From: a bacterium
GTDB lineage: Bacteria > 4484-113 > JAFGCY01
DNA: 64,000 nucleotides
Assembly: GCA_020849855.1 (NCBI GenBank)
Contig: JADZFO010000007.1
Coordinates: 1-64,000 of the forward strand
Reading direction: 5' to 3'
Shown piece after piece: positions 1 through 64,000 of the stretch; the first letter of the stretch is position 1, and every line of letters starts with the position of its first letter. The notes below the pieces were generated by a model. The model saw only the letters and a list, made by a program, of their open reading frames with translations. It did not search any database and had not been told where the DNA came from. The position numbers and the translations under genes were made by a program.

Positions 1-158
1 GATGTGAAGCCCTGAAGAGTTATTGTTCAAGATACAATTCCACTCGACCACACAGTGCTATCGGCCATCTGCCACCCACATCGCGCCTTCCGGCACTGAA
101 TAACCTGTTTGGCGGCCACACCTAGGCAGCTCTGCCTCACATCGCACTGCGGCGCGGA
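1..158. other. Intergenic, no gene seen
   Basis: No convincing reading frame was found. The only structure noted is a small inverted repeat, GGCAG-CT-CTGCC, near 126-137. It could help end transcription of the minus-strand prepilin-like gene to the right, but it lacks a clear U-tract. Confidence 0.4.
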
Positions 159-569
159 CTACTGGACGATGATCTCCATTGATTCGTCTGCGCTGTAATC
201 AAAGTGGCCCGCCGGGTTGGAAGCGTTGACGATAAAGCCGCTGCCCCCGCCGGTAAGCTGCAGATCCAGCTCAACATTGTTGCCCATCAAACCGGTACCG
301 CTGGCAAAGCGGCTGTCCAGATAGGGCGGTGTCGAGCTGGCAAGCTCAGTAAAGTCCCCAAAGCGCCCTTCCGAGGCATAAAAGGCCTGCTGGGCGGAGA
401 GGACGATGCGGACGCACTGCCTGGCCTTCTCGTCCAGGCTGTTGCGCCGGGTCTCCATCAGGATCGGTATCGCGATTGTGGCGATGATCCCGATGACAGC
501 TATGACTATCAGCAGCTCGATCAGGCTGAAACCCTGCCTGCCGGCCGCTCCTCTTTCCTTCCTGCGCAT
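159..569 (-). CDS. Type IV prepilin-like (pseudopilin) protein 1
   Basis: Predicted inner-membrane pilin or pseudopilin subunit, processed by a prepilin peptidase. With the chosen ATG the 13-residue basic leader ends in RQG and is followed by FSLIELLIVIAVIG, the class III cleavage site with Glu at +5 and a roughly 22-residue hydrophobic helix. The remainder is a small periplasmic domain with a PPYLDSRFASG motif. The ATG at 569 has GGAG six bases upstream and gives a leader like that of the neighbouring paralogue. An ATG at 602 in the same frame, preceded by GAAGAGGTG, would add 11 residues. It lies downstream of, and is homologous to, the gene at 749-1156, so the pair looks like a tandem duplication. 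Whether it serves type IV pili, type II secretion or competence cannot be told, because no assembly ATPase or secretin is in the window. Confidence 0.85.
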   Translation of the reverse strand: MRRKERGAAGRQGFSLIELLIVIAVIGIIATIAIPILMETRRNSLDEKARQCVRIVLSAQQAFYASEGRFGDFTELASSTPPYLDSRFASGTGLMGNNVELDLQLTGGGSGFIVNASNPAGHFDYSADESMEIIVQ

Positions 570-748
570 CTCCGACTCCCGGTGCACGAACGCATAACCC
601 ATGCCCTAACACCTCTTCCCACCCGCAGGGGAGCCAGTCAGAGCCTAACCGCGCGTCTGTCCGGGCGTGGGGGCTTTACGCAGAATTGGCCGCATCTAAC
701 CGCACTTGCACCGTCGCTAAGCCGCGGCTTTACCGCTGCGGCCTGCGG

Positions 749-1156
749 CTAGAGATTGCGCACCACGAAGGTCTCGTCAACGCTGAAGTCATAGTTGCCG
801 CCAGGGTTGCTGACCTGCGCGCTGAAGCGCAGGCCGCGGTCGCTGGTGCTGACTTCCAGCTCAAAGCCGTGGCCCAGCTCGCCGCTGGCGAAGCGGGAAT
901 CCAGATAGGGCGGGACGCTGCTTGCCAGGTCCTCGATGCTGCCGAAATGGCCCTCGGCCACAAAGTAGTTCTGCTGGGCGGTGGCCAGGCTGCGCAGACA
1001 AGCCCGGGCCTTCTCGTCCAGGGATGCGCGGCGGGCGTTAAGCAGCAGAGGAATGGCGATCGTGGCAATGATGCCGATCACCGAGACGACCATCAGGGTC
1101 TCGATCAGGCTGAAGCCCTTGCGCTGGCGCAGCTTATAGCTGTTATAAGGAAGCAT
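749..1156 (-). CDS. Type IV prepilin-like (pseudopilin) protein 2
   Basis: Paralogue of the preceding minus-strand gene, sharing SLDEKAR after the N-terminal helix, PPYLDSRFASG in the middle and an FD(Y/F)S-DE(S/T) C-terminal motif. The 14-residue leader ends RQRKG, followed by FSLIETLMVV with Glu at +5. The 135-residue length is typical of minor pilins or pseudopilins. It begins at ATG with AGGAG about a dozen bases upstream and is divergent from uvrD across 182 bp. Both paralogues probably belong to one minus-strand transcript, with 146 bp between them. Exact role is unknown. Confidence 0.85.
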   Translation of the reverse strand: MLPYNSYKLRQRKGFSLIETLMVVSVIGIIATIAIPLLLNARRASLDEKARACLRSLATAQQNYFVAEGHFGSIEDLASSVPPYLDSRFASGELGHGFELEVSTSDRGLRFSAQVSNPGGNYDFSVDETFVVRNL

Positions 1157-1326
1157 CCGGCACCCCCTGTAACTCCTGCATAATGGGAAACCCGTCCCCT
1201 CACCACCCGCGGGAGCGCCAAAGTGGTTTTACCAGATTTTAGGAATTGATACAAGGATTTAACTTCTTTTCCTGTTTGTTAACCTTGTCCTGGCCGCTCT
1301 GACGGGCCATTTAGCTATACGCCCGC

Positions 1327-1338
1327 TAAGATTGTGTT
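1327..1338 (+). promoter_or_regulatory. -10 box TAAGAT for a leaderless uvrD transcript
   Basis: TAAGAT is followed by exactly six bases and then the GTG start of the helicase. There is no purine-rich Shine-Dalgarno sequence. The same geometry recurs at several other genes in this window. Confidence 0.5.
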
Positions 1339-3759
1339 GTGCTGAGCAGCGATATAGAGGAGCGCCCGGACGAGGAGCGGCCCGGCGAGGGGCATGAAGC
1401 GCCCCAGCGCAGCGCCGGACGCTACAAGCTGCCCCGGCGCGGCGGGGCCGACGAGGCCGGGAGCCTGCATGCCCAGTGGCGCGAGCGCCTGAAGGACAGC
1501 CTCAACCAGCAGCAGCTGGAGGCCGTCACGGCTCCGGCGGGCCCGGTGCTGGTCCTGGCGGGCGCCGGCAGCGGCAAGACCCGGGTCATTACCTACCGCG
1601 TGGCCTTCCTGGTCGGCGCGATGGGTGTACGGCCGCAGCAGATCCTGCTCACCACCTTCACCAACAAGGCCGCCCGCTCCATGCTGGACCGCGTGGAGCA
1701 GGTAGTGGGCGACAGCGCCCGCGCCGTCACCGGCGGCACCTTCCACCACGTCGCCAACCTGCTGCTGCGGCGGCACTGCGAACTGCTGGGCTACGACCGC
1801 AACTTCACCATCCTGGACGATTCAGACAGCCGGGCGGTGATGAAGCTCTCGCGCAATGAGGTGGGCCAGGTCTCGGTCGAGAAGGCCTTTCCCTCCGAGC
1901 GCCTGCTGCAGGACATCGCCTCGGCCGTGGTTAACACCCACACGCCCCTCGACCGCCTGCTGACCCGGCGCTACCCGCACCTGATGGAGTTCCACGATTC
2001 CATCCAGCGCGTGCTGATCGATTACCAGCTGCGCAAGGCCGGCGCCAACCAGATGGACTATGACGACCTGCTGGTCAACCTGCTGCGCCTGCTGGCCCCC
2101 GAGCTGCACGGCGCCAGCGCGGGCCTGCTGGGGCCGGAGGCGGATGCGCCACTGCCCCCCGGCGTGGCCCAGCGCGACCTTGACGCCGTGCGCCGCGAGA
2201 TCTGCGGCCGCTATACGCATATCCTGGTGGACGAGTACCAGGACGTGAACCATGTGCAGGCGGAGATTGTTCGACGCTTGTATCTTGGTGAGTCGCTGAG
2301 CGCAGAGCCGTCGGATGTCGGAAGTCGGAAGTCTGAACTGGCAGGACCCGACTCCACGGACACTGCCGACGGCGGATTTGTTGATCTGGATGTCTCAGCG
2401 TCCGGATTCAACACCCCACAGCTCTCAGCCGATTCCGACCTCCGACCTCCGACCTCCGACGACCTTAGACTCTTAAGCACTGACTCCACGCGCGGTCTGT
2501 TCGTAGTGGGCGACGACGCCCAGAGCATCTACTCTTTCCGCGGCGCGGACTACAACAACATCCGCTCTTTCCCGGACCGCTTCACCGACGGGCATGTCTT
2601 CAAACTGGAGATCAACTACCGCTCCACTCCCCAGGTGCTGGAGCTGGCCAACGCCATCCTGCAGGACGGCGACCCGCTCTTCCGCAAGACCCTGCGCCCG
2701 GTCAAGCCCGCCGGCGCCGAGCGCCCCCTGCTGCTGGCCTGCCGCGACGGCGGCGAGCAGGCCGAGTTCGTCGCCGAGCAGATCCTCTCCCTGCGCGAGG
2801 ACGCCGGGCTGAAGCTGCATGAGATGGCCGTGCTTTACCGCGCGCACAACAACCGCCTCGAGGTGGAGCTGGAGCTGACCAAGCGCCGCATCCCCTTTGT
2901 GGTGCGCGGCGGCCTGCGCTTCTTTGAGCAGGCGCACATCAAGGACCTGCTCAGCTATGTCGTGGTAATGGCCAACAGCCGCGACGAGATCGCCTGGCAG
3001 CGCATGCTGGGCATGATCAACCGCGTCGGCCCCAAGACCATCGCGGATGTGCTGGTCAAGCTGCGCGGCCCGCGCGGACGCTTCGGCCGCACAGAGGATG
3101 ACGAGTACGGCGGGCCCCTGGGGCGCTTCACCATGAATGGCGTGGCGGACTCCGCCCGCGGCCAGGCCAAAACCGGCCTGATGGAGCTGCGTGATTTCCT
3201 GCGCGGCCTGCGCGATGAGCAGCTCGCCGGGACCCTGCCGGCCTCCGACCTGCTGCGGCGCGTGCTGACCGAGCGCTACCACGCCTACCTTGAAGTCACC
3301 TATGACAACTGGCGCCAGCGCCTCGAGGACCTTGAGCAGCTCATCGTCTTCGCCTCGCGCTTTGATTCCCTCGCCGGCTTCCTGTCGGAGATCGGCCTCT
3401 CCGGCTCCTTTACCGGCCAGGAGATCATCGACAGCGGAGATGTCGACGACCCCGAGGAAGGCGCGGTAACCCTCAGCACCATCCACCAGTCCAAGGGCCT
3501 CGAATGGCGCTCAGTCTTTGTGATCTCTGTGCAGGACGATGTCATCCCGCACCGCATGACCCGCGCCAACCCGGAGGAAGAGGACGAGGAGCGCCGCCTG
3601 CTGTATGTCGCCGTGACCCGGGCCGAGGAGATGCTCTTCATGAGCTACCCCCAGGTCACCGAGACCCGCGACTTCCAGCGCATCATCAACCGCGTCAGCC
3701 GCTTCCTGCACGACCTGCCCGGCAAGCCTTATGACGAAGCCGTGCTGGAGTGGGGGTAG
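1339..3759 (+). CDS. UvrD/PcrA-family superfamily 1 DNA helicase
   Basis: ATP-dependent 3'-5' DNA helicase of the UvrD/PcrA/Rep family, acting in excision repair and fork maintenance. An N-terminal basic tail (about 45 residues) is followed by the Q motif LNQQQLEAV, Walker A GAGSGKT (about residue 75), TFTNKAA, motif II DEYQD (about 298), motif III GDDAQSIYSFRGAD (about 391), NYRS, TIHQSKGLEW (motif V region) and VAVTRAE (motif VI). All catalytic motifs are present. Residues about 317-383, between motifs II and III, form a Ser/Asp-rich insertion not expected in this family; its DNA holds inverted short-word repeats (see separate entry). The GTG start lies six bases after a TAAGAT box, so the mRNA may be leaderless. 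The assignment to SF1A helicase is certain; the choice among PcrA, UvrD and Rep is not. Confidence 0.95.
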   Translation: MLSSDIEERPDEERPGEGHEAPQRSAGRYKLPRRGGADEAGSLHAQWRERLKDSLNQQQLEAVTAPAGPVLVLAGAGSGKTRVITYRVAFLVGAMGVRPQQILLTTFTNKAARSMLDRVEQVVGDSARAVTGGTFHHVANLLLRRHCELLGYDRNFTILDDSDSRAVMKLSRNEVGQVSVEKAFPSERLLQDIASAVVNTHTPLDRLLTRRYPHLMEFHDSIQRVLIDYQLRKAGANQMDYDDLLVNLLRLLAPELHGASAGLLGPEADAPLPPGVAQRDLDAVRREICGRYTHILVDEYQDVNHVQAEIVRRLYLGESLSAEPSDVGSRKSELAGPDSTDTADGGFVDLDVSASGFNTPQLSADSDLRPPTSDDLRLLSTDSTRGLFVVGDDAQSIYSFRGADYNNIRSFPDRFTDGHVFKLEINYRSTPQVLELANAILQDGDPLFRKTLRPVKPAGAERPLLLACRDGGEQAEFVAEQILSLREDAGLKLHEMAVLYRAHNNRLEVELELTKRRIPFVVRGGLRFFEQAHIKDLLSYVVVMANSRDEIAWQRMLGMINRVGPKTIADVLVKLRGPRGRFGRTEDDEYGGPLGRFTMNGVADSARGQAKTGLMELRDFLRGLRDEQLAGTLPASDLLRRVLTERYHAYLEVTYDNWRQRLEDLEQLIVFASRFDSLAGFLSEIGLSGSFTGQEIIDSGDVDDPEEGAVTLSTIHQSKGLEWRSVFVISVQDDVIPHRMTRANPEEEDEERRLLYVAVTRAEEMLFMSYPQVTETRDFQRIINRVSRFLHDLPGKPYDEAVLEWG
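2293..2490. repeat. In-frame short-word inverted-repeat insertion inside the helicase gene
   Basis: Left arm 2310-2334 is a run of GTCGGA(A/T) words. Right arm 2435-2462 is a run of CCGACCT words. Read in reverse complement the right arm matches the left at about 21 of 24 positions, so the mRNA could fold into a long hairpin with a loop of about 100 nt. The segment encodes about 65 residues of low complexity between helicase motifs II and III and keeps the frame open. Confidence 0.7.
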
Positions 3760-4208
3760 GGCCGCGCCCTCGGCCCTGAGCGCTCCGTTGGCTCGATCTG
3801 CGCCTTCCGCTGCCCATATCTATAGTCTTAAGGCCCCGCATGGCCGCCTGAAAGCCCCTTTGCGGGCTGTCCGGCGCTGAGACCATGTCTCAAAGTGGGC
3901 TCCTGTGCCGGATAGCGGCCCTTTCAGCCCCTTTTGGGGATACACGCTGGGGGCTCACTTTGAGGTACACACTTCGCCCGGGGCACACTGCGCAGCTTCT
4001 ATGCTGCTGCCCGCAGGCCTTCACCCACAGCGCCTGAAGCCGCATCAAAACTGGGCTCAGGCGCACAGCCGGCCTCCCGCAACTGGCATCCCTGCAGCGG
4101 CCTGGAAGAGGCCAAAAAGTGTGACCCTCATTCTGCTGTGCTTCTGTGTCTTGAGGTACCCACCCCTGAGTCGTTAAACTCCGCGTGACATCAGTCGGAG
4201 GTGCAGAA
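3760..4208. other. 449-bp intergenic region without a recognised gene
   Basis: No supported coding sequence. Visible structure includes a GCCC-loop-GGGC hairpin near 3854-3867, a CCCC-TTTT-GGGG hairpin near 3936-3947, and a degenerate direct repeat containing TTGAGGTAC-CAC near 3959 and near 4151. Open frames on the minus strand here are extensions of the antisense of the next gene. The 5' UTR and promoter of the following lipoprotein gene should lie at its right end. Confidence 0.4.
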
Positions 4209-5486
4209 ATGCAGAGCGTCAAGAACATCAAGTGGATCATCACCCTGGTCGTGGCAGCGATCATGGGCATTACCAGCTGCGGCGGTGGCGCCGGCAGCAT
4301 GGGCCTCGACAACAGCCTCAGCGCTGGCAGCATCGCGGTGGACGACTCCGTCCTGCGCGGCAACGGCTCTGATGACTCGGCGGCCCATGATGCCGGCGAC
4401 GACAATGGCCGCCACCTGCCCGGCCTGCCCACGGATGACAAGGGCGGCGAGCGCAGCGCCAGCGCGGTGGAAAGCTTCCCCGGCTCCGGCGCCATCGAGT
4501 CCCTGAACGGCACTGTGGTTGAGACCAGCATGGTGCTGGCCAGCACCGAGACCGAGCTGGCCTGGGCCCTCTATAAGGTTGAAGGCCTGGCCGGCCGCAA
4601 GGTCACCGGGATGAGCATCGAGACCCTCGGCGGTATCGCTGGCTCCTACAGCGTCGGCGTCTCCAACTACAGCGAGGGCGTCTGGGAGTTCCTGCAGTCC
4701 GGCAGCCTGCCCGAGTTCGAGATTGACTTCACGGCCGAGCAGAGCCGCCTGACCAGCGAGGTCGGTAACCTCTACTTCGTGGTGGTCGCCTCCGGCGGCG
4801 CCGAGATCAGCGTCCTGCAGTCCACGGTCTTCAGCCGCGAGCTGGAGCCGGGCGAGGAGGAGCTGCCGGTCTTCGGTAAGGGCATTCAGGCCAGCGAGGG
4901 TATCGCCGACCGCATCACGGTGAGCTGGGAGGCCATCGCCGGCGCCAGCAGCTATGAGCTCTGGCGGGAAGCCGACATCGAGGGCCAGGACGAAGTGGCC
5001 GAGCTGATCGCGACGATCCCGGCGGTCGAGGGCCAGGCCAGCTACAGCTACGACGACATGACGGTCGCCCTGAGCACTGAGTACAAGTACCGCGTCCGCG
5101 GTGCCAACGGCGAAGGCACCGGCGAGTACACCCGCTGGCGCTCCGGCTGGGCCGGCACTGTGCCCCCGGTCTGCGAGGATGAGACCGGCGACGACAACGG
5201 CAACGACGGCATCGAAGACGAGACCGGCGACGACAACGGCAACGACGGCATCGAAGACGAGACTGGCGACGATAACGGCAACGATGGTACTGAGACCGGC
5301 GACGACAACGGCAATGACGGTACTGAGACGGGCGATGACAACGGTAACGACGGCACCGAGGACGAGACCGGTGACGACAACGGCAACGACGGCACCGAGG
5401 ACGAGACCGGTGACGACAACGGCAACGATGGCACCGAGGACGAGACTGGCGACGACAACGGCGCCGGCGACGATCCGCAGGTCTAA
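4209..5486 (+). CDS. Lipoprotein with an unnamed domain, Fn3 domain and Asp-rich repeat tail
   Basis: Predicted exported lipoprotein of 425 residues. ATG 4209 is preceded by GGAGG at seven bases, better than an upstream GTG at 4185. The signal peptide ends in the lipobox ITSC. Residues about 107-214 form a domain also found in the lipoprotein at 23207-25336 (a WALYKV/YALYQV strand, a Trp-containing G-W segment, then YF-V-AS/TDGG). A fibronectin type III-like domain follows (about 220-320, VSWEAI, SSYELWRE, EYKYRVRGANGEG). The C-terminus is eight copies of an ETGDDNGNDG-type unit, strongly acidic and possibly Ca2+-binding or an extended spacer. A strong intrinsic terminator follows at 5596-5629. 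No enzymatic motif is visible; a surface or adhesion-like role is inference. Confidence 0.8.
   Translation: MQSVKNIKWIITLVVAAIMGITSCGGGAGSMGLDNSLSAGSIAVDDSVLRGNGSDDSAAHDAGDDNGRHLPGLPTDDKGGERSASAVESFPGSGAIESLNGTVVETSMVLASTETELAWALYKVEGLAGRKVTGMSIETLGGIAGSYSVGVSNYSEGVWEFLQSGSLPEFEIDFTAEQSRLTSEVGNLYFVVVASGGAEISVLQSTVFSRELEPGEEELPVFGKGIQASEGIADRITVSWEAIAGASSYELWREADIEGQDEVAELIATIPAVEGQASYSYDDMTVALSTEYKYRVRGANGEGTGEYTRWRSGWAGTVPPVCEDETGDDNGNDGIEDETGDDNGNDGIEDETGDDNGNDGTETGDDNGNDGTETGDDNGNDGTEDETGDDNGNDGTEDETGDDNGNDGTEDETGDDNGAGDDPQV
5176..5470 (+). repeat. Coding tandem repeat, eight Asp/Gly/Asn-rich units
   Basis: Tandem units of about 33 or 39 bp encode ETGDDNGNDG with or without an ED prefix. 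The units are near-identical at DNA level with silent changes, so copy number is likely to vary by slippage or recombination. Confidence 0.85.
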
Positions 5487-5595
5487 GGCAAGTCAACCAC
5501 GGGGATAAGTTTCAACCGCTGTGGAAGACCGGCGGGGCGGTGAGCAGGCCGTAGACGAGGACAACCGCCGGCAAATGATTCCACAACCGCAAGGG

Positions 5596-5629
5596 GGGAG
5601 GCGCAGTGGCAGCTGCGCCTCCCTTTTTT
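5596..5629 (+). terminator. Intrinsic terminator after the Asp-rich lipoprotein gene
   Basis: An 11-bp perfect stem, GGGAGGCGCAG with CTGCGCCTCCC, is closed by a six-base loop and followed directly by six T residues. Confidence 0.9.
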
Positions 5630-5725
5630 GTTTCGACCCCGGGCAGGGGCGGATCGATCCAGGCGCTGAAAAAGCCGCGGCATTGGTCGATATTCATATA
5701 GATAAACTCACGTAGCAGGTGCGCC

Positions 5726-6064
5726 ATGCTCAGGCAGCAGTCAGCCGAACAGATAGTTTTTGACGCGGGGGCCTACCACCGCGTGGACAGCATTGAGCTG
5801 GTCTGGGATCACGAGGCGGCAGTCCCCGAGCTGCGCCTGCACCTGAAGCTGCACAGCGAAAGCAATCCCGCCGAAAGCCTGCGCCTTAACTTCTCCGGCG
5901 TGGCGGACCTTAAGCTCCAGGCGGCCCTCAGCTTTGACGATCGCGTGGGCACCATCCTGATCCGCGACATCAGCGACCGCGGCTGGAGCGACATCAACTT
6001 CGAGGTCTTCGAACCCGACGACCAGGGCCTTTACTTCATGTGCACAAGCTGGTCAAAGGACTAG
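5726..6064 (+). CDS. Hypothetical small cytoplasmic protein
   Basis: A 112-residue protein I do not recognise. It begins at ATG with an AGCAGGTG ribosome-binding-like sequence upstream. It has no signal peptide or membrane segment. The composition suggests an all-beta fold of alternating hydrophobic and charged strands (LRLHLKLHSES, LRLNFSG, ILIRDISDRGW, NFEVFEPDD). It stands alone between a terminator and a convergent secreted-protein gene. GC content and codon use look like those of its neighbours, which supports a real gene. Some immunity proteins are small beta-rich proteins of this kind, but no toxin neighbour supports that. Confidence 0.6.
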   Translation: MLRQQSAEQIVFDAGAYHRVDSIELVWDHEAAVPELRLHLKLHSESNPAESLRLNFSGVADLKLQAALSFDDRVGTILIRDISDRGWSDINFEVFEPDDQGLYFMCTSWSKD

Positions 6065-6196
6065 TACCGCAGCTGCGGCAGCCTGGACCGCGGACGCTCC
6101 CGTCCGCTCTTCCTGTACGCCCTTGCCGTGACTTAAGCAAAGCGCAGAGATATGGTGAACACAGGGGCCCGCAGAGTAAGCCTATTTGCTCAGCTG

Positions 6197-6691
6197 TTAT
6201 GGTGTATCCATCAGGTACAAGGACAAGGTCCAACCTTGAAAGGCTGGGCGCTTAAGGAGAGGGATGGCCGGTTGATTCATGTATAGCACCTCTACAAAAG
6301 TCAGCTGGTCATCACTCCTGTACTTCCTCCCACCAATTGAACTATCTGACGGCATGTCGATGTCATAAAGTCTTGCAACACCCTTTTGCTGAAGGCAATT
6401 ATCAAAGTGCTGAAGAATCTCTAGATAACTGAGCTGCGATTGAAACCCTACCCGCCAGACTCGTCCTTTTCCTCCATTTAGATCGGTTGCAGCGGCATCA
6501 ATGACCGCCCTGTCCTGTTCGGGGCAATGAAGAGGGGCAATCAAATGTCTTTTTGCATCTTCCGGCAAAGTAAGTTCCGGCATGGGCCAGCTTGGCGGCA
6601 GGGTGGCTTTGTCCCCTCCGCCGGAAGAAGGATTGCGGCCAGCCATGCTGAGCAGACCACTGAAAGCCAGTACCAGAAGGATTCGAATCAC
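6197..6691 (-). CDS. Hypothetical exported protein
   Basis: A 164-residue protein with an N-terminal signal peptide (MIRILLVLAFSGLLSMAG) and no lipobox Cys, so probably periplasmic or secreted. The mature part has two Cys (HCPEQ, DNCLQ) that could pair. No family is recognised. The GTG start is preceded at six bases by TAGAAT on the minus strand and has no Shine-Dalgarno sequence, consistent with a leaderless transcript. It is convergent with the gene at 5726-6064 and divergent from the dehydratase at 6843. Confidence 0.55.
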   Translation of the reverse strand: MIRILLVLAFSGLLSMAGRNPSSGGGDKATLPPSWPMPELTLPEDAKRHLIAPLHCPEQDRAVIDAAATDLNGGKGRVWRVGFQSQLSYLEILQHFDNCLQQKGVARLYDIDMPSDSSIGGRKYRSDDQLTFVEVLYMNQPAIPLLKRPAFQGWTLSLYLMDTP

Positions 6692-6697
6692 AAGGAA

Positions 6698-6703
6698 ATT
6701 CTA
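6698..6703 (-). promoter_or_regulatory. -10 box TAGAAT, leaderless geometry
   Basis: TAGAAT on the minus strand ends six bases before the GTG of the exported-protein gene. No ribosome-binding site is present. Confidence 0.4.
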
Positions 6704-6817
6704 GCGACTCATCCCGCATGTGTCCACGATTCAGCCCTGCTCAACTCCGAGCCCCGCGCGACTTTCCGACCTGTCCCGGCTTTGTCTCAGCTCCCCCCTG
6801 CAACAGCGCCCGCTTTG

Positions 6818-6842
6818 GCCGATAATCTGACTGGGGAGAAAC
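6818..6842 (+). promoter_or_regulatory. Candidate promoter and RBS of the dehydratase gene
   Basis: The octamer GCCGATAA (6818-6825) is the consensus sigma-28 -10 element, but the expected -35 is poor; GATAAT within it also fits a sigma-70 -10. GGGGAG at 6833-6838 is a good ribosome-binding site for the ATG at 6843. Flagellar control would make sense if the sugar modifies flagellin, but that is inference. Confidence 0.35.
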
Positions 6843-8078
6843 ATGGTCAGATACAAGGAACGCCACAAGCTGGAGCAGGCGGCCCAGCGCATCGTCGCTG
6901 AGAACCAGCTCGCCAGCGACCGCTTCAGCCCGATGCAGTTCCCGCGCGACCTCGAGGAGGCGCTGGCGGGCAAGACCGTGCTGGTCACCGGCGGCACCGG
7001 CTCCATCGGCCGCGAGATCGTGCAGCAGGTCCTGGGTTACGGCCCGCGGGTGGTGCGCGTCTTCTCCCGCAACGAGTACAACCAGTACGCCATGCGCCAG
7101 GAGCTCGGCGAGCGCCCGGACCTGCGCTTCCTGCTGGGCGATGTGCGCGACCGCGAGCGCCTGATGCGCGCCTGCGAGGATGTCGAGGTGGTCTTCCACG
7201 CCGCCGCCCTCAAGCACGTCGACATCTGCGAGTACAACCCCTTCGAGGCCGTCAAGACCAACGTGGTCGGCACCCAGAACGTGGTCGAGGCCGCGCTGGA
7301 CTACAACATGGAGCTGGTCGTCGGCATCTCCACCGACAAGGCCGTCAGCCCCACCAACACCATGGGCGCCACCAAGCTTTTGGCCGAGCGCGAGATCCTC
7401 TCCGCCAGCCGCTACAAGGGCGACCGCCGCACGCGCTTTGCCGTGATCCGCTTTGGCAACGTGCTGGCCAGCCGCGGCAGCGCAATCCCGCTCTTTGTGC
7501 GCCAGATCCGCGATGGCGGCCCGGTGACCCTGACGCATCCCCAGATGCGGCGCTTCTTCATGTCGATCCCCCAGGCCGTCGAGCTGGCCCTGACCGCCAG
7601 CCTGGATTCCCGCGGCGGCGAGATCTTCATCCTCAAGATGCCGGTGCTGGCCATCGGCGACCTGATCGAGGCGCTGATCCGCATCTATGCCCCGCGCTTT
7701 GGCCGCAAGGCCAGCGATGTGCCGGTTCAGACCATCGGGCTGAAGCCCGGCGAGAAGCTCTACGAGGCCCTGATGACGCCCGAGGAGGCCCTGCACAGCG
7801 CCGAGGCCGCGGACTACTTCAAGGTCCAGCCCTGGCAGCCGGTGGCCGCCGAGCGCCTGGCCCTGCTGGCGGACAGCCAGGGCAGCGCGGCCAGCTGGGC
7901 CGCCGGCGATGGCCACAGCGCCGCCGCCGGGCAGCCCGCATCCGCCGCGCAGCAGGACCTGCTGGCCAGCGGCTATGACAGCGCGGACCAGCCCCTGCTG
8001 AGCGTCGAGGAGATCATCGAGCTGCTGGAGAGCCGCAACCTGGTGGCGGCCTTCGAGCGCGCCGCGATGGAACTCTAG
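6843..8078 (+). CDS. UDP-GlcNAc 4,6-dehydratase-type sugar-nucleotide enzyme (CapD/WbpM/PseB family)
   Basis: SDR-superfamily nucleotide-sugar dehydratase that removes water from UDP-GlcNAc in polysaccharide or nonulosonic-acid synthesis. After a 40-residue N-terminal extension come the Rossmann motif TGGTGSIGRE, HAAALKHVD, NVVGTQNV, the STDKAVSPTN segment and MGATK. In this family the catalytic triad is S-Y-K in PseB/FlaA1 and S-M-K in WbpM/CapD; here Met occupies the Tyr position, so it is the S-M-K type. Unlike WbpM there is no membrane domain, and the length is 411 residues. The C-terminal tail is Ala/Ser/Gln-rich. No other glycan genes adjoin it, though an RmlA-like gene lies at 25399. 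Soluble cytoplasmic enzyme; product assignment (pseudaminic acid, LPS or capsule sugar) is open. Confidence 0.9.
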   Translation: MVRYKERHKLEQAAQRIVAENQLASDRFSPMQFPRDLEEALAGKTVLVTGGTGSIGREIVQQVLGYGPRVVRVFSRNEYNQYAMRQELGERPDLRFLLGDVRDRERLMRACEDVEVVFHAAALKHVDICEYNPFEAVKTNVVGTQNVVEAALDYNMELVVGISTDKAVSPTNTMGATKLLAEREILSASRYKGDRRTRFAVIRFGNVLASRGSAIPLFVRQIRDGGPVTLTHPQMRRFFMSIPQAVELALTASLDSRGGEIFILKMPVLAIGDLIEALIRIYAPRFGRKASDVPVQTIGLKPGEKLYEALMTPEEALHSAEAADYFKVQPWQPVAAERLALLADSQGSAASWAAGDGHSAAAGQPASAAQQDLLASGYDSADQPLLSVEEIIELLESRNLVAAFERAAMEL

Positions 8079-8097
8079 CCGCTGCGGCCGGCGAGGC

Positions 8098-8607
8098 TCA
8101 GTCTTTGAACCAGCGCTCCCAGATGCCCCACTTCAGCTCATCGCTGGGCGCAAAGCCGCTTTGCTTCAGGGCCAGCAGTATCTGCCCGCGGTGGTGGCTC
8201 TCATGGCTGATCAGATAGGCCATAAACACCGTCGGCGGGTGGCCGCGGATCAGGCCTTCCTTGCCTTCACCTCCGGCGGTCAGTGCCGCGCTGATGCGCG
8301 CCTCGACGGCCACAGCACTGGCGGCCAGCGCCGCCTTCAGCTCGGCGCGCTGCGGCTCGGCGCCCTTGTCAAACTCCGGCAGCGCGGCCAGCAGCTTCTT
8401 CTCCGCCGCGCGCAGATGGCTCAGCCGCACTTCATGCAGGTGCAGCCAGTTGCGCGCCACGCTGCGCCCGCTGGAGGGCTTGCCGCTCTTCAGCAGCGGG
8501 ACTGCCGCGAAGCCCGGCTGAGGGATCCGCTCCAGCATGTACTGGTTGATCGCCTCATGCCGGCGCCAGGGCGCCAGCACAGCTTCGATCTGCTGCCAGG
8601 AACACAT
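8098..8607 (-). CDS. DinB-like four-helix metal-binding family protein
   Basis: A 169-residue protein of the DinB/YfiT-like fold. The C-terminal signature SHESHHRGQI, together with HLHEVR near the middle, supplies the conserved His ligands of a divalent metal site. Members include thiol-dependent transferases and many proteins of unknown function. The ATG at 8607 is preceded by TAAGAT six bases upstream on the minus strand, with no ribosome-binding site, so the mRNA may be leaderless. It is divergent from the arsenate-reductase-like gene at 8691. Substrate unknown. Confidence 0.8.
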   Translation of the reverse strand: MCSWQQIEAVLAPWRRHEAINQYMLERIPQPGFAAVPLLKSGKPSSGRSVARNWLHLHEVRLSHLRAAEKKLLAALPEFDKGAEPQRAELKAALAASAVAVEARISAALTAGGEGKEGLIRGHPPTVFMAYLISHESHHRGQILLALKQSGFAPSDELKWGIWERWFKD

Positions 8608-8613
8608 ATCCAG

Positions 8614-8619
8614 ATCTTA
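8614..8619 (-). promoter_or_regulatory. -10 box TAAGAT, leaderless geometry
   Basis: TAAGAT on the minus strand is separated by six bases from the ATG of the DinB-like gene. It is the same hexamer and spacing as at uvrD. Confidence 0.5.
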
Positions 8620-8678
8620 GCCGCCCGGACTGCGGCATTCAAGCAGGCCGGCTTCACCATGACTTCACACACCTGCCG

Positions 8679-8684
8679 CACAAT
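8679..8684 (+). promoter_or_regulatory. -10-like CACAAT, leaderless geometry
   Basis: CACAAT is followed by six bases and the ATG of the ArsC-like gene. Match to TATAAT is only four of six, so this is the weakest member of the set. Confidence 0.3.
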
Positions 8685-8690
8685 CTGAGC

Positions 8691-9137
8691 ATGAGCAAGT
8701 TCAAAGTGCTTTTCCTGTGCAGCGCCAACTCCTGCCGCAGCCAGATGGCCGAGGCCTACCTGCGCCGCCTGGCGGGCCAGGACTTCGAGGCCTGCAGCGC
8801 CGGAACCCAGCCGCAGCCCATCCATCCGCTGACAATCAAGGTCCTGCAGGAACACGGCATCAGCATCGAGGAGCAGAGCAGCAAGCCGCTCGAGGCCCTG
8901 GCCGGCCAGCGCTTTGATCTGCTCGTCACGGTCTGTGACAAGGCTGCCGGGCTGTGTCCCGTCCTGCCGGGCGGCATCGCCGCGGAAGTGCTCCACATGG
9001 GCTTCGAAGACCCGGCCAGCTTCCAGGGCGACAGCCTGGCCGTCCTGGACAAGTTCCGCGAAGTTCGTGATGAGATCCACCGGGGCGTCATCGCGCTGGT
9101 CCACATGCTGCGCGAGCGCCAGCGCCGCTCAGCCTAG
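8691..9137 (+). CDS. Thioredoxin-coupled arsenate reductase / low-MW protein tyrosine phosphatase family
   Basis: A 148-residue protein with the P-loop CSANSCRS at the N-terminus, the phosphatase-like CX5R active site. The thioredoxin-linked ArsC family (pI258 type) also needs two more Cys in a flexible segment; here they are in TVCDKAAGLCPVLPG, matching Cys82 and Cys89. An Asp-Pro (EDPASF) supplies the general acid. This supports arsenate reduction over a pure phosphatase role, though no ars operon genes adjoin. Cytoplasmic. The start ATG has a CACAAT box six bases upstream and no Shine-Dalgarno sequence. Confidence 0.85.
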   Translation: MSKFKVLFLCSANSCRSQMAEAYLRRLAGQDFEACSAGTQPQPIHPLTIKVLQEHGISIEEQSSKPLEALAGQRFDLLVTVCDKAAGLCPVLPGGIAAEVLHMGFEDPASFQGDSLAVLDKFREVRDEIHRGVIALVHMLRERQRRSA

Positions 9138-9174
9138 GCAAGAGGCTCGCGCAGGCTCCATCAAGGCGGCTGCC

Positions 9175-9654
9175 TCAGGGCTGCAGGCTCAGCATGGCCC
9201 GGCGGGCCGCGTTGCGGCGCAGCTGCGCCTGCGCCTGCGTTGCACCCGCCAGCACATCGGCCGGCACCTGGCTCAGCAGCGGCTGCTCTGTCCTGAAGGG
9301 GGTGCGCATCCCCGGCGGCAGCCCCGCGGCCGGGCCTATACCGCCCCGGCGCAGCAGCTCAACTTCGCGGCGCAGCAGGCGCAGCTCGGCGCTCAGCTCG
9401 GCCATCGCGCCGCTCAGGCCGGGCTGGATACGCAGCCCGGGCGCGTCAAAGCCGCTGCCCGCCTGTGGGCCGAGGTTTCTGGTGATGAAGGTCTGGGTGC
9501 CGCGGGAGGCCTCCCAGGCGGAGCGTTCAAGGGCCAGCAGGCTGTGCAGGCGGCCAAGGCGCGCTTCAAGCTGCCTCGCCCTTATGCCGCCGGCGCGTTC
9601 CGGGGGGAAAGCCGCCCCCAGCGGTCGCGCAGCCTCCGTGCTGTCCTGGCTCAC
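9175..9654 (-). CDS. Hypothetical protein with helical/coiled-coil segment
   Basis: A 159-residue protein of unknown function. A helical region (MAELSAELRLLRREVELLRR, split by Gly/Pro-rich stretches) suggests a short coiled coil. No signal peptide is present. The GTG start lies six bases after TATACT on the minus strand, so the transcript may be leaderless. The first 32 codons are duplicated at 11347-11444, with the original upstream DNA seemingly displaced there by the AT-rich island. This gene may thus now be driven by island sequence. Confidence 0.6.
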   Translation of the reverse strand: MSQDSTEAARPLGAAFPPERAGGIRARQLEARLGRLHSLLALERSAWEASRGTQTFITRNLGPQAGSGFDAPGLRIQPGLSGAMAELSAELRLLRREVELLRRGGIGPAAGLPPGMRTPFRTEQPLLSQVPADVLAGATQAQAQLRRNAARRAMLSLQP

Positions 9655-9655
9655 G
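9558..9655. repeat. 98-bp direct repeat, left copy
   Basis: This segment, the 5' end of the gene at 9175-9654, recurs at 11347-11444 with one mismatch (T at 9583, G at 11372). The two copies bracket the AT-rich island. Confidence 0.95.
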
Positions 9656-9660
9656 AGGAG

Positions 9661-9666
9661 AGTATA
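9661..9666 (-). promoter_or_regulatory. -10 box TATACT, leaderless geometry
   Basis: TATACT on the minus strand lies six bases before the GTG of the coiled-coil protein gene. The right-hand duplicate at 11450-11455 has TATAAT at the same spacing. Confidence 0.4.
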
Positions 9667-9678
9667 CCGGCACTAACG

Positions 9679-10260
9679 CTATATTTCCCTGCAACCAAAT
9701 TCTTCTGAGCAATAATAGGCTTGGGAGCCGGTTACTATGCCATATGGGCTGTTGTACCAGTCATCTGTATCATCTTGGGACCGCTCGTATTCGTCATCAT
9801 CATCTTCAAGCTCACTACAAAAACCGCCAGGAACACATGAGCAAACCTTTGGCGTGCCCATCGCCCAGCAGGAAACTTCAGCCCGTTGTGAAGGGTCATC
9901 AGCGCTGGGCCAGTATTTGTCAGCATTGACTGAGCTGCCACCCCCGCTGCAAGGCCCAGGCCCAGAGTGTGAAGTGCAGGTGTACTCATCGCAGTTAGTT
10001 TCTGTGGAGGCGAAGCAGAGCTTAAGCTTTTGCAGGCCCGGGCAGATCTCATATTCCTTGCAATAGACTTCGGCTGCGTGGTCGGGATCGCAAATATACT
10101 CGCAGGAGTTGATAAACTGGGAAGGAACTGACCTGCCAGAGTAGTTGATAACATGGCCAATACAGCAATGGTGCGTGCTAGCTGAGACTCGGCATGCCCC
10201 AGCCAGAACGAGAATTACCGTAAGGATTGCGAACGTGATGTTTCGAGTAAAAACTCCCAC
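9679..10260 (-). CDS. Cys-rich exported hypothetical protein
   Basis: A 193-residue protein starting at GTG, with a GAGGTGGAGA ribosome-binding region. The N-terminus is a signal peptide (TFAILTVILVLAGAC); cleavage could be at a weak lipobox or after VSA. The mature part has about 18 Cys, including CCIG, CEYICDPD, CKEYEICPG and CSCVPGGFC, suggesting several disulfides as in secreted toxins or matrix proteins. An acidic run (EDDDDEYE) lies near the C-terminus. It is downstream of the next lipoprotein gene with 26 bp between them, so the two are probably cotranscribed. No family recognised; lies in an AT-rich island. Confidence 0.6.
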   Translation of the reverse strand: MGVFTRNITFAILTVILVLAGACRVSASTHHCCIGHVINYSGRSVPSQFINSCEYICDPDHAAEVYCKEYEICPGLQKLKLCFASTETNCDEYTCTSHSGPGPCSGGGSSVNADKYWPSADDPSQRAEVSCWAMGTPKVCSCVPGGFCSELEDDDDEYERSQDDTDDWYNSPYGIVTGSQAYYCSEEFGCREI

Positions 10261-10286
10261 TCTCCACCTCGATCAAGGATTGGAAA

Positions 10287-11228
10287 CTAGCCGTTAGCTT
10301 CATTTTGAAAGTCGAATATCTGCTGAACAGTTGCCGGAGCCAGCTTTTGGAACCAGTGCCTGTCGTTCTGGGGCGGAGTTGCGGTCGAGTCAATTTCGGT
10401 GGCGTCCCAATTCCACGTGCTTGATGGCCGATCGGTTTCAGAATCACGAAACTCCACAATCCCGCCGGGAAGCCACGTAAACTCACCTACTGGGACCTCA
10501 CTGTCAGGATAACGATGTGCATAAATTAGGAACCACCAATGACCGCACCCGTGTCCCAGTTCATTTCCTTCTCCGTCATACAGGAAATACTCATGGGGTT
10601 CAGCAGCATTTTCTCCTTCGTCAGCGTGTGCCGAGTTCTTGTCACCTGATACTGAGTTACTCGTTACAATGTAATCGTCAGAAAGCAGGATGCAGCTCGC
10701 AGGTATTGTGCCCTGAACCAACCAGCTTGGTACTTCAGGATAGAAGCCAGCGCGGATCCTGTCACATGCTTGGAAGCAGTCCTGAAAAACATCGTGTTCA
10801 ACAGATCCATAACCGCAAACCCATTTGCGCTGAGCTTCGTAGGATCTAACAGAGCCATCGGAAACAGAGGCTTCGTACTCTCGAACCCCTTGCTCCATTG
10901 GCACAAGAAAGCCCTCTTCAGTGACATTCGTTATCAGGCTGTCATATTGAAAGGTTGTGCTGGATACTCGCTGTTTCGTCGTAATATCTTTAAGATTACC
11001 CGTGCTCTCTGTGTCCAAATTTGTATAGAGCCAGTAATCCCAAGGTCTGTACTGATCCTTGAACGGGTTATCGGGATCCTCCATAGGGCGTACGGAGATT
11101 TGCTTGGCTGGATTCTCTTTGATCTGTTCCGAATAACTACGCGAACTGTTGCAGCCAAAAGAAACTGCCATTGCCAGAATGCACAACACTGTGAACACCC
11201 ACAAAAATAATCGCCTGGACAAGCCCAT
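10287..11228 (-). CDS. Hypothetical lipoprotein of the AT-rich island
   Basis: A 313-residue protein with a strong GGGAGGAA ribosome-binding site directly before ATG. The signal peptide ends in VSFGC, a lipobox-like site. The mature part is rich in Tyr, Trp, Asp and Ser. A motif HEYFLYDGEGNELGHGCGHW followed by WFLIYAHRYPD is distinctive but not recognised. Codon use is AT-richer than in neighbouring genes, which supports recent acquisition. Likely the first gene of a two-gene unit with the Cys-rich protein. Confidence 0.65.
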   Translation of the reverse strand: MGLSRRLFLWVFTVLCILAMAVSFGCNSSRSYSEQIKENPAKQISVRPMEDPDNPFKDQYRPWDYWLYTNLDTESTGNLKDITTKQRVSSTTFQYDSLITNVTEEGFLVPMEQGVREYEASVSDGSVRSYEAQRKWVCGYGSVEHDVFQDCFQACDRIRAGFYPEVPSWLVQGTIPASCILLSDDYIVTSNSVSGDKNSAHADEGENAAEPHEYFLYDGEGNELGHGCGHWWFLIYAHRYPDSEVPVGEFTWLPGGIVEFRDSETDRPSSTWNWDATEIDSTATPPQNDRHWFQKLAPATVQQIFDFQNEANG

Positions 11229-11262
11229 TTCCTCCCAGAAGGAATACGCTCAGTAAGCATAC

Positions 11263-11282
11263 GGTGTGTGTGTGTGTGTGTG
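11263..11282. repeat. GT dinucleotide microsatellite
   Basis: About ten GT units lie just upstream of the island lipoprotein gene. It could be a phase-variable tract affecting that gene's promoter, but its position relative to any -35/-10 pair is unknown. Confidence 0.8.
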
Positions 11283-11346
11283 TCAAGTCTTTTTTCAAGA
11301 ATTGTATTGTGACTTCCTTCACAATTAAATGCTAGTGAATTGTACT

Positions 11347-11444
11347 GGCGCGCTTCAAGCTGCCTCGCCCTGATGCCGCCGGCGCGTTCCGGGGGGAAAG
11401 CCGCCCCCAGCGGTCGCGCAGCCTCCGTGCTGTCCTGGCTCACG
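11347..11444 (-). pseudogene. 98-bp direct repeat, right copy: orphan 5' fragment of the coiled-coil protein gene
   Basis: It encodes the first 32 residues of the protein at 9175-9654, from the same GTG, then runs into unrelated island sequence. TATAAT at 11450-11455 on the minus strand lies six bases before the GTG, so this copy keeps what looks like the original promoter. Confidence 0.85.
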
Positions 11445-11473
11445 CAGGGATTATAACGGGATTTTCTGGAGCG

Positions 11474-11652
11474 CGGGACATTGTCCCGTAAGGAGCGCGG
11501 GACATAGTCCCGTAAAGCGCTCGCACCTGCTCTCCGCGGATCTGCGCTGAAAGTCAGCGGCCTGCAATCATGCGAAGCTGTGCAGGATGCGGCCGCCATG
11601 CGCTGCGGCGATTCGCAGCGAATAGTCCAACGGGATACGGGACACTGTCCCG
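11474..11652. repeat. Three copies of a 15-bp near-palindrome (CGGGAC-NNN-GTCCCG)
   Basis: Copies at 11474-11488 (centre ATT), 11498-11512 (centre ATA) and 11638-11652 (centre ACT). The first two are 24 bp apart. They sit between the displaced 5' fragment and the 3' end of the AAA+ ATPase gene. They could be repressor operators or short extragenic palindromes; the third, abutting the ATPase stop codon, could end transcription. Confidence 0.75.
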
Positions 11653-11659
11653 CGCTCCG

Positions 11660-13018
11660 TTAATAGCGCTCCACCACGATCTCTGTCTTGGTCACCTTGC
11701 GGCGGCGTGGGGCCTTGGCTCCGGGCTCCAGTTCCTCAAGCCGCGGCGCGCGCATGAACTTGATCTCGCGGCGCGGGCGGCCGTCCGGGTAGGGCTCCAC
11801 TTCCTCCACCACCGCCTCCAGCATGTCGCCTTCGCGGATCAGGCCATAGGCGTGCAGCTCGGCCACCTTCGTATCGATGTACTTCTCCACGGCGCGCACA
11901 AGCGGGCGCACACCCAGCTCCTGGTCGATGCCGCGGTCCACCAGCCAGTCGCGGGCGGCGGAGCTGAGCTTCAGGTGGAAGCCCATGCCGGCAAAGCGCG
12001 CGGCCGAGATGTTCAGCAGCTTCTGCAGGATGTCATACAGGCTGTGGCGGCTCAGGGCGCGGAAGACGATGAACTCCGTCAGCCGGTTGCGGAACTCCGG
12101 GCTGAACATGCGCTTCATGGCTTCCTTGGCCGCTGTATAGATCTGGTAGTCCGTCTGCGCCGCCGTCGCCGCGGGAGGCTCGTTGCGGAAGCCGATGCGG
12201 CTGGCGTGCAGGATGTTGTCGATGTCGAAGGCGCCGATGTTGGAGGTCATGATGACGATGCAGTCCTCGAAGGAGACCGAGCCGTCATCCTCCTTGGTCC
12301 GCCGGGCCAGGGTGATGCGGCCCTCGTCCATGATCTGCAGCAGCAGGTTATGCAGGCGGTAATGCCCCTTCTCCACTTCATCAAAGAGGATCACCCGGTT
12401 CTTCACGCCCTCCACGTTCTCGCGCTGGAAGACGGCCGGCAGGTCGGAGCCCACATAGCCCGGAGGCGCGCCGATCAGGCGGGCGATGGCATGCGGCTCG
12501 CTGTATTCCGAGCAGTCGATCTTCAGCACGGCGCGGTAGTCGTCATGCAGGGCCTTGGCCAGCGCGCGGACGGTCTCAGTCTTGCCCACGCCGGTCGGGC
12601 CGGCGAAGAACATCACGCTGATCGGGCGGCCCGGGGTGCGGAAGCCCTCGCGGGCCCGCAGCAGGGCGCGGCTGATCGCCGAGATGGCGCGGTCCTGGCC
12701 GATGACTTCCTTCTTCAGCACCTCGACGATGTCGTCCACCGGGCTGCGCGCGCCGCTGGGGATCACCACCGGGATAGTGGCCTCCACTTCGGTAATCAGC
12801 GGTGGCCGCTGGCCGGCGCCGGAGCTGCCGTCACGGCTGACCTCGACCGGATAGTCCGATTCACCGCCGGCAGTTGCGCTCAGCGCCTTGCCGCGACGGC
12901 GGGACTCGGCGGCCACATCCTTGCTGGTGGCCGGTTCAAGCAGCGGCGCCTTGCGACCGCCGCGGGCCGGGGCCTTGGGCGGTTCAACTGGCGCGTCTGT
13001 CTTTTTGCGCGGAGGCAT
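11660..13018 (-). CDS. Single-module AAA+ ATPase resembling the ClpB/ClpC D2 domain
   Basis: A 452-residue ATPase with a Pro/Ala/Lys-rich, probably disordered N-terminal 100 residues. The AAA+ core follows: VIGQDRAISAISRAL, Walker A GPTGVGKTE, RLIGAPPGYVG, Walker B VILFDEVEKG, sensor 1 IVIMTSNIG and FRNRLTEF with the arginine finger region. A C-terminal ClpB-type small domain has ELGVRPLVRAVEKYI. It lacks the Clp N-domain, D1 and the middle coiled coil of ClpB, and the zinc finger of ClpX. The C-terminus is basic (PRRRKVTK). Likely an unfoldase or remodeler, hexameric and cytoplasmic; partner unknown. GCCGATAA lies 10 bases upstream of the ATG, with no Shine-Dalgarno sequence. Confidence 0.85.
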   Translation of the reverse strand: MPPRKKTDAPVEPPKAPARGGRKAPLLEPATSKDVAAESRRRGKALSATAGGESDYPVEVSRDGSSGAGQRPPLITEVEATIPVVIPSGARSPVDDIVEVLKKEVIGQDRAISAISRALLRAREGFRTPGRPISVMFFAGPTGVGKTETVRALAKALHDDYRAVLKIDCSEYSEPHAIARLIGAPPGYVGSDLPAVFQRENVEGVKNRVILFDEVEKGHYRLHNLLLQIMDEGRITLARRTKEDDGSVSFEDCIVIMTSNIGAFDIDNILHASRIGFRNEPPAATAAQTDYQIYTAAKEAMKRMFSPEFRNRLTEFIVFRALSRHSLYDILQKLLNISAARFAGMGFHLKLSSAARDWLVDRGIDQELGVRPLVRAVEKYIDTKVAELHAYGLIREGDMLEAVVEEVEPYPDGRPRREIKFMRAPRLEELEPGAKAPRRRKVTKTEIVVERY

Positions 13019-13028
13019 AGTGATTAGT

Positions 13029-13036
13029 TTATCGGC
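13029..13036 (-). promoter_or_regulatory. GCCGATAA octamer upstream of the AAA+ ATPase
   Basis: Sigma-28-like -10 element on the minus strand. No acceptable -35 at 11-bp spacing was found, so this may be chance or part of another promoter class. Confidence 0.25.
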
Positions 13037-13180
13037 AGTTCAGACCGCCTTGAGCAACCCTTGTTCATTTCGCGCCGCCGGGGCCAGGCAGCCCTGCGGC
13101 AAAGCTTGCACGCTGCACCGCTGCAGGCTCCCGCGGACTACGCCGGGACAGGTTTCATCACAAGTTAACTTGCACAGCGT

Positions 13181-13228
13181 TTCAAGACCGGCCCGCCGGG
13201 GGTAAAGCATCCGGTTTCGCAGGAAACC
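13181..13228 (+). promoter_or_regulatory. Shared promoter/hairpin leader, copy 1
   Basis: TTCAAG (13181-13186), 16 bp, TAAAGC (13203-13208), then the hairpin GGTTTC-GCAG-GAAACC (13213-13228), 31 nt before the ATG. The same layout precedes all four small lipoprotein genes. Confidence 0.65.
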
Positions 13229-13259
13229 CCCGCAACACCAACGAAGTAAGGAGACTTCA

Positions 13260-13883
13260 ATGAAAGCGCTGAACCTTTACCTGTGGATCTCTGCCCTGGT
13301 CCTTAGCCTCGGCCTGGCCTCCTGTGGAGGCACGGACGCCGGCTCCCCCATCCAGGCTGGCCTGGATGCTCAGCAGCAGGAGGCTGCGGGCGACGCCCCG
13401 GACACGGCAGCGCTGCAGGACGCGCCGCGTGACAGCAGCTACCTGCCCGGGGGCTATGCCTACTGCTATGGCCCCTACAGCATGGTCAACCACCACTACA
13501 ACTACAACTATTACTGGGGCAATGTGAAGGAAGCCCCGGACGGCCTGGGCGACAAGCTCAGCATCCGCGGCGGCAAATCCACCCCAAGCGGCGTGCGCTA
13601 CTGGTTCACCAAGGGCCAGGGCCAGGCGGCTAACGCCCGGATCCGCCGGCTCTACTTCCAGGGCTTCGGCACGCAGCTGCAGGTGCACCTGCTTAATGTC
13701 AGCACCGGCAACTATGACCCCTGGCAGACCCTGAACATGAACGATGCCGCGGCGCACAACCACTGGCCCAGCCTGCGCGTCGACCCCCAGCACGTGAACA
13801 GCGCCGGCCGCGTGGTAGCTGAAGTACGCAGCCCCGCCGGCCAGGTCAATGATCTCTACGTGATCATGAGCGACGTCTGGTAA
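13260..13883 (+). CDS. Small lipoprotein family member A1
   Basis: A 207-residue lipoprotein. AAGGAG precedes the ATG. The signal peptide ends LASC, followed by a GSPIQ motif shared by all four tandem paralogues. The C-terminal domain is type A, also seen in the gene at 16014: a LPGGYAYCY segment with a Tyr/His-rich strand (NHHYNYNYYWG), VRYWF, LQVHLLN, PQHVNSAGRVVAEVR. It looks like a secreted beta-sandwich. Function unknown; a surface or matrix protein is inference. It has its own promoter-like leader and a downstream GC-rich hairpin, so it is probably monocistronic. Confidence 0.75.
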   Translation: MKALNLYLWISALVLSLGLASCGGTDAGSPIQAGLDAQQQEAAGDAPDTAALQDAPRDSSYLPGGYAYCYGPYSMVNHHYNYNYYWGNVKEAPDGLGDKLSIRGGKSTPSGVRYWFTKGQGQAANARIRRLYFQGFGTQLQVHLLNVSTGNYDPWQTLNMNDAAAHNHWPSLRVDPQHVNSAGRVVAEVRSPAGQVNDLYVIMSDVW

Positions 13884-13951
13884 AGCGCTCTCTCCCCAGT
13901 CTGTTAAAGCAGTCTCTCTCCCCCGGAGTGACGGATACAGGAATATCGGAG

Positions 13952-13972
13952 GCGGCGGGCTTGTCCCGCCGC
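13952..13972 (+). terminator. Terminator-like hairpin after lipoprotein A1
   Basis: GCGGCGGG pairs with CCCGCCGC around a short loop and is followed by TTCTGC. The U-tract is weak. Confidence 0.5.
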
Positions 13973-14108
13973 TTCTGCATTTCCAGCCGTGGCAGCTGTC
14001 GATAGCGCCGCCCCCGCAGCGGCATCCAAACAAAACAGCAGCGCCGCCCCCCCGCAGCGGCGTCTATGCCGTTCCCGCAATACTTCTTCGCAGTCCGCAG
14101 CAATTCTG

Positions 14109-14157
14109 TTTGCCGCGGCGGCATCCCGGGTAAGACATGCGGTTTCAGCCAGAAGCC
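14109..14157 (+). promoter_or_regulatory. Shared promoter/hairpin leader, copy 2
   Basis: TTTGCC (14109-14114), 16 bp, TAAGAC (14131-14136), then hairpin GGTTTC-AGCCA-GAAGCC (14141-14157) with a G-U pair, 27 nt before the ATG. Confidence 0.6.
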
Positions 14158-14184
14158 CCAAGACTTTCCTCAGGGAGATATGCA

Positions 14185-14832
14185 ATGAACAGCTTCAACA
14201 CCGGACTGCGGGTATCGTGTTTAGCCCTGCTCGCGCTGCTCGCCTCCTGCTCTGGCCAGAACATTGGCTCCCCCATCCAGGACAAGCTGGATGCAGTGCC
14301 CGCCGTCGAGGACCACGAGGCCTCGCGCAAGGGCAATGTTGAGTTCGAGTGGAAGGTTGAGAAAGGCGAGAGCATGGAAGCTGATCTCGGTCTTGAGGCT
14401 TCCGACGGACGCCGCTCCGTGTCCTTCACCCCCGGCCTGCCGGTGCCCCTGGCCGCCGGCGCGGGTTTCCCGAACATCCTGGGCTACGGCTGGAAGGGCG
14501 GCATGGTCACCGAGGGCGCGGCCCCCAGCTGGGTCAAGCTGACCACCACCGACAAGCGCAAGCCGGCCTGGATCCGCTACCACATGCAGGAGGCCGTGGC
14601 CGGCCGTCTGCTGAACCTGCGCATCCACGGCGCGGGCAGCGGCATGCAGGTGCACATGTACAACTGGAGCACCGGCACCTGGAACAGCTTTGGCATGCAC
14701 AACCTCTCGGCCGGGCCGGCGAACATCCCGGTGGCCATCCAGTATGCCCCCAACGGCATGACCTACCTGCGGCTCAGCGAGCCCGTGGTCGGCTCCACCC
14801 GCATCGACAAGATCGAAAGCTGGGTCTTCTAA
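14185..14832 (+). CDS. Small lipoprotein family member B1
   Basis: A 215-residue lipoprotein. ATG 14185 is chosen because CAGGGAGA precedes it and the signal peptide (LALLALLASC) starts properly there; a longer frame begins at 14137. After the lipobox comes NIGSPIQDKLDA, shared with its paralogues. The C-terminal domain is type B, as at 15116: FTPGLPVP, YGWKGGMV, WIRYHMQE, MQVHMYNWSTGTWNSFG, MTYLRLSEP. Probably an exported beta-rich domain; the MQVH(L/M)YN strand is shared with type A, so the two types may be distant homologues. Confidence 0.75.
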   Translation: MNSFNTGLRVSCLALLALLASCSGQNIGSPIQDKLDAVPAVEDHEASRKGNVEFEWKVEKGESMEADLGLEASDGRRSVSFTPGLPVPLAAGAGFPNILGYGWKGGMVTEGAAPSWVKLTTTDKRKPAWIRYHMQEAVAGRLLNLRIHGAGSGMQVHMYNWSTGTWNSFGMHNLSAGPANIPVAIQYAPNGMTYLRLSEPVVGSTRIDKIESWVF

Positions 14833-14868
14833 ACACGCTGCCAATCCAGAGCTGGATTGACCTGAAAT

Positions 14869-14898
14869 GCAAAGGGCCGGCCCCCGCCGACCCTTTGC
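14869..14898 (+). terminator. Hairpin after lipoprotein B1
   Basis: GCAAAGGG pairs with CCCTTTGC, with further CCGGC/GCCGA pairing inside. The following T residues are few, so activity is uncertain. Confidence 0.55.
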
Positions 14899-14995
14899 TT
14901 TGGCCAGCGCCGGCACAGCCTTCCCGCCTGCCTGTGGCTTAAGCGCGTGTCCACTGAGTCGGGGGAAGTCCAGGGATCAATCCCTGCGAAGCTCA

Positions 14996-15020
14996 GCGTC
15001 CTATCTGTCTCTGCGCTTGG
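14996..15020. repeat. Dispersed short-word repeat related to 61268-61292
   Basis: A 25-bp segment built on GTCTCTGCG matches the segment at 61268-61292 at 21 of 25 positions. It lies between lipoproteins B1 and B2. Confidence 0.6.
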
Positions 15021-15039
15021 ATTTAATCCCCTATAGCTG

Positions 15040-15087
15040 TTTAGCCCGCCGCGGCCGCGGGTAACACTACCGGTTTCGCAGGAAACC
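15040..15087 (+). promoter_or_regulatory. Shared promoter/hairpin leader, copy 3
   Basis: TTTAGC (15040-15045), 16 bp, TAACAC (15062-15067), then hairpin GGTTTC-GCAG-GAAACC (15072-15087), 28 nt before the ATG. Confidence 0.65.
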
Positions 15088-15115
15088 CCACACAACAGAA
15101 GCAAGGAGATAAGTC

Positions 15116-15790
15116 ATGAAGCGCCCTGTAAACAAGCTCTCTGGAATCGCCCTGTGGGTTTCTTGTCTGGCCCTGCTGGTGCTGACCGCTTCCTGCGGCG
15201 GCGCCAACATCGGCTCCCCCATTCAGGATGACCTGAATGCAGGCTCTGAGCAGCCCCAGCTTGGTGAGCCGCCCTTTGACCCTGCCCTGCTGCCCGCCGA
15301 AGGCGAGACCAAGGGAGAGGCAGTCGAGATCATCGAAGAAGCTGTGATCATCGAGGAAGGCAAGAGCGCTTCCTATACCCCCGGCCTGCCGGTCTGGATC
15401 CCCAATGGCATCAGCCTGATGAACCCCCAGGCCTATGGCTGGAAGGGCGGCAACGTCAAGGACATTGCCGGCGCGCCCTTTGTCAAGCTGATCAACGCGC
15501 CGGGGATCGTGCCCCAGCCCGAAGCCTGGGTGCGCTATGACATTCGCGAGAACCAGCCCGGGCGCCTGCAGACCATCATGATCATGGGCACAGGCACCAA
15601 GCTGCGTGTGAACCTCTACAAGTGGAACAGCGCCGCTTGGCAGAACTTCGGCCTCTATGACCTGAACAACGGCCCGGTGATGATCCAGGTCCCGGCGGAG
15701 TATGTCCAGAACGGGCATGTCTACCTCAAGCTGCGCGAGCCCTACCTCGGCACCAGCCAGATCAACTCGATCGAGGTCAACGTCTTCTAG
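15116..15790 (+). CDS. Small lipoprotein family member B2
   Basis: A 224-residue lipoprotein with AAGGAGAT before the ATG and lipobox TASC. Residues from the lipobox to about 85 (NIGSPIQDDLNAGSEQPQLG and an acidic GEAVEIIEE stretch) are nearly identical to the next gene, including at DNA level. The C-terminal domain is instead type B, like the gene at 14185 (YGWKGGNV, WVRYDIRENQ, LRVNLYKW, YLKLREPYLGTSQINSIEVNVF). This mosaic suggests gene conversion or domain exchange inside the cluster. Followed by a strong intrinsic terminator. Confidence 0.75.
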   Translation: MKRPVNKLSGIALWVSCLALLVLTASCGGANIGSPIQDDLNAGSEQPQLGEPPFDPALLPAEGETKGEAVEIIEEAVIIEEGKSASYTPGLPVWIPNGISLMNPQAYGWKGGNVKDIAGAPFVKLINAPGIVPQPEAWVRYDIRENQPGRLQTIMIMGTGTKLRVNLYKWNSAAWQNFGLYDLNNGPVMIQVPAEYVQNGHVYLKLREPYLGTSQINSIEVNVF

Positions 15791-15844
15791 CAGCGCAGCC
15801 GGCAGCAGTCAGGCTGCAGGGCAGTATAGATACGGAATAAACAG

Positions 15845-15869
15845 CGGCGGGCCCCGGCCCGCCGTTTTT
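15845..15869 (+). terminator. Intrinsic terminator after lipoprotein B2
   Basis: CGGCGGGCC pairs with GGCCCGCCG and is followed by five T residues. Confidence 0.9.
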
Positions 15870-15936
15870 GCATGCTGGCTGCAGCGCTTTGCCGGTGCGG
15901 TCCCGCAGCGCTGCATGCTTCTTTTTCTCCCGCCTG

Positions 15937-15984
15937 TTTAGCCCGCCCCCGGCGCGGGTAACACTAGCGGTTTCGCAAGAAGCC
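15937..15984 (+). promoter_or_regulatory. Shared promoter/hairpin leader, copy 4
   Basis: TTTAGC (15937-15942), 16 bp, TAACAC (15959-15964), then hairpin GGTTTC-GCAA-GAAGCC (15969-15984), with a GNRA loop and a G-U pair replacing A-U, 29 nt before the ATG. Confidence 0.65.
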
Positions 15985-16013
15985 CCACAAAAACAGAAGC
16001 AAGGAGATAAGTC

Positions 16014-16703
16014 ATGAAACGCTTCAATATCGCCCTGTGGGTTTCTTGTCTGGCCCTGCTGGCGCTGATCGCTTCCTGCGGCAGTTCCAACATCGGCTCC
16101 CCCATTCAGGATGACCTGAATGCAGGCTCTGAGCAGCCCCAGCTTGGCGAGCCGCCCTTTGACCCTGGCCTGCTGCCCGCCGAGGGCGAGACCAAGGGCG
16201 AGGCGGTCGAGATCATCGAGGAGCCCGTCCCCATCGAGGAAGGCAAGGAAAGCTCCTTCCTGCCCGGCGGTTTCGCCTGGTGCTACAGCGGCTGGAACAC
16301 CCTGGTCGACCACCACTTCAACTACACCGCCCGCTGGGGCAGCGTCATTGAGACCACCGTCGGCCCGGTGAAGACCGTGCACCTGCGCTCCAGCTCCACC
16401 ACCATCGCCGGCGTGCGCTACTGGTTCAAGAAGGGCCCCAACGCCCTGCCCGGCGAGCGCATCCGCCGCCTCGAGTTCCACGGCACCGGTAAGAACATGC
16501 AGGTCCATCTCTACAACTTCACCACCGGCGCCTATGACCCCTATGTCACCTTCAACCTCGACGACGCCCCGATGCTGGGCTTCTGGCCCTACATCAACGT
16601 CGGCCCGCAGCATGTCGACACCAGCGGCCGGGTGGTGGCGGAAGTCCGCTCCAAGCTGCTGAACTACAACAAGATCGTCTCGATCCGCACAGATGTCTAC
16701 TAA
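16014..16703 (+). CDS. Small lipoprotein family member A2
   Basis: A 229-residue lipoprotein, ATG after AAGGAGATAAGTC, lipobox IASC. The N-terminal 80 residues match the preceding gene, but the C-terminal domain is type A as at 13260 (FLPGGFAWCY, DHHFNYTARWG, VRYWFKKGPN, MQVHLYNFTTG, PQHVDTSGRVVAEVRS). Type order along the cluster is therefore A-B-B-A. A terminator follows at 16777-16800. Function unknown. Confidence 0.75.
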   Translation: MKRFNIALWVSCLALLALIASCGSSNIGSPIQDDLNAGSEQPQLGEPPFDPGLLPAEGETKGEAVEIIEEPVPIEEGKESSFLPGGFAWCYSGWNTLVDHHFNYTARWGSVIETTVGPVKTVHLRSSSTTIAGVRYWFKKGPNALPGERIRRLEFHGTGKNMQVHLYNFTTGAYDPYVTFNLDDAPMLGFWPYINVGPQHVDTSGRVVAEVRSKLLNYNKIVSIRTDVY

Positions 16704-16776
16704 GGCCTGTGCTCAGGGGGACACCGGCAGGCAGTGCGCCTGATAAGGAAGCTTTCTTCCCATTCCCACCGTCAAA

Positions 16777-16800
16777 GCGGCCCGCGAGGGCCGCTTTTCA
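16777..16800 (+). terminator. Intrinsic terminator after lipoprotein A2
   Basis: AAAGCGGCCC and GGGCCGCTTTT form a perfect stem around a GCGA tetraloop. Confidence 0.9.
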
Positions 16801-16837
16801 CCTGCGCAGGGTATACAGTTCCCGTCCCCTGCCCGCG

Positions 16838-16857
16838 GGCGGCGCGGATGCGCCGCC
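16838..16857 (+). promoter_or_regulatory. 5' UTR hairpin of the 14-repeat lipoprotein
   Basis: GGCGGCGC-GGAT-GCGCCGCC forms an 8-bp GC stem ending 10 nt before the AAGGAG ribosome-binding site. It may stabilise the mRNA or affect initiation. Confidence 0.5.
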
Positions 16858-16876
16858 AAGTCGCAAGGAGCCTGAA

Positions 16877-19135
16877 ATGCATAAGTTGACTACAAAGCTG
16901 AGCCTCGCCCTCCTGCTGCTGCTCAGTGCCCTGGCCGCATCCTGCGGCGGCGGCATGGAGCTGGGCCTGCCTGGCGACCTCAGCGCCCTTGACCCGGCGG
17001 CGCAGTCCGCCGCCGATCCCGGTGCAGAGCGCGCTGTTGCCGCCGTCGCCGATACCGGCATCCTGGACAGCGCCGGCCTCACCGGACAGTACAGCTCGCA
17101 GGCCATTGTCGGCGGCAACCCGGCCATCGCCTACTTCGACGCCACCAACGGCGACCTGCGCTATATCCGCGCCAGCAACGCCGACGGCACGGCCTGGAAC
17201 GCGCCGGTCACGGTGGTCTCCACCGGTATCTCCGGCCAGTACTGCAGCCTGGCCGTGGTCAACGGCAACCCGGCGATCAGTTATTACGACGCCACCAACG
17301 GCGATCTGCGCTTCGTGCGCGCCAGCGATGTGAACGGCAGCGCCTGGGCCGCTTCAGTGGCGGTGGACACCGCCGGCTTCACCGGCCTGCATACCTCCCT
17401 TGGCGTGGCCAACGGCGTCCCGGTGATCAGCTACTACGACCAGAGCAACGCCAACCTGCGCTTTGTGCGCGCCACCAATGCCAACGGCTCGGCCTGGAAC
17501 GCCGGCCAGACCATCGACTCCACCGGCGACCGCGGCCAGTACAGCTCCCTGGCCATCGTCGGCGGCTTCCCCGCCATCAGCTACTACGACCTGACCAACG
17601 GCAACCTGCGCTATGTCCGGGCAAGCAACGCCAGCGGCTCTGCCTGGGGCGCCGGGATCAACGTGGACAGCACCGGCTTCACCGGCCTTTACACCTCGCT
17701 GGCCGTGGTCAACGGCAACCCCGCGATCAGCTTCTTCGACCAGACCAATGGCGACCTGCGTTATGTGCGGGCCAGCAACGCGACTGGCTCAAGCTGGGGC
17801 GTCCCGCTCAGCTTCGACACCACCGGCACCGTCGGCCAGTACACCAGCCTGCGCATCATCAACAACAACCCGGCCATCGCCTACTTCGATGTGACCCGCG
17901 CCGACCTGCGCTACCTGCGCGCCAGCGACATCAGCGGCACGGTCTGGGGCACGCCGCAGAGCATCGACGACGGCGGGACCGGCAACGCCGGCCAGTACGC
18001 CTCCCTGCTGGCGGTCAACGGTCGCCCGGCGGTGGCCTATTACCACGTCACCAGCGGCGACCTGCGCTTTGTCCGCGCCGGGGATGTGAACGGCGATGTC
18101 TGGAGCGCCATGCTCTCCATCGATACGGTCAACCTGCGCGGGCAGTACACCAGCATGGCCATCATCAACGGCAACCCGGCCATCGCCTACCACGACGCCA
18201 CCCAGGGCGACCTGCGCTATGTGCGGGCCAAGAACAGCTCCGGCACCAGCTGGAACACTCCCCTCGTGCTGGATTCTGTCAGCACCACGGGCCAGTTCAC
18301 CAGCCTCGCCGTCATCAACGGCAACCCGGCGATCAGCTACTTCGATTCCGCCAACGGCGACCTGCGTTTCATCCGCGCCAGCAATGTGGATGGCACAGCC
18401 TGGGGCGCGCCGATGACCATCGACAGCGCCGGCACCACCGGCCAGTACAGCAGCCTCGCTGTGGTCAACGGCAACCCCGCGGTCAGCTACTACGACGTCG
18501 GCAACGGCAACCTGCGCTTCGTCCGCGCCAGCAATGTGAACGGCACAGCCTGGGGCGCTGGCATCAGTGTGGACAGCGCCGGCATCACCGGCCTGCACAC
18601 TTCCCTGGCCATCGTCAGCGGCAACCCGGCGATCAGCTACTACGACCAGACGAGCGCGAACCTGCGCTATGTGCGGGCGACGAACACCAGCGGCTCTGCC
18701 TGGGGCGCGCCGCTCAGTGTCGACACCGCCGGCAACACCGGCCAGTACAGCAGCCTGGCAGTGGTTAACGGCAACCCGGCCATCAGCTATTACGACGCCA
18801 GCCTCGGCGACCTGCGCTTTGTCCGCGCCAGCAACGCCAGCGGCTCAGCCTGGGGCGCCAAGCTCAGCCTCGATGCTGTCAATGATGTCGGCGCTTACTG
18901 CTCGCTGGAAGTCATCAACGGCAACCCGGCGGTAGCCTTCTTCGACCAGACCAGTGCCAACCTGCGCTATATCCGCGCCAGCGACGCCAGCGGCAGCGCC
19001 TGGGCCGCCCCGCGGGTGATCGACAGCGTCGGCGGCGTGGGTCGGGACTGCTTCCTGCTGCAGGTCAACGGCACGGCGGCGATCAGCTATTACGACGTCA
19101 CTAACGGCGACCTGAAATACACCTGGGCCTTCTAG
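16877..19135 (+). CDS. Lipoprotein of fourteen 50-residue repeats, predicted double beta-propeller
   Basis: A 752-residue lipoprotein. ATG 16877 follows AAGGAG; the frame is open further upstream but the signal peptide (LLLLLSALAASC) begins here. After a short linker come 14 repeats of a 50-residue unit with the pattern D(S/T)-G-TGQY-SLAVVNGNPAISYYD-TNGDLR(F/Y)VRASN-GSAWGAP; the fourteenth is cut short. Fourteen units would suit two seven-bladed propellers, resembling BNR/sialidase-like exo-repeat proteins, though the Asp-box is not canonical. No catalytic residues recognised. Probably surface-exposed binding or structural protein. It follows the four-lipoprotein cluster and ends with a strong terminator. 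Confidence 0.8.
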   Translation: MHKLTTKLSLALLLLLSALAASCGGGMELGLPGDLSALDPAAQSAADPGAERAVAAVADTGILDSAGLTGQYSSQAIVGGNPAIAYFDATNGDLRYIRASNADGTAWNAPVTVVSTGISGQYCSLAVVNGNPAISYYDATNGDLRFVRASDVNGSAWAASVAVDTAGFTGLHTSLGVANGVPVISYYDQSNANLRFVRATNANGSAWNAGQTIDSTGDRGQYSSLAIVGGFPAISYYDLTNGNLRYVRASNASGSAWGAGINVDSTGFTGLYTSLAVVNGNPAISFFDQTNGDLRYVRASNATGSSWGVPLSFDTTGTVGQYTSLRIINNNPAIAYFDVTRADLRYLRASDISGTVWGTPQSIDDGGTGNAGQYASLLAVNGRPAVAYYHVTSGDLRFVRAGDVNGDVWSAMLSIDTVNLRGQYTSMAIINGNPAIAYHDATQGDLRYVRAKNSSGTSWNTPLVLDSVSTTGQFTSLAVINGNPAISYFDSANGDLRFIRASNVDGTAWGAPMTIDSAGTTGQYSSLAVVNGNPAVSYYDVGNGNLRFVRASNVNGTAWGAGISVDSAGITGLHTSLAIVSGNPAISYYDQTSANLRYVRATNTSGSAWGAPLSVDTAGNTGQYSSLAVVNGNPAISYYDASLGDLRFVRASNASGSAWGAKLSLDAVNDVGAYCSLEVINGNPAVAFFDQTSANLRYIRASDASGSAWAAPRVIDSVGGVGRDCFLLQVNGTAAISYYDVTNGDLKYTWAF
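17035..19132 (+). repeat. Coding tandem repeat, 14 units of about 150 bp
   Basis: Units of 150 bp, highly similar in DNA, especially GTCAACGGCAACCCGGC-type segments. Copy number and unit order are likely to vary by recombination between strains. Confidence 0.9.
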
Positions 19136-19159
19136 GCCCGCCGGACTCATCCCGACTCA

Positions 19160-19191
19160 GCAAAAGCCCCGGGTTCTTCCGGGGCTTTTGC
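19160..19191 (+). terminator. Intrinsic terminator after the 14-repeat gene
   Basis: GCAAAAGCCCCGG pairs with CCGGGGCTTTTGC around a six-base loop; the A and T arms allow use in either direction. Confidence 0.9.
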
Positions 19192-19267
19192 ATAGCTTCC
19201 AAGGCTTATACAGGCCCGCCAGCCGGATGCTGCCGGACTCCTGAAGTGTGATCGCTGTGCCGCTGCT

Positions 19268-19488
19268 TCAGCGCCCACGCAGCAGCTGAACGAACTCCTC
19301 AACACTCAGGCCCGCAGTGCGCGCAGAGTTCCGGGCCTCATCGTCCTGTGGTCGGGGACTACTACTCTTGCCGGCGGCTCAGGCCGCTTCATGACCACAT
19401 GACTGCTTTCTTCCCGCACGATGCGGAAACCTGCCCGCTCCAGGGCACGCATGCACTCGCGGCCTGAGCAAACCGGCAGTGGCGTCAA
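19268..19488 (-). pseudogene. hicA: HicA-like mRNA interferase toxin, frameshifted at the C-terminus
   Basis: HicA toxins are small double-stranded-RNA-binding-fold RNases that cleave mRNA. The N-terminal 60 residues fit (SGRE, ALERAGFRIVREESSHVVM, VVVPDH, PGTLRAL) with the catalytic His in SSHVVM. The frame then stops at 19306-19308. The expected C-terminal helix, GLSVEEFVQLLRGR, is encoded directly afterwards in another frame and ends at 19268. A net one-base change near 19309-19320 explains this. The start is TTG, overlapping the hicB stop. The toxin is probably weakened or dead, unless the truncated form suffices. Confidence 0.75.
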
Positions 19489-19691
19489 ACCGCGACGACC
19501 CTGGCGCTGAAGTTATCCTCCGGCACAGGCTCACCATCCGCCTGCAGCGAGGCGACGTACTGGCTGATGGCGTCGCGGATATTGCTGACTGCTTCCTCGA
19601 AGCTGTCGCCCTGGGTATTGCAGCCAGGCAGGCTGGGGCACTCGGCAATCCAGCCGCCGCTTTCGTCCTGATACAGAAGCACTTGGCGCAT
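19485..19691 (-). CDS. hicB: HicB-like antitoxin
   Basis: A 68-residue antitoxin with the partial RNase H-like HicB fold: RQVLLYQDESGGWIAECPSL, PGCNTQGDSFEEAVSNIRDAI. ATG 19691 follows TGAGGGTC; a longer frame from 19730 is unlikely because it lacks a ribosome-binding site. HicB proteins neutralise HicA and often repress the operon. No C-terminal DNA-binding domain is visible, so autoregulation is doubtful. The gene precedes hicA with a 4-bp overlap. Confidence 0.8.
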   Translation of the reverse strand: MRQVLLYQDESGGWIAECPSLPGCNTQGDSFEEAVSNIRDAISQYVASLQADGEPVPEDNFSARVVAV

Positions 19692-19752
19692 ATGACCCTC
19701 AATGCCAATTGTACCCGCATCGCCTATCATGCCTGCGCATCAGGAGGCAGGC

Positions 19753-20955
19753 ATGGGCGACGGCGGCAGGCATGACAATGACAAGCTGAAGGGCGCGGGT
19801 TTCTCGACCCGCCAGGTCCACAGCGGCCATATCCAGGACGAGCTGGGCTCGGTCATGCCGCCGGTCTACCAGACCAGCATCTATTCTTTCCGCGACAGCG
19901 AGCACGGGGCTGAAGTGATTCGCGAGCGCGAGGCAGGTTATGTCTACGCACGCTGGGGCAGCCCCAACAGCCGCATGCTGGAGGCCGCGCTGGCCGACCT
20001 GCACTCCGGCGCCGGCGCCTGGACCTTTTCTACCGGCATCGCCGCGGTGAACTTCATTTACTTCGCGCTGCTGCGCGCCGGCGACCACATCATCTGCGCC
20101 GAGAGCCTCTACGCCCCCACGCGCTACAGCCTCGAGCTCTACTGGTCGCGCTTTGGCGTCGAGTTCAGCTTCGTTGACGCCACCAGTCTGGATGCCGTCG
20201 CCGCGGCTGTGCGGCCGAACACACGCCACATCCACATCGAAACCCCGGCCAACCCGGCCCTGCGGGTCAGCGACATCGCCGGCTGCGCGCAGATCGCCCA
20301 CGATGCCGGCGCGCGGCTCTCGGTGGACAACACCTTCATGAGCCCGCTGCTGCAGCGGCCCCTGGAGCTGGGCGCCGATATCGTGATGGAAAGCCTGACC
20401 AAGTTCGTCAACGGCCACAGCGATGTCGTCGGCGGCGCGCTGGTCCTTGCCGACAAGGAGCTCTGCGACAGCCTCTACAAGCCCTGGTACACCCTCGGCG
20501 CCACGATGGACCCGCACCAGGCCTGGCTGATCCAGCGCGGCCTGAAGACGCTCAAGCTGCGCGTACTGGCGGCGCAGGAAAATGCCCAGGCCATCGCGCA
20601 GTACCTGGCCGCGCACTCCGCCGTCAGCGCGGTGCACTTCCCGGGCCTGCCCAGCCATCCGCAATATGAACTGCATCAGCGCCAGGCCTCTGGCCCCGGC
20701 GCCTGCATAAGCTTTGAGCTCAAGGGCGGCCTTGCCGCCGGACGCGCTTTGATGGACCGCGTGCAGCTCTGCACCCGCGCGGTCAGCCTGGGCGGGATCG
20801 AGACCCTGATCAGCCACCCGGCCAGCATGACCCACGTCGGCCTGAGCAGCGAAGAGCGCGCCCAGGCTGGCGTGCCCGACGGCCTGATCCGCTTCGCCGT
20901 CGGCATTGAGGACAGCGCGGACATCATCGCGGATCTGGAGCAGGCTCTGGTTTAG
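19753..20955 (+). CDS. PLP-dependent Cys/Met metabolism enzyme (cystathionine gamma-synthase/lyase family)
   Basis: A 400-residue type I fold PLP enzyme. ATG 19753 follows AGGAGG; upstream in-frame ATGs lack this. Family motifs: STRQVHSGH, PPVYQTSIYSF, YARWGSPNSRMLE, STGIAAV, ESLYAPTRY, ETPANPALR, VDNTFMSPLLQRP, and SLTKFVNGHSDVVGG with the Schiff-base Lys. SLGGIETLISHPASMTH and RFAVGIED close the protein. The family includes cystathionine gamma-synthase, beta- and gamma-lyase, methionine gamma-lyase and O-acetylhomoserine sulfhydrylase; the sequence alone does not decide. Cytoplasmic homotetramer expected. Divergent from hicBA. Confidence 0.92.
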   Translation: MGDGGRHDNDKLKGAGFSTRQVHSGHIQDELGSVMPPVYQTSIYSFRDSEHGAEVIREREAGYVYARWGSPNSRMLEAALADLHSGAGAWTFSTGIAAVNFIYFALLRAGDHIICAESLYAPTRYSLELYWSRFGVEFSFVDATSLDAVAAAVRPNTRHIHIETPANPALRVSDIAGCAQIAHDAGARLSVDNTFMSPLLQRPLELGADIVMESLTKFVNGHSDVVGGALVLADKELCDSLYKPWYTLGATMDPHQAWLIQRGLKTLKLRVLAAQENAQAIAQYLAAHSAVSAVHFPGLPSHPQYELHQRQASGPGACISFELKGGLAAGRALMDRVQLCTRAVSLGGIETLISHPASMTHVGLSSEERAQAGVPDGLIRFAVGIEDSADIIADLEQALV

Positions 20956-21209
20956 CAATCCAATGCCTTCATCAACTAGATGTGGTGGTTGCTCGCTGCG
21001 AAGCGCGCAAGCAAGCTTGGCTGTCTTGATTGCCTTTGATGACAATTGGACTTTGAATCTTAGATGAGTCGATTCCTCATTGTTGCTATACTGACTGAGC
21101 ACGGTTGCTTTTAGAGCAGGGTTGGTTAGTGATCACAGACCGCCGTGAGCTAGTGCTAAAATCTGATCGCTTATAGATCCCACCCAGAAACGCAGTTCTT
21201 GGAGGCGCA
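20956..21209. other. AT-rich intergenic region before the DUF3800 gene
   Basis: Sharp drop in GC after the PLP-enzyme stop codon. TATACT near 21085 could be a -10 box. No gene or terminal repeat was seen. Confidence 0.4.
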
Positions 21210-22028
21210 TTGTCAGTGTCAGCTTCGGCATTTTCTAGGCCAATCTTTCGACTGTACATTGATGAAGTCGGTCATGCAAACTATTCATGCAATCTTCAGC
21301 ATCCGCAGAACAAGTACTTTAGTCTTACTGGTGTAGTGACTCGCCTAGATTATGTTCAGAGTACTATTGCGCCTGACATAGAGTCATTGAAGCAGAATTT
21401 TTTCAATCCACCGCATCACCCAGATAACCCAGTCATACTGCACCGCAAGGAGATTAAGGGCAAGCTGTACCCATTTAAGAGCCTACTTGACCCAGGGATC
21501 TGCACTGCTTTTGATTCACAGCTTTTGGCCCTGCTTGCAAAGTGGGAGTTTAAGGTATACACAGTTACGGTGAACAAGGAAGCGCTGTTCAAGGCATATT
21601 CCAAGCCTTTCGACCCATATCATTACGCACTTCACGTAATGATTGAGCGATTTGTTTACTTCCTAAACCAGAACAGATCTATTGGTGATGTAATGGTAGA
21701 GAGCAGGAATGGTCCTCTAGACAGGATATTGCGCCAAGAGTATGCGAGAGTCTGGCAGAAGGGTACTAGGTTTGAGAAACCTGGCAGCATTCAAGCGGCT
21801 CTAACTTCGCGAGAATTGAAGACAAAGAGCAAGACTAACAACATCCCAGGCCTACAGATTGCCGACATCTTGGCTTCTCCCTGCTTTGCACTTCATGCTC
21901 ATCAAATGGATGGGACGCCTCCCCCTTCGAGATTTGGATCTCTTGTCGCGCAGATTGTCGCTTCCTCCAAATATGATATGAGCATAACCGGCCAGATTGA
22001 CGGGTTCGGAAGGAAGTGGCTTAGTTAG
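21210..22028 (+). CDS. DUF3800 family protein
   Basis: A 272-residue protein of DUF3800, which has an RNase H-like fold with conserved acidic residues (FRLYIDEVG near the start, and IPGLQIADILA near the end). Predicted nuclease, often found in genomic islands and near defence genes; no experimental function is assumed. The start is TTG, five bases after GGAGG. Composition is AT-richer than the rest of the window, indicating horizontal acquisition. No partner gene is present. Confidence 0.8.
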   Translation: MSVSASAFSRPIFRLYIDEVGHANYSCNLQHPQNKYFSLTGVVTRLDYVQSTIAPDIESLKQNFFNPPHHPDNPVILHRKEIKGKLYPFKSLLDPGICTAFDSQLLALLAKWEFKVYTVTVNKEALFKAYSKPFDPYHYALHVMIERFVYFLNQNRSIGDVMVESRNGPLDRILRQEYARVWQKGTRFEKPGSIQAALTSRELKTKSKTNNIPGLQIADILASPCFALHAHQMDGTPPPSRFGSLVAQIVASSKYDMSITGQIDGFGRKWLS

Positions 22029-22080
22029 GCTTGGATCCGAGCGCCGGCAGTACGGAGTAATGTCAAGGAAGGAGGAGTAG

Positions 22081-22141
22081 AGGAGAGAGAGAAAGAGAGA
22101 GAGAGAGAGAGAAAAAAAAAAAAACGGCCCCAAGGGGCCGT
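22081..22141 (-). terminator. GA-tract, poly(A) run and minus-strand intrinsic terminator
   Basis: ACGGCCC and GGGCCGT pair around CAAG (22124-22141). On the minus strand the hairpin is followed by 13 T residues and a CT-rich tract (22081-22124 on the plus strand reads as GA repeats then A13). This is a textbook terminator for leftward transcription, yet no supported minus-strand gene lies to its right. Confidence 0.7.
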
Positions 22142-22375
22142 CAAAGGCACAGGGCCTTCTCCCTTCGCAAAAGCGAATTGATGTTATTATACCTTATCCC
22201 TATCATTAGTCAAGTTAAATTTGTAGTTTGAGAGCTGAAAGCACCAACCGAGACCTGTGTCTCGACGCTCATTAAGGCCACGGTGGCTCACTTGTGATAA
22301 TCTACTTGCACTGCGTATAGTATTCTGTTAGGCTTACTTGCCATACTGTGTCAACAGATGCCCGGAGGAATTACT
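22142..22375. other. AT-rich spacer without a recognised gene
   Basis: It contains a TTCGC-AAAA-GCGAA hairpin (22164-22177) and an AT-rich stretch to about 22240. A leftward small RNA ending at the preceding terminator would have to start here; no promoter was identified with confidence. Confidence 0.35.
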
Positions 22376-22972
22376 TTGCCACTGCAAGATCCGCTCCCCA
22401 CCCGTGGCCTGCAGACCCATCGCAACATCCTGCTGATGATGGTCGCCATCCACGGCACCGATGACGAGTCCGTCATGCGCCTGATCGCCGACACCGGGAT
22501 CAAGCTGAACCTCTTCCTGCCCCTGCACCAGCATGTGCTGCAGTATTACCGGGAGCTGCTGATCATCGGCCAGCTCGCCACCCAGGATGTGCTGGCCTCC
22601 TCGGCCCGCTCCCTGCTGCTGCAGATGGCTGACAACGTGCGCAGTGAAAAGGACGCGCAGCAGCTTATGCGGGCCCTGCGCAACGCGCCGGACTGGATCT
22701 GGGAAACCAGCAACAGCCCCAGCGCCGGTCCGCTTGAGCATTTGGAGGAGCTGCGGCAGTGCAGCAGCAACGACGAGGCCCTCGCCCTGCTGCAGGGGCG
22801 CGTCCAGGCCCTGCGCGCACGCAAGTTGCCGAGCCCCGAGGAACTCGAGGCTGAAGCGCTGGCTTATGAAAAAGTGCAAATGCCAGTTCTAGTGGCAAAA
22901 ACGGGGGCGCAGGTTAAATGTAGCCCCGGCGCGACAGAACTGAGCCGTTTCGAGCCACCCGGGCGCCACTGA
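22376..22972 (+). CDS. Hypothetical helical cytoplasmic protein
   Basis: A protein of about 198 residues without a recognised family. TTG 22376 follows GGAGG at seven bases; an ATG at 22358 in the same frame lacks a ribosome-binding site. Predicted mostly helical (VMRLIADTGIKLNLFLPLHQHVL, in part; ELEAEALAYEKVQ) with no signal peptide. Normal high-GC codon use, unlike the AT-rich DNA to its left. No operon partner. Confidence 0.55.
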   Translation: MPLQDPLPTRGLQTHRNILLMMVAIHGTDDESVMRLIADTGIKLNLFLPLHQHVLQYYRELLIIGQLATQDVLASSARSLLLQMADNVRSEKDAQQLMRALRNAPDWIWETSNSPSAGPLEHLEELRQCSSNDEALALLQGRVQALRARKLPSPEELEAEALAYEKVQMPVLVAKTGAQVKCSPGATELSRFEPPGRH

Positions 22973-23114
22973 TCCCCGCCGGCACTGCCGGCCCGTGCCC
23001 TGAAACCGCAGCGCCAGCCCTCCGGAGCAACAGCTTCGCCGCCCAGCTCGGCTGCAGAGGCCTGAATGGCGCAGTGTGGTCTGATTCTGGACCAGCGCCC
23101 GGAGCCTATCCATA

Positions 23115-23206
23115 CGGCCCTGAACCTCGTTTCGCCCTTCGCCTTTCGCCTTTGGTCTTTGCCTTTCGCCTTTTCGCCTTGAGCCTTGAGCCTTGTGCCT
23201 TTCGTC
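23115..23206. repeat. Short-word repeat tract (TTTCGCC / GCCTT words)
   Basis: Quasi-tandem words CCTTTCGCC, CCTTTGG, GCCTTGA and GCCTTGTG fill about 90 bp between two convergent genes and abut the stop codon of the lipoprotein at 23207. The words are imperfect and of varied length, unlike a simple microsatellite. Confidence 0.75.
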
Positions 23207-25336
23207 TTAATCGAGAGGGTTATAAATCTGGATCAGGCGGTTCTGCTCACTGACGATGTAGGCGCTCTCAACTCCCAGCGCAAAGGAGGAGAAATAGAAG
23301 GTGTTCTCCCCATCCGCCTCGCGGCTGTCGCTCAGCACCGGGTTGCTGCCCAGGACCGGCGGCTGGCCATAGTCAAGGCTGGCCAGCCAGATCACGCCAT
23401 CGGTATCCGCGATGTAGATCCGCCCGTCCTTGTCCACCGCGGCCCGGCTGTTCACGTCGCCGCTGCCCAGGCTGAGCGTCCAGAAGGGCCCGCTGATCTC
23501 CGGGCTGATGCCGCTGGTGTCAACCGTCACACCGCGCAGCTCGGAGAAGTCCGTCTCGCTGCCGTCCGTGGGCACCGGCTGGACGATGTAGTCCGAATCG
23601 CTGACCCGCGAGGGCCCCGCGACGACCGCGCCGCCCAGGTTATAGCTGTCCTCGCGCAGCCCGGTGCTGGAGTTGATCAGCAGCAGCTGCCCGCTTTCGG
23701 GATAGATGAAAAGCTCGTCGGCCAGCACGCAGCCCCCGGCCAGGTTCAGCGGGGTGCCCAGGTCGCGGTAGCTGGAGTCGGGCAGCTCGGCGCCCGTTAT
23801 CTGGCTCAGGCTGATGCAGTGCTCGACAAAGCCGATGGAGAAGCCGTCAAAGGTGCAGGGCCAGCACAGGGCCCCGTTGTCCGCGTTGAAGGCCGGCTCG
23901 GCGTTAAGGCGGATCGAGCTGTTCAGCGCGCTGTTCTTCCAGGCCTGGCCTCCGTCCTGGTTCAGGGCCATGGGGTGGGCCTGGCCGTCGGCGGTGCAGA
24001 CCAGCACTCCCGCCGGGGCGATGTTCAGCGAGCTGTAAGGCCGGGCGTTCTCGTCCTTCAGGGCGCCCAGGCTGGCCTGGAACTTCAGCGCGCCGGCTGG
24101 CGTGACCCCGAAAAGATAGCCCGTGGACACCGCGGAATTCTTCTGCGCCACCACGAAGTAGGCATTGCCAAGGCTGTCCAGGCAGGGGGCCTGCGGCGGG
24201 CAGACAAAGCTCTTGCCTTCAGGGGCATAGGCATTGCTGTCAAAGCTGTAGCGCAGGCTGACCAGGTCGCTGCTGTAGCTGCGCAGCAGGCCGTCGCGGC
24301 TGAGGGCATAGACATTGCCCTGGCCGTCAATGACCGGCGAGGTACGGTTCGGGCCGTCAGTGCTGCTGGAAAGCAGGACAGAGTTAAAGCCGTCCAGGTT
24401 GGCCGGGCCGCTGCGACTTGTCGTGGTGCCCGAGCCATCCACGCTGCCGCTCATGCGCGGCCACAGCCCCTGCGCCAGCTTGAACTCGGCCGGCAGGCCG
24501 CCGGACGGCGTGGCGCTGGACAGGGCGCTGTAGGCGCTCGAGCCGTCCACATTGCGCGCCTTGAGGGCGAAGAAGTACAGCTCGCCGTTCTGCAGTCCTT
24601 CTATGTTCCACTGCGTGGCCGTCTTGTCCAGGCTCTGGCTCAGCACGGCATTGCTCATGTCAATGCTGCTGCTGTAGAAAACATCAATGCTGTCGGCGCG
24701 GCTGTCGGGATAGCTGTCCCAGCTCAGCTCGGCGCTGCCGTCGCCGGCCAGTGCGCTCAGGCCGCCGGGCGGCGGCAGGGGGGTCAGGTTCTCGACGCGC
24801 AGCTCGGCATGGTTGTAAAGCACAAAGCCGCCGTCGGTGACGATGGCGAAGTAGAAGTAGCCCTGCGGGCTGATATAGCGCGAGGCGCCGTCCCCGAAGC
24901 TGTGGCTGAAGCCGGCAAAGCGCGCCCCGCCGACAGGCGCCCAGCGCTGCTGCTCCCAGTCGCCGAAGTACAGAAAGTAGTCGTTCTGCAGGTCGGTGAT
25001 GAAGAGCTCCAGCTCAGTCAGGCTGTAGCTGGGGGTGAAGGGGCCCACCTGGTAAAGCGCATAGCCCAGGCGGCCCAGGGCGGCCGTGATGGTCAGGTTG
25101 GGCGGGTTGCTGTCAATTCCCAGGCTGGCGTCCGCAAAATCGGCGCTGGGAATGCTGGTCACTTCCTGCAGGGACACGCTGCGGCCGGCCGTGTCAGGGG
25201 CGGCATCCAGCCGGGCCAGGGCAGGCAGTCCGCCGCTGTGTCCTGCAGCCTCCGGGCCGGGAACAGCAGTCCCGCAGGCGCTGAGCACAAGCACTGCCGC
25301 GAGCAGCAGAGCTGCCCGCCAGCGGCCATGGCGCAT
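23207..25336 (-). CDS. Lipoprotein with unnamed domain, Fn3 and PQQ-like propeller repeats
   Basis: A 709-residue lipoprotein. The ATG at 25336 follows GGAACGGAC; an ATG six codons upstream is possible. Lipobox LSAC. Residues about 80-182 hold the same unnamed domain as the lipoprotein at 4209-5486 (YALYQV, YFLYFGDWEQQRW, GYFYFAIVTDGG). An Fn3-like domain follows (PPPGGLSALAGDGSAELSWD, in part; YFFALKARNVDGSS). The C-terminal half has PQQ/quinoprotein-like blades (GNVYALSRDGLLRSY, GRIYIADTDGVIWLA). Probably an exported binding or structural protein. No catalytic residues recognised. Divergent from the rmlA-like gene. Confidence 0.75.
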   Translation of the reverse strand: MRHGRWRAALLLAAVLVLSACGTAVPGPEAAGHSGGLPALARLDAAPDTAGRSVSLQEVTSIPSADFADASLGIDSNPPNLTITAALGRLGYALYQVGPFTPSYSLTELELFITDLQNDYFLYFGDWEQQRWAPVGGARFAGFSHSFGDGASRYISPQGYFYFAIVTDGGFVLYNHAELRVENLTPLPPPGGLSALAGDGSAELSWDSYPDSRADSIDVFYSSSIDMSNAVLSQSLDKTATQWNIEGLQNGELYFFALKARNVDGSSAYSALSSATPSGGLPAEFKLAQGLWPRMSGSVDGSGTTTSRSGPANLDGFNSVLLSSSTDGPNRTSPVIDGQGNVYALSRDGLLRSYSSDLVSLRYSFDSNAYAPEGKSFVCPPQAPCLDSLGNAYFVVAQKNSAVSTGYLFGVTPAGALKFQASLGALKDENARPYSSLNIAPAGVLVCTADGQAHPMALNQDGGQAWKNSALNSSIRLNAEPAFNADNGALCWPCTFDGFSIGFVEHCISLSQITGAELPDSSYRDLGTPLNLAGGCVLADELFIYPESGQLLLINSSTGLREDSYNLGGAVVAGPSRVSDSDYIVQPVPTDGSETDFSELRGVTVDTSGISPEISGPFWTLSLGSGDVNSRAAVDKDGRIYIADTDGVIWLASLDYGQPPVLGSNPVLSDSREADGENTFYFSSFALGVESAYIVSEQNRLIQIYNPLD

Positions 25337-25386
25337 AGTCCGTTCCAAGCACATTCAGCCGCAGTGAGTATAACTGCGGCCCCTGC

Positions 25387-25392
25387 TAACAT
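25387..25392 (+). promoter_or_regulatory. -10 box TAACAT, leaderless geometry
   Basis: TAACAT is separated by six bases from the ATG of the nucleotidyltransferase gene; no ribosome-binding site is present. Confidence 0.45.
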
Positions 25393-25398
25393 CGCTGT

Positions 25399-26172
25399 AT
25401 GAGCTCAGGCAATGCCGACACAGTCAAGGGTATCGTGCTGGCGGGTGGCACCGGCAGCCGCCTCTTCCCGCTGACCAAGGTGACCAACAAGCACCTGCTG
25501 CCGGTGGGGCGCAAGCCGATGATTTACTACCCCATCGAAAAGCTGGTCGAGGCGGGAATCACCGAGATCCTGATCGTTACCGGTACTGAGCACATGGGGG
25601 ATGTAGTCGGCCTGCTGGGCAGCGGCAAGGACTTCGGCTGCCGTTTTACCTATAAGGTGCAGGACGAGGCCGGCGGCATCGCCCAGGCTCTGGGCCTGGC
25701 CGAGAACTTCATCGGCGGCAGCAAGATGTGCGTGATCCTGGGCGACAACATCTTTGAGGACTCCATCGCCGCGGGTGTGGCGTCCTTCCGCTCGGCCCAG
25801 CCGGCGGCTGGCAGCATCGGCTGCGCGCATCTGTTCCTAAAGCCGGTGGAGGACCCCCAGCGCTTCGGCGTGGCGACAGTCGTCCCGGGGCCGGATGGCG
25901 GGCCGGCCGGCGGCCGCATCACCCGCATAGTCGAGAAGCCGGCGCAGCCGGAGAGCGACCTCGCGGTGACCGGCATCTATATGTACGGCCCGGAGGTCTT
26001 CGAGATCGTCCGCACCCTGCGGCCCAGTGGCCGCGGCGAGCTGGAGATATCTGACGTGAACCAGAACTATGTTGAGCGCGGCACCCTGGGCTACTCGCTC
26101 TTTGGCGGCTGGTGGACCGACGCCGGCACCTTCGAAAGCCTGGCCCACGCTAATGTCCTGGTGGGGGGCTAG
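25399..26172 (+). CDS. Sugar-1-phosphate nucleotidyltransferase, short RmlA type
   Basis: Cytoplasmic enzyme of the glucose-1-phosphate thymidylyltransferase family, which makes dTDP-glucose for rhamnose and related sugars. Motifs: GIVLAGGTGSRLFPLT (nucleotide loop), NKHLLPVGRKPMIYYP, GDNIFED (metal site), RFGVATV, VEKPAQPESDLAVTGIYMY, WTDAGTFESL. At 257 residues it lacks the C-terminal dimer extension of long RmlA proteins (about 290). No rmlBCD genes adjoin. Probably a leaderless transcript. Confidence 0.92.
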   Translation: MSSGNADTVKGIVLAGGTGSRLFPLTKVTNKHLLPVGRKPMIYYPIEKLVEAGITEILIVTGTEHMGDVVGLLGSGKDFGCRFTYKVQDEAGGIAQALGLAENFIGGSKMCVILGDNIFEDSIAAGVASFRSAQPAAGSIGCAHLFLKPVEDPQRFGVATVVPGPDGGPAGGRITRIVEKPAQPESDLAVTGIYMYGPEVFEIVRTLRPSGRGELEISDVNQNYVERGTLGYSLFGGWWTDAGTFESLAHANVLVGG

Positions 26173-26242
26173 GTCCTGAGAATGCATGAACAGCAATGCT
26201 ATGGGCGCTGACGTTGACCTGCCCAGTATGGGAGACAAACCA

Positions 26243-27427
26243 ATGGAAAGGCCAGCGAATTGGCTGGACCGATGGCGGCTGGGTCCGGACAGCGCCATGC
26301 TGCTGAGGCTGACCGCGCGGGCGATGAGACGCTGGTGGCAGCGGCTGGGCTGGTGGCTGCTGGCCGGGAGCCTGCTCTTGGGTTGCCTAAATCTGCTGGA
26401 TGAAACGATGATCGCCACGCTGAAGGCCAACTGGCAGCCGGCGCGGCTGCATCCGCGTTTGTTGAGCAGAGCATCCATAACGCTGTGGAACATGAGCTGG
26501 TTGCTGGCGTCGCTGACCTGGCTGCTGGCGGCGCGCCATGGGCTGGGGCTGGTGCGCACGTCACTGCGTGAGACGGCCAGCGGCGAGGCGCTGCTCCGCA
26601 GCCCCGCGGCCTTTGCGCTGGTGGCCGTGCAGGGTTTGCCGCTGCTGGCGCTGCAGGCGGCGCAGAGCTTGGCCGAGACGCTGCTGCGCGAGAGCGGCGT
26701 GATCATGTCTCCCTGGGGCGCGCTGCATAAACCGGCGCTGGCCCTGCGGCTGAGCGATGATCTTGGCAGTCTGATGGGCTTCAGCAGCCAAACTTTGGTC
26801 CTGGGCCTGTTGCTGGGCTGGCATTTGGTGTTGCACCCGCGCGGACCGGCGATCTGGGGCGCGTTGTTGGGAATCTCGCTGCTGGGCAGCCTGCTGCGAC
26901 TACTGCCGAGCAGCTATGTGCCCTGGGAAGCCTGGAACAGCGCGACGACCAGCGCTGGACTCGCGCTAGGGTTGCTGATCATCGTCGCTCTGCTGCTGAC
27001 GACTACTTGGCGTGCCCGGCGGGCCGCAAACTGGCTGGCGGTCGGCTGGCTGGGCTGCTTTCTCGCCAGCGTAAGCACCGACCAGCTACGGGCCCTGCTC
27101 GAAGCCGCGCCGGCATGGCTGCAAAGCGCGCTGGTGGTGGTGGCCACTTCCCCTAACGCCTTGTTCAGCCTCTTCCCTTGGTTTGGCCTGCGCACCGAGG
27201 GCGTCTATGCCGACCGCGTCTTCCACACCGCGCTGACTTTTCCGCTGCCAGGCGGCCCCGAGATAGCCCTGCCCTGGTGGATGGTGCTGCCGGTGTCTGC
27301 AGCGCAAATGCTTATGCTCTTCTTTTTCTACCGCCTGCTGCTGTGGCTGGCAGGGAGGGTCGAGCAACGGCTGGGGACGGCTAAATATTCTCAACTGCGA
27401 GCCGATAATGAGACTGAAGTCAACTGA
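26243..27427 (+). CDS. Polytopic membrane protein of unknown function
   Basis: About 394 residues with five to seven hydrophobic helices, among them LGWWLLAGSLLLGCL, LVLGLLLGWHLVLH, ALGLLIIVALLLTTTW and MLMLFFFYRLLLWLAG. ATG 26243 follows GGGAG at eight bases; an ATG at 26186 is also in frame. The topology (large loop between helices 2 and 3) recalls ABC-2-type permeases but no family is recognised. It lies 70 bp after the nucleotidyltransferase and may be cotranscribed. Its 3' end contains the sigma-28-type promoter of flgM. Confidence 0.65.
   Translation: MERPANWLDRWRLGPDSAMLLRLTARAMRRWWQRLGWWLLAGSLLLGCLNLLDETMIATLKANWQPARLHPRLLSRASITLWNMSWLLASLTWLLAARHGLGLVRTSLRETASGEALLRSPAAFALVAVQGLPLLALQAAQSLAETLLRESGVIMSPWGALHKPALALRLSDDLGSLMGFSSQTLVLGLLLGWHLVLHPRGPAIWGALLGISLLGSLLRLLPSSYVPWEAWNSATTSAGLALGLLIIVALLLTTTWRARRAANWLAVGWLGCFLASVSTDQLRALLEAAPAWLQSALVVVATSPNALFSLFPWFGLRTEGVYADRVFHTALTFPLPGGPEIALPWWMVLPVSAAQMLMLFFFYRLLLWLAGRVEQRLGTAKYSQLRADNETEVN
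27382..27408 (+). promoter_or_regulatory. Sigma-28 (FliA) type promoter of the flgM operon
   Basis: TAAATATT (27382-27389), an 11-bp spacer, then GCCGATAA (27401-27408). The spacing and -10 match the FliA consensus exactly, and the -35 keeps TAAA and two downstream T residues. It lies inside the end of the membrane-protein gene, about 300 bp upstream of flgM. Confidence 0.7.
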
Positions 27428-27507
27428 TCCAGTCAGTCGCTCCGCGCGGCAGCCTGCGACGGCCGTCCAAGTTCTGCTTGCTTTTTCAGCTTTTCCCAAA
27501 ATTCCCC

Positions 27508-27534
27508 TCAAGCCCCCCTGCCCTGCGCCGATAA
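27508..27534 (+). promoter_or_regulatory. Second possible sigma-28 promoter before flgM
   Basis: GCCGATAA at 27527-27534 with a poorer -35 (TCAAGCCC, four of eight) at 11-bp spacing. Nearer to flgM than the first promoter. Confidence 0.4.
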
Positions 27535-27717
27535 AGCTCTTGGAGAAGTCTAGGCCTGCCAGGATCAGTGAGGTCCGCAGGGCGAAACCGGCTCCTAGTT
27601 TTGGGGAACAGGTGGTTGGCAGCGTTTCTGCTCAGGGCGAAGCCCGGCGTGGTGAGACGCTCCGCGTGACAGCGGGGCGGAAATGCTGGTAAGCTTGGAA
27701 AGGGAAAGGTGACGGAT

Positions 27718-28017
27718 ATGAAAATCGACGACGTACGCGGATTGGTCAGCATCGGGCAGACCGGCCTTGATCCTAAGAAGGCCAAGGTTGATGCGCCCGG
27801 CAAGACTGAGGCGCCGGCTGAGTCCGACAAGGTCGAACTCTCCAGCCAGGCGCAGACGCTGCACGGCATCACGGTCGAGCGCCCCGATCCGGCCGCCCGC
27901 GCCGCCATGGTTGAAGAGCTGAAGCGCCAGGTGGAAGCCGGCACGCTCAGCATCAACCCGGACAAGATCGCCGAAAGCCTCGCGGACAGCCCCGCGCTGT
28001 CCGACCTGCAGGCCTAG
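27718..28017 (+). CDS. flgM: Anti-sigma-28 factor FlgM
   Basis: A 99-residue cytoplasmic regulator that binds the flagellar sigma factor until the hook is complete, then is exported. N-terminal half polar and probably disordered; the C-terminal half holds the conserved sigma-binding helices (SDKVELSSQAQ, RAAMVEELKRQVEAGTLSINPDKIAESLA). ATG 27718 follows AAAGG at eight bases; a GTG three codons upstream is possible. First gene of a flagellar cluster with flgN, flgK and flgL, and preceded by sigma-28-type promoters, which implies feedback. Confidence 0.9.
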   Translation: MKIDDVRGLVSIGQTGLDPKKAKVDAPGKTEAPAESDKVELSSQAQTLHGITVERPDPAARAAMVEELKRQVEAGTLSINPDKIAESLADSPALSDLQA

Positions 28018-28168
28018 CAGCGCGCGGCCCCGGCGCCGCGCCCAGCACAGACCCGCACACTGGCGGCCAGCCGCCGGCCTGCGCGTCCTGATTCAGCACA
28101 GCAACAGCGGCCGCTGGAAGCGGCCTGCGCCCTTGTGCGCGAAAACCAGACCCACGGAGGAGATGGAA

Positions 28169-28702
28169 ATGGAGCAGCGGGAGATTTGTGAGATGAGCGC
28201 ATCGGTAATCGATAACCTCTTTGGCCAGCTGGCAGAGCAGCTTGAGCTGCTGCTCAGCCTGCGCGACCTGGGCCTGCAGAAGCAGGACGCCCTGGTCCGC
28301 TGCCGCCTCGACCAGCTCCAGGGCCTGTCGGAGCGCGAGATCCAGCTCAGCGGCCAGCTGGCCGAGATGGAGGCCCGCCGCCTCAACGCCATCGCCGGCG
28401 TTGCCGCCGAGGGCCTCTTCAGCGAAGGGCCGGAGCCGGACGGCGAAACCCTGGCCCGCCTGATCCAGCGCCTGCCCCTGGTGGAGCAGCCGCGCTTCAT
28501 CAAGCTGCTGCCTGAGTTCAGCGCTGTGACCCGCGAGCTGTCCAGGATCCGCGAGCACAACGAGGCCCTGACTCTCAACCTGCTGGACTACACCGGCATG
28601 GTGATGCGGCTTCTGACCTCCGACGGCCCGGCCAGCCACTACGGCGCCAGCGGCGTGCTGCAGGAGCGCCCCGGCCGCGCCATGCTGGACAGCCGGGTTT
28701 AG
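28169..28702 (+). CDS. flgN: Flagellar export chaperone FlgN-like protein
   Basis: A 177-residue helical protein that should bind FlgK and FlgL before export through the flagellar type III system. The ATG at 28169 follows GGAGGAG; a second ATG two codons earlier is possible. Long amphipathic helices (LFGQLAEQLELLLSLRDLGL, ALVRCRLDQLQGLSEREIQL, LSRIREHNEALTLNLL) and the C-terminal YTG motif fit FlgN. Assignment rests on helices plus position between flgM and flgK. Its stop codon overlaps the left inverted repeat of the four-helix element. Confidence 0.8.
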   Translation: MEQREICEMSASVIDNLFGQLAEQLELLLSLRDLGLQKQDALVRCRLDQLQGLSEREIQLSGQLAEMEARRLNAIAGVAAEGLFSEGPEPDGETLARLIQRLPLVEQPRFIKLLPEFSAVTRELSRIREHNEALTLNLLDYTGMVMRLLTSDGPASHYGASGVLQERPGRAMLDSRV

Positions 28703-29275
28703 GTTACAGGGAACAGGTTACAGGGGACAGGGGAAAGGTTAGAGGTGTGGGAGATTGAAGGCGGGAAGAGAAGCGCGCGCTCCGCAGTATTCCGGCTCAG
28801 CTCAGGATTCTCTTCCTAAGGGCAGTCAGCATCTTGCTGATCTCTACTATCAGGTCAAGCGAGCCGCGTACATCAGCATTGCTCACATATCCCAGTTTGA
28901 CTCCCAGCAGGGCGAAGGTCTCTGTCTCCATTAACGAACCTTTGGCCATTGCCAGGAAATGAGCAAAGTCCTTCCGTGTTGACCTCGCATGTCCTTCGGC
29001 AATGTTGGCCGGAACCGCGGCGGCAGCACGCGTAATCTGGTCAGTCAGCCTGTACATCTCCTGTCTCGGAAAATTTGCGGATAGTTCGTAGATTGCCACC
29101 GTCAGGTCCATAGCTTTTTGCCAAACGATCAGATCGCGATGCGACTCGATTTTCATTCCGTATCCTCACTCAGAGCCTAATAATATCATATACAGTCAAT
29201 AAATGTAATCAACAACTGACTGCAAGGCTCCCTTCAGTCTTATCTGTCACCTGTGCCCTGTCCACTGTAACCTCG
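28702..29275. mobile_element. 0.57-kb element: Avd/S23-like gene between 30-bp inverted repeats
   Basis: Left arm 28702-28731 is built of AGGTTACAG and GGACAG words. Right arm 29245-29274 is its inverse; the two match at about 25 of 30 positions. Between them lies one minus-strand gene for a four-helix bundle protein. The element separates flgN from flgK, which normally adjoin. No target-site duplication or transposase was seen. Confidence 0.6.
28797..29156 (-). CDS. Four-helix bundle protein (S23/IVP family, Avd-like)
   Basis: A 119-residue protein of the family found in 23S rRNA intervening sequences and, as Avd, in diversity-generating retroelements. Signature features: MKIESHRDLIVWQKAMDL, RQEMYRLTDQITRAA (in part), VPANIAEGHAR, DFAHFLAMAKGSL-E, LRKRI. 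Basic helices suit nucleic-acid binding; Avd is a pentamer that binds reverse transcriptase and template RNA. No reverse transcriptase or template/variable repeat is in the window, so this is an orphan. It is antisense to the flagellar operon and flanked by inverted short-word repeats. Confidence 0.9.
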   Translation of the reverse strand: MKIESHRDLIVWQKAMDLTVAIYELSANFPRQEMYRLTDQITRAAAAVPANIAEGHARSTRKDFAHFLAMAKGSLMETETFALLGVKLGYVSNADVRGSLDLIVEISKMLTALRKRILS

Positions 29276-29374
29276 TTCTGAGCTGCTGAGAGTTGCCCAG
29301 CGGCAAAGCCTGCAGAGATGCGAGCTGCAGGCCGATATACCCACCGGGAGATTCTGTTTGGATGGAGGCGGAGC

Positions 29375-31183
29375 ATGATCCGCGGCGCATTCCTGGGGCT
29401 GGAAACCGCGCGCAAAGGCCTGATGGCCGCGCGGGCGGGACTGGACACCACAGGCCACAACATTGCCAATGCCGGGACGGAGGGCTACAGCCGCCAGCGC
29501 GCGGTGACCAGCGCCTCCAGCCCGATCTCGCTGCCCGGGGCCTTCTTCACCCTGCGGCCGGGAATGCTGGGCACCGGGGCGGAGATCATCTCCATCACCC
29601 GGATCCGCAGCCAGTTCGTTGACGCCCAGATCCAGTATGAGGGTTCTGCTTCCTCGCATCTGGGCATGCTGTCCACCGGCCTGCAGCGCGTGGAGGACAT
29701 CTTCGGCGAGCCCGCCGAAGCCCAGTTCTCCGGCCTGATGGACTCCTTCTTCAACGCCTGGGAAGACCTGTCCAACGACCCGGAAAGCCTGGCCGCCCGC
29801 ACCAACCTGCGGGAGGCGGCCCAGGGCCTGACCGACTATGTCAACAACATCGACTTCGCCCTGAAGCGCGAGGTCGAGGACATCAACACCCAGATCCGCG
29901 GCCAGGTGCAGCAGGTCAATACCCTGACGGCGCAGATCGCCGAGGTCAACCGCCAGATCACCCGTTCCGAGACCTCCGGCGCCCGGCTCAGCGTCAAAGC
30001 CAACGACCTGCTGGACAAGCGCGACCAGTTGGTGGAGCAGCTCAGCAAGCTGGTCAATGTCCGCCAGCTGGACAGCCCCGACGGCAGCGTGAACATCCTG
30101 ATGGACGGCCACCCCCTGGTGACCGGCGGCGACGCCCACGAGCTGGTGCTGCGCTCCAAGAGCGCCGACCCCAGCAAGCTGGTGCTGGAGTTCAAGGAGG
30201 GCAACTTCCCGGCCCCGCTGCACAGCGGCGAGATGGGCGGGCTCTTTGAGCTGCGGGATGTCCAGATCCCCGCCGTCCGCGACAAGTTCGCCACCCTGAT
30301 CACGGCCTTCACCAACCAGGTCAACAAGACGCACCAGCAGGGCTATGGCCTTGACGGCACCAAGGGCCGCAACTTCTTTAACGACACCCAGACCCGCTCG
30401 GCCACCGGCACGCTCTTCCTGCCGGCCGGCACCACCCTGGACACCAGCCTGGACAGCCTGGGCATCACCAGCGGCGACTTCTTTATCCAGGGCCAGCGCA
30501 TCGAGATCACCCCGGAAGAGGTGCTGCCCGGCCAGGCGCTGACCCTGCGCGGCCTGCTGCAGCGCATTGAGTCCGCCAGCGTGGACATCCGCGCGGAGCT
30601 GAACCTGGACGCCGGCGCCCCGCGCATCGAGATCAGCCAGTACAACCCGGCCTATGGCACCAACAGCCTGGCGCTTGTCGACGGCAACTCGAACTTCTTT
30701 GAAATCAGCGGCCTGGACAAAGCGGTGGTCAGGGACCTCAGCCTTGACCCGCCTTACGATAATTCGCTGTCCAACTTCCGCCTCAGCACCAGCGTGCTGA
30801 ACAGCCTGGATGCCATTGCCGCCACCGGCGACGACGGCCTGGGCTTCCCAGGCCCCGGTGACAACCGCACGGCTCTGGCCATCGCCGACCTGAAGAACAA
30901 CGCCCAGGCGCTCTTTGGCGCCACCTATGGCGAGTACTTCGAAAGCACCATCGCCATCCTTGGCGCCACGGCCCAGACGGCCGAGCGCAGCGAGGCCAGC
31001 CAGAAGCTGGTGCTGCAGCAGCTTGAGGAGCGGCGCCAGATCATCAGCGGCGTGAACCTCGACGAGGAAGCGGTGCAGCTCATCAAGTACCAGAAGGCCT
31101 TTGAGGCCAGTGCCCGGGCGCTGAGCGCCATCGACGAGACCCTGGACCTGATCGTCAACCGCATGGGAACGGTGGGGAGATAA
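29375..31183 (+). CDS. flgK: Flagellar hook-associated protein 1 (FlgK)
   Basis: A 602-residue protein forming the first hook-filament junction zone, exported by the flagellar type III system. ATG 29375 follows GGAGGCGGAG. N-terminal D0 helix with MIRGAFLGLETARKGL, HNIANAGTEGYSRQR (rod/hook N-terminal motif) and IEGxx-type repeats; the C-terminal helix has SGVNLDEEAVQLIKYQKAFEASARALSA and ends LIVNRMG. Length is within the family's range. Four-base gap to flgL shows cotranslation. Confidence 0.95.
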   Translation: MIRGAFLGLETARKGLMAARAGLDTTGHNIANAGTEGYSRQRAVTSASSPISLPGAFFTLRPGMLGTGAEIISITRIRSQFVDAQIQYEGSASSHLGMLSTGLQRVEDIFGEPAEAQFSGLMDSFFNAWEDLSNDPESLAARTNLREAAQGLTDYVNNIDFALKREVEDINTQIRGQVQQVNTLTAQIAEVNRQITRSETSGARLSVKANDLLDKRDQLVEQLSKLVNVRQLDSPDGSVNILMDGHPLVTGGDAHELVLRSKSADPSKLVLEFKEGNFPAPLHSGEMGGLFELRDVQIPAVRDKFATLITAFTNQVNKTHQQGYGLDGTKGRNFFNDTQTRSATGTLFLPAGTTLDTSLDSLGITSGDFFIQGQRIEITPEEVLPGQALTLRGLLQRIESASVDIRAELNLDAGAPRIEISQYNPAYGTNSLALVDGNSNFFEISGLDKAVVRDLSLDPPYDNSLSNFRLSTSVLNSLDAIAATGDDGLGFPGPGDNRTALAIADLKNNAQALFGATYGEYFESTIAILGATAQTAERSEASQKLVLQQLEERRQIISGVNLDEEAVQLIKYQKAFEASARALSAIDETLDLIVNRMGTVGR

Positions 31184-31186
31184 GTA

Positions 31187-33961
31187 ATGCGAATCAGTAG
31201 CCAGCTCATCACCAGCAGTTTCCTTGGAGACTTAAGCAGCATCCAGCAGCGTCTGGCCCGGCTGCAGCACCAGAGCGCGACAGGCAAGGCCTTCGACCGG
31301 CCGCGCGACGCCCCGGCGGCGGTTTCCAGAAGCCTGAACCTGCAGCGCGCGCTGACCTACCTGAACCAGTACAGCCGCAACGCTGACGACGGCACCAACC
31401 GCCTGAGCTTCACCGAGACGGCCGTGACCGAGGTGCAGGCCCAGATGCAGCGGCTGCGCGAGCTAACCGTGCAGGGCTCCAACAGCTACCTGACCCCCGC
31501 CGATCGCGGGGCGATTGCCACCGAGGTCAACCAGCTCTTTGAGCAGGTCATCACCTTAAGCAACTCCAGTCTGCGGGGCCGCTATGTCTTTTCGGGCTTC
31601 CAGACCCTGACCCGCAGCTTCTTCATCAATGCCTCCAGCGACGGGGTGACCTCCTCGGTCTCCTACCGCGGTGACAGCGGCCAGATCGGCCGCAACATCG
31701 GCATCCAGCGCGACCTGGACGTGAACGTCAGCGGCCGCGAGCTCTTCATGGAGCAGACCTATACCCTCACCGGCAAACTGCTGGGCTCCGGCGCCCTGGG
31801 CTTCGCCGGCAGCTTTGAGATGAACGACCGTTTCTTCAGCGTCAGCCCGGGCATGAAGCTCAGCCAGCTGCGCGACCTGATCAACCAGGACAGCGAAGCC
31901 GGCGTGGAAGCCGTGATCTCTGGTGACAACCGCCTGCTGCTGCGCTCAATGAGCAGCTCCGAAAGCATCAAGCTGCGCGACCTGAGCGGCACGGTGCTGG
32001 AGGACCTCGGGGTGCTGCCCCAGGGCGCCTTCAACCTGGCCCAGAGCGCGCCGACCCTGCCCCTGACCGACAGCCGCGGCGCGATCCATACATCAGCCGC
32101 GCTGGTCTTCCCGCTTTCCATCGGGACGGCCGGCCAGACCCTTGTTCTGCAGCTGGGCGGCGCGGCCAACAGCAACGTGACGGACTCAAAGGCCATCAAG
32201 CTGGATGCGAAGAGCTACAACACCTCCGCCGAGCTGCAGGCTGAGCTGCAAAAGAAGATCGATCTCGCCTTCGGCCAGGAGAAGATTCTGGTCAATGACA
32301 TGGGCGGCGGCGTGCTTGAGCTTGAGACCTTTGAGCAGAGCGGCGCTGTCACCCTCAGCGACCTGCGCGTGGGCGGCACCGCGGCGGACGGCACTGTTGA
32401 CACGGCCTCGGCGCTGCTGGGCTTCAACGCCCTGCCCGGGGTGCAGGAGGTCGCGGACCTGGCCGGCGTGGACGGCAACGACCGCTTCAGCCTTGACCTG
32501 GGTCTCAGCGCCTACCGCACCATCAACGGCGAGCCTGCCGTGGATCTAGCCCCGGTGATGCTGAACATAAACGCCGCCGCCGGCCTGACGGCCGCGGATG
32601 TGGTCGCAGACCTGAACAAGCAGTTCCTGGCCAACAAGTTCCTCTCCGGCCTTGTTGAAGCCCGCGAGGAAGGCGGACGCATCCGCCTGCAGACCACGCG
32701 CCAGGGCAAGGAAGTCTTTGGCACTGACCTGCTGCTGAGCAATGCCGTGGGCGGCGCGGTGGCCCCGGCCACGGACACCCTGGGCGCGCTGGGCTTCTAC
32801 CGGGATGTGGCCACCGGCATCAGCGCCCCGCCGGTGCCGGCCAGCGTCTTCAGCACGGCGGCCTACCCGCCGGGTATTGGCGCGATTGCTCTTGGCGTTA
32901 ACGACTCATTCAGCATTGACCTTGGCCCTTCGTCCAGCTTGGACGGCACAGACCTGGCGCCGCAGAACATTGTGCTGACGGCCGGCGCCTATCCCACCGC
33001 CGCTGGCCTGGCCGCGGAGATCAACTCCCAGATCGGCCTGAACCCGAACCTCAAGAACGCCGTGCAGGCCGTGGTGCGCACAGCGGCCGGCCTGGACTAT
33101 GTGGATATAGAAACCGTCGGGCGCGGCAGCCGGATGCAGGCCGCCGATCTGAGCCTGCTTGACGTCACCCCCGGCGCCCTAGCCAACCTGGGCCTTGGCG
33201 CCCCCACCGTGCCCGGCGGCGGCGGCTCTGACGGCCAGGGCGATATCGCCCTGCCGGACAACATCATGGACAGCATGGCCCGGATCCGCGACGAGCTGTA
33301 TGGCTTTGCCGCCGGCGAGAGCCGCCTGGTGGCCCTGCAGACCGAGGGCCGGGCTTCCATCGGCCTCTACCAGGGCCACAAGATCAGGATCAGCAGCGAC
33401 GGCAGCTTCAAGGAGCTGACAGTCCAGCGCTTCACGACATTGCAGGACCTGGCCAGCGCCATCGAGGACAAGCTGGGCTTCCAGCTTGAGGTGAAGGTGC
33501 AGCGCGACGGCACGATCCAGATCTTCAACCCCTCCGACACCCCGGTGCAGGGGATCAAAATCGAGGCCTTCGACCAGGGCGGCAATCCGGTAAACGGCTT
33601 CAACCAGCTCTTCCGCGATGTCAGCGGCAACCTGCCTTACCGCGGGACGATGATCAGCGCCCAGGTCTACGAGGACGAGCGCTTCGCCCGCCTGACCCAG
33701 CGCATCGGCAACGTGGACAGCGGCATCGAGAAGATCCTCTCCACGCTCAGCGAGCTGGGCTCGCGCCAGAAGCGCCTCGAGCTTACCGTGACCCAGAACG
33801 AGGTCCTGGAGGTCAACCTGCAGGAGCTCCAGACCAGCAACGACTTTGTCGATATGGCAGAAGTAATCACATTAATGAGCCAGCAGGAGAACGTCCTGCG
33901 GGCCGCGCTGAGCACCGGCAGCCGAGTGCTGCAGCCCAGCCTCTTTGACTTCCTGAGCTAG
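31187..33961 (+). CDS. flgL: Flagellar hook-associated protein 3 (FlgL), greatly enlarged
   Basis: FlgL joins hook and filament. N-terminal D0/D1 helices (MRISSQLITSSFLGDLSSIQ, in part; SATGKAFDRPRDAPAAV) and C-terminal helices (NDFVDMAEVITLMSQQENVLRAALS) are typical. At 924 residues the protein is about three times the usual 300. Residues about 170-830 are beta-rich repeats with patterns such as FEMNDRFFSVSPGMKLSQL and DRFSLDLG/DSFSIDLG, which resemble flagellin-IN-type surface domains. It would place large outer domains at the junction. Start ATG is four bases after the flgK stop. Confidence 0.9.
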   Translation: MRISSQLITSSFLGDLSSIQQRLARLQHQSATGKAFDRPRDAPAAVSRSLNLQRALTYLNQYSRNADDGTNRLSFTETAVTEVQAQMQRLRELTVQGSNSYLTPADRGAIATEVNQLFEQVITLSNSSLRGRYVFSGFQTLTRSFFINASSDGVTSSVSYRGDSGQIGRNIGIQRDLDVNVSGRELFMEQTYTLTGKLLGSGALGFAGSFEMNDRFFSVSPGMKLSQLRDLINQDSEAGVEAVISGDNRLLLRSMSSSESIKLRDLSGTVLEDLGVLPQGAFNLAQSAPTLPLTDSRGAIHTSAALVFPLSIGTAGQTLVLQLGGAANSNVTDSKAIKLDAKSYNTSAELQAELQKKIDLAFGQEKILVNDMGGGVLELETFEQSGAVTLSDLRVGGTAADGTVDTASALLGFNALPGVQEVADLAGVDGNDRFSLDLGLSAYRTINGEPAVDLAPVMLNINAAAGLTAADVVADLNKQFLANKFLSGLVEAREEGGRIRLQTTRQGKEVFGTDLLLSNAVGGAVAPATDTLGALGFYRDVATGISAPPVPASVFSTAAYPPGIGAIALGVNDSFSIDLGPSSSLDGTDLAPQNIVLTAGAYPTAAGLAAEINSQIGLNPNLKNAVQAVVRTAAGLDYVDIETVGRGSRMQAADLSLLDVTPGALANLGLGAPTVPGGGGSDGQGDIALPDNIMDSMARIRDELYGFAAGESRLVALQTEGRASIGLYQGHKIRISSDGSFKELTVQRFTTLQDLASAIEDKLGFQLEVKVQRDGTIQIFNPSDTPVQGIKIEAFDQGGNPVNGFNQLFRDVSGNLPYRGTMISAQVYEDERFARLTQRIGNVDSGIEKILSTLSELGSRQKRLELTVTQNEVLEVNLQELQTSNDFVDMAEVITLMSQQENVLRAALSTGSRVLQPSLFDFLS

Positions 33962-33988
33962 GCTCAGCCAGCATCGTGAGGAACCAAG

Positions 33989-34156
33989 ATGGACCCTTGT
34001 TACTACTTTGACGAACAGCAGGAAAGCGCGGAAACTCCGCAGCCGCAGGGCCTGCAGCCCGGCGACTGGCTGCCCTTCGCCCTGGAGGGCCTGGCCCTGG
34101 TGATGCTCTTCGGGGCCAGCGTGCTGGGCCTGGTGCGGGACAGCCGGCAGCTTTGA
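33989..34156 (+). CDS. Small single-span membrane protein in the flagellar operon
   Basis: A 55-residue protein. ATG 33989 follows GAGGAAC. N-terminal part acidic (YFDEQQESAE), then one hydrophobic helix (FALEGLALVMLFGASVLGLV) and a short basic tail (RDSRQL). Its TGA overlaps the TTG start of the next gene, so the two are translationally coupled. No known equivalent at this place in Bacillus operons. Good codon use and coupling argue that it is real. Confidence 0.6.
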   Translation: MDPCYYFDEQQESAETPQPQGLQPGDWLPFALEGLALVMLFGASVLGLVRDSRQL

Positions 34157-34725
34157 GCAGCATCCCCGTCCTGCGGCACAGCAGCTCGCCGGCGCAGCTC
34201 AGCGTGCGCCAGCAGCCGGCGCGGCTCAGCGTGCAGCAGCCCCAGGGCAACCTGAGCATCAGCAGCGGCTCGGCCAGCCTGGAGATCCAGCACCGCGAGG
34301 GCAGCCTGCGCATCGACAGCACGGCGGCCCGGGCCAGCATGAAGTACTTCTCCATGCTGGGCCTGCTGGGCGAGATCGGCCGCATTTCAAAGCAGAAAGG
34401 TAATGCCGGAGTCTCCAATATCGTGGCCGAGGGCCGGGCCTGCCAGGCCATCGAGAACGGCGGCGGGGCGATCCAGGCCCAGGCGCGGGCCGCCATGTTT
34501 GACAACAAGCAGTGGGGCGTAGTGCTGATGCCCGGCGTTCCGCCCAGCATCAGCTATACGCCGGGAAGCGTTGAGATATCTGCCCGCGCAGGCTCGACGC
34601 AGGTTCAGTTCAGGCGCCAGGCGCCGATTATTAATGTTGAGCCGCAGCGCCCGAGCATCAGCTTCAGCGCAGCACAGCTCAGTTTCAGCCTGCCCGGACC
34701 TGTGGGTCTGGATCTGCGGGCTTAG
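34153..34725 (+). CDS. DUF6470 / YviE-like flagellar operon protein
   Basis: A 190-residue protein starting at TTG within TTGA, overlapping the upstream stop. In Bacillus subtilis, yviE lies between flgL and fliW, and this gene occupies the same place. It has repeated short Pro/Gln-rich strands (LSVRQQPARLSV, LSISSGSASLEI) and Met/Gly-rich centre (MPGVPPSISYTPGSVEI), as in DUF6470. Function in flagella is unknown. No signal peptide. Confidence 0.7.
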   Translation: MSSIPVLRHSSSPAQLSVRQQPARLSVQQPQGNLSISSGSASLEIQHREGSLRIDSTAARASMKYFSMLGLLGEIGRISKQKGNAGVSNIVAEGRACQAIENGGGAIQAQARAAMFDNKQWGVVLMPGVPPSISYTPGSVEISARAGSTQVQFRRQAPIINVEPQRPSISFSAAQLSFSLPGPVGLDLRA

Positions 34726-34776
34726 CAAGTGCGGAAGGACAGGTGGCCACTGAAAACCAGCGGCTGGGAGACGGAT

Positions 34777-35238
34777 GTGGATTTTCTGAGCGAACGCTTT
34801 GGCAAGGTCAACTACGACGAGCACTCGGTGCTGCACTTCCCGCAGGGCCTGGTGGGCTTCCCCGGCATGACCCGCTTCTTTTTGCTGCGCGACGAACGCC
34901 TCGACCCCCTGGTCTGGCTGCACAGCATTGACGACCCCAACCTGGCCTTCCTGGTCTGCGACCCCTTCGAGTTCTTCCCGGACTATGAGCTCCGGCTGCG
35001 CCTGCCGGCTGCTGTACGCGCCGCGATGGGCAACAGCCAGGACCTGCATGTGCTGGCGATAGTCACCCCGCAGTCCATGTTCAGCCGCTCCACCGTGAAC
35101 CTGCTTGGGCCGCTGGTGCTGAACACTGTAAGCCGCACCGCCTGGCAGGTGATCCTGGACGATGAGCAGCTCTCGACCCGCCATCCCCTCTTCCCGGAGC
35201 GCCCCAGCGGGCTGCGGCCCCAGGCTCTGGCGGTCTGA
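34777..35238 (+). CDS. fliW: Flagellar assembly factor FliW
   Basis: A 153-residue protein that, in other bacteria, binds CsrA and flagellin to couple translation to filament assembly. GTG 34777 follows GGGAG at seven bases; the frame extends to a GTG at 34729. Typical motifs: FPQGLVGFPGM, RFFLL, PLVWLHSIDDPNLAFLVCDPF, PLVLNTVSRTAWQVIL. csrA usually follows directly; here a TolB-like gene does, so CsrA must be elsewhere or absent. Last gene of the flagellar run. Confidence 0.9.
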   Translation: MDFLSERFGKVNYDEHSVLHFPQGLVGFPGMTRFFLLRDERLDPLVWLHSIDDPNLAFLVCDPFEFFPDYELRLRLPAAVRAAMGNSQDLHVLAIVTPQSMFSRSTVNLLGPLVLNTVSRTAWQVILDDEQLSTRHPLFPERPSGLRPQALAV

Positions 35239-35264
35239 GGCTTGCGCTGCCGCCACCGGCGGCG

Positions 35265-35270
35265 TATCAT
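35265..35270 (+). promoter_or_regulatory. -10 box TATCAT, leaderless geometry
   Basis: TATCAT is followed by six bases and the ATG of the propeller gene; no ribosome-binding site. Confidence 0.45.
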
Positions 35271-35276
35271 CCGCCC

Positions 35277-36443
35277 ATGCACAGCCTTCGAACTTTCGCC
35301 CTTACGGCCGCCCTCTGCGCCCTGGCGCTGCTCTGGCGCCTGCCGGCCCTGGCCAACGGCTACGACTTCTATCCGGCCCCCCTGGCCTGGTCGCCGGACA
35401 GCACATCCCTGCTGGCCGCCTGGAGCAGCCAGTTCCCCCAGGGCGAGGGGCCCTCATCCAGCGCCTTTGGCGAACTGCGCCTGATCCAGCCCGCCAGCGG
35501 CACGCAGCAGGCTGTTGAAGCGGCCTACTGCACCAGCCCGGCCTGGCACCCTGACGGCCGCAGTTTCGCCGCCATCGTCAACGGCAGCCTGCGCTATTAC
35601 ATGCTGCCCCAAAGCGCCGGCGGCCGCGTTATGGCCTTTGGCGCCCTCAGCCCGCGCTTTGACCTGCTGGACTGCAGCTTCAACCCGCGCTGGCGCGAAA
35701 GCGGCCAGCCCCTGCTGCTCTTCAGCGCCGGTGAGCGCTTCTATGGCTGCGACATTTATGCCTGGCAACCCCAGGGCGGCATCAGCACCCTGCTGGATCT
35801 GGGCGGAAGCAGCGTGCTCAGCCCGCTTTTTCTGCCCGACGGCCGCCTGGCCTGTCTGGCCCAGGGAATGGATGGCTTCCCGGCCGGGGCCTATGAGCGC
35901 ATCATGGTCATTTCCGGCGGATCCACCCCGGCCCAGCTCAGCCCGGAGGGCCGCGGCCCGGCGATCTCGCCTTCTGAATACCATGAGTGCTATCCGCTGC
36001 TGATCCCGGGCACAAATGAGATGCTGTATCAGCGCGGCGGCTGGGGCGATTGGAGCATATACAAGCTGAATCTGGACAGCGGACAGGAGACTTTGGAAGC
36101 AGCCGATGCGCAGCAGCCCAGCCTGAGCGCGGATGGCCGCTGGCTGGCTTTCACCCGGCGCGACCCGCAGGCCAAGGCCAGCCAGGAATATGACTGGGAA
36201 CTGCCCTCCAGTGTCTGGATCCTGGACCGCAGCTGCGGAGTCGAAAGCCGGGTCAGTGCTGATGGGCTCTATGCGGAGACGCCGGCAGTATCGCCGGATG
36301 GCCGCTGGCTGGCCTGGATAGAAGCCCCGGAATCAATGGCAGGCAGTGTCAACAACTATCAGTATGAAGAGGCCTATGTCTGGCCTCCGGCATATCCGGC
36401 TGTAATTACGAGGCAAGTATCCGATATTACGAAAAGCCGTTAA
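35277..36443 (+). CDS. Exported TolB/WD40-like beta-propeller protein
   Basis: A 388-residue protein with an N-terminal signal peptide (TAALCALALLWRLPALA) and several blades marked by SPDG-type turns: LAWSPDSTSLLAAW, PAWHPDGRSFAAI, PSLSADGRWLAFTR, PAVSPDGRWLAW. These are PD40/TolB-type repeats, usually binding surfaces. No lipobox and no catalytic domain (for example of the prolyl oligopeptidase type). Likely periplasmic. TSS probably at the ATG. The gene is separate from the flagellar operon. Confidence 0.75.
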   Translation: MHSLRTFALTAALCALALLWRLPALANGYDFYPAPLAWSPDSTSLLAAWSSQFPQGEGPSSSAFGELRLIQPASGTQQAVEAAYCTSPAWHPDGRSFAAIVNGSLRYYMLPQSAGGRVMAFGALSPRFDLLDCSFNPRWRESGQPLLLFSAGERFYGCDIYAWQPQGGISTLLDLGGSSVLSPLFLPDGRLACLAQGMDGFPAGAYERIMVISGGSTPAQLSPEGRGPAISPSEYHECYPLLIPGTNEMLYQRGGWGDWSIYKLNLDSGQETLEAADAQQPSLSADGRWLAFTRRDPQAKASQEYDWELPSSVWILDRSCGVESRVSADGLYAETPAVSPDGRWLAWIEAPESMAGSVNNYQYEEAYVWPPAYPAVITRQVSDITKSR

Positions 36444-36507
36444 TTTGGTTAAAGCCTGTGATGCACTGCGCCATAGCGGGTAAGCTAAGCGGAGGCATCT
36501 CCGGGCT

Positions 36508-36536
36508 TTGCCCGGTTAGCTGCGTTAAGCTACAAT
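36508..36536 (+). promoter_or_regulatory. Sigma-70-type promoter of the Cys-rich protein gene
   Basis: TTGCCC (36508-36513), a 17-bp spacer and TACAAT (36531-36536). The start codon lies about 55 nt downstream after GGAGGAGTTAGGAG. Confidence 0.6.
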
Positions 36537-36593
36537 AAATGCCTCACGCGAACTGGCCTCTCACGGGGCACGTGAAGGGAGGAGTTAGGAGAA

Positions 36594-37421
36594 ATGATGG
36601 TACGCAATATCGTGGCCGCCCTGGTCATCGCTATGCTGCTGCCTGTTGCGGCGTATGCGAACTGTGGCAGCTGTAAGAGCAAGTGCAACACTTGCGTGAA
36701 GAGCTCGTGCAACAAGTGCGAGTCCAAGTGCGACAGCGGATGCAAGAAGAGCTGCTGCAAGCCCAAGTGCGAGACTGGCTGCAAGAAGAGCTGCTGCAAG
36801 CCCAAGTGCGAGACCGGCTGCAAGAAGAGCTGCTGCAAGCCCAAGTGCGAGACCGGCTGCAAGAAGAGCTGCTGCAAGAGCAAGTGCGACACCGGCTGCA
36901 AGAAGAGCTGCTGCAAGCCCAAGTGCGAGAGTGGCTGCAAGAAGAGCTGCTGCGCCAAGAAGAGCTGCAACTCCTGCGCCAAGCCCAGCTGCGGCGGCTG
37001 CGAGAAGCCCAAGTGCGATCCCTGCAAGACCGTTTGCGCCTGCACTGACTGGCGTCCTTACTGCGGCTGCGAGATGATCGACAGCCTCTGCATCAGCCTG
37101 ACGACCTGCGGCTGCGACGGCGGTACCGCCGGCCCGCTGCAGCTTGAGCTGAAGGGCGCGGATGGCAAGACCATCGCCACCGTGCAGCTCGACGGCCCCA
37201 TCGACGGCAGCGCCAGCTGGAACTACAAGTTCGCCGAGCCGATCAAGGCTGACAGCCTGCGTGAGGCCGTGCTGGTGAACAACACCGACGACAGCGCTAC
37301 CCTGACCTGGTTCAGCGTGACCGGCATGGGCGAGTGCGGCTGGAGCTACAACTTCTTCGACAAGAAGTGCAAGGGCGTCACCATCGGTAAGGATGGCTGC
37401 CCGCGCTTCGTGATGTTCTAA
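36594..37421 (+). CDS. Exported Cys-rich repeat protein
   Basis: A 275-residue exported protein. Signal peptide VRNIVAALVIAMLLPVAAYA, then about 38 Cys within residues 24-140. The core is a 13-residue unit CKKSCCKPKCETG, five full copies and partial ones, highly basic. This resembles metallothionein-like or sulfhydryl-rich extracellular proteins; metal binding is inference. A C-terminal domain of about 130 residues (ISLTTCGCDGG, LQLELKGADGKTIATVQL, SLREAVLVNN, FSVTGMGECGW) is unlike the repeats and not recognised. Strong ribosome-binding site TTAGGAGAA and an intrinsic terminator suggest a well-expressed monocistronic gene. Confidence 0.8.
   Translation: MMVRNIVAALVIAMLLPVAAYANCGSCKSKCNTCVKSSCNKCESKCDSGCKKSCCKPKCETGCKKSCCKPKCETGCKKSCCKPKCETGCKKSCCKSKCDTGCKKSCCKPKCESGCKKSCCAKKSCNSCAKPSCGGCEKPKCDPCKTVCACTDWRPYCGCEMIDSLCISLTTCGCDGGTAGPLQLELKGADGKTIATVQLDGPIDGSASWNYKFAEPIKADSLREAVLVNNTDDSATLTWFSVTGMGECGWSYNFFDKKCKGVTIGKDGCPRFVMF
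36739..36960 (+). repeat. Coding tandem repeat, 39-bp units in the Cys-rich gene
   Basis: Five full near-identical 39-bp units and a partial sixth encode CKKSCCKPKCETG. Third-position variation is small, suggesting recent expansion. Confidence 0.9.
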
Positions 37422-37453
37422 AGCCTTCAAGGCTGCATCGAACACGAAACAAC

Positions 37454-37479
37454 AAGGGGCGGCCAAGGCCGCCCCTTTT
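37454..37479 (+). terminator. Intrinsic terminator after the Cys-rich gene
   Basis: AAGGGGCGGCC pairs with GGCCGCCCCTT, closed by AA, with a T4 tail. Confidence 0.9.
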
Positions 37480-37590
37480 GCTGTATATTGTCTCAGTTGA
37501 GCCCTTCTAACTGAAACAAAGCACAGTACGCCAAGGTAGACGACTTGCGGCTGTGCGGCCGTATTCCATCAGACCCGCAAGGAGTGAAGC

Positions 37591-38583
37591 GTGCAGTACG
37601 AAGAGATCCTCGCCCGGACCTGGGATGTTGTCATTGTGGGCGCCGGTCCCGGCGGCATGGGCGCCGCGCTGTACTCCTCCCGGGCCGACCTCAGCACGCT
37701 GATCATCGAGAAGAACTTCGTCGGCGGCCTGATCGCGCTGACCATGGAAGTGGAAAACTACCCGGCCGTGGACTTCGCTTCGGGCATGGAGCTGGCCCAG
37801 CACATGGAGGCGCAGGTCAAAAAGTTCGGCACCGAGATCCTCTACAAGGAAGTCACCAGGGTCGAGAAGGCCGAGCCTGTCGGCACCGCCCCCAGCTTCC
37901 ATGTGCGCCTGGCCGATGGCGAGAGCGTGCGCGCCCTCAGCGTGGTGGTGGCCTGCGGCAGCGCGCCGCGGCGCATCCCGGCCAGGGGTGAAGAGGAGTT
38001 CTACGGCCGCGGCGTGTCCTACTGCGCCACCTGCGACGGCGCCTTCTTCCGCAACAAGGACATCATGGTTGTCGGCGGCGGCGAGTCCGCCTTCCAGGAA
38101 GGCCACTTCCTGACCCAGTTCGGCAAGACCGTGACCCTCGTGCACCGCCGCGACCAGTTCCGCGCCACACCGCTGGCCGTGCGCCGCGCCCGGGCCAGCG
38201 AGAAGTGGAGCGAGAAGCTGGGCTACACCATTGAGGAGATCAAGGGCGAAGGGGTTGTCACCGGCGTGCGCCTGAAGAACGTCAGCACCGGTGAGGTCGA
38301 TGATGTGCCCGTGGACGGCGTCTTCGGCTTCATCGGCTATGAACCGGCGGCCACCTTCGTTGAGGGCCTCTGCGAGCTGGACGGCGAGGGCTATCTGGTT
38401 GTGGACGGCAAGATGCGCACAAGCTGCCCCGGCATCTGGGGCTGCGGCGACATCATCAAGGGCAGCCTCAAGCAGATGGTCATTTCGGCCGGCAACGGCG
38501 CCACGGCGGCAATTGACATCCGCGAGTACCTGGCTGAGCACAAGGATGCGGAGACCGCCTCCGCAGAACACCAGGCGGCCTGA
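37591..38583 (+). CDS. trxB: Thioredoxin reductase
   Basis: Flavoprotein that passes electrons from NADPH to thioredoxin. FAD site VGAGPGGMGAALYSSRA, redox centre YCATC (Cys145, Cys148), NADPH site VVGGGESAFQEGHFL, and the C-terminal FAD motif GIWGCGDI. Length 330 residues is standard. GTG start follows AAGGAG at six bases. Cytoplasmic dimer. It could supply reduced thioredoxin for the ArsC-like protein at 8691, a link by pathway only. Followed at 10 bp by a prepilin-like gene. Confidence 0.93.
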   Translation: MQYEEILARTWDVVIVGAGPGGMGAALYSSRADLSTLIIEKNFVGGLIALTMEVENYPAVDFASGMELAQHMEAQVKKFGTEILYKEVTRVEKAEPVGTAPSFHVRLADGESVRALSVVVACGSAPRRIPARGEEEFYGRGVSYCATCDGAFFRNKDIMVVGGGESAFQEGHFLTQFGKTVTLVHRRDQFRATPLAVRRARASEKWSEKLGYTIEEIKGEGVVTGVRLKNVSTGEVDDVPVDGVFGFIGYEPAATFVEGLCELDGEGYLVVDGKMRTSCPGIWGCGDIIKGSLKQMVISAGNGATAAIDIREYLAEHKDAETASAEHQAA

Positions 38584-38593
38584 AATCGTCAGG

Positions 38594-39202
38594 ATGACAG
38601 TGCGGAAGGATGAGCGCGGAGTGCGGAATCTATGCCAGAGCGAGCACGGCCAGGGCGAGCATGGTCAGGGCGAGCTTGGCCCGCGTGAGCATGGTCAGGG
38701 CGAGCCTGCGAGCCCGGACGGCCTGCTGCCCACGGCTACACACTTGAAGCACACAGCAAGTCAGGCTCAGCGCTCAGCACACAGCACCCAGCACTCAGCA
38801 CTCACATTTCGTCTAACTTCCCGCCGTGGAATCACCCTGCTGGAGCTGGCCATCGTGCTGGCGATTGTCGGCGTCATCGTCTTCATTGCCATCCCGACCA
38901 TGAACCCCAGCAAGGATGAGGCCACCATTGACCTGGCCAAGGAACTGCTGGCCTATGTGCACTCCCAGGAGCAGAAGTACTACGGCATGCACGGCGTCTA
39001 TGCGCCGCTGAGCGCGCTGGCCAGCGACCCGCAGCTTGGCGAGCAGTTCGACCAGCGCTTCGCCGGCGACAAGCCGGAGGTGAACGGCATCAGCTTCCTC
39101 GGCCCGCAGGCTGAAAGCCAGTTCTACGAGATCATCGCCGTGCTGCCGGACGGCTCGCGCTACAGCGTCAATTCCACCGGCGAGATCCGGGCCCTGCAGT
39201 AA
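38594..39202 (+). CDS. Prepilin-like protein with a repeat-derived N-terminal extension
   Basis: The prepilin part is clear: SRRG then ITLLELAIVLAIVGVIVFIAIP, with Glu at +5, and a 95-residue periplasmic domain (HSQEQKYYGMHGVYAPLSAL). The open frame extends upstream to ATG 38594, giving a leader of about 75 residues, far longer than usual (6-25). Those extra residues (SEHGQGEHGQGE, then THLKHTAS, AQRSAHSTQHSA) come from short-word repeat DNA. Either a downstream non-ATG start such as the TTG in HLKH is used, or the repeat has displaced the true start. Unlike the paralogues at 159-1156 the body is divergent. Confidence 0.7.
   Translation: MTVRKDERGVRNLCQSEHGQGEHGQGELGPREHGQGEPASPDGLLPTATHLKHTASQAQRSAHSTQHSALTFRLTSRRGITLLELAIVLAIVGVIVFIAIPTMNPSKDEATIDLAKELLAYVHSQEQKYYGMHGVYAPLSALASDPQLGEQFDQRFAGDKPEVNGISFLGPQAESQFYEIIAVLPDGSRYSVNSTGEIRALQ
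38638..38815. repeat. Short-word repeat tract (15-mer GAGCATGGTCAGGGC, then CAGCACTCAG words)
   Basis: Four to five copies of a 15-bp unit near 38640-38712, then CAGCACTCAG/CACACAGCAC words near 38750-38810. It overlaps the 5' part of the prepilin-like reading frame and keeps it open. Confidence 0.8.
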
Positions 39203-39376
39203 AACCTGTCGGAAGTATGCACCTGCGTTAAGCAGAATTCACAAAGCTATACAGAAGCTAAGCGCTTTGTTTTGCCTCGCTGGCAGGTTTAACCCTAAAC
39301 CCCCTTGTTCAGGCCCCGCCGGACTGCTATTATCAACAAACTGTGCGAGCGGTGCTGGCACAGAGGGGCACGGGGC

Positions 39377-40810
39377 ATGGCAATACACACTAAAGCAGCG
39401 GCGGACATCCTTGCGGCTATGCAGGAACAGCTGGCAGAACAGCTCAGCCGCCCTAAATATGAGCTGCTGATCCGTCCCCTCAAGGCCGTCTCTATGAACG
39501 GCGACACACTCGTCCTGAGCATCTCCAATGAGGTCTTGCGCGGCTGGCTGCTGGACCAGTATGGCGAGCTGCTGACCGAGCTGGCCAGCCTGGTTGCCGA
39601 CTCGCAGCTCACGCTGCAGGTCGTGGTGGACGGCAGCGGTACACGGCAACTTGAGCTTGCCGGCAGCACAGAGGAAGACGGGGCGCAGACAAACCCGGCG
39701 GACCCGGCGCAGCTTGATGGCGCCCATCTGGAGCTGCTTCCCTCGCGCGGCCTGCACAGCGAGGCTCCGCGCAGCGACAACCTGCGCCGCCCCCTGCTCA
39801 ACCCGCGCTACACCTTTGACAGCTTTGTGGTCGGCCCCAACAACCAGTTCTGCTACAGCGCATGCTGGCAGGTGGCCAAGCAGCCCGGCCGCACCTACAA
39901 CCCGCTCTTCATCTACAGCGGCGTCGGCCTGGGCAAGACGCACCTGATGCACTCCATCGGCCACGCCGTCTGGAACCGCGACCACGGCGCCCAGGTGGTC
40001 TATGTCACCAGCGAGAAGTTCACCAACGACTTTATCGAGCATGTGCGCACCGGGCGGATGCCGCAGTTCCATGCCCGCTACCGCCAGGCAGACATCCTGC
40101 TGATCGACGATATCCAGTTCCTCTCCGGCAAGCAGGAAACCCAGATCGAGTTCTTCCACACCTTCATGCACCTGGTCGAGGCCGGCAAGCAGATCGTGAT
40201 CTCCAGCGACCGCCAGCCCCGGACCCTCAAGGGCATCGAGGACCGCCTGGTCAGCCGCTTCGCCCATGGCCTGGTCTGCGACATCTCCGACCCCAGCCTG
40301 GAGACCCGCATCGCGATCCTTCAGCAGAAGGCCCAGCTTGAGAAGGTGGACCTGCCTTCTGCCGTCTGCAACTTCATCGCCGAGCGCGTATCAAGCAACG
40401 TCCGCGAGCTTGAGGGCGCGCTGATCCGCCTGCTGGCCTTCTGCGACATTAATCACAGCGCGCCCACCGTGGACATCGCGGCCCGCGTCCTGGCGGACTA
40501 CATTGACACCGCCGGCGTCCGCCCGCAGCTGAACATCCAGCAGATCATCACGGTGGTCAGCGAGTACTTCAACGTCTCCGAGAAGCTGCTGCTCAGTCCC
40601 AACCGCTCCAAGCGTGTCGCCACCGCGCGCATGGTGGTGATGTACATGGCCCGGGAGTACACCAACCTCACCCTGGCGCAGATCGGCGAGGAGCTGGGCG
40701 GCCGCGACCACAGCACGGTCAGCCACGGCGCCAACAAGATCTCCCAGGAAGTGCTGGACGATCCCTATATCGAACAGGCCGTGACCCAGATCAGCCGCCT
40801 GCTGAAATAG
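39377..40810 (+). CDS. dnaA: Chromosomal replication initiator protein DnaA
   Basis: A 477-residue AAA+ initiator. ATG 39377 follows GAGGGG; an upstream frame is open from 39305. Domain I (AEQLSRPKYELLIRPLKAVS), a linker, AAA+ with GVGLGKTHL (about 181), DILLIDDIQFL, SSDRQPRTL, and RLVSRFAHGL. Domain IV has the DNA-binding helix-turn-helix with TLAQIGEELGGRDHSTVSHG. Unusually dnaN does not follow; trxB and a prepilin gene precede, and a HisKA-like gene follows. No clear oriC was found (see rejected items). Confidence 0.95.
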   Translation: MAIHTKAAADILAAMQEQLAEQLSRPKYELLIRPLKAVSMNGDTLVLSISNEVLRGWLLDQYGELLTELASLVADSQLTLQVVVDGSGTRQLELAGSTEEDGAQTNPADPAQLDGAHLELLPSRGLHSEAPRSDNLRRPLLNPRYTFDSFVVGPNNQFCYSACWQVAKQPGRTYNPLFIYSGVGLGKTHLMHSIGHAVWNRDHGAQVVYVTSEKFTNDFIEHVRTGRMPQFHARYRQADILLIDDIQFLSGKQETQIEFFHTFMHLVEAGKQIVISSDRQPRTLKGIEDRLVSRFAHGLVCDISDPSLETRIAILQQKAQLEKVDLPSAVCNFIAERVSSNVRELEGALIRLLAFCDINHSAPTVDIAARVLADYIDTAGVRPQLNIQQIITVVSEYFNVSEKLLLSPNRSKRVATARMVVMYMAREYTNLTLAQIGEELGGRDHSTVSHGANKISQEVLDDPYIEQAVTQISRLLK

Positions 40811-40926
40811 CAGGCAGGCAGGTCCTGTCAGACTGGTCAGAACTTTACAGTGAGTCTTTCAGAGACGTCCTGTTACTTTTCGCTTAAACGACAGGCACTA
40901 CCTCAGTTAATCCACAGTACTCCGAT

Positions 40927-41661
40927 ATGCTCTCAGTGAGCATGGAGGCGTTTCCCGCCCGCAAGCTGCTGTGCATCGGCGCGAGTGCCGACGCGCTTGC
41001 ACGCCTCAGCCACTCCCTGCCCCAACAAAACCACGCCGCCGTGCTGCTGGATGCCGCCGATGACCTGGAGTCCGGCGGCGCCAAGGCCCGCGCTGAAAGC
41101 TACGCCGCGGTGCTGCTTTTCAGCGAGGACGGCGCACAGGATCTGCTGCGCGCGCAGGCCCAGCTGCCCCAGCTGCCCCTGATCATCGTCTGCAGTGAAA
41201 TGCAGGCTGAAGCCGTGGATGAACTGCTGGCCCGCGGCGCGGTGGATGTCCTGCCCGAGGAGCAGCTCAGCCCTGAGCAGATCGGCCGCAGCCTGCGCCT
41301 GGCCCTGGAGTGGAACCGCGGCCGCCAGCTGCTGCTGCAGGCCGAGGCGGAGATTGAAGAGCTGCGCCGCGAGCTGCAGGAGCTGCAGGAGTTCCAGCGC
41401 AACGTGGCGATCTTCGCCCACGAGATCAACAGTCCGCTGACCGGCCTTCTGGGCTTCCTGCAGCTTATTGTGGAGGAAGTCGAGGAGCAGGAAGAGGATC
41501 CCGACCGCGCCGCCATGCTGCGCGACTCCCTGGAAGCCGCGACGCGCATCCGCCGGGTCATGGTGAAGCTGCACCAGATCACCGAGCCGGTCTACAAGAA
41601 GTCGCGCCTCAGCCCGCGCAGCCTGCTCGAGCTCAGCCATCACGGCGAAACCATCGCCTGA
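40927..41661 (+). CDS. Pseudo-receiver plus HisKA protein lacking an ATPase domain
   Basis: A 244-residue protein. The N-terminal 120 residues look like a CheY-type receiver, but at the phospho-acceptor strand AVLLFSEDG replaces the usual Asp, so it is a pseudo-receiver. A coiled coil follows (QAEAEIEELRRELQELQEF), then HisKA with NVAIFAHEINSPLTGLLGFL, keeping the His. No HATPase domain follows; the protein ends after the second helix. It could act as a phosphotransfer or dimerisation partner of another kinase. ATG 40942 is an alternative start. Confidence 0.7.
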   Translation: MLSVSMEAFPARKLLCIGASADALARLSHSLPQQNHAAVLLDAADDLESGGAKARAESYAAVLLFSEDGAQDLLRAQAQLPQLPLIIVCSEMQAEAVDELLARGAVDVLPEEQLSPEQIGRSLRLALEWNRGRQLLLQAEAEIEELRRELQELQEFQRNVAIFAHEINSPLTGLLGFLQLIVEEVEEQEEDPDRAAMLRDSLEAATRIRRVMVKLHQITEPVYKKSRLSPRSLLELSHHGETIA

Positions 41662-41687
41662 CCCGCTGCGCAATGCTTCGCATCGCT

Positions 41688-41693
41688 TAGAAT
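41688..41693 (+). promoter_or_regulatory. -10 box TAGAAT, leaderless geometry
   Basis: TAGAAT lies seven bases before the GTG of the TenA gene, with no ribosome-binding site. Confidence 0.4.
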
Positions 41694-41700
41694 TGCATCT

Positions 41701-42396
41701 GTGGGCAGTCCTTCATTATTTGAGCAACTACGCGCGGGCAGCGGCCGCCTCTGGCACCAGGCCCAGGACCACGACTTCGTCAGCGCGCTGGGCGATGGCA
41801 GCCTGCAGCGCGAGCGTTTCGTCTACTTCCTCAGGCAGGACTACATCTTCCTCGCCGCCTATTCGCGCTCGCTGGCCATTGTGGCCGCCCGGGCCACAGA
41901 CCTTGAGCTGATGAAGCGCCTGGCCCAGCTGCTTGAGTCCACCCTGGACGCCGAGATGCAGCTGCACCGCGAGTACTGCGCCGAGTTCGGCCTTTCGCTT
42001 GCCGAGCTTGAGGCCAGCGAGGCCAGCCCGACCTGCCAGGCCTACTGCGACTTCTGCATCAGCACCGCCGCGACCCGCGGGCCCCTCGAGCTGCTGACTG
42101 CCCTGGTACCCTGCAGCGTCGGCTACTACGAAACCGGCCTGCGCCTGCGCGAGCAGATTGAGGCCGCCTGCGGCGCCTGGCCGGATGGCCTGGCCGACCA
42201 CCCCTATGGCCGCTGGGTGGAGGGCTACAGCAGCAGGGAGTTTGGCGACTTCGCGCGCTGGATGGCCTCGGCGCTGGATGAGCTGGGCGGTGCGGAGGCG
42301 CAGCTGCCGGAGCTGCAGCGGCTCTTCAACCTGGGCTGCCGCTATGAGTGGCTCTTCTGGGAGATGGCCTGGAGCCGCCAGAGCTGGCCGCTCTGA
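41701..42396 (+). CDS. tenA: TenA/thiaminase II family protein
   Basis: A 231-residue helical enzyme that hydrolyses aminopyrimidines for thiamine salvage. Conserved sites: FVYFLRQDYIFL with the substrate Asp, ALVPCSVGYYE with the catalytic Cys, and YEWLFWEMAW with the C-terminal Glu. All catalytic positions are kept. No thi operon nearby. Cytoplasmic, usually a tetramer. The GTG start appears leaderless. The gene is convergent with the transporter at 42401, with four bases between them. Confidence 0.88.
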   Translation: MGSPSLFEQLRAGSGRLWHQAQDHDFVSALGDGSLQRERFVYFLRQDYIFLAAYSRSLAIVAARATDLELMKRLAQLLESTLDAEMQLHREYCAEFGLSLAELEASEASPTCQAYCDFCISTAATRGPLELLTALVPCSVGYYETGLRLREQIEAACGAWPDGLADHPYGRWVEGYSSREFGDFARWMASALDELGGAEAQLPELQRLFNLGCRYEWLFWEMAWSRQSWPL

Positions 42397-42400
42397 GGGC

Positions 42401-43042
42401 CTAGCCGGCCAGGCTGTCTGTCTGCAGGCCCGGGGAAGAGCCAATGCGGGCCGTGCCGCGCAGCAGGTAGATCAGCGGCACACTAAGGGCGGTCACCGCC
42501 ATCTTAATCACGTACTGGCCCAGGATCAGCTGCAGCAGCGCCGGCAGGGGGAAGTCCGGCAGGCCGGCGAAGGCGGCGAAGACAAAGACCGCGCTGTCAA
42601 GCAGTGTGGATGCCGCGTTGCTGGCCAGCACCCGCCAGCCGGCGGGCAGACGCTGGCGCAGACGGGCGAAAAGCTCGACATCCAGCAAGCCGGAGGCCAG
42701 GAAGGCGCTCAGCGACGCCAGGACGATGCGCGGGGTCTGGGACAGGACCGTGTCATAGGCCCCCAGCGCGCCAAACCATGACGGCGCCGGGAGCTTGCAG
42801 ACGAAGCTGAAGTAGAGCGCCATCAGCACATTGGCCCCCAGCGCGGCATAGACCACCCGCCGCGCTTCTGATTTGCCAAGGGCCTCGTTGATCAGGTCGA
42901 TCAGGGTAAAGGAGAGGGCGAAGATGTAGGTGGCGGAGGTGACGACAAAGGGTCCAAGCTGGCTCAGGCGTCCGGCCGCGACATTGGCGATCAGCAGCGT
43001 GGCGACATAAAAGACGATCAGGTAGATGACGTTGATACGCAT
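42401..43042 (-). CDS. yhhQ: Queuosine precursor transporter (YhhQ family)
   Basis: A 213-residue membrane protein of the YhhQ/QPTR family, which imports preQ0/preQ1. About six helices; motifs ATYIFALSFTLIDLINEALG, NVLMALYF, AFLASGLLDVELFARLR, ASNAASTLLDSAVFV fit the family. ATG follows GGGAG. Divergent from queF across 64 bp, which supports the same pathway: import of preQ0 and its reduction. It overlaps no gene. Confidence 0.88.
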   Translation of the reverse strand: MRINVIYLIVFYVATLLIANVAAGRLSQLGPFVVTSATYIFALSFTLIDLINEALGKSEARRVVYAALGANVLMALYFSFVCKLPAPSWFGALGAYDTVLSQTPRIVLASLSAFLASGLLDVELFARLRQRLPAGWRVLASNAASTLLDSAVFVFAAFAGLPDFPLPALLQLILGQYVIKMAVTALSVPLIYLLRGTARIGSSPGLQTDSLAG

Positions 43043-43106
43043 GGCAGTCTCCCGAAGCTGGGCTGGATAGCGCTATCATCACCGGGGCAACTGCCACTTA
43101 CCGCAG

Positions 43107-43544
43107 GTGAAGGTCTTGGCGCAGAAGAAATATACAGCAGAACTCAAGGCACTGGGAAGCCGCTCGCTTCAGCCCAGAAAGCCCTCGCGCGGCATCCTGG
43201 AGGCCTTCCCCAACCCGGCGTCCGGCCGGGACTACACGGTGCGGCTGGACTGCGGCGAGTTCACCTCGCTCTGCCCCCTGACCGGCCAGCCCGACTACGG
43301 CCGCTTCGAGATCGAGTTCGTGCCTCGCGCGCTGTGCCTGGAGAGCAAGTCCCTGAAGCTCTACCTCGGCTCTTTCCGCTCAGAGGCGGCCTTCTGGGAA
43401 GATCTCTGCAACCGCATCGCCGACGACATCTTCGCGGTCCTCGAGCCGGCCAGCCTGCGCGTTAATGGCTACATGAACGTCCGCGGCGGCATCGCCATTG
43501 TGGTTGAGGCGCGGCGCGGGGCAGCGGAGCAGCGGCAGGGCTGA
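43107..43544 (+). CDS. queF: NADPH-dependent 7-cyano-7-deazaguanine reductase QueF
   Basis: Type I (unimodular) QueF of 145 residues, reducing preQ0 to preQ1 for tRNA queuosine. The catalytic Cys and Asp are in EFTSLCPLTGQPDYG, and the NADPH/QueF motif is CLESKSLKLYL. C-terminal NGYMNVRGGI is typical. GTG at 43107; a TTG at 43116 with AGGTGAAGG upstream is an alternative. No other queuosine genes except the divergent transporter. A riboswitch in the 64-bp gap is unlikely given its length. Confidence 0.93.
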   Translation: MKVLAQKKYTAELKALGSRSLQPRKPSRGILEAFPNPASGRDYTVRLDCGEFTSLCPLTGQPDYGRFEIEFVPRALCLESKSLKLYLGSFRSEAAFWEDLCNRIADDIFAVLEPASLRVNGYMNVRGGIAIVVEARRGAAEQRQG

Positions 43545-43589
43545 AAGGCTGTGCGCGGCTGAGGCCATCGATCCTGAAGCGCGATTGGC

Positions 43590-44306
43590 TTAAAGCCCGA
43601 AGGCTCCGCCAAGGTTGATCACACTGCCGGTCAGCACAGCAGAGTCAGCGCGGCTGAGTTGCCACAGGGCCCGCGCCAGGTCTTCCTGGCCCACCAGCTC
43701 CCCCGCCGGGATAGCATCCGCGCTGATGGCGGGCACCCCCTCCGGAGGCAGGTCGGTGACGCCCAGGGCAATGCAGTTGACGGCGATACCGCGCGGCGCC
43801 AGTTCCCGGGCCAGGGAGCGGCAGTAGGAGGCCAGCATGGTCTTGCAGGCGCCGTAGGCGGCCACCTCGCGGTAGGCCCGCAGGGTTTCGTTCCCGGCGC
43901 TGATAAAGCCGATAATCGCGCTGCCGCGCTGCATGTGCTGCAGGCTGCTGCGGACCGCATTGTGGAAGCCCAGCACGTTAGCCCGCCAAAGATCTTCCAG
44001 GCCGGCGCTGTCCAGCGCGCTCAGCGGCCCGCGACTGGCGGGGCCGGCGCTGTAGACCAGCAGCCGCAGCGGGTCGGCGCCGCAGTAGTCCTCAAGAGGC
44101 TGCTTCAGCGCGCCTTCGCTGGCGGCATCAGCCTGAGCGATGCCAAGCGGCAGGCCGGCGGCCTCAAGCTCGGCGTGGAAGGCGGCGGCCTCATCCGCGC
44201 CGCTGCGGTAGAGCGCCAACACGGACCAGCCCGCGGCGAGCAGAGCCTCGCTGCACCACCTGCCAACGCGGCGGGTGCCGCCAACAATCACTGCCTTGTC
44301 TGCCAC
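43590..44306 (-). CDS. Short-chain dehydrogenase/reductase
   Basis: A 238-residue SDR. Cofactor loop VGGTRRVGRWCSEAL; the Arg pair recalls pteridine reductases (TG-x-RR-x-G), but the usual TG is GG. YSAGPASRG stands for the NNAG motif, and YGACK supplies the catalytic Tyr and Lys. C-terminal NLGGAFGL is standard. Substrate unknown; a folate/biopterin reduction role is a weak guess. The GTG start has TATGAT six bases upstream, so leaderless. Confidence 0.8.
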   Translation of the reverse strand: MADKAVIVGGTRRVGRWCSEALLAAGWSVLALYRSGADEAAAFHAELEAAGLPLGIAQADAASEGALKQPLEDYCGADPLRLLVYSAGPASRGPLSALDSAGLEDLWRANVLGFHNAVRSSLQHMQRGSAIIGFISAGNETLRAYREVAAYGACKTMLASYCRSLARELAPRGIAVNCIALGVTDLPPEGVPAISADAIPAGELVGQEDLARALWQLSRADSAVLTGSVINLGGAFGL

Positions 44307-44312
44307 CGGGCA

Positions 44313-44318
44313 ATCATA
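44313..44318 (-). promoter_or_regulatory. -10 box TATGAT, leaderless geometry
   Basis: TATGAT on the minus strand ends six bases before the GTG of the SDR gene; no ribosome-binding site. Confidence 0.45.
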
Positions 44319-44392
44319 GCCGAGTACCGCTGCGAACTTTCGCGGGGCCTGGGCTGGCAGAGTGCTGTGGCGCAGGCTGCTGCATAAAAGGA

Positions 44393-44420
44393 AAGGCCCG
44401 CCCCTTGCGGGACGGGCCTT
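44393..44420 (-). terminator. Intrinsic terminator of the PKD/Kelch lipoprotein operon
   Basis: Read on the minus strand, AAGGCCCG-T-CCC pairs with GGG-G-CGGGCCTT around GCAA, followed by TCCTTTT. Confidence 0.85.
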
Positions 44421-44456
44421 ATTGATGCGACTTCAGTTACGAAGCCCAGCCGCTCT

Positions 44457-47204
44457 CTAGAAGAAACCGGTCTGGTCGTAGTCGTAGAAGAAGACGAATT
44501 CCTGCAGCGCGGCGCTGTCACCATTGTTCAGCGTCTCACCACCGAAGAGCCAGACGGTGTTCAGGTTCACGCCGTTGGTGGCGGAGACCGAACCCGGACC
44601 CGGGAAGGACACGCTGGCGCCGTTGTTGACCGCCGCGGCCGGGGCCACGGTGTAGCTCCAGACGCCGGTGGTCGGGTTGAAGACCTCAGCCGTCAGCACC
44701 AGAGTCTTGTCAGCCTCGTTGTCCGGGTAGTAGGCGCCGCCCCAGACATAGATCTTGTTATCGATCGACTGGGCGGTGCAGCCGCTGCGGGCGTTCTGCA
44801 TCGAAGGCGCGGGGCTCCAGACACCGGTGTTCGGGTCAAGGACCTCAACGGTCGCCACGCTCTGGCCACCCGCCTCACGGCCGCCGATCGCGTAGATCAG
44901 CAGGCTGGGAGAAGTGACCACGGCCAGGGTGCCGTCATAGCGCGGGGTGATCATGTTGGCGCCGAAGTTGCCGGTGCCGTCAAAGGCGCCCGGCTCCAGC
45001 GGGTTGGTCGGGTCGTTCTGCGCGTTGTAGACGATCGTGGCCGCCGAGACCACCGAGGTGGAGGCCGGCGTGGCCTTGTGCAGGCCGCCGCAGATCAGGT
45101 TCACGAAAGGTGAGCTGAAGGCGTCCACCAGGGCATAGGACTGCGGGACGGTGATTTCAGGACCGACCTGCCAGCCGATAGTGCCGCCGTTGTCATTGGC
45201 CGGCTGCAGCTCAGTGCTGGTCAGCAGACCAGTCTCGGAGTTGCGGCCGCCCATGCTGAAGTAGGCACCACCGTTGTAGAAGTCGTTCTGATCCGTCGGC
45301 ACCACGAAGGATGCCTGGCCGCGGCGCGCCACCGTCATGGAGACGCTGTTGGTCGCCGTGGTCTGGCCCGTCAGGGACTCGCGCTCGAAGGCGATGGTGG
45401 GCAGGGTGTACTGCTGGGTAATGCGCTGGACCGAAGTCAGGGCATTGTTGTTATTGGCGCCGCCGATGATGACGGCGTCGCGCTGGGCCAGACCCTGTCC
45501 GTTCTGGCCGCCGTTGACCACCCTGAAGAGCGGCACCATGGTGTGCTCAGAGCGGGCGGTCAGGCTGCCGTCGATCGAGACATTGTTGACTTCAACGAAG
45601 CTCACCGGGACCTGAACCGCAACCTGGTCCTCCTGGCCACCGCCGGCGGAAGCCAGGCGGCGGAAGGTGGCGGACACAGCGTAGTAGTTCGGGATCGGCC
45701 AGTCGCCGTTGCCCAGGCCATCCAGGTCATCGTCGTAGGGACCGAAGGTGACACGGGTGCGGGCCACGGTCTTGCTGTTGGTCGGGAGCTGCTTGAAGCC
45801 AGCCTCGGGGGCCGTGCCTGAATCGTTGTCGAAGTCGATCGGGTCGGCATTGCCGTCGCCGTCGATGTCCATCTGCCACTCGTAGACCTGGCTGGCATTG
45901 GCCAGGTTGGGCAGGGTGAAGACAAAGTCGACTTCCTGCGTGTCACCCGAGCCGCCAACCTCGCCGAAGGGCACGGTGCTGCCAACGATGTTGTAGTCGA
46001 TGTCCACGATGATCGGATCAACCGGACGGCTGATCGACTTGACCACCTGGATGTTCTGCGTGAGCTTCTGGATCTGGCCCGCCGAGTCGATCACGGTGAC
46101 CGTCAGAACGAAGTTCTTCGTGTCCTCGGTGATCAGGAAGGGGTTGGTCGAAACCACCGCGCCCGGCTTGAAGTAAGGGATGTTCGGAGAAGGCGCGGAG
46201 CTGTCAAAGCTGCCGTCCGACTCGAAGTCCCAGTAGTACTCATAGGGCGGGACACCGCGCTGGTCCGGGTTCGGGCTGACCACGATGGACAGGTCCAGTT
46301 CCGGCTCGCGCGGCAGGTTCGGGTCGCTGCCGGTCGGGTCATAGCGCAGCTGGACCACCCCGGACTGCGCCGGAGGATTCGTGCCAAGCAGCACAGTGAA
46401 GGCCGGCGGCGGGTCACCGCCCGCGGAGGGGCCATTGACCGGTACCGCGAAGTCATAGCCGAGCTGCTCGCCGTTGTCGTCCACCACGGTCAGATGCGGG
46501 GTGAAGATATCCACGCCGGGCTCTGGAACCGTGAAGGTGAACTGCGGCGACTGCACGGTGGAATCGATGGTGCCGTCGTCGTTGAAGTCCCACTGGTAGG
46601 CCAGCGGCTGGGCGCCGCCGAGCACCGCGGCCCGGAAGTAGACGGGCAGGCCGGTGCGGGCCACATAAGTGCCGTCACTGGCCAGTTCGTCGGTGAACCA
46701 GAAGGTGCCTGCCGGATCGATGGAGAAACCGGCGCTCGAGTTGACCAGGATGTTGATGGGCGAGCTGTAGAGAACGGTGTTCTCACTGTCAGTCACCCGC
46801 AGCACCGCGGTATAGCCCGTTGATCCACCGGCGTCAGAAGCGTTGAGGAAGTAATCGTTCGCCACGCTGATGGTCTTGTCGAACTGGTTATTCAGATAGC
46901 GGTCGAAGACAAGCTCCGACGGCTCGAAGGTTGCGTTGCTGTTCGTATCCCGGGCGTCAAAGTCCCAGGCATAGAAATAGGGCCCCACACCTCCGCTGAT
47001 ATCTGCGGTAAAGGTCACACGCAGGGGCGTGCCGCCCGTGGTGGGCACCGCCGCCGCCAGGTTCAACTCCAATGGCCCATTGTTGTTGTCCCCGTTGTTG
47101 TCGTTCCCCCCGCCGGAGCTACAGGACGTGCCCAGCAGCGCCAGCGCAGCCAGCGCAGCAAGAGCCCATTTCCCGTGCTTGACGATTGTGTCCTCAAAAC
47201 GCAT
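44457..47204 (-). CDS. Large lipoprotein with PKD domains and C-terminal Kelch-type repeats
   Basis: A 915-residue lipoprotein. Signal peptide ends LLGTSC; a Gly/Asn linker (GGGNDNNGDNNNG) follows. About three to four PKD domains, each with a YxWDF motif (YFYAWDFDARD, LAYQWDFNDDG, YEYYWDFESDG), plus YEWQMDIDGDG. The C-terminal third has Kelch-like blades (VYVWGG-type KIYVWGGAYY, IYAIGGREAG, VWLFGGETL). Likely surface or matrix protein. AGGAGT precedes the ATG. It is the second gene of an operon, 12 bp after the next paralogue, and a terminator follows. Confidence 0.85.
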   Translation of the reverse strand: MRFEDTIVKHGKWALAALAALALLGTSCSSGGGNDNNGDNNNGPLELNLAAAVPTTGGTPLRVTFTADISGGVGPYFYAWDFDARDTNSNATFEPSELVFDRYLNNQFDKTISVANDYFLNASDAGGSTGYTAVLRVTDSENTVLYSSPINILVNSSAGFSIDPAGTFWFTDELASDGTYVARTGLPVYFRAAVLGGAQPLAYQWDFNDDGTIDSTVQSPQFTFTVPEPGVDIFTPHLTVVDDNGEQLGYDFAVPVNGPSAGGDPPPAFTVLLGTNPPAQSGVVQLRYDPTGSDPNLPREPELDLSIVVSPNPDQRGVPPYEYYWDFESDGSFDSSAPSPNIPYFKPGAVVSTNPFLITEDTKNFVLTVTVIDSAGQIQKLTQNIQVVKSISRPVDPIIVDIDYNIVGSTVPFGEVGGSGDTQEVDFVFTLPNLANASQVYEWQMDIDGDGNADPIDFDNDSGTAPEAGFKQLPTNSKTVARTRVTFGPYDDDLDGLGNGDWPIPNYYAVSATFRRLASAGGGQEDQVAVQVPVSFVEVNNVSIDGSLTARSEHTMVPLFRVVNGGQNGQGLAQRDAVIIGGANNNNALTSVQRITQQYTLPTIAFERESLTGQTTATNSVSMTVARRGQASFVVPTDQNDFYNGGAYFSMGGRNSETGLLTSTELQPANDNGGTIGWQVGPEITVPQSYALVDAFSSPFVNLICGGLHKATPASTSVVSAATIVYNAQNDPTNPLEPGAFDGTGNFGANMITPRYDGTLAVVTSPSLLIYAIGGREAGGQSVATVEVLDPNTGVWSPAPSMQNARSGCTAQSIDNKIYVWGGAYYPDNEADKTLVLTAEVFNPTTGVWSYTVAPAAAVNNGASVSFPGPGSVSATNGVNLNTVWLFGGETLNNGDSAALQEFVFFYDYDQTGFF

Positions 47205-47216
47205 TGCTAACTCCTG

Positions 47217-50192
47217 TTAGGGCAGGCTCACGACCTCGATGATGTTCTCAACAGCGTTCTCGTCCTGACCACCGATCAGGTAGAAGCGGTTGAAGTCGCA
47301 AGGTGTCGCCAGACTTGCGCCGGCGCCGGACTGGCTGGAGCCGAGGGCGAAGCGAGGCGCCACCGGCATGGCTTCGCTGATCACAAGGTTGCCCGGGCTG
47401 CCAATACGAGCTGTGTAAGTCGTGGTGTTGAAATCGTTGCCGGTCCAGCCGCCCATGGCGAGCACCCAGTGCTGGCCGCCAGGACCCGGGTTGTAGCCGG
47501 CGCCCATGGCCTCGAGGGCCTCAGGCAGCGTGCCGGCATAGGTGTTCCAGGTACCCGTGCTGGGATTGAAGGCATTGTCGAAGGTGAAGATATCGACGTT
47601 GTTCAGCGTGGTGCCGTTATCGTCGAAACCGCCAACCAGGGCGATACGGATCGGGTTGCTGGGGATCAGCACCGCCTTACCGTAGGCGCGGGATGTCGGC
47701 ATCGCCGGCAGCAGCGAGAACAGACCCTCGGTCTCACCGTCGTTGGTCGCCTGCTCAGCCGCGATGGAAGTGTCCCACCAGCGCGCCTCGGTCATCACGC
47801 TTCCGCCTTCGTCGATACCGCCGAAGGTGAAGACGTAGTGATAGGGGCCGTTGGGGAAGCTCGAGTTGTTACGGTCGCGGCCGGTCTCGATGGAGACCGC
47901 CATCAGGCCGTAGGCCGGCTTGGGCAGGACGGGCAGCAGGCCGGTGTCGCCGATTCCGCTGATACGCTGGCTGACAGAGGGGTCAAAGTTCTGGCCGGGG
48001 CCCACATACTGGTCCTGGTCAGGACGCAGGAAGTAGGGGCTCCAGGTGTCGACCTGGTTGTTCGTGATCTGGCAGCCGAGGTCATTGCTCCAGGGGATCA
48101 GATCCTCAGTACCGAAGCCGAAGGGGGAGTACTTCTGGACCAGATCGGTGGGGCTGTTGGCAGCCGTACGGCCGCCGAGGACGTAGACCACCGGCACGCC
48201 CAGACCAGACTTGGTCATGGCGCTGGAAAGCTGCCAGCCGGCGCCCGGGTCATCCGGAACGGCATAGTGGCCGATACCCCAGAAGGGCTGGTCGATGCCG
48301 GTCGGGTCGGTGTCCGCTTCGGCGGCATAGTTGCCTTCCGCGTTGGTTTCCACGTTCTCGTGGATGAAGACCGCGGCGGCCGAACCAACGATGTCAAAGG
48401 GAGCGCTGCGGTTGGTCACAGACGGCGGCGGCATGGCCGGCGGCTGCTGAGGATCAAGCTGCGGCGGCGGCGGGCTGTCCGGGATACCCGGGAAGGAGGG
48501 CGAGGCGCCGTCATTCAGCAGCACCATGCCACCACCCTGGTTCCACTTGCCGACGGAAGCCTGGTCAGAACCAGTGGCCGCCTTGCGCGGGACATAGGCG
48601 TAGGCCGCGTCGCCCGGCGAAACCAGACCCTGGAAGCGGCCATTGGCGTCGAGAACTTCACCACCCATGATGAAGGTCACGCCGGAGGGATGGCTGCAGA
48701 CGGCCGGGTTGGCGCGGGCGCCCCAGGGCACCGGCGGGTTGACCGCCACGAAGACCGGGTTCGCCGAACCCTGAGGATTGCTCAGGATCGGGAAGGTTGT
48801 GAGGGCCACGATGTTCGGGCGCTGGGCCTCGTAGTAACCCGGCGCGTTGTCGGTCGGGTTGGTACGCGGCTGGGCCGTAATGCGGACCACGTTGCTGGCG
48901 GTCTGGTTACCCTGGGCGTCCGTAGCGATACAGCGCACAGCGTAATCAAAGGCGCCCGCCACGCCGGCAGTGTTGCCGATGTGGATCTTGGGGTTTTTGC
49001 GGCTTGACTCGTCCGGGGTGACAACCGCGGCGCCGCTGAGGCCCGGGCTGCCGCCGATACCGGGGTTGCCGTCGCCGTCAGGAACGTTGTTAAAGACGTT
49101 CCAGCGGTAGACGATCGGCTCGGTACCGTTGACCGGATTGGCCGTCATGCTGACCAGGAAGGGCACCGCGCCGCTGGAGACATCCGCCGAGATGGTCAGG
49201 CCGAAAGTCTGCTGCGGAGTGGCGTTAATGGTCACCGGCGAGCTGGTCACGATCTGGCCCGAAGCGTTGTCACGCGCGGTAACAGTCGCGGTAAAGGTGC
49301 CGGGGTTCGCATAGATGTGCGAAGCAAGCGAGGACACGGAGTAGGCACTGGTCTGGCCATCGCCGAAGTCCCAGCGGTACTCCACCGAGCTGCCGCTCAC
49401 ACCGCCCACGCCGGCGTTGAACTCCACGGTCAGCGGAGCCTGGCCGTTGGTGGGGTTCGCCGAGGCGGTGACGAACATGCCGCCGCCGGTAGGCAGGGCG
49501 TTGATCGCCACGCGGAAGTCCGGGTTGCCGTCGTTGTTGTTGTCATCAAGGTTCGTGCCAACAACGCCGCGGCTGTCCGTTACCCGCAGGACGGGGTAGT
49601 GGACATACAGGTTGTCGCTGATCTTGTTGCCAACCTTGGTGAAGGTGAACAGCGGAGCCTTCAGGAAGCTGTCGAAGGTACCGTCAGCGTCAAAGTCCCA
49701 GGCATAACTGTAGGGAGCCTTGCCGCCGCTGATGACCGCATCGAAGCTGACGTTGAAGGGCACGCTGCCCAGTGTCGGATCCGCCGTGAACCTGACATCA
49801 AGGTTCTGGCCGACGGGCGGATTCGAGTTGCCGGTGATGATGATCGAACGCTGGGCCTGAACTGTCGAGCCGTTTGCATCCGTCACAACCACTCTGGCCT
49901 GCGCGCTGAGGGTGTAAATGTACGTACCACTCTGCGCGTTGGAGTCAGCAACGCCGTCACCGTTGAAGTCCCAGGAATAGGTATAAGGCGCGACACCGCC
50001 TGACGGAACCGCCGCAAAGGTGGTCGTCAACGGAGCCTCGCCAACCGTGGGATCAGCGGTAATCAACAGGCTGAACGCCTCGCCGGGTAGGGGCGTGGTA
50101 TCCCCATCTCCTCCTCCGCCGCAAGAAGCCAGCATTAAAGCCAGCCAAGCGCAGCAGAAAAGCCACGCCAACCGTGGAGCGCGGTTAAGCAT
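47217..50192 (-). CDS. Large lipoprotein with four PKD-type domains and C-terminal Kelch-like region
   Basis: A 991-residue lipoprotein paralogous to its neighbour. ATG 50192 follows AGGAGG at six bases; a frame extends seven codons further. Lipobox LASC followed by GGGGDGD. PKD domains: YTYSWDFNGDGVAD, YSYAWDFDADGTFD, VEYRWDFGDGQTS, and IVYRWNVFN. The C-terminal half has Kelch/galactose-oxidase-like patterns (VVYVLGGRTA, VFTFGGIDEGGSV, ALVGGFDD, FYLIGGQDE). First gene of a two-gene unit. Function unknown; adhesion or carbohydrate binding is inference. Confidence 0.85.
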   Translation of the reverse strand: MLNRAPRLAWLFCCAWLALMLASCGGGGDGDTTPLPGEAFSLLITADPTVGEAPLTTTFAAVPSGGVAPYTYSWDFNGDGVADSNAQSGTYIYTLSAQARVVVTDANGSTVQAQRSIIITGNSNPPVGQNLDVRFTADPTLGSVPFNVSFDAVISGGKAPYSYAWDFDADGTFDSFLKAPLFTFTKVGNKISDNLYVHYPVLRVTDSRGVVGTNLDDNNNDGNPDFRVAINALPTGGGMFVTASANPTNGQAPLTVEFNAGVGGVSGSSVEYRWDFGDGQTSAYSVSSLASHIYANPGTFTATVTARDNASGQIVTSSPVTINATPQQTFGLTISADVSSGAVPFLVSMTANPVNGTEPIVYRWNVFNNVPDGDGNPGIGGSPGLSGAAVVTPDESSRKNPKIHIGNTAGVAGAFDYAVRCIATDAQGNQTASNVVRITAQPRTNPTDNAPGYYEAQRPNIVALTTFPILSNPQGSANPVFVAVNPPVPWGARANPAVCSHPSGVTFIMGGEVLDANGRFQGLVSPGDAAYAYVPRKAATGSDQASVGKWNQGGGMVLLNDGASPSFPGIPDSPPPPQLDPQQPPAMPPPSVTNRSAPFDIVGSAAAVFIHENVETNAEGNYAAEADTDPTGIDQPFWGIGHYAVPDDPGAGWQLSSAMTKSGLGVPVVYVLGGRTAANSPTDLVQKYSPFGFGTEDLIPWSNDLGCQITNNQVDTWSPYFLRPDQDQYVGPGQNFDPSVSQRISGIGDTGLLPVLPKPAYGLMAVSIETGRDRNNSSFPNGPYHYVFTFGGIDEGGSVMTEARWWDTSIAAEQATNDGETEGLFSLLPAMPTSRAYGKAVLIPSNPIRIALVGGFDDNGTTLNNVDIFTFDNAFNPSTGTWNTYAGTLPEALEAMGAGYNPGPGGQHWVLAMGGWTGNDFNTTTYTARIGSPGNLVISEAMPVAPRFALGSSQSGAGASLATPCDFNRFYLIGGQDENAVENIIEVVSLP

Positions 50193-50388
50193 CGATCGCC
50201 TCCTGGCAGACACTCACAGTTTTGCCCAAAGTGAGATGACTCGACCTATTTTACCCATCTGCAAGACAGGCCCATGCAGCTGGGCGGAATCGCAGCATTA
50301 TAGTGGCAAACGCCGAATTTGGCTAACCCGGCTGCCTGTTGCCCCCATTGTCAGCCCCGGCGGCCTCACCGGCCGCTACTCGCAGGCC

Positions 50389-50955
50389 CTAGTCCTTGGC
50401 CCGCTCAACATATGTAAAGCTTTCTGTGTTGATACGGATACGGTCACCGGTGTCAACAAAGAGCGGAACGTTAATCGTCGCCCCGCCTTCCACCGTCGCC
50501 GGCTTGTTGGCGGCGGTCGCCGTATCGCCGCGCACGCCCGGCTCGCAGTAGGTCACCTCGCGGGTGACGATCAGCGGCAGGGCCGCGCCCATGGGCGTTT
50601 CGCCGTTCATGGCGACGGTCAGCTCTTCGTTCTCCGTCAGCAGCTGGAACTGGCGGCCCAGGATCTCCTTGGGCAGATGGATCTGGTCGTAGGTCTCGCG
50701 ATCCATCACCACCAGCATGTCGCCGTCCATATATAGATAGTCCATCTTGCGGGACTCGATGCGCACCTCTTCCAGCTTTTCCTCCGGGCGCAGCTTCTCT
50801 TCAAAGATCGAGCCGCTCTTCAGGTCCTGCAGCTTGGTGCGCACGAAGGCCGGGCCCTTGCCGGGCTTGATGTGCTGGAACTCGACGACCTTGAACAGGC
50901 GCCCGTCGCGCTCAAAAACCAGGCCGTTGCGGAAGTCCTGGGGTGTGATAGACAT
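50389..50955 (-). CDS. efp: Translation elongation factor P
   Basis: A 188-residue protein that relieves ribosome stalling at polyproline. KOW-like domain with FQHIKPGKGPAFVRTKL; the loop carries Lys (as in lysylated or aminopentanolated EF-P), not the Arg used for rhamnosylation. OB domains with VMDRETYDQIHLP and the C-terminal GDRIRINTESFTYVERA. ATG after GGAG. The modification enzyme is not in the window. Upstream on the same strand is an M24 peptidase, an order also seen in Bacillus (yqhT-efp). Confidence 0.95.
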   Translation of the reverse strand: MSITPQDFRNGLVFERDGRLFKVVEFQHIKPGKGPAFVRTKLQDLKSGSIFEEKLRPEEKLEEVRIESRKMDYLYMDGDMLVVMDRETYDQIHLPKEILGRQFQLLTENEELTVAMNGETPMGAALPLIVTREVTYCEPGVRGDTATAANKPATVEGGATINVPLFVDTGDRIRINTESFTYVERAKD

Positions 50956-51065
50956 GTCAGTTGCTCCGATTTTGCTTTGGCGCGTTTCTTGGGACGCCGC
51001 CTGAGGCGCCGTATTATATGGATATCCCGCTTCAAGTCCAGCAGCCGGGGCCGGCCGCGGGCCTG

Positions 51066-52145
51066 TCAGCCCACTACCTGGACATCCGTAGGCAGGGTGT
51101 TGAAGTTCTCGGCTCCGTCCGCTGTGACGACCGCCATGTCCTCAATGCGGATCCCGCCCTCGCCGGGCAGGTAGATCCCCGGCTCATTGGTCACCACATG
51201 GCCGGGCGCCAGCGGGATCTCGCCGATTCGGGCCAGGCGCGGACCTTCGTGGACTTCAATGCCCACGCCGTGGCCCAGGCCATGGCCGAACTTGTCGCCA
51301 TAGCCGGCCTCGGTGATTATGTCGCGGGCGACAGCATCGATCTCGCGGCCGGTCAGCCCGGGGCGGATGGCCGCATGCGCGCTGTCCTTGGCCTGGCGCA
51401 CGATGTTGTAGATCTTCTCCCAGCTCGGCGGGCAGTCCTTGAAGAAGACCGTGCGGGTCATGTCGCTGCAGTAGCCGTTGAGCTTCATGCCCATGTCAAA
51501 AGTCAGCGGCGCCGCCGGCGTCAGCTTGTCCGTGCTGAAGCGCGCGTGCGGCTTGGCGCTGTTGGGGCCGGAGGCCACGATGGGGCTGAAGCTGACGCCG
51601 CTGCAGCCGTGCTTCAGGGCGCGGTACTCGATCTCCGCGGCCAGATCAATCTCCGCCGCGTCGGGCCCCACAAAGCCCAGCACTTCCTGGAAGATCCGCT
51701 CGTTAACCAGCACGGCTTCCCGGATGCGCTCCAGCTCGCCGGCGTCTTTAACCATGCGCAGGTTCTCCACCAGGCCCTTGGTCGCAATGAAGCTGGCGAA
51801 ATCGCTTTCGGCCAGGCGCGCACCCAGGGTGTAGGAGGCATTGTCGGATTCAAAGCCAATGCGCGAGCCGGTCTGCGCAGCGCCAAGCGTGGGCAGGCTC
51901 TCGCGCAGGATGTCCTTGCCGGTGTTGTCCAGCAGCTCAAAGGCCGGGTCGACTTCCAGGGCCACCTGGGTGTGGTACCTGAAGTCTGTAATGATGTACT
52001 TCTTGCCCGGCGTGATGAGCAGCATGGCCGTGCTGCCGCTGAAACCGCTCAGGTAATAGATGTTGGGCAGCGAGGTGACCAGCAGGGCACTGAGCTGCTC
52101 AGCGGCCATGCTGGCGACGAGTTTGTCCAGACGCGCGGAATACAT
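51066..52145 (-). CDS. Xaa-Pro aminopeptidase / dipeptidase, M24 family
   Basis: A 359-residue metallopeptidase that cleaves N-terminal residues before Pro. Creatinase N-terminal domain (NIYYLSGFSGS), then the M24 domain with metal ligands in FDMGMKLNGYCSDMTR (two Asp), GHGLGHGVGIEVHE (His), TNEPGIY (Glu) and IRIEDM (Glu). All five ligands are kept. ATG follows GGAG. Probably cotranscribed with efp downstream (110 bp). It may be aminopeptidase P or prolidase; sequence does not decide. Confidence 0.92.
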   Translation of the reverse strand: MYSARLDKLVASMAAEQLSALLVTSLPNIYYLSGFSGSTAMLLITPGKKYIITDFRYHTQVALEVDPAFELLDNTGKDILRESLPTLGAAQTGSRIGFESDNASYTLGARLAESDFASFIATKGLVENLRMVKDAGELERIREAVLVNERIFQEVLGFVGPDAAEIDLAAEIEYRALKHGCSGVSFSPIVASGPNSAKPHARFSTDKLTPAAPLTFDMGMKLNGYCSDMTRTVFFKDCPPSWEKIYNIVRQAKDSAHAAIRPGLTGREIDAVARDIITEAGYGDKFGHGLGHGVGIEVHEGPRLARIGEIPLAPGHVVTNEPGIYLPGEGGIRIEDMAVVTADGAENFNTLPTDVQVVG

Positions 52146-52233
52146 GTCGAGGCTCCGGCAGGGGGCGAAGATGAGCCGAGATTATAAGTCAGGCCAGGCC
52201 CCGCACAGCAGGCTAAGCCGGCCTTTGGGCAGG

Positions 52234-52326
52234 TATAATTGTCGTGCCTGGAGCCTTTGGCCCGGGACTTAAGCTGAAACCCGACTGCTCAAGCAGCGCC
52301 GGGGCACCCGTGAGGGGCTCCAGGAG
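52234..52326 (+). promoter_or_regulatory. panB promoter and structured 5' leader
   Basis: TATAAT at 52234-52239 would start transcription near 52246. The RNA then begins with CCUGGAGCC (52247-52255), which pairs perfectly with GGCUCCAGG (52316-52324); this right arm overlaps the AGGAG ribosome-binding site (52322-52326). An inner CTGC-TCAA-GCAG hairpin lies near 52286. Such a stem could hide the ribosome-binding site. A pan-motif RNA is known upstream of panB in other bacteria; identity with it is untested. Confidence 0.5.
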
Positions 52327-52331
52327 TGACC

Positions 52332-53219
52332 ATGTCTGAGTATCTAGTCAACCGCCTGCGTTCGCGCATGAAGAAGCGCGAGCCCATCGCATCAATCACT
52401 GCCTACGACTATTTCAGCGCCCGCCTGGCGGCAGAAGCCGACCTGGACTTCGTGCTGGTCGGGGATTCGCTGGGTAACGTCATCCATGGCGCGGACAGCA
52501 CCATAGCCGTCGAGCTGTCCGATGTTGTCTACCACACCCGCATCGTCGTCCGGCACTTCCCCGCTGAAAGAGTTGTGCTGGACATGCCTCTTGGCGGCTA
52601 CCTGGCCAGCAGCACAGAGCTGGTCAAAGCCGCCGTGGAGGCCTTCAAGCAGTCCGGGGCCGGTGCCGTGAAGTTCGAAGGCGCCGGCAGGGTGCAGCTG
52701 GAGGCGGCCGAGCAGCTCAGCTCGCTGGGCGTGCCGGTGATGGGCCATATCGGCCTGCAGCCGCAGCGCGTCTTTTCCCAGGGCGGCTTCAAGCGCCAGG
52801 GCCTGCGCGAGGAAGATGCCGCGCGCCTGCGCTCTGAGGCGCGGGCCCTGGAGGCCGCCGGTGCCTGCAGCATCGTCCTTGAGCTTGTCCAGCCGGACCT
52901 GGCGGGCGAGATCAGCGATGAACTGTCGATACCCACTATCGGCATCGGCAGCGGCGAGCTCTGCGACGGACAGATCCTGGTTATCCATGATGTCCTGGGC
53001 CTGCTGCCCGGCGACGCCCCCGGCTTCGCCCGCCAGTATGCCCAGCTTTACGGCGCAGCGCTTCAGGCTGTGCGGCGCTATGCGGCGGATGTGCGCGAAA
53101 GCGCAGACCCGCCGCAAGTCCAGGGCAGCCAGCCCGGCGCAGCGCCGGGCGCAGCAGACCTGCACACCGCAGCTCTGCTGGCCGATCTGGCCGCGCAGGA
53201 GGCCCCGGGTGACGCCTGA
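52332..53219 (+). CDS. panB: 3-methyl-2-oxobutanoate hydroxymethyltransferase
   Basis: First committed step of pantothenate synthesis: adds a hydroxymethyl group from methylene-THF to alpha-ketoisovalerate. Metal ligands in LVGDSLGNV and VLDMPLGGY, with KFEGAG, PVMGHIGLQPQ, and the catalytic Glu in IVLELVQ. ATG 52332 follows AGGAG. A C-terminal tail of about 35 residues, rich in Ala, Gly, Gln and Pro, extends past the family core. It overlaps panC by 11 bp. Confidence 0.95.
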   Translation: MSEYLVNRLRSRMKKREPIASITAYDYFSARLAAEADLDFVLVGDSLGNVIHGADSTIAVELSDVVYHTRIVVRHFPAERVVLDMPLGGYLASSTELVKAAVEAFKQSGAGAVKFEGAGRVQLEAAEQLSSLGVPVMGHIGLQPQRVFSQGGFKRQGLREEDAARLRSEARALEAAGACSIVLELVQPDLAGEISDELSIPTIGIGSGELCDGQILVIHDVLGLLPGDAPGFARQYAQLYGAALQAVRRYAADVRESADPPQVQGSQPGAAPGAADLHTAALLADLAAQEAPGDA

Positions 53220-54093
53220 GCTTGCCCGCAGCATCAGCCAGTTCAGAGGCCTGCGCCGGGAAATCGTGCTTGGCCGCAGCGCGGGCCTGGGCCGCCGGCC
53301 GCGCATCGGCTTCGTTCCAACCATGGGCGCCCTGCATGAAGGGCACGCCAGCCTGCTGGCGCAGATGCGCGAAGACTGTGACGTTCGCATCGCCTCGATC
53401 TTCGTCAACCCGCTGCAGTTCGCGGCCGGCGAAGACCTGGACCGTTACCCGCGCACACTTGAAGCTGACCTGGAGCTCTGCGCGGCCCAGGGTGTCGAGC
53501 TCGTGCTGGCCCCTGAGCCGGCTGAGATGTACCCCGCCGGCTTCCAGACCCGTGTGCAGCTGCCAGGCCTCGCGCAGCGCTGGTGCGGCGCCAGCCGCCC
53601 CGGCCACTTCGACGGGGTGGCGACTGTGGTCCTGAAGCTCTTTGAGCTGGTCCAGCCTGACCTGGCCTACCTCGGCCGCAAGGACTACCAGCAGCTCAGG
53701 ATCATTCAGCAGATGGCGGCGGACCTGAGCCTGCAAACCGAGGTCATCGGCTGTCCGATCGTTCGCGAAGCGGATGGCCTGGCGCTGTCCAGCCGCAACA
53801 GCTACCTCAGCGAGGACGAGAGGGCGGCGGCCCCGCAACTTTCCCGCGCCCTGGAAGAAATGCGCGCGCACTTCCTGAGCGGCGAGAAGGACAGCGCGCG
53901 GCTGATTGCCGATGGCCTGCATAAGCTGAGCTGGACCGAGGGCGGCAACCCGCGCTGGCAGGTGGACTACCTGGCCATCGTTGACCCGCTGAGCCTGGAG
54001 CCGGTGGCAACGGCCAGTGAAGGCGATGTGCTGCTGGCCGCCGCCTGGCTGGGGCGCACCCGGCTGATCGACAACATGGAGCTGGGGGCCTGA
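53209..54093 (+). CDS. panC: Pantoate-beta-alanine ligase (pantothenate synthetase)
   Basis: Condenses pantoate with beta-alanine using ATP. A 294-residue protein, GTG start after AGGAGG, inside the end of panB. Nucleotidyltransferase motifs: FVPTMGALHEGHASLL (HIGH-like), SIFVNPLQF, RPGHFDGVATVV, DLAYLGRKDYQQL, SSRNSYLS (KMSKS-like). Full length and conserved. The next gene panD follows after 43 bp, so panBCD is a complete operon making pantothenate for CoA. Confidence 0.96.
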   Translation: MTPELARSISQFRGLRREIVLGRSAGLGRRPRIGFVPTMGALHEGHASLLAQMREDCDVRIASIFVNPLQFAAGEDLDRYPRTLEADLELCAAQGVELVLAPEPAEMYPAGFQTRVQLPGLAQRWCGASRPGHFDGVATVVLKLFELVQPDLAYLGRKDYQQLRIIQQMAADLSLQTEVIGCPIVREADGLALSSRNSYLSEDERAAAPQLSRALEEMRAHFLSGEKDSARLIADGLHKLSWTEGGNPRWQVDYLAIVDPLSLEPVATASEGDVLLAAAWLGRTRLIDNMELGA

Positions 54094-54136
54094 AACAGGC
54101 ACCGGCCCGAAGATACAAAGCACTGAAGGGAACAGG

Positions 54137-54529
54137 ATGACACAGTATCTGGAAATGCTGAAAGGCAAGCTGCACCATGCCCGGGTGACTGACGGGAACA
54201 AGGAGTATCCCGGCAGCATCGGCATCAGCCGAGAGCTGGCGCATGCAGCCGAGCTGCTTGAGTATGAGAAGGTACTGGTCGCCAATGTAGAGAACGGTGA
54301 GCGCTTCGAGACCTACGTAATCTACCTGGACCAGCCCCGCAGCATAGTGCTTAACGGCGCCGCGGCACATCTGGGCAAGGTGGGCGACCGGCTCATCATC
54401 ATGGCCTTTGTCCATCTGGAGACCTTTGAAGCCCGCACGCATGAGCCCGCTGTTGTTGTGCTGGACCAGAGCAACGAAATGCTCAGCGCTAGGCATCAGC
54501 GGACGCCGTTGCCAGCGCAGCAGCGATAA
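54137..54529 (+). CDS. panD: Aspartate 1-decarboxylase
   Basis: Pyruvoyl-dependent enzyme making beta-alanine from aspartate. MTQYLEMLKGKLHHARVT and YPGSIGIS with the self-cleavage Gly-Ser (Ser25 becomes pyruvoyl), then VENGERFETYVI, LNGAAAHLGKVGDRLIIMAF. ATG follows GGGAACAGG. C-terminal residues 118-130 run into the antisense 3' end of the kinase gene (41-bp overlap). Confidence 0.95.
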   Translation: MTQYLEMLKGKLHHARVTDGNKEYPGSIGISRELAHAAELLEYEKVLVANVENGERFETYVIYLDQPRSIVLNGAAAHLGKVGDRLIIMAFVHLETFEARTHEPAVVVLDQSNEMLSARHQRTPLPAQQR

Positions 54530-57500
54530 AGTCCTGCAGCCGCTGGTACTCGCGCTCAAGCTCGTCCAGTAGTGCCGGCGCCGCCTCAATCTGGCCGGCG
54601 CGGCCGCACTTCTCCAGGGCATAGGCGGCCTGGCGCACCGGCTCGGCAAGAATCTCGGATGCGCCGCCCTTCACGGTATGCGCCTCGCGGGTCAGCCGCT
54701 CCAGATCACCGGCGTCCAGCGCGGTTCTGGCATCCAGCAGGCGCTGGCTTGACTCTTCAAAGAAGGTGTCCACCAGGATCTGCCAGAACTCCTGGTCGCC
54801 GGCGCGCTCAACTGAGGCTGCCAGGTTCATTGGCACGGCCTCCTCGCTATCGCTGGCGCCAGAATGCACTGCGGGGCCAGCCTGAGCATTGGATTGCGCT
54901 GAGACAGCTGCGACACTGCCCTGCTCCGCCGCTGGCGCTGCAGACACGGCCTCTGACTGCTGTGCTGCCTTGAGAGCTGCGGCGCCGGTCAGACGCTCAA
55001 TACAGCTGAACATCTCCTGCGGGTTGATGGGCTTGGTCAGGTAGTCATCCATACCCGCCCCCAGGCAGGCCTCGCGGTCGCCTGACATAGCCTTGGCGGT
55101 CATCGCGGCGATCGGCACCCGGCTCATCGGCCCGTCCATCTGGCGGATGCGCCGGGTGGTTTCAAGGCCGTCAATGCCGGGCATGTGATAGTCCATCAGG
55201 ACAAGCGCGAAGCTGTTGTTGGCCAGGGCTTCCAGGGCCTCGTAGCCATCATTGGCCACCGTGACCTTGTAATCCGCCTGCTCCAGCAGCCGTACTGCCA
55301 CCTTCTGGTTAACCTTGTTGTCCTCCACCAGCAGGACGCTTTGCTGGCGGCCGCGGGCCTCGGACAGGCTGTATTTGGTGACGATCGAGCGCGAGTCTTT
55401 CACGTATGTGTCGCTCAGCTCGGACGGCACAACCAGCCCCACAACACAGTCAAAGAGCTGGCTCTGGGTCACCGGCTTGGACAGGTAAGCCTCAAAGCCT
55501 AGCTCCAGCATCCGCTGGGCATCGCCGCGGCGGCCTGCGGAGGTCAGCAGAATCAGGTGCAGGTCCCGGAGCCGCTCGTCGGCCTTGATCGACCGCGCCA
55601 GGTCCTCACCGCTCATCTCCGGCATCATGTGATCAAGGATCGCCACTTCATAGGGCCTGCCGTTCTCCAGGGCGGCATGCAGCATGCTCATCGCTTCTGC
55701 GCCACTGAGTGCCGTATGCACATCGGCGCTGACGCCTTCAAGCTGCAGGCGCAGCACTTCAAGGTTCTGCTGCGTGTCGTCCACGACCAGGGTCTTAAGG
55801 CCATGCAGCCTTTCATAGCCGCGGGGCAATGCCGGCACCGGACTGAGCCGCTGGCGCTTGAGCCGTGCCGTGATCCAGAATGTCGAGCCCTCGCCAAGGC
55901 TGCTCTCCACGCCGATCTCGCCGCCCATCAGGTGGCTGAGCTCTTTGCAGATTGCCAGGCCCAGGCCCGTGCCACCGTACTTGCGGGTGGTGGATGCATC
56001 GGCCTGGCGGAACTTCTCAAACAGCAGGCCCAGCTTGTCCTCAGAGATGCCGATGCCGGAGTCCGTGACCGCCACTCTCAGCAGCGTGCTGTCCTCCGAG
56101 CACTCCAGCATGGAGAGCTCCAGCAGTACCTGGCCCTCCATGGTGAACTTCGCGGCATTGCCCAGCAGGTTAAGCATCACCTGCTTCAGGCGGCCGGGGT
56201 CGCCGCGCAGATCAAGGGGCACCTGCGGGCGGATGATGAGGTTCAGATCGATGTTTTTCTCGGCAGTGCGCCCTGAGATAGTCTGGATCGCTTCCTCGGC
56301 CACACTGCGCAGGTTGAAGTCAATCTCTTCGAGGTCCAGTTTGCGGGCTTCGATCTTGCTGAAGTCAAGGATGTCATTAAGCAGCTTCAGCAGGCTGTCG
56401 GCGCTTTGCTGGGCTATCTCTGCGCACTCGCGCTGGTCGCGGTCAAGCTGGGTGTTGAGCAGGATCGCCAGCATGCCCAGCACGCCGTTCATCGGCGTGC
56501 GCAGCTCATGGCTCATGGTGGCCAGGAATTCGCTCTTGGCCAGGTTCGCCATCTCGGCCTGGTGCTTGGCTTCGATCAGCTCCAGCTCCGTTTCCTTGAT
56601 CCTGGACATGTCCAGGTAGGTACCGATGATGCCGAACACCTCGCCGTCGGGCTTGCGCAGCGGGACCTTGCTGGTCGAAAGCCAGATGGTCTCACCGCTG
56701 GCCTGCGTCAGGGGCTCCAGGATGTCCACTTCCAGCTCGCCGGTTTCCATGATGCGGCGGTCGGTCTGGACATAGAAATCAGCCTGCTGCAGCCAGGGCA
56801 TCTCAAAGTCGGTCTTGCCCACCAGGCTGTCCAGGGACTCCATACCCGCGTCTTTCAGGAAGGCGGTGTTGGCGCCGACAAAGCGGCCTTCCCGGTCCTT
56901 CCAGAAGACCCGCTGCGGCAGGACGTCGATGATGCTCTTGAACAGCGCTTCCGACTCCTGGATGCGGGCCAGCATCGCGCGCTGCTCGGTGATGTCGGTG
57001 TGAGTCCCGATAATGCGCAGCGGCTTGCCTTCTGCTGTCTGCGCCACCATCCGTCCGCGGTCCAGGATCCAGCGCCAGCCGCCGTCCTTGCAGCGCATCC
57101 TGTGCACATTCTGATACAGCGGGACCTGACCGCTGGTGTGCAGTTCGATGGCCGCATGGGCAGCAGCCAGGTCGTCCGGGTGCACCCGGGAACTCCACTC
57201 CTCAATTGAGTCGCCAATCTCGTGCTCTTCATAGCCAAGCATGGCCTTCCACTGCCGGCTGTAGTACACGCGGTCGGAGCTGACATCCCAGTCCCACACG
57301 CCGTCGCCAGAGCCCTCAAGGGCGAATTGCCAGCGCTCTTCGCTTTCCTCAAGCGCCTCCTGCGCGGCCTTGCGTGCGGTGATGTTCTGGAAAGAGCCAA
57401 ACAGGCGCACGCAGCGGCTGCCGACATACTCGGGCTTGCCCATGGCCCGGACCCAGATCCGGCGGCCCAGGGCGGTGATGAAAGGCAGCTCCAGGTCGAA

Positions 57501-59660
57501 GGGCACCCCGTCCGCGATGGCGTCCTCAATAGCCCTGCTGAGAACCGGCTGCACTTCCGGCGAGTAATAGTGGATCGCCTCGTCAACCGTGGGGGCCGCA
57601 CCGACGGGCAGATCGTGGATCCTGAATACCTCGTCGGTCCAGGTCAGCTGCATGGTCCCCATGTCCAGCTCCCAGCCGCCGACCTGCGCCATGCCGGACA
57701 TCATGTTAAGCAGGTCTTCACGCTTGGCCAGGGCCTCCTGGGCCGCCAGCAGCGCCGTCAGGTCGTAGGCCACGCCAACAAAGCCAACGATGCGGTTCTC
57801 GGCGTCCCGGATAGCGTTAACCGTGAGGTTTACGGCCAGGCGGCTGCCGTCCTTGCCGATGAACGTCCATTGATGCTCTTCAAGCTTGCCGGCCTGTGGC
57901 CGGGCGGTGAACACTTCCAGGCCGCTCTGGACCGGGCGGCCAAACTCGCTGCTCAGCTCCTCCGCGCGCCGCGACACTTCCTCGCGGTCATGCAGCATCA
58001 TCGGGGTACAGCGGCCAATGACTTCCTCGGCGTCATAGCCCAGCATCTTCTCGGCGCCGGCGTTGAAGGAGGTGATTACGCCGCTGATGTCAATCGAGAA
58101 GATCGCAGCCTGGGCACTGTCAAGGACCGCCTGCTGGAAATTGGTGATTGCCGCAAGCGTCTCCTGCACCCGCACCACTTCAGTAATGTCGGTCCTGAGC
58201 GCGACATAGCCTTCGATCTCGCCATCCTTGCTTCGGACGGGCAGGATTGTGGACTCCACCCAGTACTCAGACCCGTTCTTGCGCCGGTTGCAGAACACAC
58301 CATGCCATGTGTTGCCCGCAGTTATGGAGCTCCAGAGTTCCTCATAGAACTGCTGGTCGTGCCTGCCGGAGCTGGTCACCGAGTGGTTCTCACCGATCAG
58401 CTCTTCGCGGCTGAAGCCGGTCTCCATGCAGAAGCGGTCATTCACATAGGTGATCAGACCGTTGGGATCGGTCCGTGACACCAGGGCATGCTTGTTGAGG
58501 GCAAGGTTCATGACCTCCAGCTCGGCGTTGGCCCGGTGAGCCGCCCGCAGTGTCTCCGCCAGGCTGGTGCTCTTGACCTGCAGGTCGTCCACCATCCGGT
58601 TCAGATACAGCGCCAGCTGGGACACCTCATCGCGCCCCCTGAAGCTCAGGCGCTCACTGGTCTCCGGGTCGGTGCTGACCGACTGCATGAAGGCGGAAAT
58701 GCGAAGAAGCCGCGCCAGGACCCGGCGGTCCAGCAGGACCAGCACCAGGCTGGCCATGAGAATGCTGAAGCCCAGGCTCTGGGTGCGGCTGGTCTTCTTC
58801 GCCCCAAGTGCCGTGCGCGAGATGTTCCTCGGGATAGTCACTTCAACCAGGAGAATTGGCTGTCCTTCGATGTCCTGCAACGAGGAATAGGCCAGCAGCT
58901 CATCCGCATTCGGTGCATGGAAGAAGCTGCCCGTCCCCGCGGCCAGCGCTTCTGCCGCCCTGGCCAGAGCGGGCTCTGTCTCCAACTGCGGGGAGAACAG
59001 ATCGACGAACCTCCCGCGCAGCGAGTAGTCAGCATTCAGCTTTTCGATCCGCGCGCTGTCCAGCAGCCGGCCGAAAATGACGAAGCCGGCCGCCGGGCCC
59101 GAGCCGTCCGTGCGCATGACCTGCTGGCTGACCAGCAGCATGACGCCAGCACTGGTCTTCACCAGCCCGCGGTTGCCGCGCAGGTCGGCAGTCTTCCTGA
59201 TCAGGGGGCTGCCGGCCAGTTTCCCGGCGTCCATCAGCTCGTCGATACGCAGTGGCTGCCCGTCTGTGGTGAAGGCCTCGCTGTACAGAATCTCGCCGTC
59301 GCTGCGTACAAAGGTGCAGGAGTTGAAGCCCGGGACCAGGATCGAGTCCCGGCCCAGATTGGCTTCCCTGAAGTGCTGATTGTTGTCGTCCAGGAACTGG
59401 TGCGCGTCATCCCACTGGGACCAGGTCAGGGCGTAGTCCGCCATGTCCTCGATCTCTTTCCCGGGGCCGCCGAGGGCCAGGTTCAGTTCATGCTGGGCCC
59501 AGTCGCGTTCAATGTTGTCAAAGGCGCGGTAGACATACAGATCCTGGGTCAGGATCTCGACAGCCAGATGCCCCAGCAGCAGCAGGCCCAGTACAGACAG
59601 AATCTGCACGCGCAGGGTGTTCCAGGACAGGCTGGGAAGCGGTCGGCGCATCCCTGTCAT
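54489..59660 (-). CDS. Hybrid sensor histidine kinase: CHASE4-HAMP-PAS-HisKA-HATPase-REC-REC-HPt
   Basis: About 1723 residues. TM1 near 20-37, a CHASE4-like sensor (DYALTWSQWDD), TM2 near 300, HAMP, then about five PAS domains (390-1030). HisKA has MSHELRTPMNG (His near 1050), HATPase has DSGIGIS and GTGLGLAI. Two receivers follow with Asp in ILDHMMPE (about 1342) and LMDYHMPG (about 1490). The HPt has AHTVKGGA (about 1660). This is a complete phosphorelay (BarA/EvgS type) lacking only the final regulator. ATG 59660 or 59651 begins the protein. Divergent from gatB (58 bp). Confidence 0.93.
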   Translation of the reverse strand: MTGMRRPLPSLSWNTLRVQILSVLGLLLLGHLAVEILTQDLYVYRAFDNIERDWAQHELNLALGGPGKEIEDMADYALTWSQWDDAHQFLDDNNQHFREANLGRDSILVPGFNSCTFVRSDGEILYSEAFTTDGQPLRIDELMDAGKLAGSPLIRKTADLRGNRGLVKTSAGVMLLVSQQVMRTDGSGPAAGFVIFGRLLDSARIEKLNADYSLRGRFVDLFSPQLETEPALARAAEALAAGTGSFFHAPNADELLAYSSLQDIEGQPILLVEVTIPRNISRTALGAKKTSRTQSLGFSILMASLVLVLLDRRVLARLLRISAFMQSVSTDPETSERLSFRGRDEVSQLALYLNRMVDDLQVKSTSLAETLRAAHRANAELEVMNLALNKHALVSRTDPNGLITYVNDRFCMETGFSREELIGENHSVTSSGRHDQQFYEELWSSITAGNTWHGVFCNRRKNGSEYWVESTILPVRSKDGEIEGYVALRTDITEVVRVQETLAAITNFQQAVLDSAQAAIFSIDISGVITSFNAGAEKMLGYDAEEVIGRCTPMMLHDREEVSRRAEELSSEFGRPVQSGLEVFTARPQAGKLEEHQWTFIGKDGSRLAVNLTVNAIRDAENRIVGFVGVAYDLTALLAAQEALAKREDLLNMMSGMAQVGGWELDMGTMQLTWTDEVFRIHDLPVGAAPTVDEAIHYYSPEVQPVLSRAIEDAIADGVPFDLELPFITALGRRIWVRAMGKPEYVGSRCVRLFGSFQNITARKAAQEALEESEERWQFALEGSGDGVWDWDVSSDRVYYSRQWKAMLGYEEHEIGDSIEEWSSRVHPDDLAAAHAAIELHTSGQVPLYQNVHRMRCKDGGWRWILDRGRMVAQTAEGKPLRIIGTHTDITEQRAMLARIQESEALFKSIIDVLPQRVFWKDREGRFVGANTAFLKDAGMESLDSLVGKTDFEMPWLQQADFYVQTDRRIMETGELEVDILEPLTQASGETIWLSTSKVPLRKPDGEVFGIIGTYLDMSRIKETELELIEAKHQAEMANLAKSEFLATMSHELRTPMNGVLGMLAILLNTQLDRDQRECAEIAQQSADSLLKLLNDILDFSKIEARKLDLEEIDFNLRSVAEEAIQTISGRTAEKNIDLNLIIRPQVPLDLRGDPGRLKQVMLNLLGNAAKFTMEGQVLLELSMLECSEDSTLLRVAVTDSGIGISEDKLGLLFEKFRQADASTTRKYGGTGLGLAICKELSHLMGGEIGVESSLGEGSTFWITARLKRQRLSPVPALPRGYERLHGLKTLVVDDTQQNLEVLRLQLEGVSADVHTALSGAEAMSMLHAALENGRPYEVAILDHMMPEMSGEDLARSIKADERLRDLHLILLTSAGRRGDAQRMLELGFEAYLSKPVTQSQLFDCVVGLVVPSELSDTYVKDSRSIVTKYSLSEARGRQQSVLLVEDNKVNQKVAVRLLEQADYKVTVANDGYEALEALANNSFALVLMDYHMPGIDGLETTRRIRQMDGPMSRVPIAAMTAKAMSGDREACLGAGMDDYLTKPINPQEMFSCIERLTGAAALKAAQQSEAVSAAPAAEQGSVAAVSAQSNAQAGPAVHSGASDSEEAVPMNLAASVERAGDQEFWQILVDTFFEESSQRLLDARTALDAGDLERLTREAHTVKGGASEILAEPVRQAAYALEKCGRAGQIEAAPALLDELEREYQRLQDFIAAALATASADA

Positions 59661-59706
59661 TAACGGCAGAGCCGCGCAAAGGCTTAAACGCCCGGGACTC
59701 AGGCCA

Positions 59707-59712
59707 TACAAT
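59707..59712 (+). promoter_or_regulatory. -10 box TACAAT, leaderless geometry
   Basis: TACAAT is separated by six bases from the gatB GTG, without a ribosome-binding site. Confidence 0.45.
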
Positions 59713-59718
59713 TGGCTT

Positions 59719-61164
<1,446 letters not shown>

Positions 61165-61171
61165 GATAGGT

Positions 61172-61292
61172 CAAAGCGCAGAGACAAAGGGAACGCATAG
61201 ACCGGACCGTGTTGAATCCGGCGCAGGCAGTCCAGAACACGAACAAAAGCCTCCTCTGCGGGACTCTGCGCCCTCTTTGTCTCTGCGTTTGG
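61172..61292. repeat. Short-word inverted repeat between gatB and purL
   Basis: Left arm 61172-61195 and right arm 61268-61292 share CGCAGAGACAAAG in inverse orientation with flanking partial matches. The spacer is about 72 bp. The right arm resembles the segment at 14996-15020. Confidence 0.75.
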
Positions 61293-61318
61293 CTCTGAAG
61301 TCCCCCTGCACCTGCCGC

Positions 61319-61340
61319 TATAATCCCCGACCGGGAAGGC
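61319..61340 (+). promoter_or_regulatory. purL promoter -10 and RBS
   Basis: TATAAT (61319-61324) then GGGAAGG (61333-61339), five bases before ATG 61344. The leader would be about 13-15 nt. Confidence 0.5.
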
Positions 61341-61343
61341 GGC

Positions 61344-64000
61344 ATGGCACAGGACACAGAGAACCCAAAAGCGACGACGGGCGCCGCGCCTGAGGCTGGC
61401 GCCCAGGCAGGCAGGCTCCCGGACACCTACATACCCGACCCGCCCGGCCCTGAGCTGCTGGCGAAGGTCGGCCTGACGCAGGCGGAATACGACAACATCG
61501 TCACCATCCTGCGCCGGAAGCCCAACCTGGTGGAGCTGGGCATCTTCGGGGCGATGTGGAGCGAGCACTGCTCCTACAAGACCAGCCGCCGCCACCTCAA
61601 GAAGTTCCCCGTCACCGGCAAGTACGTCCTGCAGGGCCCCGGCGAAAACGCCGGCGTGATGGACCTGGGGGGCGACTACGCCGTCGTCTTCAAGATCGAG
61701 AGCCATAACCACCCCAGCGCCGTGGAGCCCTTCCAGGGCGCGGCAACCGGCGTGGGCGGCATCATCCGCGACATCTTCGCCATGGGCGCGCGGCCCATCG
61801 CCCTGCTTAACTCCCTGCGCTTTGGCAACCTTACCGAGCTGGCCCCGGTGGGCGGCGAGGAAGAGCACAGCGAAGCCCCGGAGGAGGCCGGCGCCGACGC
61901 GCCTGCCGAAGCCGGCGCCGAAGAAGAGACCCCCGCCGGGGGCCAGATTGACTGGAACGCCGCCCCGGCGCCTTATGTGGTGGTGGTCAACTGGATGACC
62001 AACGCCCGCCGGCCGATCTTCGAGCGCCAGAACGTGGCGCGCCAGGCCGTGGAAGTCATCCGCCAGATCCATGACGATGCGCACAGCGGCATGGGCGGCG
62101 CCGAGGTCCTGGGCTACTGCGTGGTGCCGGACAGCATCCTGCTGGCCCTGCGCGTGCACAGCGCCGAGGGCGTCAACAAGGAAGAGGCCGACGCGGCCGT
62201 GGCCGAAGTGGTGGCCGTGATCAAGGCCCAGCTCGCCCCGGTGGCGGCTGAGGTGCTGCGCCGCGGCGAGCAGCTTTTCGAGACCGGCTACCGCTCCCAG
62301 CGCAAGTTCGACTCCCGGGAGCTGGCCGAGGCCATCAAGCGCATTGAGTTCACCCCCGTGCAGCGCGCCCTGGTGCAGCAGGTCAAGGACTGGCCCTTTG
62401 TGTCCTCGGTCTGGCGCTTTGGGGTCTGCTGGCCCGATTCCGTCCCGGCCACGCGCCGGGTGGAGAAGGCCGGGCCGCTGCCCTACAGCCCCGGCGTCAC
62501 AGCCGAGCAGGCTGCGCGCAACCGCTTCCTGCTGGGCGGCGTGGTCAGCGGCATCGCCCACTACGGCAACTGCATCGGCATCCCCACCGTGGGCGGCGAG
62601 GTGGTCTTCGACCCCTCCTACAGCGGCAACCCCCTGGTCAACGCCATGTGCGTTGGCATCGTGCACAAGAAGAACATCATCAAGGCCATCGCCGATGGGC
62701 CGGGCAACCATGCCCTGATCGTCGGCGCCAAGACCGGCCGCGACGGCGTCCAGGGCGCCACCTTCGCCAGCGTCGAGCTGGCGGCGGACAGCGGCAAGGA
62801 CCGCCCTGCCGTGCAGGTGGGCGACCCCTTCATGGAGAAGCTGCTGCTTGAGGCCACCCTGGAGATCCAGAAGCTGCCCGGCCTGGTCGGCGTTCAGGAC
62901 TTCGGCGCCGCGGGCCTGACCTGCAGCAGTGTGGAGATGGCCGCCCGCGCGGGGACCGGCATGCGCCTGGACCTCGACGCGGTGCCGCAGCGCGCCAGCG
63001 ACCTCAGCGCCTACGAGATGATGCTCTCGGAGAGCCAGGAGCGCATGATGGTCGTGGTGGACCGCGGCCTGGAGGAGCCCTTCCTGGAGGTCTTCCGCAA
63101 GTGGGGCCTGACGGCGGTGCCCTGCGGCCAGGTGCTGGATATCGGCCGCCTGATTGTGATCCACGAGGGCGAGGAAGTCGCCAAGCTGCCCAATGCGCCG
63201 CTGGCCGAGGGCGCGCCTGACTATGACCGGCCCTTCGAGGCGCCGGCCTGGTACCGCGACCGCAAGCCGGCGACAGACGGCGATATCGCCGCCGCCCTGC
63301 AGCGCATCCTGGGCGGGCAGGAAGACGCCCAGGAAGACGCCCAAGAAGGCGGCCAGGAAGGCGGCCAGGAGGCCGGCGATGTTTTCGGGCCCCTGCTGCG
63401 CCGCCTGCTGGAGCACCCCAGCATCGCCAGCAAGTACCCCGTCTACCAGCAGTATGACTATCTGGTGCGCGCCAACACCGTGCAGGGCCCCGGCCTGACG
63501 GATGCCGCGGTGGTGCGGGTCAAGGAGACCGGCCAGGGCCTGGCGGTTTCCTGCGACGGCCCCGGGCGGCATGCCTATCTCGACCCGCGCCTGGGCGGAG
63601 CCCGTGCCGTGCTGGAATCGGCCCGCAATGTGCTGGCCGTCGGCGCCCGGCCGCTGGGCATCACCAACAACCTGAACTTCGGCAACCCCGAGAAGCCCGA
63701 CCGCATGTGGCAGCTCGTTGAAGCCATCGAGGGCATGGCCGAGGCCTGCCGCGAGCTGGAGACGCCCGTCACCGGCGGCAATGTGAGCCTCTATAACGAA
63801 AGCCGCCTGCCGGGCTCGGAGGGCACACTGGCGATCCTGCCCACGCCAACGGTTGGCATGGTGGGCGTGCTGGACAAGTACCAGAACCTGATCCGCAACT
63901 GCACAGAGCGCGAGGGCCTGGAGCTCTTTGTCCTGGGCTCCACCGACGGCCGCCTTGACGGCAGCCTGCTGCTCTTTGACCTGGGCCGCCTGCGGGCCGG
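61344..64000 (+). CDS. purL: Phosphoribosylformylglycinamidine synthase subunit PurL with large insertions (cut by window end)
   Basis: ATP-dependent FGAM synthase catalytic subunit in purine synthesis, partial at the right edge after 885 codons. Conserved parts: ELGIFGAMWSEHCSYK with catalytic His, KIESHNHPSAVEPFQGAATG, NSLRFG, FLLGGVVSGIAHYGNCIGIP, VQDFGAAGLTCSS, MMLSESQERMM, GPGR, NNLNFGNPEKPDRMWQL, TPVTGGNVSLYNE. Between NSLRFG and RNRFLLGG, where standard PurL has about ten residues, lie about 228 residues (163-390): first an Ala/Glu-rich linker, then a folded-looking region (PYVVVVNWMTNARRP, MGGAEVLGYCVVPDS). A second, Gln/Glu/Gly-rich insertion (EDAQEDAQEGGQEGG) lies near residue 658. 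The frame stays open throughout. Confidence 0.9.
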   Translation, partial: MAQDTENPKATTGAAPEAGAQAGRLPDTYIPDPPGPELLAKVGLTQAEYDNIVTILRRKPNLVELGIFGAMWSEHCSYKTSRRHLKKFPVTGKYVLQGPGENAGVMDLGGDYAVVFKIESHNHPSAVEPFQGAATGVGGIIRDIFAMGARPIALLNSLRFGNLTELAPVGGEEEHSEAPEEAGADAPAEAGAEEETPAGGQIDWNAAPAPYVVVVNWMTNARRPIFERQNVARQAVEVIRQIHDDAHSGMGGAEVLGYCVVPDSILLALRVHSAEGVNKEEADAAVAEVVAVIKAQLAPVAAEVLRRGEQLFETGYRSQRKFDSRELAEAIKRIEFTPVQRALVQQVKDWPFVSSVWRFGVCWPDSVPATRRVEKAGPLPYSPGVTAEQAARNRFLLGGVVSGIAHYGNCIGIPTVGGEVVFDPSYSGNPLVNAMCVGIVHKKNIIKAIADGPGNHALIVGAKTGRDGVQGATFASVELAADSGKDRPAVQVGDPFMEKLLLEATLEIQKLPGLVGVQDFGAAGLTCSSVEMAARAGTGMRLDLDAVPQRASDLSAYEMMLSESQERMMVVVDRGLEEPFLEVFRKWGLTAVPCGQVLDIGRLIVIHEGEEVAKLPNAPLAEGAPDYDRPFEAPAWYRDRKPATDGDIAAALQRILGGQEDAQEDAQEGGQEGGQEAGDVFGPLLRRLLEHPSIASKYPVYQQYDYLVRANTVQGPGLTDAAVVRVKETGQGLAVSCDGPGRHAYLDPRLGGARAVLESARNVLAVGARPLGITNNLNFGNPEKPDRMWQLVEAIEGMAEACRELETPVTGGNVSLYNESRLPGSEGTLAILPTPTVGMVGVLDKYQNLIRNCTEREGLELFVLGSTDGRLDGSLLLFDLGRLRA

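Follow-up and report, generated by a model that had tools for sequence, protein, structure and literature searches.

Tandem repeats of 7 nt occur in cyanobacteria as the STRR, and heptanucleotide repeats have reportedly been treated in a paper on Xanthomonas and Nostoc. The TAACTGA repeats of Beggiatoaceae, which are of the same kind, are described in the available part of their source as direct and mostly intergenic (PMC4679880). Palindromic elements of about 100-150 bp, dispersed through the genome and lying in frame in unrelated housekeeping genes, are described for Rickettsia in the accessible text of another report (PMC10969869). The intervening sequence (IVS) of 23S rRNA in Coxiella, according to the accessible portion of PMC4990558, has a terminal inverted repeat of 28 bp with heptamers upstream of its gene, and the origin of such IVS was still called unclear there more than 25 years after their discovery. 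Here, we compare with these systems a hairpin that lies in frame in a helicase gene of the window, that is, the whole stretch of 64,000 nucleotides that was analysed. The features of this gene are as follows.

1339-3759, + strand: UvrD/PcrA-like helicase gene, 806 aa (open reading frame; Pfam PF00580 and PF13361; PDB relatives PcrA and UvrD1)
2293-2490, + strand: additional stretch separating motif II from motif III, some 66 aa above the usual 27 (motif spacing; AlphaFold residues 322-382 with pLDDT below 50)
2310-2337, + strand: left arm, heptamers GTCGGAT GTCGGAA GTCGGAA GTCTGAA (repeat and array search)
2338-2433, + strand: hairpin loop, about 97 nt (own-genome search, with matches to the arms and their edges only)
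2434-2460, + strand: right arm, TCCGACN four times (TCCGACC), an inverted copy of the left-arm word (repeat and array search)

The helicase reading frame was identified by its UvrD-helicase and UvrD_C profile matches and by matches to PcrA/UvrD structures on either side of a gap. The spacing between motif II (DEYQD) and motif III (GDDAQSI) was 93 aa, compared with 27 in 58 of the 66 UvrD-like proteins in which it was measurable and 30-38 in four; 110 loci were tried, and at the other 44 the motif pattern or an open frame was not found. The excess of the window helicase is thus 66 aa (198 nt). A search for homologues gave a match in 52 of 60 genomes. In the measurable genomes of the same order and class the spacing was 27, and a long segment was present at this site in all four genomes of the same taxonomic family (G000-G003), with spacings of 92, 93, 131 and 195, that of 93 belonging to the source genome, G000. 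The original prediction of about 65 extra residues where the UvrD/PcrA family has none therefore holds for the family at large and fails for the nearest relatives. The alignment of homologues that it proposed likewise revealed no conserved loop of similar sequence, although a long loop of unrelated sequence runs throughout the taxonomic family.

The motif II-III segments of the four family helicases could not be aligned and shared no conserved sequence. The segment of G002 bears a run of hexamers as well as a 24-bp hairpin in duplicate, and parts of this sequence turn up again at other places of that genome (21 further matches); a hexamer run was also found in the segment of G003, and that of G001 had no evident array. 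Since the loop is long in all four and unlike in sequence, the site appears to be insert-tolerant and to have been filled differently by different lineages. At another locus of G002, which represents a sister genus (C26:81931-87392, within L288), there are inverted arms of the 6-nt words CAGAAT/CAGAAG, the same kind of hexamer as in its helicase loop. An AlphaFold model of the window helicase (24-sequence alignment, mean pLDDT 81.1) gave pLDDT values below 50 for residues 322-382 and 78-95 for the flanking blocks, and the segment is predicted to be a disordered, hydrophilic surface loop. It could be argued from the presence of a long loop in all four family members that it has a regulatory or interaction function in the helicase, the repeats in it being incidental. 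However, the four loops have no conserved sequence, the segment is predicted to be disordered and the loop of G002 holds that lineage's own dispersed repeats, so we regard such a function as extremely improbable. The window helicase also has a second extra stretch of 26 residues (2095-2187, aa 253-283), which is rich in Ala, Leu and Pro, is absent from the helicases of the three family relatives and has no evident arms.

Within the extra segment, 28 of 34 bases pair between 2309-2342 and 2428-2461. The top 28-nt inverted match in the helicase gene scored 24, compared with at most 21 in 100 codon-shuffled copies, and the predicted RNA fold of the insert had a z value of -2.91, with none of 200 shuffles as low. 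The inverted GTCGGAA-type and CCGACCT-type arms that had been noticed at first sight were thus recovered as four words each, paired above the level of codon shuffles, and each arm has four tandem words within the range of 6-9 nt. The distance from arm to arm, 151 nt, is shorter than the excess of 198 nt, indicating that the hairpin lies within a longer loop. As had also been stated, the insert leaves the frame open and is flanked by the motifs on either side. The window gave no Rfam match and the Pfam matches included no intein domain, so that neither a self-splicing intron nor an intein is indicated.

The word of these arms is dispersed through the source genome. When arrays were defined as at least three tandem units of GTCGGA, up to one mismatch being allowed, 45 were found in 808,926 bases, compared with 4 on the reversed sequence; this sample consists of the whole contigs C7, C38, C50 and C5, the greater part of C46 and sections of seven further contigs and was picked for holding hits. 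Exactly four units made up 26 of the 45 arrays, and the innermost unit, read from the outside inwards, was GTCTGA in 19 of the 45, compared with 2 of the 147 other units. We count this shared innermost unit as a probable sign of common descent of the arrays. Eleven full inverted pairs, with a GTCGGA left arm and its inverse as the right arm, were read by eye; their loops differed, similarity between copies being confined to the arms. The strict three-unit word occurred 35 times in the source genome and not once in the 143 others that were searched. For words of any sequence, period 7 gave 79 arrays and 20 inverted pairs, compared with 0-19 arrays and no inverted pairs for periods 5, 6 and 8-12, although direct orientation was also seen, in 11 pairs of period 7, which counts against the reading given below. 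Tandem Repeats Finder reported 89 period-7 rows, compared with none in one codon-wise shuffle. Elsewhere in the window, there is a period-7 array of TTTCGCC/GCCTTGA words at 23130-23208, matching the arm word of a gene-bearing element (described below) at C38:30968, and an array of CTCAGCA in the same style at 38748-38804. A region of contig C38 (110676-114474, within L154) has four hairpins of about three word families in or beside nuo genes.

From the same sample, 30 gene-less hairpins were merged, of which 22 were entered by hand (pairs read by eye and Tandem Repeats Finder results) and the rest came from the period scan. Eleven of the 30 occupy positions within the open frames of nine conserved genes that were identified with NCBIfam or Pfam: UvrC (two), acetoacetate-CoA ligase, MurB, Mu portal protein, MutL (two), TrmD, LipA, MnmG and the window helicase. 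In MurB it is the portion following the insert that is covered by the profile match, the preceding portion being MurB-like by eye, and a twelfth candidate, WecB, was left out of the count because its hairpin precedes the domain. The insert in TrmD was absent in all eight relatives with a match (nine searched), which are about 44-61% alike in protein; the net difference was 42 aa in seven of them and 41 in one, corresponding to an arm-to-arm length of 126 nt (8015-8140). The AlphaFold model of TrmD was weak (mean pLDDT 69), and nothing was taken from it beyond the low confidence of residues 110-145. By eye, no target-site duplication was seen in the hairpin flanks, the TrmD comparison being limited to relatives of this similarity, and no transposition event was observed.

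A reading without any element, in which the segment is a fast-evolving disordered linker whose heptamers were gained by replication slippage, would be in keeping with the long unalignable segments of all four family members and with the loop of G001, which has no evident array; the abundance of heptamers has indeed been ascribed to polymerase slippage in the accessible text of PMC4679880. Slippage, however, produces arrays in direct orientation and does not give inverted pairs that share an inner unit, and arms of the same build are present at a further ten sites in frame as well as between genes, with a clean empty site in TrmD. We thus consider this explanation unlikely.

Among the other 19 hairpins, the flanks were resolved at six, where named, different genes stood on the two sides (e.g. 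nuoA/nuoB and folE/folP); the same gene family on both sides was found at none of the 19, and at the six resolved sites no conserved gene was split out of frame. Because an open frame was a condition in the search for the in-frame cases, the lack of out-of-frame cases rests on these six sites. Furthermore, one GTCCTGA unit reads GTCCTGG or GTCCCGA in the inserts of MutL and acetoacetate-CoA ligase, and by our reading of these two cases the altered unit appears to be the one whose TGA would be in frame. The retention of the frame in conserved genes, with no out-of-frame split at the resolved sites, fits translation with selection on the frame and not removal from the mRNA.

This bears on the suggestion, made in the original prediction, that the insert is removed or cut at the RNA level; in such a reading the hairpin would be cut out, or cut by RNase III as in the IVS of 23S rRNA. 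The strong predicted RNA hairpin is consistent with such processing, as are the Coxiella IVS, with its 28-bp terminal stem and heptamers, which is cut by RNase III (PMC4990558, in the portion available), and the fact that PF05635, to which we return below, is the protein family of the 23S IVS. Against it, the RNA ends left by the cutting of an IVS are not ligated, so that an mRNA would be destroyed in this way, and the frame is kept with no stop in this insert and the ten others. Removal of the insert would free frame and stops to vary; with no out-of-frame case at the 6 resolved sites of 19, this part of the prediction was not borne out, and we judge RNA-level processing quite improbable. The other part, an intervening-sequence-like insert that is tolerated as a loop, fared better, as the segment is predicted to be disordered and lies in frame like ten similar hairpins in conserved genes.

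A larger element of the same build is present in the same window.

28701-28746, + strand: left arm of the gene-bearing element, AGGTTACAGG words, period 7 (array and flank comparison)
28797-29156, - strand: PF05635 gene between the arms, 119 aa (23S rRNA IVP/S23/Avd-like four-helix bundle; profile match)
29244-29273, + strand: right arm of that element, an inverted form of the left arm (flank comparison)

The likeness in build between the helicase insert and this Avd-type element, likewise claimed beforehand, is borne out by the inverted period-7 arms around the gene at 28701-29273. The four family genomes have 17 PF05635 genes, seven of them in the source genome, and all 17 had an inverted 28-nt flank match of at least 20 (15 of at least 22), mostly of period 7, with arm words that mostly differ among the elements. 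When 26 PF05635 genes from other bacterial families were added, inverted arms (at least 22) were found around 30 of the 43, compared with 3 of 406 control windows taken at helicase loci, and arms in direct orientation were found around 2 of the 43; the 13 misses include four loci (L232, L239, L243 and L250) that are cut by contig ends and at which the fixed flank positions may be wrong. Among the 34 genes reaching at least 20, the arm period was 7 in 28, 8 in three and 9 in three, and the arms mostly had four to five units. On named plasmids, all 12 fetched PF05635 records (of 41 matching) had inverted arms with scores of 22-27, the period being 7 except in two records, where it was 8, although the elements of the Gemmatirosa and Pseudanabaena plasmids scored 26 in direct orientation as well. 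The genome G017 has 19 PF05635 matches, many of them short, in opposite-strand pairs less than 200 bp apart, an arrangement unlike the others.

The helicase insert has no PF05635/S23 gene inside. GTCGGAN arms were found on none of the seven PF05635 genes of the source genome, and the strict word was found in none of the 143 other genomes; the helicase word family is therefore linked to PF05635 by build only. The words of five of the seven gene-bearing elements of the source genome recur at gene-less places of the sample, including the inserts of the Mu portal protein and MutL, although a control with reversed words (GTCCTGA at 12 places, AAGGCTC at 4) makes the sharing less clear for these two words. 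Across the 41 elements with clear arms, protein identity was correlated with arm-word similarity (Mantel r 0.236, 2 of 5000 permutations), driven by 16 pairs above 60% identity, of which half share the word at 0.75 or more, compared with about 5% or less in the lower bands. The PF05635 element of the window and that of plasmid pANA02 of the cyanobacterium Anabaena sp. 90 were 69% alike in protein and had an arm-word similarity of 0.90. These comparisons show arm words travelling with the PF05635 gene. In Anabaena sp. 90 pANA02 (L327), Pseudanabaena (L337) and Picosynechococcus (L331), PF05635 elements lie between CRISPR genes, the neighbours being cas6 and cas4 in two of these cyanobacteria and cas10 with a cmr3-like gene in the third. 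23S IVP is named in a figure legend on CRISPR-linked genes in the accessible part of PMC10910872, and such elements are perhaps the reason for that entry.

Another conceivable mover is the Y1 (RAYT) transposase, the insert being then an element of the REP/REPIN type. Y1 transposases need no target duplication, and the source genome has nine Y1_Tnp matches. However, at 15 of 16 Y1 loci in eight genomes the period-7 score was at most 14 on both sides, many having short palindromes instead, and heptad arms accompany PF05635 genes and not Y1_Tnp; the two kinds of hairpin thus seem to be tied to different genes. We rejected Y1 as the mover because at the 16 loci the gene flanks share no palindrome with the insert, and give this origin very little credence. 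A reverse transcriptase (PF00078) was found once each in G001, G114 and G095 and not in the source genome (94% complete), G002, G003, G069 or G062. A retro route within the source genome was accordingly rejected, and a diversity-generating retroelement is unsupported there.

Taken together, the helicase insert is best read as a gene-less relative of the PF05635 hairpin element, similar in behaviour to the Rickettsia palindromic elements, and we consider it probable that it is a translated and tolerated member of a dispersed family of hairpin elements. Such an element consists of two inverted arms, each of about four tandem degenerate short words (usually of 7 nt; here GTCGGAN), around an unrelated loop, and would here have settled, in frame, where the helicases of this bacterial family already had a long loop. 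The insert would be transcribed and translated with the rest of the gene, without removal, to give a hydrophilic disordered surface segment. In the gene-bearing members of the same build, the gene between the arms encodes a PF05635 four-helix bundle; the arms may serve as recognition ends, PF05635 proteins, or a host factor with them, may mobilise the elements, and the small gene-less copies could either move in trans or be derivatives by internal deletion. A role of PF05635 in the mobility of the hairpin elements is possible, yet we hold it more doubtful than not. The sequences themselves establish the build and dispersal of the elements, the restriction of the word to this lineage, the kept frame, the empty site in TrmD, the arms around PF05635 genes and the words they share, whereas translation, tolerance, mobility and the part played by PF05635 are inferences from them.

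More generally, and tentatively, with a confidence that falls a little short of even, we propose that PF05635 genes across bacteria could be the protein-coding form of an unrecognised class of mobile hairpins with inverted ends of about four words of 6-9 nt, in which the word varies by element and accompanies the gene from one phylum to another, and of which gene-less copies enter essential genes in frame. Special cases of this class would be the 23S rRNA IVS and, perhaps, some of the cyanobacterial heptamer repeats. The larger elements with a small PF05635 gene represent a new lead on the source of such inserts, and heptad-arm elements may supply one reason for the excess of heptamers in many genomes. 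In-frame palindromic inserts in essential genes, described for Rickettsia, are met here in a lineage unrelated to it; their build is different and their density high (two in MutL).

Compared with known systems, the gene-less hairpins resemble MITEs in being short, dispersed and bounded by terminal inverted repeats, and differ in their variable loops and tandem-word arms, with no target-site duplication seen and no transposase-bearing parent found. To our knowledge, inverted word arms are not part of the description of diversity-generating retroelements, and the source genome has no reverse transcriptase match; Avd of these retroelements shares with PF05635 its fold family, according to the accessible text of PMC10053308. 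With the heptanucleotide arrays of cyanobacteria, Beggiatoaceae, Xanthomonas and Nostoc the elements have multicopy tandem words of 7 nt in common, whereas the available portion of the TAACTGA report gives no description of inverted arms around a gene (PMC4679880). Like the Rickettsia elements, the hairpins are palindromic, of similar size and in frame in unrelated genes; unlike them, they have arms of 7-nt tandem words that differ between families, unrelated loops and PF05635 gene-bearing relatives, whereas each Rickettsia family has a conserved peptide. The insert works like a Rickettsia palindromic element; as neither a conserved element sequence nor a conserved peptide of that type runs across the copies, it is not classed as one. 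In the literature searched, in which subscription papers are incompletely covered, no description of inverted word arms around PF05635 genes was found beyond the Coxiella IVS. The gene-bearing members resemble the 23S rRNA IVS with its S23p/IVP gene in having a PF05635-type gene inside a hairpin, and the elements described here differ from it in lying in protein genes and between genes and not in 23S helices, from which the IVS is excised without ligation. The 23S rRNA of the source genome is of about normal length with no period-7 array, and that of G067 gave a weak period-7 score of 13.3. Given the stem and heptamers of the Coxiella IVS, we propose that the IVS may be a branch of the same class, and in the link between the hairpins and PF05635 we see a specific candidate to explain how the intervening sequences of 23S rRNA arose and move.

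Follow-up and report, generated by a model that had tools for sequence, protein, structure and literature searches.

In RAYT/REPIN systems, a gene stands between inverted copies of a short sequence, and further copies without the gene are scattered as convergent pairs, family by family within each genome. These systems (for the names RAYT and REPIN see PMC3116915) are one comparison for the locus described here, and the intervening sequences (IVSs) of 23S rRNA genes are another. The 23S rRNA IVS of Coxiella carries an S23 open reading frame (ORF) preceded by GACAGAT heptamers and has a 28-bp terminal stem that is cut by RNase III; the S23 structure from Xanthomonas is cited in the same paper as a homopentamer (PMC4990558). 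Heptamer repeats have also been described in Xanthomonas and Nostoc, and those of Xanthomonas, with the word GGGAATC, form 70–75 convergent pairs per genome, S23 being unmentioned (PMC4692102). The TAACTGA repeats of Beggiatoaceae (PMC4679880) were likewise not connected with S23 genes. In an incomplete search of the literature we found no work linking heptamer arrays to S23 genes in general; the two occur together only in the Coxiella IVS.

We analysed a stretch of 64,000 nt from a bacterial contig (positions 1 to 64,000 of JADZFO010000007.1), which we will henceforth refer to as the window. It contains an S23/IVP gene (28797–29156, minus strand) encoding a four-helix bundle protein of 119 aa, located between flgN (28133–28702, plus strand; a reading frame counted from its first TTG, with the true start probably further in) and flgK (29375–31183, plus strand; assigned from the ORF list and homologues in relatives). 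The first-pass annotation had recognised an S23/Avd-like gene on the minus strand here from the letters alone, and both profile and fold comparisons bear this out. Specifically, in a search of curated profiles the protein matched PF05635 (23S_rRNA_IVP) with an E-value of 1.6e-37 and 128.4 bits (cut-off 33.8); this was its sole match, with no Y1/HUH transposase (TnpA_REP) among the profiles hit. Its predicted structure has four helices (pLDDT 96.5), and the closest fold matches were 2GSC (TM 0.9), which is XCC0516, and 2RLD. Next came Avd of diversity-generating retroelements, which has the same fold as S23 (4dwl, 8ub7, TM ~0.77) at a sequence identity of 11–13%. Among the window ORFs read, there was no reverse transcriptase and there were no template or variable repeats beside the S23 gene, its neighbours being flagellar genes. 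The element lies between flgN and flgK and not in a 23S rRNA gene, and the window had no Rfam match.

The gene is enclosed by two arrays of tandem degenerate heptamers of the GGTTACA/GGTGACA type, with GGGAACA and GGGGACA as further variants. The left array (28701–28744, on the 3′ side of the gene) reads GGTTACA GGGAACA GGTTACA GGGGACA GGGGAAA GGTTAGA, overlaps the flgN stop codon (28700–28702) and self-repeats at a spacing of 14 in a repeat search. The right array, CTGTCACCTGTGCCCTGTCCACTGTAACCT (29244–29273, on the 5′ side and inverted with respect to the left one), reads GGTTACA GTGGACA GGGCACA GGTGACA inwards. Over 30 nt the two arms (28701–28730 and 29244–29273, 513 nt apart) are 83% complementary (25/30). 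Inverted 30-bp arms matching at about 25 positions, and a left arm at the flgN stop codon, had been correctly identified in the first-pass annotation, which also saw the words of the arms and missed their period of 7. As tandem arrays whose word differs from element to element, these arms are not ordinary transposon ends. A promoter-like site (TTGATT, 16 nt, TATGAT; 29185–29212, minus strand; by consensus match only, 9/12) lies between the 5′ arm and the S23 start codon.

Inverted arms had been predicted for other S23 genes of this genome, and all seven of its PF05635 genes do lie between inverted heptamer arrays (none is without), all at unrelated sites. Their words are AACTGNT, GGTTACA, GGGAAGC, GTCCTGA, ATTGCTG/ATTGATG, AATGGCT and AAGGCTC; with seven words for seven elements, we rejected a DNA transposon or MITE with one conserved terminal inverted repeat. 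We then considered S23 loci from relatives, 80 loci from many bacterial and two archaeal records, and loci from Brevundimonas, Nostocaceae and Xanthomonadales, all sampled by protein similarity alone and hence independently of their arms. In 217 flanks of 350 nt, we scored a period (from 4 to 13) as present when at least 16 of 21 successive bases equalled the base one period on. Period 7 was found in 59% of S23 flanks and period 8 in 14%, and every other period in at most 1.5% (a signal at period 14 being a consequence of period 7); stretches more than 900 nt away from S23 genes gave 3.4% for period 7 and 1.0% for period 8. Word matching relied on an ungapped score with a fixed threshold. At a score of at least 14, a locus's own two flanks matched in inverted orientation in 86% of 108 S23 loci from many phyla, far more than by chance: in direct orientation they did so in 10%, and flanks taken from different loci in 2.5%. 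The result was replicated in Brevundimonas (96%), Nostocaceae (76%) and Xanthomonadales (86%; controls 6%, 19% and 3%, respectively). About 14% of the 108 loci had no detectable arms, and none of the loci with weak or no arms that were checked for a 23S rRNA location lay in rRNA. Read in the S23 sense, the 5′ arm was G-rich (43% G, 11% C; G exceeding C in 167 of 175), so that the polarity of the arrays is fixed, and at either end it is the G-rich strand that runs inward. As far as sequence comparison goes, this anatomy and the element-specific words are established features of these loci.

Some observations from the same survey concern other arrangements. About ten places in one genome (G017; L374, L375, L376) have twin S23-like genes in an imperfect palindrome of ~700 bp, the halves of which are 74–76% alike around a strong central hairpin; no heptamer arms were seen there. 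In another genome (G063; L377), two S23 elements with the common word GGGGCTA lie ~1.7 kb apart and may reflect local duplication. Phage records gave no S23 match with the query used. We also considered, and rejected, the idea that periods of 7 or 8 serve as universal stops by giving stop codons in all frames, as this held for 34% of sense arms and 39% of the reversed control.

The word of an element follows its S23 lineage. Arms were shared between taxa in 2% of pairs with less than 25% protein identity and in up to 40% of pairs with 65–80% identity, and word similarity correlated with S23 identity (Spearman 0.163; 200 permutations with an SD of 0.035 and a maximum of 0.107). The closest relative found for the window S23 (68% aa identity) is encoded on plasmid pANA02 of Anabaena sp. 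90 (L309), where cas6 and cas4 of a type I-D CRISPR operon are separated by the element; its arms contain AGGTGACAGGTGACAGGGAACAGG, i.e., the window's words, and the coding DNA is only 70% identical. The left array of this Anabaena element is more than 300 nt long. Where related species have an element at the same site, its arms were 83–100% identical and third codon positions of S23 42–89%. S23 is under purifying selection, with a dN/dS of 0.02–0.11 in all pairs except one very close pair; the ungapped codon comparison between the window and Anabaena was left out, since its pN of 0.46, for two proteins with 68% identity, suggests a shift in register. At two sites in Xanthomonadales, an arm matched best with the other arm of its own element rather than with other elements' arms at that site (21.6 vs. 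10.0 at carA-carB; 23.4 vs. 15.2 at accB-accC), meaning that the two arms of an element change together. Judged by this covariation, the repeat word and the S23 gene belong together.

Several sites were found both occupied and empty. The flgN-flgK junction had no insert in any of the four relatives examined, so the gene is not fixed there, as the first-pass annotation had supposed it would not be. Between aguA and aguB, many Brevundimonas species have an empty site with a stop/start overlap, and in other species the site is occupied by S23 genes of three lineages with three words. In the first of these lineages translation runs through the arms, and a stop/start overlap persists at either side, which would hide any target-site duplication. 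Between rpmD and rplO, in the operon of ribosomal protein genes, 11 of the 30 species read have a convergent pair without S23; other species lack it, and its words differed between two related species (G040 and G091), in the latter of which no S23 gene was found. For 167 elements the upstream gene lies in the same direction, and 66% of their arms started within 15 nt of the stop codon of that gene (median −1); spread to such positions, mostly just after a stop codon, would leave operons unbroken. Two sites showed further features. In G009 (L038), where S23 elements have octamer words, the flgN-flgK junction upstream of flgK is empty except for a short octamer-like run, AACTAGATAACTCTGCAACTGG. 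In one Brevundimonas genome (G073; L182), an unrelated small ORF (starting MSDVTLFRPVGDAELKLIEESGW) takes the place of S23 at aguA-aguB, and this junction may thus be a general insertion hot spot.

Arrays with the same words also occur without an S23 gene. In 464 kb of this genome, we found 31 heptamer arrays away from S23 genes, 68% of which matched the host's own seven S23 words; when seven foreign elements were drawn instead (60 draws), the match averaged 14% and reached at most 39%. Paired arrays were inverted in 14 cases and direct in 3. The window element's own word recurs as a 138-bp convergent pair (L211:3412-3549). The window itself contains two adjacent S23-free arrays (23126–23208), the second of which (GCCTTGA) has the word of another S23 element of the same genome (L007), as well as the array CAGCACTCAGCACTCAGCAC (38764–38806). 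Several of the genomes studied are metagenome assemblies; the contigs of G223 and G306 are 3.8 and 4.8 Mb long. In G306, with one S23 gene and the word GGGAATC, 90% of 21 S23-free arrays matched (null mean 7%), and in G223, with six S23 genes, 68% of 37 did (null mean 23%); the null maxima are high (0.95 and 0.73, respectively) because some foreign elements have those words too. The cyanobacterium G044 gave a weak excess (47% vs. 30%), most of its S23-free arrays being single. Most of the unmatched arrays in this genome (G000) have an orphan word, GTCGNAN, with 22 stringent matches in the genome and none for the reversed pattern. Its convergent pairs (L238-L259) stand ~80–110 nt apart, and the family has a member in the window (GTCGGAA ... 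TCCGACC, 2306–2466, found by array search). No S23 gene with this word was found in the genome, nor any cargo gene in the pairs that resembles a partner.

We regard it as fairly probable that these loci form a word-specific selfish family, in which S23 would recognise the word and S23-free pairs would be non-autonomous copies. The window element, ~0.5 kb in size, would be a small selfish unit with a single S23/IVP gene, framed by convergent arrays of a degenerate 7- or 8-bp word; each S23 lineage has its own word, which its S23 protein would recognise. S23 would be the determinant that lets word-ended segments spread to gene boundaries, mostly just past a stop codon, and its non-autonomous products, the counterpart of REPINs for RAYT, would be the pairs and single arrays that have this word and no S23 gene. 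We infer from sequence comparisons a putative binding of S23 to its own word and a spread that depends on S23, as well as a further enzyme, of the host or from elsewhere, that would carry out the DNA chemistry. Weighing against this reading are the weak excess and mostly single arrays in G044, the heptamer pair in G091, where no S23 gene was found, the orphan word in G000, the S23 loci that had no detectable arms and the fact that S23 has no known catalytic motif. Its near-invariant polar residues (Q40, R43, S47, N51, E54, R58, S74 and E77, with Ala at position 47 in the window protein) are compatible with a conserved putative binding or active site. It seems doubtful that S23 is itself the predicted recombination enzyme, i.e., a transposase-like class built on a four-helix bundle, with a strictly conserved polar set (Q40, R43, N51, E54, R58, S74, E77) and a recognition word that changes between lineages, which would move DNA with convergent 7/8-mer arrays of this word at its ends.

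Like the 23S rRNA IVSs of Coxiella and Leptospira, the window element has a homologous S23 gene and inverted terminal arms, with heptamers reported in Coxiella. Unlike them, the elements described here lie at gene boundaries of protein operons, have a word that varies between elements and dispersed S23-free relatives, and bear no sign of RNA-stem selection. The likeness to RAYT/REPIN lies in a gene between inverted arms whose sequence recurs without the gene elsewhere in the genome, but S23 is a four-helix bundle rather than an HUH transposase, and its arms are tandem arrays of a 7/8-bp word rather than palindromic REPs. GGGAATC is the arm word of the S23 element at accB-accC in Xanthomonadales, the S23 protein of which is a close relative of XCC0516. 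The S23-free arrays that have their host's own words include the GGGAATC repeats published for Xanthomonas. The TAACTGA repeats of Beggiatoaceae may belong to the same class. The element class was apparently undescribed before, although its newness rests on the combination of features and on an incomplete search of the literature, and a cautious reader could see in it a kind of IVS.

The loci could alternatively act at the RNA level as IVSs outside rRNA, the arms pairing in read-through transcripts that are cut by RNase III so that the S23 segment is removed or separated. This would agree with the Coxiella IVS and with the many elements that lie inside operons in the direction of transcription. 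Arm mismatches, however, showed no excess of G-U (242, against 249 for A-C; 81 against 90 in co-directional elements), and hence no sign that wobble pairs are tolerated; we therefore rejected selection for an RNA stem, and it seems that the arms are important as DNA, or else as single strands that a protein reads. Many S23-free arrays are moreover unpaired, and the promoter-like site in the window would place the 5′ arm outside the S23 gene's own message, so that we consider an RNA-level element unlikely. The first-pass annotation had suggested a small mobile or RNA-processed element that would need a helper enzyme in trans: empty sites, arms at all seven genes and S23-free relatives uphold an insertion element, whereas the mismatch pattern lends no support to RNA processing.

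The covariation of word and protein would also be expected if S23 were a nucleic-acid-binding regulator with the arms as its operators and the S23-free arrays as regulon sites or attenuator hairpins, and arrays do occur between operon genes, some adjoining T runs (e.g., at rpmD-rplO). We nevertheless find such a regulatory system quite improbable, given that S23 genes occupy unrelated sites that are empty in relatives, that words at one site differ between sister species, that arrays persist without an S23 gene, and that array neighbours had no common function in the loci read. Finally, S23 genes might be cargo of ordinary transposons, with the heptamers as slippage products at their edges. 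In G159 (L303, L304), an S23 heptamer element is nested in a MITE with ends GGGAGCAACGCGATTTTGTGA and target duplications of 9 and 8 bp, and in G124 (L294-L300), a 12.3-Mb Nostocaceae genome, seven near-identical S23 copies follow a common long 5′ flank with a transposase-like gene, with heptamers on the 3′ side only. We do not take these multiplied copies as proof of self-movement, since they ride in another transposon. No such ends surround the seven elements of this genome, most elements share no sequence outside the arms, and both arms have one word with a fixed polarity and periods of only 7 or 8, all of which makes a passenger role very improbable.

To return to the word-specific selfish family, S23 proteins from rRNA intervening sequences have remained without a function for decades, and reports of heptamer repeats (GGGAATC in Xanthomonas, those of cyanobacteria and GACAGAT in the Coxiella IVS) have appeared singly and without an origin. 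Through the link between S23 and its word, several bacterial repeat families that are so far unexplained could be traced to one kind of origin. Given that each S23 protein comes with its own predicted word, its function is directly testable, with the words of other elements as controls. If S23 does read the word, the natural protein-word pairs would provide a large data set for studying how sequence recognition changes in a small helical bundle.
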